Shown one piece after another: positions 1 to 14,242 of a DNA stretch of 14,242 nucleotides (within the stretch, counting starts at the first letter, position 1; the number at the start of each line of letters is the position of its first letter). The DNA is from Rhodocyclaceae bacterium (GTDB lineage Bacteria; Pseudomonadota; Gammaproteobacteria; Burkholderiales; Rhodocyclaceae). Position numbers and translations under genes: made by a program. The DNA is taken from positions 1 through 14,242 of the forward strand of contig JADFDL010000019.1 in NCBI GenBank assembly GCA_018262875.1. The letters are read 5' to 3'. The notes beneath the pieces were generated by a model. The model was not told the origin of the DNA. It searched no databases and saw only the letters and a program-made list of their open reading frames with translations.

Positions 1-1087
<1,087 letters not shown>

Positions 1088-1191
1088 GGTACCGTCATGC
1101 GCTCAGGCCGTCGGTGCACCAGCAGCGCACCTTGCGGGAGAGGAAAACCGCAACCTGCCAGCTACTGAGACTGAGAGAAGGAGCGACCACG

Positions 1192-1572
1192 ATGCAACGG
1201 ATGATGCTGAAGTCCAAGCTGCACCGCGTGACGGTTACGCACTCGGAACTGCACTACGAAGGTTCCTGCGCGATCGACCAGGATCTGCTCGATGCCGCGG
1301 ATATCCGCGAGTACCAGCAGATCGACATCTACAACGTCAACAACGGCGAGCGCTTCACCACCTATGCCATTTCCGCCGAGCGCGGCAGCGGCATCATTTC
1401 GGTGAACGGCGCCGCGGCGCGCAAGGCCTCGCCCGGCGACCTGCTCATCATCGCCACCTACGCGAGCTACGACGAAGCCGAACTGGCGAAATTCGAGCCG
1501 GATCTGGTCTACGTCGATTCACGCAATCGCATGATGAACCAGCGCCACAAGATTCCCGTGCAATTGGCCTGA
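1192..1572 (+). CDS. panD: Aspartate 1-decarboxylase precursor
   Basis: PanD decarboxylates L-aspartate to beta-alanine, the second substrate of PanC. It is a pyruvoyl enzyme made as an inactive pro-protein that cleaves itself. The cleavage pair is visible as Gly24-Ser25 within HYEGSCAID; Ser25 becomes the pyruvoyl group. Lys9, His11 and the later [13 protein letters not shown] stretch are also conserved. The 126-residue length equals that of the E. coli enzyme. The start at 1192 is set by an AGAAGGAG ribosome site ending about 8 bases upstream and by the [12 protein letters not shown] N-terminus; an open extension back to 1114 is not family-like. About 100 bases separate it from panC, and a terminator follows directly, so it ends the panBCD operon. 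Confidence 0.96.
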
Positions 1573-1592
1573 CCGAGGCTCCTGGGAACACA

Positions 1593-1618
1593 AGCCCGCG
1601 CGACCCGCGGGCTTTTTT
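1593..1618 (+). terminator. Rho-independent terminator of the pan operon
   Basis: An 8-bp perfect stem, AGCCCGCG and CGCGGGCT, closes a 5-base loop and is followed by six T. It lies 20 bases after the panD stop. Its T-run overlaps the last codons and the stop of the convergent minus-strand gene (stop at 1617-1619). There is no T-run on the minus-strand side, so it should terminate plus-strand transcription only. Confidence 0.93.
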
Positions 1619-2534
1619 ATTTTCGGATGGAATGCATCAGGCTCGCCGCCGCGGCGAGCAGGAGGGCCGCGCCGACGTTGTGAGCGACGGCCAGCCAGAG
1701 CGAATAACCGCTCGCTACCGTCAGCATGCCGAGCAGGGCTTCCAGCACCAGCAAAGTCAGTGCCGCCAGTACGGCGTTGCGCGCCCGCGGCACGGCGTGC
1801 AGGCGCAACGCCACGACGGCGAGCAGCACGGCCGCCAGCGCGGCGGCGTAGCGATGCAGGAGATGCAGCGCCACCCCGCCGGCCTCGCCCGGCACGGCCG
1901 GGCCGGCCAGCGTGATGAAAGGATGCAACGCCGTCCAGCCATGCATCGACGGCCACCAGGCGCCCTGGCAATCGGGCAGCGTGGTACAGGCCGGCGCCGC
2001 ATAGCGCGCACCGATGAGCCCGCCGAGCAGCACCGTCAGCGTCAGCATCGCCAGCGCGACGCGGCAAAGCTGCCCGCCCGATCCCTGCTCCATCAACCGC
2101 GAGGGCTCTGACGTGATCGCCACCCGCCAGGAAAACGTCACCAGGCCGAGCCCGCCGATCAGGTTGATAAAATTTACCCACGCCATGCGCGGATCCGAAC
2201 TCCACACGCCGACCACGGAAAGAAACAGCATCAGCGCCAGCAGCAGCGTCGCGTAGCGGGCAGCCGGCTGCAGAGGCCGCGGCCGCCAGCAGCGCCACGC
2301 CAGCAGGATGCCCGCCAGCAGCGCCAGGGTGGCGACGATGCGGTGAGCGAGCCGAGCCCCCGCCCATGGCGCGTGCGGCACACCGGCCAGGATGCTTCCA
2401 TAGCAGGCGGGCCAGTCGGCGCAACCGAGGCCGGCGCCGGAAAGACGCAGGGTGGCGCTGACCGCCACCACCAGAACGGACAGCACACAGGTGAAAACTG
2501 CCAGCGCGCGGATGCGCCGGGTGCGCAGGCACAT
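1617..2534 (-). CDS. COX15/CtaA family protein, divergent heme A synthase homologue
   Basis: This is a 305-residue membrane protein with about eight helices. It has the COX15/CtaA duplicated four-helix layout, and each half carries a loop cysteine pair (Cys38/Cys44 in GCADWPAC, Cys183/Cys189 in CTTLPDC), as in the Bacillus-type enzymes. CtaA oxidises the heme O methyl group to make heme A. The C-terminal half keeps both heme-ligand histidines (His227 in LLHRY, His285 in VAHNVG). The N-terminal catalytic half keeps His64 (AHR), but Arg61 stands where the catalytic Glu of ExxHR is expected, and Asn124 stands where the second His is expected. It may therefore be an accessory or altered paralogue. 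I chose the ATG at 2534 because it gives the short family N-terminus; the in-frame ATG at 2558, 5 bases after the upstream gene's stop, is the alternative. It is the second gene of a two-gene minus-strand operon. Confidence 0.85.
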   Translation of the reverse strand: MCLRTRRIRALAVFTCVLSVLVVAVSATLRLSGAGLGCADWPACYGSILAGVPHAPWAGARLAHRIVATLALLAGILLAWRCWRPRPLQPAARYATLLLALMLFLSVVGVWSSDPRMAWVNFINLIGGLGLVTFSWRVAITSEPSRLMEQGSGGQLCRVALAMLTLTVLLGGLIGARYAAPACTTLPDCQGAWWPSMHGWTALHPFITLAGPAVPGEAGGVALHLLHRYAAALAAVLLAVVALRLHAVPRARNAVLAALTLLVLEALLGMLTVASGYSLWLAVAHNVGAALLLAAAASLMHSIRK

Positions 2535-2563
2535 GGAAATGTCCGGCGTGACCGCCATCCCGG

Positions 2564-3613
2564 TCAGAAAGACCGCAATTGGGCCGGCACCCGGAGTTCG
2601 TGGTTGAGCCATAGGAAGACGGCCATCAGCACCATGGATCCCCCCTGATGCATGGCGCCCAGGGCAACCGGAACGGCATGCAGAACCGTCAGGATGCCGA
2701 GCGTGATCTGCGCGGCCAGGACCACCAGCGCCAAGCCTGCGATCCTTTGCGCCCGCCGACGGTCCGGAAACTGGCGCAGCCTGAACCATAACCACGGCAC
2801 GAGGAAGGCCAGCAACCAGGCGCCCAGCCGGTGATCGAACTGGACCGTCGCCATGTTATTGAAGAAATTGAGATACCACGGTTCGATCATGAAGATTTCC
2901 GGCGGCACGAAATGGCCATTCATCAGCGGAAAAGTGTTGTAGGCCTTGCCCGCCCGGATGCCGGCGACGAAGCCGCCGGTGACGACCATGTAGCAGGCCA
3001 GCAGGAACAGCCAGAAGCCGAGGCGCTGCAGCCGGCGGTAACCCTCATGGGCGAAATAGTGCGAGCGTTCCTCGATCAGTCCCAGCGCCACCCACATCAT
3101 GGCAATGAAAATGACGAAAGCGAGGGACAGGTGGGCTGTCAGGCGGTACTGGCTGACGCGCGGATCGTCCACCAGCCCGCTCTTCACCATGAACCAACCC
3201 ATCGCGCCTTGCAGGCCGCCGAGGATGAAGATGCCGATCAGCCTGGGCACCAGCGGGCGATCGATCTTGCGCCGCAGCAAGAAATAAAGAAAGGGTAGAA
3301 AGAAGACCAGGCCGATGGTCCTGCCGAGCACGCGATGGAAGTACTCCCACCAGAAAATGCTCTTGAACTCATCCAGCGACATGCCGTGATTTACCTGTTT
3401 GTACTCGGGCGTTTGCTGGTATTTCGCGAATACCTCGCTCCATTCCGCCTGCGAAAGCGGCGGCAGGACCCCCATCAACGGCTGCCACTCGACAATCGAC
3501 AGGCCGGAGTGCGTCAGACGCGTCACGCCGCCCACGACCAGGGTGGCGAAAACCATGGCGGAACAGATGAAAAGCCACAGGGCGATATGTCGGCGGGCGG
3601 AATAATTCATCAT
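2564..3613 (-). CDS. ctaA: Heme A synthase (COX15/CtaA)
   Basis: Heme A synthase oxidises heme O to heme A in the inner membrane, supplying heme-copper oxidases. The 349-residue protein is of the longer, cysteine-free proteobacterial/mitochondrial COX15 type, with about eight membrane helices and a large first periplasmic loop. All four heme-ligand histidines are visible: His93 and His161 in the first half, His261 (FDHRLG) and His322 (AMHQGG) in the second. The catalytic glutamate is Glu90 in the EYFHR motif. Other family marks are GGVTRLTHSGLS near residues 28-39 and NTFPLMNG. I chose the ATG at 3613 (or its in-frame neighbour at 3610) because a TATAAT box about 50 bases upstream would put the mRNA start near 3653, which excludes the longer open frame to 3691. 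It is divergent from the oxidase genes at 3835, which probably use its product. Confidence 0.93.
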   Translation of the reverse strand: MMNYSARRHIALWLFICSAMVFATLVVGGVTRLTHSGLSIVEWQPLMGVLPPLSQAEWSEVFAKYQQTPEYKQVNHGMSLDEFKSIFWWEYFHRVLGRTIGLVFFLPFLYFLLRRKIDRPLVPRLIGIFILGGLQGAMGWFMVKSGLVDDPRVSQYRLTAHLSLAFVIFIAMMWVALGLIEERSHYFAHEGYRRLQRLGFWLFLLACYMVVTGGFVAGIRAGKAYNTFPLMNGHFVPPEIFMIEPWYLNFFNNMATVQFDHRLGAWLLAFLVPWLWFRLRQFPDRRRAQRIAGLALVVLAAQITLGILTVLHAVPVALGAMHQGGSMVLMAVFLWLNHELRVPAQLRSF

Positions 3614-3659
3614 CAGGACAGGTTTTTTGTAAGGATAATCGCTGATGGGACCAGCGCGG

Positions 3660-3665
3660 ATTATA
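3660..3665 (-). promoter_or_regulatory. -10 box for the ctaA pair
   Basis: The minus strand reads TATAAT here, a perfect sigma-70 -10 hexamer. It predicts a start near 3653 and a leader of about 40 bases before the ctaA ATG. I see no good -35 box at the usual spacing, which suggests an activator. The palindrome at 3719-3732 would be centred about 72 bases upstream of that start, a distance used by class I activators of the CRP/FNR family. Confidence 0.55.
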
Positions 3666-3718
3666 TGCGACAACATGACGCACTGCCGCATGCAAGTTAC
3701 TGCGTATCTGGGCGTTTC

Positions 3719-3732
3719 TTAACCTAGATCAA
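3719..3732. promoter_or_regulatory. Candidate FNR/DNR/NNR-type site between ctaA and the oxidase operon
   Basis: TTAAC-CTAG-ATCAA matches the CRP/FNR-family pattern TTGAT-N4-ATCAA at 8 of 10 half-site bases; TTAAC and GTCAA/ATCAA half-sites are also common for the NO-responsive DNR/NNR branch. It lies in the 221-base divergent gap (3614-3834) that holds no gene. For the plus-strand operon the hexamer at the class II -10 position (3755-3760, CACCAT) is poor, so the exact promoter is unclear. Inference from pattern only. Confidence 0.42.
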
Positions 3733-3834
3733 ACTATTCGACACTGTCACGAGGCACCATTTCGCCCGTTAAATCCCCGTATTTTGTCCGATCGAAAAAA
3801 CCGAGTCGCCCTCGGCGCTAAAAAGGAGGCTTAC

Positions 3835-3981
3835 ATGGCTGATCAAGAAGAACGCGTACCTGTGATGCAGCAGGTGCTGGACAACCATTTCCTGCTGCTC
3901 TTTCTGGGCATCACCATCCCCACCGTCATCTATGTTTTGTGGGGTGTAATGGAAGTGGCGAACATCGCCGTCGCCCGCTGA
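3835..3981 (+). CDS. Heme-copper oxidase subunit IIa-like small membrane protein
   Basis: This is a 48-residue protein with one membrane helix (about residues 19-39) after a short charged N-terminus. Its size, topology and place directly before subunits II and I match the subunit IIa of ba3-type (B-family) oxidases, which packs beside subunit I and replaces a missing helix of subunit II. The start at 3835 is set by a very strong ribosome site, AAGGAGG at 3823-3829, 5 bases upstream. An open frame extends back to 3784 but lacks such a site. It is the first gene of the operon; subunit II follows after 33 bases. The class is clear from context; the sequence alone would be weak evidence for so small a protein. 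Confidence 0.82.
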   Translation: MADQEERVPVMQQVLDNHFLLLFLGITIPTVIYVLWGVMEVANIAVAR

Positions 3982-4014
3982 GCGGTCCGAATTCAACAAC
4001 ACAGGGAGTATGAA

Positions 4015-4560
4015 ATGAGTGCTATCAGCCCGCCCGCAGAGCGAATCTGGTGGAAGCAGCCGATCGACAAGCTTGAATTCATCTGGATCGCCATTGCCTT
4101 CGTCTGGTCGCTGGTGATGTTCGTCATGATGGTCTATTGGCATATCGCCGGCGGCCAGAACCTGTCGAACGAAACCTACAAGACGACCAAGGAGATGTTT
4201 GCCGCCAAGACGCAGGCCGTGGTCGACAAATACACGGTGCGCACCGGCACCGACGCCGAAAAGCAGTTCCCGGTCGTCAAGCCGCCCGCCGGCTCGGACA
4301 TCTACCTGATCGGGCGCCTGTGGGACTGGTGGCCGATATACGAACTGGAGAAGGGCAAGACCTACAAGCTGCACCTCTCCGCGATGGACTACATGCACGG
4401 CTTCTCGCTGCAGCCGCAGAACATCAATATCCAGGTTCACCCGAATTATGAGCACGTGGTGAAGATCACGCCGAACCAGTCGGGAACCTACTCCATCGTC
4501 TGCAACGAATACTGCGGCATCGGCCATCACACGATGGTCGGTCGCATCTACGTGAAATAA
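4015..4560 (+). CDS. CuA-containing subunit II of a B-family heme-copper reductase (NorS-like candidate)
   Basis: This subunit takes electrons from periplasmic cytochrome c (or a cupredoxin) and passes them through the binuclear CuA centre to subunit I. The 181-residue protein has a single N-terminal membrane helix (about 21-44) and a periplasmic cupredoxin domain. The CuA ligands are complete: His128 (YMHGF), Cys163, Glu165 (backbone), Cys167, His171 and Met174 in CNEYCGIGHHTM. One helix and short length are typical of the ba3 type. A GGGAG ribosome site lies 6 bases before the ATG. The intact CuA site says the donor is a soluble one-electron carrier and not quinol. With the next gene it forms either an oxygen reductase or, as the subunit I active site suggests, a nitric oxide reductase like NorSY. 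Confidence 0.93.
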   Translation: MSAISPPAERIWWKQPIDKLEFIWIAIAFVWSLVMFVMMVYWHIAGGQNLSNETYKTTKEMFAAKTQAVVDKYTVRTGTDAEKQFPVVKPPAGSDIYLIGRLWDWWPIYELEKGKTYKLHLSAMDYMHGFSLQPQNINIQVHPNYEHVVKITPNQSGTYSIVCNEYCGIGHHTMVGRIYVK

Positions 4561-4571
4561 GGGGCGTGTAA

Positions 4572-6254
4572 ATGGCTACGACTTACCGCATCTGCCCGCG
4601 ATCCGGGCTGCAATTCGACACCGCTGCTGAGAAGCTGATGCGCTGGAACGCCGTTGCCGGCGTGCTGGCGCTGCTGCTCGGCGGCATCATGGCGCTGGGC
4701 GTCATCCTCACCCGCTGGCCGGCGGTGCACCTGCTTCCGGCCGACCAGTTCTACCTGGCGCTCACGTCGCACGGCGTCAACATGCTGTTGTTCTGGATCA
4801 TCTTCTTCGAGATGGCCGTGCTCTATTTCGCCTCGTCCACGCTGCTGCATTGCCGCCTGGCGACGCCGAAGATCGCCTGGGCCGGCTTCTGGCTGATGGC
4901 CATCGGCGCCGTCATGACCAACGTCGCCATCTTCCAGGGCGAGTCGAGCGTGATGTTCACCTCCTACGTGCCGATGCAGGCCAAGCCGCACTTCTATCTC
5001 GGCCTGATCCTCTTCGCCGTGGGTGCATTGATCGGCTGCTTCGTCTTCCTCGGCACGCTGGTCGTGGCCAAGGCGGAGAAGACCTACGAAGGCTCGATCC
5101 CGCTGGTCACCTTCGGCGCGTTGACGGCAGCCATCATCGCCATCTTCACCATCGCCTCCGGTGCCGTCATCCTGATCCCGACGCTGCTCTGGTCGCTCGG
5201 CTACATCCGGGAAATCGACACGATCATGTATCGTATCGTCTGGTGGGCCATGGGCCACAGTTCCCAGCAGATCAACGTGTCCGCGCACGTCGCCGTCTGG
5301 TACGCCGTTGCCGCTATCGTCTTCGGCGCCAAGCCGATGTCCGAGAAAGTCAGCCGCTCGGCTTTCTTCCTCTACATCCTGTTCCTGCAACTCGCCAGCG
5401 CCCACCACCTGCTGTCCGACCCGGGCGTCGGCTCCGAGTGGAAGGTGGTCAACACCTCCTACTTCATGTACTTCGCGGTACTGGCTTCGATGATCCATGG
5501 CATGACCGTGCCGGGCGCCATCGAGCAGGCACAACGCGCCAAGGGGTACAACAAAGGCCTCTTCGAGTGGCTGCGCAAGGCGCCGTGGGGCAACCCGGCC
5601 TTCTCGTCGATGTTCCTCTCGCTGGTCGGTTTCGGCTTCCTCGGCGGCATCTCCGGCGTCATGATGGGCACGGAACAGCTGAACCTGCTGATCCACAACA
5701 CCATCTATGTGCCGGGCCACTTCCACGCGACCGTCGTCATCGGCACCACGCTGGCGTTCATGGGCCTGACCTACTTCCTGGTGCCGGTGTTGTTCAGGCG
5801 TGAAGTGCTGTTCCCCGGCTTCGCCAAGCTGCAGCCCTACCTCTTCGGCCTCTCCATGTACGCCGTGGCGCTGGTGATGATGGGCGCCGGTACGCTGGGC
5901 GTTTCCCGCCGTCACTGGGACATGGCCTTCGCCGGCGCGGGAATGGCCTACGAGTGGCCGGGCGCCGCCTACCTGATGATGGGCCTGACCGGCATCGCCG
6001 GCGTGGTCGCAATCATCGGCGGCGGCGGCTGGATCCTGCAGATCGTCTTCTCGCTGCTCTTTGGCAAGCGACTCGACGAAGGCGAGACGCGCAGCACGCC
6101 GATCCCGCTGACCCTGCCGCCGCAGACGGGCGCACATGCCGCGCACGTCGGCACCCCGGGCACCATGGTGCTGGCGCTGGTCTTCCTGGTTTCGTTCATC
6201 CTGTACTACTTCGTGAACTGGAAATACCTGTCCTCGCTGTGGGGCATGGCGTAA
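4572..6254 (+). CDS. B-family heme-copper reductase subunit I lacking the active-site tyrosine (NorY/sNOR-like candidate)
   Basis: This is the catalytic subunit, a 560-residue protein with about 13 membrane helices. The second half closely follows the Thermus ba3 pattern (HHLLSDPGVGSEWK, APWGNPAF, HNTIYVPGHFH). The ligands are all present: His67 and His385 for the low-spin heme, His383 for the high-spin heme, and His229, His278 and His279 for CuB. In oxygen reductases the residue four after the first CuB histidine (GHPxVY) is the cross-linked Tyr. Here the motif is GHSSQQ and the residue is Gln233. Loss of this Tyr is a known feature of NO-reducing relatives. The order IIa, II, I, then SenC recalls norS-norY-senC of ammonia oxidisers. 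It follows subunit II by 11 bases and ends in tandem hairpins. Membership of the B-family is firm; NO reduction is inference. Confidence 0.88.
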   Translation: MATTYRICPRSGLQFDTAAEKLMRWNAVAGVLALLLGGIMALGVILTRWPAVHLLPADQFYLALTSHGVNMLLFWIIFFEMAVLYFASSTLLHCRLATPKIAWAGFWLMAIGAVMTNVAIFQGESSVMFTSYVPMQAKPHFYLGLILFAVGALIGCFVFLGTLVVAKAEKTYEGSIPLVTFGALTAAIIAIFTIASGAVILIPTLLWSLGYIREIDTIMYRIVWWAMGHSSQQINVSAHVAVWYAVAAIVFGAKPMSEKVSRSAFFLYILFLQLASAHHLLSDPGVGSEWKVVNTSYFMYFAVLASMIHGMTVPGAIEQAQRAKGYNKGLFEWLRKAPWGNPAFSSMFLSLVGFGFLGGISGVMMGTEQLNLLIHNTIYVPGHFHATVVIGTTLAFMGLTYFLVPVLFRREVLFPGFAKLQPYLFGLSMYAVALVMMGAGTLGVSRRHWDMAFAGAGMAYEWPGAAYLMMGLTGIAGVVAIIGGGGWILQIVFSLLFGKRLDEGETRSTPIPLTLPPQTGAHAAHVGTPGTMVLALVFLVSFILYYFVNWKYLSSLWGMA

Positions 6255-6263
6255 GAAACCCGT

Positions 6264-6279
6264 CCGGCGGCAACGCCGG
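6264..6279 (+). other. Small hairpin with GCAA loop
   Basis: A perfect 6-bp stem CCGGCG/CGCCGG encloses a GCAA (GNRA-type) tetraloop, 9 bases after the subunit I stop. A second, longer hairpin with the same loop follows at 6289-6316. This one has no T-run. It may protect the mRNA 3' end or assist termination. Confidence 0.6.
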
Positions 6280-6288
6280 TCTGCATGG

Positions 6289-6316
6289 AAAAGGGCCGCG
6301 CAAGCGGCCCTTTTTT
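6289..6316 (+). terminator. Rho-independent terminator after the B-family reductase operon
   Basis: An 11-bp stem (AAAAGGGCCGC with GCGGCCCTTTT) closes a GCAA loop, and the T-run is six long. It should end most transcription from the subunit IIa-II-I operon before the SenC gene, which would then depend on read-through or its own promoter. Confidence 0.92.
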
Positions 6317-6387
6317 CATTCCCGCATTTTCATCCCCACTTGACGCCGACGCTTGACGCTCCTCGCGATGGCGGAGATCATCCATGC

Positions 6388-7251
6388 ATGCATAGCACAC
6401 AGAAATCCTTCCTGCGCGGCCTTGCGGCCTTCCTGCTGGCTTGCGCCTCCGCGCTCGCCGCCACGCCGAATGCCTCACCGGCCGTTTCGTCGCGTCCGCT
6501 CGATCCCGCGTTGGCGCCAAACGTGCCGGTCCTCGACCAGGACAAGGCGCTCGCGCTGTCGCAATCCGTCGTGAACCAGCCGATCGGCGACTTCGTCCTG
6601 CTCAATCGCGAAGGCAAGCCGACGCGCCTGGCCGATTTCCGCGGCAAGCCCCTGCTGGTGAGCTTCATCTACACCGGCTGCTTCGAGGTCTGTCCGACCA
6701 CCACGCGCAACCTGCAGAAAGCCGTTACCAACACGGTGGCGGTGCTCGGCGCGGATCGCTTCAACGTTGTCAGCATCGGCTTCAACCAGCCCTTCGATTC
6801 GCCCTCGGCCCTGAAATCGTTTGCCACGCAGAACGGCATCGTCTTCCCCAACTGGGAGTTCCTCAGCCCGGCGCAGGCGATTCTCGCCGAGCTGACGGCC
6901 GGTTTCGGCTTCAGCTATGCGGCCACGCCGGCCGGCTTCGACCATATTGTGCAGGTCACCCTGGTGGACGCGGACGGGAAAATCTACCGCCAGATCTATG
7001 GCGAGGCGCTCAGCACGGACATGCTGGTCGAGCCGCTCAAGCAACTCATCACTGGTGCGCCGGTAGCACAGAGCGGCGCAGTAGCCGACCTGGTGGACCG
7101 CGTGCGCATCCTTTGCTCGGTGTACGACCCGAACACCGGAAAATACCGGCTGGACTACGTCCTGTTTTTTGAAATCGGCGGCTTTCTCACTTTTGCCGGC
7201 TACATTCTCTGGTATATCCGGCGCGGCCTGCGCCAATCAAAAAACGCTTGA
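6388..7251 (+). CDS. senC: SCO1/SenC/PrrC family copper chaperone, membrane anchored
   Basis: SCO/SenC proteins deliver copper to, or reduce, the CuA site of subunit II in the periplasm. The 287-residue protein has an N-terminal signal (about 1-24), a thioredoxin-fold core with the copper ligands Cys98 and Cys102 (GCFEVCP) and His186 (FDHIVQV), the conserved SVYDPNTGKY near 244-253, and an unusual C-terminal membrane helix (about 256-277). The signal holds LLAC (Cys19), which could be a lipoprotein site; ALA just after it is an alternative signal-peptidase site. The start at 6388 has a GGAG 12 bases upstream and begins the signal; an open extension to 6340 adds nothing signal-like. Its place after a CuA oxidase operon fits a role in assembling that enzyme, though a terminator lies between them. 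Confidence 0.9.
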   Translation: MHSTQKSFLRGLAAFLLACASALAATPNASPAVSSRPLDPALAPNVPVLDQDKALALSQSVVNQPIGDFVLLNREGKPTRLADFRGKPLLVSFIYTGCFEVCPTTTRNLQKAVTNTVAVLGADRFNVVSIGFNQPFDSPSALKSFATQNGIVFPNWEFLSPAQAILAELTAGFGFSYAATPAGFDHIVQVTLVDADGKIYRQIYGEALSTDMLVEPLKQLITGAPVAQSGAVADLVDRVRILCSVYDPNTGKYRLDYVLFFEIGGFLTFAGYILWYIRRGLRQSKNA

Positions 7252-7262
7252 ATCACAAGCAG

Positions 7263-7304
7263 TTGACTCGGGTCAAGTAACAATTTGCCCACCAAACATA
7301 TCAT
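7263..7304 (+). promoter_or_regulatory. Class II FNR/DNR/NNR-type promoter for the cytochrome b operon
   Basis: A perfect palindrome TTGAC-TCGG-GTCAA (7263-7276) of the CRP/FNR type is followed by a -10 hexamer TATCAT at 7299-7304. The palindrome centre (7269.5) is exactly 41.5 bases before the start predicted by that hexamer (7311), the class II activation geometry. A start at 7311 gives a 26-base leader before the GTG at 7337. Half-sites TTGAC/GTCAA are compatible with either the oxygen sensor FNR or NO-sensing DNR/NNR; the sequence cannot tell which. Confidence 0.75.
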
Positions 7305-7336
7305 CAAACTCTAATACGTTAGCCCCCGTTCCCAAC

Positions 7337-8911
7337 GTGAGCCCTTTCAACGCCTTCCGCGAAGGCGGCCTGTCCGTCCAGCAGCGCATCGAGTCCTTTT
7401 TCGACGGGCTGTTCGGCGCTGCCGGCAACCCCTGGCGCCATCTCGGCGCACTCGGCTTCTATTTCGCCTGGCTGGCGATGGGCACCGGCATCTACCTCTT
7501 CATCGTGCTGGATACCGGCATCGAGGACGTCTACACCTCGATCAATTACTACACGCACGAGCAGTGGTGGCTGGGCGGCATCCTGCGCAGCCTGCACCGC
7601 TATTCCGCCGATGCCCTGGTGGCGGTGATGCTGCTGCACCTGGCGCGCGAGTTCTTCTACGGCCGCTACCACGGCTTCCGCTGGTTTTCCTGGATCACCG
7701 GCGTGCCGGTGATCTGGCTGGTCTACGCCTCCGGCATCGGCGGCTACTGGCTGGTATGGGACAAGCTCGGCCAGTTCTCCGCCATCGCCAGCGCCGAGTG
7801 GTTCGACTGGCTGCCGATCTTCGCCGATCCGGCGACGCGCAACTTTCTGATGCCGGAATCGCTCAACGACCGCTTCTTCTCGCTACTGGTGTTCCTCCAC
7901 ATCGGCATCCCGCTGCTGCTCATGCTGGCGCTATGGGCGCACCTGCTGCGCGTCTCGCGCCCCAACGTGTTCCCCTCGCGCGCGCTCGGCTGGGGCAGCT
8001 TCGCCATGCTACTGGCGCTCTCGCTCGCCAAGCCGACGGTGTCGCACGGCCGCGCCGACCTCGCCGTCGTGCCGACCGCGCTCGATTTCGACTGGTACTA
8101 CCTGTTCATCCATCCGCTGATGTACCTCACCTCACCGGCCGGCCTGTGGGCCATCGCCGGCGCACTCACGCTGTTGCTGCTCGTCCTGCCGCTGCTGCCC
8201 CACCGCAAGCAGGAGCCGATCGCCGTCGTCAACCCGCTCAACTGCAACGGCTGCCGGCGCTGCTTCGAGGACTGTCCCTTCACCGCCGTGGTGATGGAGC
8301 CGCACCCGGACAAGCCCGGTCATGAACTGGCCCGCGTCATTCCCGACCTGTGCGCCAGTTGCGGCATCTGCGCCGGCGCCTGCCCCTCCTCGACGCCCTT
8401 CCGCAGCGTCGAGGAACTGGTCACCGGCATCGACATGCCGCGGCAGCCGGTTTCAAAGCTGCGCGAAGAGATGGAGCGCAAGATCGCCGCACTGGCCGTT
8501 TCGCCGAAAATCGTCGTCTTCGGCTGCGAGTGCGCCGCCGACGCGCGCCGCCTGGAAAGCGCCGGCACCGCCGTGCTGAACCTGATGTGCAGCGGCCTGC
8601 TGCCGCCGTCCTTCGTCGAGTACGCCCTGCGCGGCGGCGCCGATGGCGTGCTGGTGGCCGGCTGCCGTGAAGGCAGTTGCGCCTATCGCTTCGGCACGCA
8701 ATGGACGGAGCAGCGCCTGCGCGGCGCGCGCGAGCCGCATCTGCGCACCGCCAATATGCCGCTGGAACGGCTGCGCCTGGCCTGGGCCGACCCTCACGAA
8801 AGCGGCAGCCTTGAGACCGCGCTGAATGAATTCCGCAAGCATCTGCAAACCCTGGGCGCTGACGAAAAACGTCCGCGCGCCTATACTCGGAGAATCGCCC
8901 ACCATGGATAA
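7337..8911 (+). CDS. Cytochrome b fused to 2x[4Fe-4S] ferredoxin and MvhD-like iron-sulfur domain
   Basis: This is a 524-residue three-part redox protein. Residues about 1-210 are a cytochrome b/b6 four-helix core with both heme ligand pairs at the usual spacing of 14 (His87/His101, His188/His202). Residues 210-288 add more helices but no PEWY quinol-oxidation motif; FDWYYLF lies at 251. Residues 300-350 carry two classic CxxCxxCxxxCP clusters (Cys303-313 and Cys339-349). Residues 392-465 resemble the MvhD/FlpD hydrogenase iron-sulfur subunit, with cysteines 397, 399, 418, 443 and 448. It probably moves electrons between a soluble low-potential donor and the membrane. I chose the GTG at 7337 because the predicted transcript starts at 7311; the frame is open back into the SenC gene, and no Shine-Dalgarno is visible. 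The gene overlaps the next by 8 bases. I know no characterised protein with this architecture. Confidence 0.82.
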   Translation: MSPFNAFREGGLSVQQRIESFFDGLFGAAGNPWRHLGALGFYFAWLAMGTGIYLFIVLDTGIEDVYTSINYYTHEQWWLGGILRSLHRYSADALVAVMLLHLAREFFYGRYHGFRWFSWITGVPVIWLVYASGIGGYWLVWDKLGQFSAIASAEWFDWLPIFADPATRNFLMPESLNDRFFSLLVFLHIGIPLLLMLALWAHLLRVSRPNVFPSRALGWGSFAMLLALSLAKPTVSHGRADLAVVPTALDFDWYYLFIHPLMYLTSPAGLWAIAGALTLLLLVLPLLPHRKQEPIAVVNPLNCNGCRRCFEDCPFTAVVMEPHPDKPGHELARVIPDLCASCGICAGACPSSTPFRSVEELVTGIDMPRQPVSKLREEMERKIAALAVSPKIVVFGCECAADARRLESAGTAVLNLMCSGLLPPSFVEYALRGGADGVLVAGCREGSCAYRFGTQWTEQRLRGAREPHLRTANMPLERLRLAWADPHESGSLETALNEFRKHLQTLGADEKRPRAYTRRIAHHG

Positions 8912-9446
8912 CGCCGCTGTGAGCCACGCCCACGCCTTCAAATTCACGCCGACCTCGATCGTCGGCCAGGCCCTCTTCTACGGCCTCTTCGCCGTCATCA
9001 TCGGTTATTTCTCGACTGCGCCGAGATACCACCATCTGGCGCCCGACCAGGCGCTGATCAAGCTCTCCTTCAGCCACCACGGCCAGCCGGTCACCGAGTG
9101 CCGCAAGCGCACCGCCGAGGAACTGGCCAAGCTGGCGCCGAACATGCGCGCACCGATGGTCTGTCCGCGCGAACGCTCGCCGGTGACGGTGCAGATCGAA
9201 CTCGACGGCAAGCCCCTGCACAAAAGCGTGATCGCCCCCTCGGGACTGTCGAAAGACGGCACCTCGACCACCTACCAGCGCTTCGAAGTGCCGGCCGGCG
9301 AGCACACGCTGGCGGTGAAAATGAACGACAGCATCCGCATCGAGGGCTTCAACTACGTCAAGGAAGAGAAGCTGACGCTGAAGCCGGCGCAGATCGTGGT
9401 GATCGACTTCGCTGCCGACAAGGGCGGCATCTTCTTCGCGCAATGA
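8904..9446 (+). CDS. Membrane-anchored periplasmic protein of unknown function
   Basis: I do not recognise a family. The 180-residue protein has a 20-residue cytoplasmic N-terminus, one membrane helix (about 19-37) and a periplasmic domain rich in alternating beta-type segments. The domain has two cysteines, Cys66 and Cys87, that could form a disulfide, and the pairs His43-His44 and His58-His59. There is no CuA motif (CxxxCxxxHxxM) and no CxxCH heme site, so it is not a standard subunit II or a cytochrome c. The ATG overlaps the end of the cytochrome b gene (ATGGATAA) and a CGGAG lies 11 bases upstream; the stop overlaps the next ATG (ATGA). This tight coupling suggests a structural or assembly subunit of the complex formed with its neighbours. 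A role like FixH or a degenerate subunit II is possible but unproven. Confidence 0.75.
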   Translation: MDNAAVSHAHAFKFTPTSIVGQALFYGLFAVIIGYFSTAPRYHHLAPDQALIKLSFSHHGQPVTECRKRTAEELAKLAPNMRAPMVCPRERSPVTVQIELDGKPLHKSVIAPSGLSKDGTSTTYQRFEVPAGEHTLAVKMNDSIRIEGFNYVKEEKLTLKPAQIVVIDFAADKGGIFFAQ

Positions 9447-10828
9447 CGCTGTTCGCCGGCGCCTCCGGCGCCGATTACTCGCTGGATGTCACGCATCCGG
9501 GACTGCGGCGTCTTGCCCGCGGCTGGCTCTGGCTCGGCCTGCTGGCGCTGATCGGCTCCGGCCTGCTGTCCGTCGTGCTGGTGCTCTCGCGCGCGCCGCA
9601 GTTCCAGAACCTGATGCCGGTCGGCGACTTCTTCCGCGTCGCCCTGGTGGTGCACGTCGATCTTTCCGTGCTGGTGTGGTTCGTCTCCCTCGGCGGCATC
9701 CTGTGGACCCTGTCCGGCAGCACGCGCGTCCTTGGCCTGAATGGCGCCGCCCTGGCCGTCGCCGGGCTGGGCACCCTGCTGATGACGGTCTCGCCCTTCG
9801 TCGGCCGCGGCGGGCCGGTGATGGCCAACTACATTCCCGTTCTCGACGACCCGGTCTTCCTCTGGGGGCTGGCGACCTTCGCCGCCGGCGCGGTGCTGCT
9901 GGTGGCGCGCAGCCTCATCGCCCTTCCTGCCTGGGTTGCGCCGCGCGACGGCGCCGATGCGCTGCGCAGCGGCCTCGCGCTCGGCCTCTTGCCGGCCGTC
10001 ATCGCCCTCATCGCCTTCGCCTGGTCCTGGTTCACGACACCGGCCGACCTCTCCGGCAAGGCCTATTACGAAATCCTCTTCTGGGGTGGCGGCCACGCCC
10101 TGCAGTTCATCTGGACGCTGTTCATGCTGGCGGCCTGGCTGTGGCTGGCCAGCGCCTGCGGCGGGCGCGTGCCGATGTCGCCGCGCGTCGCCCTGCTCTG
10201 CTTCGCGCTCGCCACCGTCTGCGCGCTGGCGATCCCCGTCGCCTACCTGCTGTGGCCGGCGCATACCGTCGAGCATCGCAACCTGCTCACCTTTGCCATG
10301 GGCCTCGGCGGCGGGCTGCCGATCCTGCCGGTGGCGCTGGCTGCGCTGCTGGCGGTGCGGCCCGGCCGGCCCATCGCCGATGACGCCCGCCCCTTGCGCG
10401 CCGCGTTATATTCCTCGCTTGCCCTGTTCTGCTTCGGCGGACTGATCGGCTTCACCATCGCCGGCAGCAACGTCAAGATTCCGGCGCATTACCATGGCGC
10501 CATCGTCGGCGTCACGCTGGCGCTGATGGGCCTCGTCTACCACCTGCTGCCGCGCCTGGGCTACGGCCTGCCGGCGCGCAAATGGGCAACCTTCTCCTCC
10601 TATTGCTACGCAGTGGGCCAGGCCATGCACATCGGCGGCCTGATGTGGTCGGGCGGCTACGGCGTGCAGCGCAAGGTGGCCGGCGCCGAGCAGGCCCTGA
10701 AAAGCACCAGCGAAATCGCCGCCATGGGCATCATGGGCCTGGGCGGCCTCGTCGCCATCGTCGGCGGCATCGTCTTCGTGCTGGTGGTCATCGGCGCGAT
10801 GCGCCGTTCGCCACCGGCAACGGACTGA
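9443..10828 (+). CDS. Highly divergent heme-copper oxidase subunit I homologue with altered CuB site
   Basis: This is a 461-residue protein with about 12 membrane helices, read as a heme-copper oxidase superfamily subunit I. His71 (VVHVDLSVLVW) fits the low-spin heme ligand of helix II. His349 and His351 (AHYHGAIVG) fit the paired heme ligands of helix X. His218 (GGGHALQF) fits the first CuB ligand. The usual HH pair is absent: the matching region reads HTVEHRN, giving Glu277-His278 with His274 nearby. Four residues after His218 is Phe222, so the catalytic tyrosine is also missing. No CuA subunit or cytochrome c gene is close by. The ATG overlaps the upstream stop (ATGA). The chemistry is probably not standard oxygen reduction; NO reduction, as in the non-canonical NOR families, is the leading guess. 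Assignment to the superfamily is fairly firm; function is not. Confidence 0.78.
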   Translation: MTLFAGASGADYSLDVTHPGLRRLARGWLWLGLLALIGSGLLSVVLVLSRAPQFQNLMPVGDFFRVALVVHVDLSVLVWFVSLGGILWTLSGSTRVLGLNGAALAVAGLGTLLMTVSPFVGRGGPVMANYIPVLDDPVFLWGLATFAAGAVLLVARSLIALPAWVAPRDGADALRSGLALGLLPAVIALIAFAWSWFTTPADLSGKAYYEILFWGGGHALQFIWTLFMLAAWLWLASACGGRVPMSPRVALLCFALATVCALAIPVAYLLWPAHTVEHRNLLTFAMGLGGGLPILPVALAALLAVRPGRPIADDARPLRAALYSSLALFCFGGLIGFTIAGSNVKIPAHYHGAIVGVTLALMGLVYHLLPRLGYGLPARKWATFSSYCYAVGQAMHIGGLMWSGGYGVQRKVAGAEQALKSTSEIAAMGIMGLGGLVAIVGGIVFVLVVIGAMRRSPPATD

Positions 10829-10835
10829 ACTTGCC

Positions 10836-11018
10836 ATGGCCGATCCGCAGAAGGTCGCCGAAGCCGTGCGCCAGGCCTGTGTCGAGGCCGCGCTCGACGC
10901 CTATGAGGATGCGCAGGTCAGGGGACTGTGCCGCGAGGGCGCATGGGAAGTCGCCATCGATGCCGTCCGCATGCTGGATGTCGCAGCGGTGATCGCCGCC
11001 GCAGAAAGAAAGAATTAG
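10836..11018 (+). CDS. Small conserved-type hypothetical protein (60 aa)
   Basis: This is a 60-residue, soluble, mostly helical and alanine-rich protein. It contains the core QACVEAALDAYEDA followed by GLCREGAWEVAIDAVR; its two cysteines, Cys15 and Cys32, are 17 apart. I recall similar small unnamed proteins in betaproteobacteria but can give no function. It begins 8 bases after the divergent oxidase stop, so it is the last gene of that operon, though the ribosome site is weak. Its TAG stop overlaps the TAA of the convergent minus-strand gene by two bases. The codon use is like its neighbours, which supports a real gene. Confidence 0.65.
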   Translation: MADPQKVAEAVRQACVEAALDAYEDAQVRGLCREGAWEVAIDAVRMLDVAAVIAAAERKN

Positions 11019-12142
11019 CGCCGCGCTGCAATCCGCAGCGCCTGCGCCACAAAGGCAGCGAGTCCGGCCAGTGCCAACCAGGCGCCCGGCGGCCAGCCGG
11101 CCGCAACCAGCCAGCCAGCCGCAACAAAAGTCAGTCCCCGCAGTACGGCGAAGCGGCCCAGCGTCTCGCGCGCCGCACGGTGCCAGTCCGTCTGTGCGCC
11201 GGGCTTCAGCCACAGCGGCAGCAACTGGCTGGCGGCGCCGCTGACCAGCGGCAGGAGGAAGGCCAGCAGGAAACCGAAGACCGCATCGCCGCCCGCCAGA
11301 CGGCGCTGGGCATGCAGCGCACTCAGGAACAGCAGCGCCAGCAATCCCGCCAGCGCCAGCGCCAGCGAGGGTGCGGCGCCGTGGACACGCAGCATCGCGC
11401 GCGGGAAGCGCACCACCCAGGCGGTGCCGAGCAATGCGACCGGCAGGAACAGCAGCACCAGTCCGGCATAGGCCAGCGGCGGCCACCATGCGGCACCCGC
11501 CGCCGTCAGCAGCACGCCGGCGACGGCGAGCGGCAGATCGCGGCGCAACCGCCCCGCCGCATCGGGATCCGGCTGGCCGGCGGCAGTCGGCAGCAGCACG
11601 GTGAGCGTGCCCAGCGCGGTGAGACCGATAAAGCCGAGCGTGTTGAGATGCAGATGGAACAGACGCAGCGCCGGACGATGATCTGGAAGGAATTCCATCG
11701 CCAGCACGGCCAGCAAGGCCAGGATCAGGCAGCCGACGGCCGCCAGGTACCAGCGCAGGCACGGATGCGGCGCACCGAGCGCGGCACGTGCGCAACGCAC
11801 CATCCAGACGGCCATGGCCAACGCAAAAGTCAGTCCCGCCAGGACGGCGATGCGGATGCCGATCTGAAAAAAACCGGGCAGCAGAAAAGCGGCGGCGGCC
11901 ACCAGGCCGGCGCCCAGCATGGCCGGCGGGATGACCTGCACCCTGGCCTGCGGCGGGCGGCCGCGCGTGAGCACCGGCACGAAATGCATCATGGCGCCGA
12001 AGATGAGCGGCATGATGCCGGCGGCGAAGCCAATGTGCGCCGCAGCGGCGGGGGAAGCCGCACCGGCGAAGGCCAGCGCGATCGCCGCGGCGAAGGCGGC
12101 GAAGACGCAGGCAACGAGAAAGGGAAGCATGGTTTTTGTCAT
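11015..12142 (-). CDS. Polytopic membrane protein with HxH motif, possible heme-copper oxidase-like fold
   Basis: This is a 375-residue, very hydrophobic protein with about 11-12 helices. Two helices carry histidine patterns resembling helix X of heme-copper oxidases and NO reductases: His36 and His53 in HIGFAAGIM..MHFVP, and His163/His165 in FHLHLNTLGFIGL, followed by a G..LLPT end. A third pattern, ASQLLPLW, ends near 311. It has neither a CuB HH pair nor a tyrosine motif. I cannot name the family; NnrS, another polytopic heme protein of NO metabolism, is a neighbour in concept, but its motifs are not seen. I chose the ATG at 12142 because the longer frame runs into an intergenic repeat. 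The repeat arm supplies a GCGGGAA that may serve as ribosome site. It lies downstream of the DUF2249 gene, probably in the same transcript. Confidence 0.7.
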   Translation of the reverse strand: MTKTMLPFLVACVFAAFAAAIALAFAGAASPAAAAHIGFAAGIMPLIFGAMMHFVPVLTRGRPPQARVQVIPPAMLGAGLVAAAAFLLPGFFQIGIRIAVLAGLTFALAMAVWMVRCARAALGAPHPCLRWYLAAVGCLILALLAVLAMEFLPDHRPALRLFHLHLNTLGFIGLTALGTLTVLLPTAAGQPDPDAAGRLRRDLPLAVAGVLLTAAGAAWWPPLAYAGLVLLFLPVALLGTAWVVRFPRAMLRVHGAAPSLALALAGLLALLFLSALHAQRRLAGGDAVFGFLLAFLLPLVSGAASQLLPLWLKPGAQTDWHRAARETLGRFAVLRGLTFVAAGWLVAAGWPPGAWLALAGLAAFVAQALRIAARR

Positions 12143-12144
12143 TA

Positions 12145-12236
12145 TTCCCGCCGTCATCCTCGGACTTGATCCGGGGAAAGCGGGAATCCACTCCTTGGCA
12201 GGGGCCCCGGGGCCCCGCCTGCGCGGGGACGACAAT
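12145..12236. repeat. Intergenic palindromic repeat element
   Basis: This gap between two minus-strand genes is built from inverted repeats: TTCCCGC (12145-12151) with GCGGGAA (12180-12186), a doubled palindrome GGGGCCCC GGGGCCCC (12201-12216), and a hairpin CCCCGC-CTGC-GCGGGG (12213-12228). Its minus-strand reading frame gives EWIPAFPG and SPRMT-like peptides, the mark of a very common proteobacterial dispersed intergenic repeat. I see only one copy in the window. It could act as an mRNA-stabilising or attenuating structure between the two genes. Confidence 0.75.
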
Positions 12237-12238
12237 AG

Positions 12239-12502
12239 TCAGGCCTGCTTCTTGATGAAGTCGATGACGATCGCGCCCGGCTCGCGCTGCACGTAGTTGA
12301 TGTCGACCTTCTCGCCGTAGCGGGCGCGCAACTGGTCGAGCAGCGGCAGCGGATCGTGGTCATTGCAGAAGCGCATCGTCTCGCCGGCGTACAGCGCGTC
12401 GAGCGCGCCGAAGATGGCGGCATGGCGGAAGCGCTTGGCGATGCCGCGCGCGTCGAAGGGATAGAGCTGATCGGCTTGCAGATGCAGATGGGGATTGGAC
12501 AT
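12239..12502 (-). CDS. DUF2249 domain protein
   Basis: This is an 87-residue soluble protein with the DUF2249 pattern: the LYPFDARGI start, RHAAIFGALDAL (residues 26-37), then ETMRFCNDHDPLPL (41-54), in which NDHDP is the family signature, and a C-terminal strand with REPGAIVIDF. The fold is expected to resemble SirA/TusA-like small proteins. The biochemical role is unknown; in denitrifiers such genes often sit near NO-related genes and hemerythrin-like proteins. The start at 12502 is set by an AGGAG about 7 bases upstream. The frame is open to 12592, but that part runs through the promoter palindrome. The gene is the first one downstream of the divergent FNR-type promoter, supporting a link to the redox genes. 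Confidence 0.88.
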   Translation of the reverse strand: MSNPHLHLQADQLYPFDARGIAKRFRHAAIFGALDALYAGETMRFCNDHDPLPLLDQLRARYGEKVDINYVQREPGAIVIDFIKKQA

Positions 12503-12550
12503 GTCATTACTCCTGTTGTGGGATTTGGCAGCGCATAGTGCTGCGAAGGA

Positions 12551-12620
12551 ATTGTCGTTGTCGTATGCTGGCGCAGCCTTGATGCAAATCATGGCGGTTA
12601 AATTATTAAACCCTTATATT
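12551..12620. promoter_or_regulatory. Divergent FNR/DNR/NNR-type promoter
   Basis: The palindrome TTGAT-GCAA-ATCAT (12579-12592) differs by one base from the FNR-family consensus. For the plus strand, TATATT at 12615-12620 sits exactly where a -10 box should be if the palindrome is at -41.5 (start 12627). For the minus strand, GACAAT (read from 12556 to 12551) sits at the same mirrored distance (start 12544). Leaders are about 40 bases before the cytochrome b ATG and about 42 before the DUF2249 ATG. One bound dimer could activate both directions; the plus-strand -10 is stronger. Confidence 0.72.
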
Positions 12621-12666
12621 CCGCACACTTTCTAAGGTTATTGCCTCACAACCCCGCGCGATCGCC

Positions 12667-14242
12667 ATGCTCAAGCTCATCCACAAAACGCTGCAATGGT
12701 TCTTCATGCGCGCCGAAGGCCTCTTCAACATCGCCTTCGGCGACAAGCTGAATCCACTCTACCACCTCGGCACCATCACCTTCTTCCAGTTCTGGCTGGT
12801 CTCGATCAGCGGACTCTACCTGTACGTCTTCATGGACACGGGAGTGACGGATGCCTATCTTTCGATGGAGCGGCTCACCCACCAGCAGTGGTGGCTAGGC
12901 GGCATCATGCGCAGCGTTCACCGCTATGCCTCGGACGGCATGATTCTCACCATGCTGCTGCACATGGTGCGCCATTTCGCCTTCGACAAGTACCGCGGCT
13001 TCCGCTGGTTCTCCTGGGCCACCGGCGTCATCCTCATCTGGCTGGTGTACATCTCCGGCATCAACGGCTTCATGCTGCCCTGGGACAGGCTCGCGCAATT
13101 CGTCACCGTCGCCACGGCCGAAATGCTCGACTGGATCCCGATCTTCAGGGGCGCGCTGATCCGCAACTTCATTTTCGAGGGCGCGGTCAACGACCGCCTG
13201 TTCACCCTGCTTGCCTTCGTGCACCTCGGCGCGCCGCTGTTCGTCGTCATGCTGATGTGGATCCACGTGCAGCGCGTGCCGCGTTCGCACACCAATCCGC
13301 CGCGGCCGATCTGGATCGCCGTGCTCATCACCATGCTGGTGCTTTCCCTGGCGAAACCCGTGGTAAGCCAGGGGCCGGCCAACCTGTCGGTGGAGGTCGC
13401 CTCCCTCGATTTCGACTGGTTCCTGCTGCCGATCTATCCGCTCATCTACGAATGGCCGCTGGAGCGTCTCTGGATGTTCCTGATCGGCGCCAGCGCACTG
13501 TTGTTCTTCATGCCCTGGCTGCCGCCCAAGCTGCGCCGCGGCACCAGTGCGGAACTGCTGATCAGCGTGCATCCGGACAACCGCACGGTCAAGGCGCGCT
13601 TCGACGAACCGATTCTCGACGCCGGCCTGCGCGGCGAAATCAACCTGCCCTACGACTGCCGCAACGGCGGCTGCGGCCTGTGCAAGTGCACGGTGCTCAA
13701 TGGCGAGGTCGATCCCGGCGTCTACCAGCCTGGCGCGCTCAGTCCGGCCGAGCGGGCGCAGGGAAAGGTCCTCATGTGCTGCGCCACGCCGCTCTCCGAC
13801 ATCGAGATCGAGTACGCGCCGGAGTTCGCCCTGACGCGCGCCGCGCCGAAGGAATACGTTGGCACCGTCGCCCGCATGGAGAAACTCACGCACGACGTCA
13901 TGGGCGTGGTCGTCAAGCTGCCCGAGGGCCAGAGCGTTTCCTTTGTCGCCGGCCAGTACATCAACATCATCCTCGACGACGGCGAGCGCCGCGCCTTCTC
14001 CTTCGCCAGCGCGCCGCACATGGCCCACGACATCGAGCTGCAGATCCGCCTGGTGCCGGGCGGGCGCTTCACCAGCCACGTCTTCGAGAAGATGAAGGTC
14101 GGCGACGCCATCCGCTTCGAGGGGCCGCTCGGCGACTTCGTGCTGCGCGAATCGAACCGGCCGATCGTCTTCGTCGCCGGCGCCACCGGCTTCGCGCCGG
14201 TGAAGAGCATGGTCGAGGACGCCTTCCATCGCGGCCTGCACC
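12667..14242 (+). CDS. Cytochrome b fused to [2Fe-2S] ferredoxin and FAD/NAD(P)H reductase (3' end cut by window)
   Basis: The first 525 codons are present, with no stop before the window end. Residues about 1-205 form a cytochrome b core with both heme pairs spaced 14 apart (His85/His99, His186/His200). More helices follow to about 285. Residues 296-385 are a plant-type [2Fe-2S] ferredoxin: Cys331, Cys336, Cys339 and Cys371. Residues 396 onward are a ferredoxin-NADP reductase-type module with the FAD motif RAFSFAS (442-448) and the start of the pyridine-nucleotide motif, VAGATGFAPVKSM (503-515). The likely flow is NAD(P)H to FAD to [2Fe-2S] to hemes b. Its cytochrome part is a clear paralogue of the protein at 7337 (shared QWWLGGI, GFRWFSW, LSLAKP, LDFDW). 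The start at 12667 has no clear ribosome site, but no other in-frame start is near. Confidence 0.85.
   Translation, partial: MLKLIHKTLQWFFMRAEGLFNIAFGDKLNPLYHLGTITFFQFWLVSISGLYLYVFMDTGVTDAYLSMERLTHQQWWLGGIMRSVHRYASDGMILTMLLHMVRHFAFDKYRGFRWFSWATGVILIWLVYISGINGFMLPWDRLAQFVTVATAEMLDWIPIFRGALIRNFIFEGAVNDRLFTLLAFVHLGAPLFVVMLMWIHVQRVPRSHTNPPRPIWIAVLITMLVLSLAKPVVSQGPANLSVEVASLDFDWFLLPIYPLIYEWPLERLWMFLIGASALLFFMPWLPPKLRRGTSAELLISVHPDNRTVKARFDEPILDAGLRGEINLPYDCRNGGCGLCKCTVLNGEVDPGVYQPGALSPAERAQGKVLMCCATPLSDIEIEYAPEFALTRAAPKEYVGTVARMEKLTHDVMGVVVKLPEGQSVSFVAGQYINIILDDGERRAFSFASAPHMAHDIELQIRLVPGGRFTSHVFEKMKVGDAIRFEGPLGDFVLRESNRPIVFVAGATGFAPVKSMVEDAFHRGLH

Follow-up and report, generated by a model that had tools for sequence, protein, structure and literature searches.

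The window, the whole stretch of 14,242 nucleotides of Rhodocyclaceae DNA that was analyzed, was read by us as holding a gene cluster for a nitric oxide reductase of the eNOR type, and the three coupled genes at 7337 to 10828 would be the accessory part of that cluster. The cluster would combine NorS, which carries CuA, and NorY, which carries heme and CuB ligands, with genes for heme and copper supply and with accessory membrane redox proteins (Table 1). With slightly better than even confidence, we lean toward a reading in which a membrane module for electron transfer, dedicated to eNOR, is made up of the cytochrome b/MvhD fusion and the anchored periplasmic protein, the heme-copper oxidase homologue starting at 9443 (the 9443 protein) is a heme-binding helper, and NorSY is the nitric oxide reductase.

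Table 1. Genes of the window and the evidence for their annotation
Feature	Position	Strand	Evidence or remark
Second COX15/CtaA-like protein	1617..2795	-	Pfam COX15-CtaA E=1.6e-32
Heme A synthase (COX15/CtaA)	2564..3691	-	Pfam COX15-CtaA E=1.6e-113
norS, CuA subunit II of eNOR-type enzyme	4015..4560	+	COX2 E=2.9e-4, just under cut-off
norY, eNOR-type subunit I	4572..6254	+	COX1 E=1.3e-62
SCO1/SenC copper protein	6385..7251	+	Pfam SCO1-SenC E=4.1e-14
Fusion of di-heme cytochrome b with two [4Fe-4S] sites and an MvhD/FlpD domain	7337..8911	+	GTG start
Anchor: N-terminal helix and beta-sandwich domain	8904..9446	+	No Pfam or NCBIfam match
9443 protein, heme-copper oxidase homologue	9443..10828	+	Pfam COX1 E=2.3e-13
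Polytopic membrane protein	11015..12235	-	No Pfam or NCBIfam match
DUF2249 protein	12239..12592	-	Pfam DUF2249 E=5.8e-26
Cytochrome b/[2Fe-2S] ferredoxin/FAD/NAD reductase fusion	12667..14241	+	Pfam Cytochrome_B, Fer2, FAD_binding_6; window end cuts gene

Organization of the cluster

The three genes are open reading frames coupled on the same strand, as the preliminary description of this DNA had stated; the first overlap is the 8 bases reported there, and the second is 4 bases (ATGA) rather than 3. The SCO/SenC gene stops 85 bases 5' of position 7337. When the window was compared with 80 named loci (81 loci in total), the genes were found together in many bacteria, so that their adjacency is not peculiar to this genome. 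Cultured carriers include Curvibacter sp. PAE-UM and Comamonas granuli NBRC 101663. The order of the cluster was norS, norY, (cyoE), SCO, cytochrome b/MvhD fusion, anchor, heme-copper oxidase homologue and cytochrome b/flavoprotein fusion. An upstream norY on the same strand was present in 72 of the 81 loci, and the remaining nine begin inside or close to the cluster. Among the same 81 loci, cyoE was found in 59, SCO in 75 and the cytochrome b/flavoprotein fusion in 72. The gene for the polytopic membrane protein, which may resemble NnrS, also adjoins the cluster in near relatives.

Of 18 eNOR loci from outside the class, nine had the fusion and anchor genes as direct neighbors of each other close to eNOR, and the other nine had no such pair within the stretch fetched (two of these stretches being shortened). 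Ten loci outside the order, of which nine are genomic and one is on a Defluviimonas plasmid, carried the fusion and anchor genes next to eNOR with no 9443 gene adjoining. Thus, the three proteins do not form one obligate complex. The proposal of a new redox complex survives as a conserved set of redox genes for which no characterization was found in the literature searched, and not as a single obligate assembly. A literature search, which stopped short of the reportedly fullest description of eNOR (Murali et al., PNAS 2024), returned by titles and the starts of abstracts no description of the gene set or of the family lacking CuB ligands, and no characterized complex of this architecture; eNOR itself is known.

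Co-occurrence across genomes

Co-occurrence was assessed as raw counts, uncorrected for shared ancestry, in a sample of 300 Burkholderiales genomes and in a phylum sample. In the former, norY was present in 23 genomes and was accompanied by the anchor in 22, by a 9443 homologue in 22, by the MvhD-type fusion in 22 and by all three in 21, an almost one-to-one association. In the latter, the anchor was found in 19 of 20 eNOR genomes and a 9443 relative in all 20, mostly unlinked in this sample. No MvhD-type fusion was present among the matches found for Castellaniella (L112) and one further genome (G056). A match to the 9443 family was also found in 19 of 239 genomes without an eNOR match among the matches listed, indicating that this family is not specific to eNOR.

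NorS and NorY

The preliminary description had held that the operon lacks a CuA subunit. This was mistaken, since an intact CuA subunit II lies just upstream of the three genes, together with a full subunit I. The CuA ligands of NorS (C163, E165, C167, H171 and M174) were invariant in 67 of 67 aligned rows. In NorY, the CuB ligands H229, H278 and H279 were present in 68 of 68 aligned rows and, with H67, H383 and H385, complete the set of copper and heme histidines. Q233, which follows H229 on TM6, was likewise invariant in all 68 rows and falls, by alignment, at the position of the active-site tyrosine of the Thermus thermophilus ba3 enzyme. The nearest solved relatives of NorY were ba3-type oxygen reductases (best E 9.2e-47), from which it differs in lacking this tyrosine. 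Glutamine also occupied the position in NorY homologues from Thermus, Thermomicrobium and the Defluviimonas plasmid, and nirS lies about 3 kb from the Thermus plasmid homologue.

Replacement of the oxidase active-site tyrosine by glutamine is the mark of eNOR in Table A4 of PMC8756737. NorY carries glutamine at this cross-linked tyrosine position along with the CuB and heme histidines, and the adjacent upstream gene encodes a CuA cupredoxin subunit II, as in the eNOR of that source. The window differs in the genes for the cytochrome b/MvhD fusion, the anchor, the heme-copper oxidase homologue and the cytochrome b/flavoprotein fusion, which go unmentioned in the accessible part of PMC8756737. 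The norSY-senC cluster of ammonia oxidizers, encoding sNOR, likewise places NorSY and SenC together (PMC6967387, in part), but its published active-site residue is asparagine rather than glutamine, a comparison made by published residue (PMC8756737 Table A4). NorSY, an eNOR-type enzyme with CuA, is the likely catalytic enzyme of the cluster; it would reduce NO and may use heme a. Counting against the eNOR assignment, NorSY could instead be an oxygen reductase, and the literature already voices the same doubt about the related sNOR (PMC6967387, in part).

The fusion and the anchored periplasmic protein

The preliminary description had assigned the fusion a di-heme cytochrome b, two [4Fe-4S] clusters and an MvhD-like domain, and had it link membrane hemes with cytoplasmic Fe-S clusters; both calls were right. 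Pfam domains for cytochrome b, two Fer4 modules and FlpD/MvhD (FlpD E=2.6e-18) were detected, and the heme ligands H87, H101, H188 and H202, the eight cluster cysteines and the four cysteines of the MvhD domain (C397, C418, C443 and C448) were invariant in 77 aligned rows, window included. The four heme histidines and their 87/101 and 188/202 spacing are those of cytochrome b6 (PDB match 1.3e-15). The fusion differs from cytochrome b6 in its fused C-terminal Fe-S or flavin domains and in an invariant DW at residues 252 and 253, roughly where b cytochromes carry PEWY, their quinol-site motif.

Residues 295 to 510 of the fusion resembled the C terminus of HdrA2 (E=1.9e-28), which holds the same pair of ferredoxin and MvhD domains. 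The fusion shares this pair with HdrA2/MvhD systems and QmoB-like proteins, but here the pair is joined to cytochrome b. A search with the HdrA2 model alone found HdrA2 over the cut-off in none of 23 genomes. The best match to the model was the fusion itself in 10 of the 23, and weaker HdrA-like pairs were present in 8; some of the partial matches may be QmoAB.

The AlphaFold2 model of the anchor protein (pLDDT 94.4) had a helix at residues 16 to 38 followed by strands, and C66 and C87 were invariant across 63 rows.

We infer the direction of electron flow and the roles of all the accessory proteins. The module of fusion and anchor would most likely connect the quinone pool, for electron transfer, to Fe-S or NAD(P)H-linked carriers of the cytoplasm, and the electrons moved in this way would keep eNOR supplied. 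Against this proposal, a CuA-bearing NorS would be expected to draw on a periplasmic donor, whereas the Fe-S part of the module is cytoplasmic.

The 9443 protein

The 9443 protein has the 12-helix fold of oxidase subunit I, and ba3-type oxygen reductases were the first Foldseek matches. The low-spin heme histidines on TM2 and TM10 and the high-spin heme histidine on TM10 were present (H71, H349 and H351) and were invariant in 79 rows as well as in a 37-row family set. H218 on TM6 was also invariant. The three-histidine metal-B site of TM6 and TM7 was incomplete: in the window the TM7 CuB histidine pair, present in ba3-type enzymes, is replaced by Ala-Tyr, and a profile alignment agreed. Across the 37-row set, which omits six loci (four missed in gene picking and two with over-long frames), the first TM7 position was non-histidine in every row. 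The second, tyrosine in the window, was histidine in 12, of which 11 came from eNOR-bearing genomes. With the TM6 histidine, this residue makes a two-histidine metal site possible in those 12 relatives. In the window protein CuB is probably absent, to judge by its ligands, and the protein is unlikely to be the reductase. Its description as the catalytic subunit from the heme-copper superfamily thus stands for the fold and the heme histidines and fails for catalysis; the heme ligands are retained, and the CuB site appears largely lost. With two heme sites kept, the 9443 protein would most likely serve as a heme-binding helper for heme-a enzymes, in heme a handling or as an electron relay.

Discussion

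The foremost alternative, which we hold possible if doubtful, is that the accessory genes form a cofactor-assembly module. The 9443 protein would work with heme A synthase or carry heme a to NorY or COX1, the cytochrome b fusions would feed heme A synthase with the electrons that it requires, and the anchor would be an assembly factor resembling other periplasmic factors with a single helix. A relative of the 9443 gene lay no more than about 240 bases from COX15 in 18 of 40 loci. These 18 represent six families, nine of them coming from a single one (f86), and in two loci (L162 and L171) the stop and start codons overlap. Heme O synthase was the neighbor in three loci of one family (L022, L024 and L027). 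Two COX15-type genes lie in the window, cyoE and SCO are frequent in the cluster, loss of the TM7 pair speaks against catalysis by the 9443 protein, and mitochondrial COX15 requires ferredoxin and ferredoxin reductase (PMC13213658, in part). However, the fusion and anchor follow eNOR in the Burkholderiales sample, COX15 was recognized in just 27 of the 81 cluster loci, and no bacterial precedent was found in the literature searched. In addition, heme A synthase requires O2 (PMC9145763, in part), yet NO reduction matters at low O2. In a wider form, to which we give the same tentative standing, the 9443 family would be a widespread heme-copper branch that has given up its CuB site and become a dedicated heme a factor, as partner of heme A synthase or as carrier; the cytochrome b/ferredoxin fusions of eNOR clusters would then supply the electrons that heme a synthesis or NO reduction requires.

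It is improbable that the 9443 protein is a membrane sensor or scavenger of NO or O2, in which a heme pocket lacking CuB binds gas without turnover and tunes eNOR or aa3 respiration. Conservation of the heme ligands and TM6 histidine with loss of the TM7 pair would suit such a role, as would its NO- or O2-reducing neighbors, but COX1 was the sole domain found in Pfam and NCBIfam searches, with no signaling domain, and the frequent pairing with COX15 is left unexplained.

Very improbable is the original proposal of a new membrane reductase, with a catalytic 9443 protein fed by the cytochrome b/Fe-S fusion: the genes are coupled in conserved order, and the COX1 fold, the heme and TM6 histidines and, in some distant relatives, one TM7 histidine are kept, but no family member aligned has the TM7 pair, the same cluster encodes a complete NorSY, the fusion-anchor pair also adjoins eNOR at loci that have no 9443 gene next to it, and the 9443 family also occurs in genomes with no eNOR match among the matches listed.

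Whether the accessory genes serve electron transfer to eNOR or cofactor assembly, the names "cbb3-type cytochrome c oxidase subunit I" and "hydrogenase iron-sulfur subunit" given to such proteins in the sources are misleading and could inflate the numbers of oxidases and hydrogenases counted in genomes. Should the 9443 family prove to be a heme a factor, this would touch on the insertion of heme A into subunit I and on the role of Surf1, both listed as open points in a 2022 review (PMC9145763, in part). If the fusion and anchor feed eNOR, as we favor, the module would link a class of NO reductase that has been little studied, and hence N2O production, to metabolism in many Proteobacteria.

Gene content of the cluster

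Contig C110, which holds the window, belongs to a genome that is 54% complete. The window's closest named relatives among the best 80 of at least 537 relatives in a genome scan were Rhodocyclales-type MAGs and Candidatus Desulfobacillus denitrificans. An ORF check confirmed the three genes proposed at 7337..10828 in the preliminary description: a cytochrome b/ferredoxin/MvhD fusion, a one-helix periplasmic anchor and the heme-copper oxidase homologue 9443. The proposed 8-base overlap of the first two was recovered (8904-8911), while the second, given as 3 bases, was found to be 4 (9443-9446). Pfam searches bore out the cytochrome b, two 4Fe-4S and MvhD/FlpD domains of the fusion and assigned 9443 to COX1; the anchor had no Pfam match. 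The same description held that the operon lacks a CuA subunit; instead, a CuA subunit II gene stands just upstream.

Genes of the cluster and its surroundings
Feature	Position	Strand	Basis
Pantothenate-type ORF pair	191-1572	+	
CuA subunit II (norS)	4015-4560	same as three genes	Pfam search and conserved ligands
Full subunit I (norY)	4572-6254	same as three genes	Pfam search and conserved ligands
SCO/SenC	6385-7251	same as three genes	Pfam search
Fusion	7337-8911	+	
Anchor	8904-9446	+	
9443	9443-10828	+	
Polytopic membrane protein and DUF2249 protein	11015-12592	-	Former without Pfam or NCBIfam match
Cytochrome b/flavoprotein	12667-14241	+	

The pantothenate-type pair, which we take to be panC-like and panD-like, also precedes the cluster in several near relatives. 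In the nearest relatives, the polytopic membrane protein and DUF2249 protein genes sit between 9443 and the cytochrome b/flavoprotein gene; among the loci compared, those of more distant relatives showed no recognisable copy of the polytopic protein.

NorSY as a candidate eNOR

Residues C163, E165, C167, H171 and M174 of subunit II were kept in 67/67 aligned rows, and H67, H229, H278, H279, H383 and H385 of subunit I in 68/68. Among solved structures, subunit I matched the T. thermophilus ba3 oxidase (best E 9.2e-47), with Gln233 aligned to the oxidase Tyr position. Gln at this position is the published mark of eNOR, a heme-copper NO reductase type (PMC8756737, Table A4). Plasmid homologues from Thermus (47% identity) and Thermomicrobium (44%) carry the same Gln, and nirS lies about 3 kb from the Thermus norY homologue. 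Because of this mark and these homologues, 4015-6254 was read as an eNOR, and NorSY would reduce NO. An oxidase role has been argued for the related sNOR (PMC6967387).

Conservation and co-occurrence

The scan yielded at least 537 confirmed relatives, the best 80 of which, all named, were kept; since selection was by likeness to 9443, this gene is present in all 80 loci by construction. Among these best 80 and the window, we found the anchor in 81/81, fusion in 77, SCO in 75, cytochrome b/flavoprotein in 72, norY in 72, norS in 68, heme O synthase (cyoE) in 59 and heme A synthase (COX15) in 27. Nine loci lack norY; in eight of these, at most 200 bases separate the locus end from the first recognised gene, and in L106 the gap is 1.5 kb. 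Two same-strand orders dominated: norS-norY-cyoE-SCO-fusion-anchor-9443-cytb/flavoprotein (exact in 29 loci), which the window shares without cyoE, and norS-norY-cyoE-SCO-cytb/flavoprotein-anchor-fusion-9443 (12 loci). Directly upstream of the anchor stood the fusion (60 of 82 anchors counted) or cytochrome b/flavoprotein (19/82). Where the anchor preceded 9443 among the 80 loci, a start codon allowed a 4-base overlap in 57/64, a count biased toward overlap by choosing starts nearest the stop. The locus of Castellaniella sp. S9 (L112) reads norS-norY-SCO-anchor-9443-cytb/flavoprotein, without an MvhD-type fusion.

Among the 300 Burkholderiales genomes of a single sample, norY, anchor and 9443 each occurred in 23 and the MvhD-type fusion in 22 (one cut at a contig end); norY was accompanied by anchor, 9443 or fusion in 22 each, and all four occurred together in 21. 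Four genomes were exceptions: G297 yielded a fusion at a contig edge and neither anchor nor 9443, G179 an anchor close to a contig edge and no norY, and G171 only a remoter 9443 relative; G056 yielded no MvhD-type fusion. The opposite strand carries 9443 in G208, a few kilobases off. A Pseudomonadota sample contained eNOR in 20/397 genomes, with the anchor in 19/20 (missing in G401) and a 9443 relative in 20/20 (E 8e-80 or better; only a distant relative in G446). The 9443-family background was 38/239 genomes, 19 of the 38 being without an eNOR match among the matches listed; treating these 19 as examined for eNOR is an assumption from their handles, only some negatives being listed. Shared ancestry among the genomes means that these co-occurrence counts cannot be taken as independent tests.

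The three genes do not form a single obligate unit. Fusion and anchor were both near eNOR in 9 of 18 loci outside the window's class (L116, L121, L124, L125, L127-L131); only at L129 did the examined stretch include 9443, roughly 10 kb away from the two genes. The pair was absent from the examined stretch in the other nine, those of L117 and L133 being short. In G397 and G413, the anchor shares a contig with eNOR, 13-20 kb away. A Defluviimonas plasmid carries norS-norY-cyoE-SCO-fusion-anchor; the 25 kb examined there contain no 9443. Since these loci pair fusion and anchor with eNOR, mostly without a nearby 9443, the pair goes with eNOR, and 9443 is a separate companion. A hemerythrin-family gene (L113, 17517-17921, + strand) follows the anchor on the plasmid.

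Genomic context of the 9443 family

A further 40 loci contain a relative of 9443 (L129 and L139 denote the same place; L176 comes from the taxonomic order of the window). In 18 of them COX15 lay within 3 kb, each time within about 240 bases of the relative; it was not found within that distance in the other 22. These 18 fall in families f84, f86, f90, f94, f96 and f101 (f86, 9/18); at L162 and L171, the stop codon of one gene overlaps the start codon of the other. The short stretches examined at 26 loci from nearer relatives contained no COX15; at three (L022, L024, L027), heme O synthase lay no more than about 150 bases away. Some loci adjoin oxidase genes, presumably aa3 by sequence likeness. 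Such neighbours link the family with heme a enzymes as a whole.

The 9443 relatives of L138-L143, L145, L146, L149-L151 and L160 retain a single one of the two TM7 CuB histidines; all but that of L160 are from genomes with eNOR. A small CuA-type cupredoxin is encoded about 3 kb from the 9443 relative in L162 (13044-13595, - strand) and f86 relatives, in genomes without an eNOR match.

Fusion and anchor proteins

By alignment, every ligand needed for two b hemes, two [4Fe-4S] clusters and a four-Cys MvhD site is present in the fusion. An invariant DW stands roughly where quinol-oxidising b cytochromes have PEWY. By profile match, the tail of the fusion resembles that of HdrA2. Among the matches listed, HdrA2 exceeded the cut-off in 0/23 genomes, the best match was the fusion itself in 10/23 (G046, G072, G073, G099, G134, G200, G285, G330, G420, G432), and weaker HdrA-like pairs occurred in 8/23. 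These pairs (G002, G010, G116, G124, G161, G351, G369, G389), which we take to resemble QmoAB, measure about 430 and 740-820 residues where frames are whole, the second member having an MvhD-like end. An AlphaFold2 model of the anchor shows one helix and a beta-sandwich, and a fold search with it gave no informative match; the anchor's C66 and C87 do not vary across 63 aligned rows.

Proposed roles of the accessory genes

eNOR is already known. The accessory set and 9443 family were not seen in the literature searched; a key paper lay outside it, and priority is therefore uncertain.

The main rival, that the accessory genes form a cofactor-assembly module, is less likely. The cluster encodes membrane proteins that bear ferredoxin domains, and COX15-type genes lie nearby; mitochondrial COX15 requires ferredoxin and ferredoxin reductase (PMC13213658). 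Against it, a 2022 review (PMC9145763) limits heme A to heme-copper oxygen reductases; because of this limit, the use of heme a by eNOR, which we suggest, is our own proposal. Judged from sequence, we lean slightly toward an eNOR served by a membrane electron-transfer module of its own, which fusion and anchor would form, beside which 9443 may serve as a heme-binding helper.
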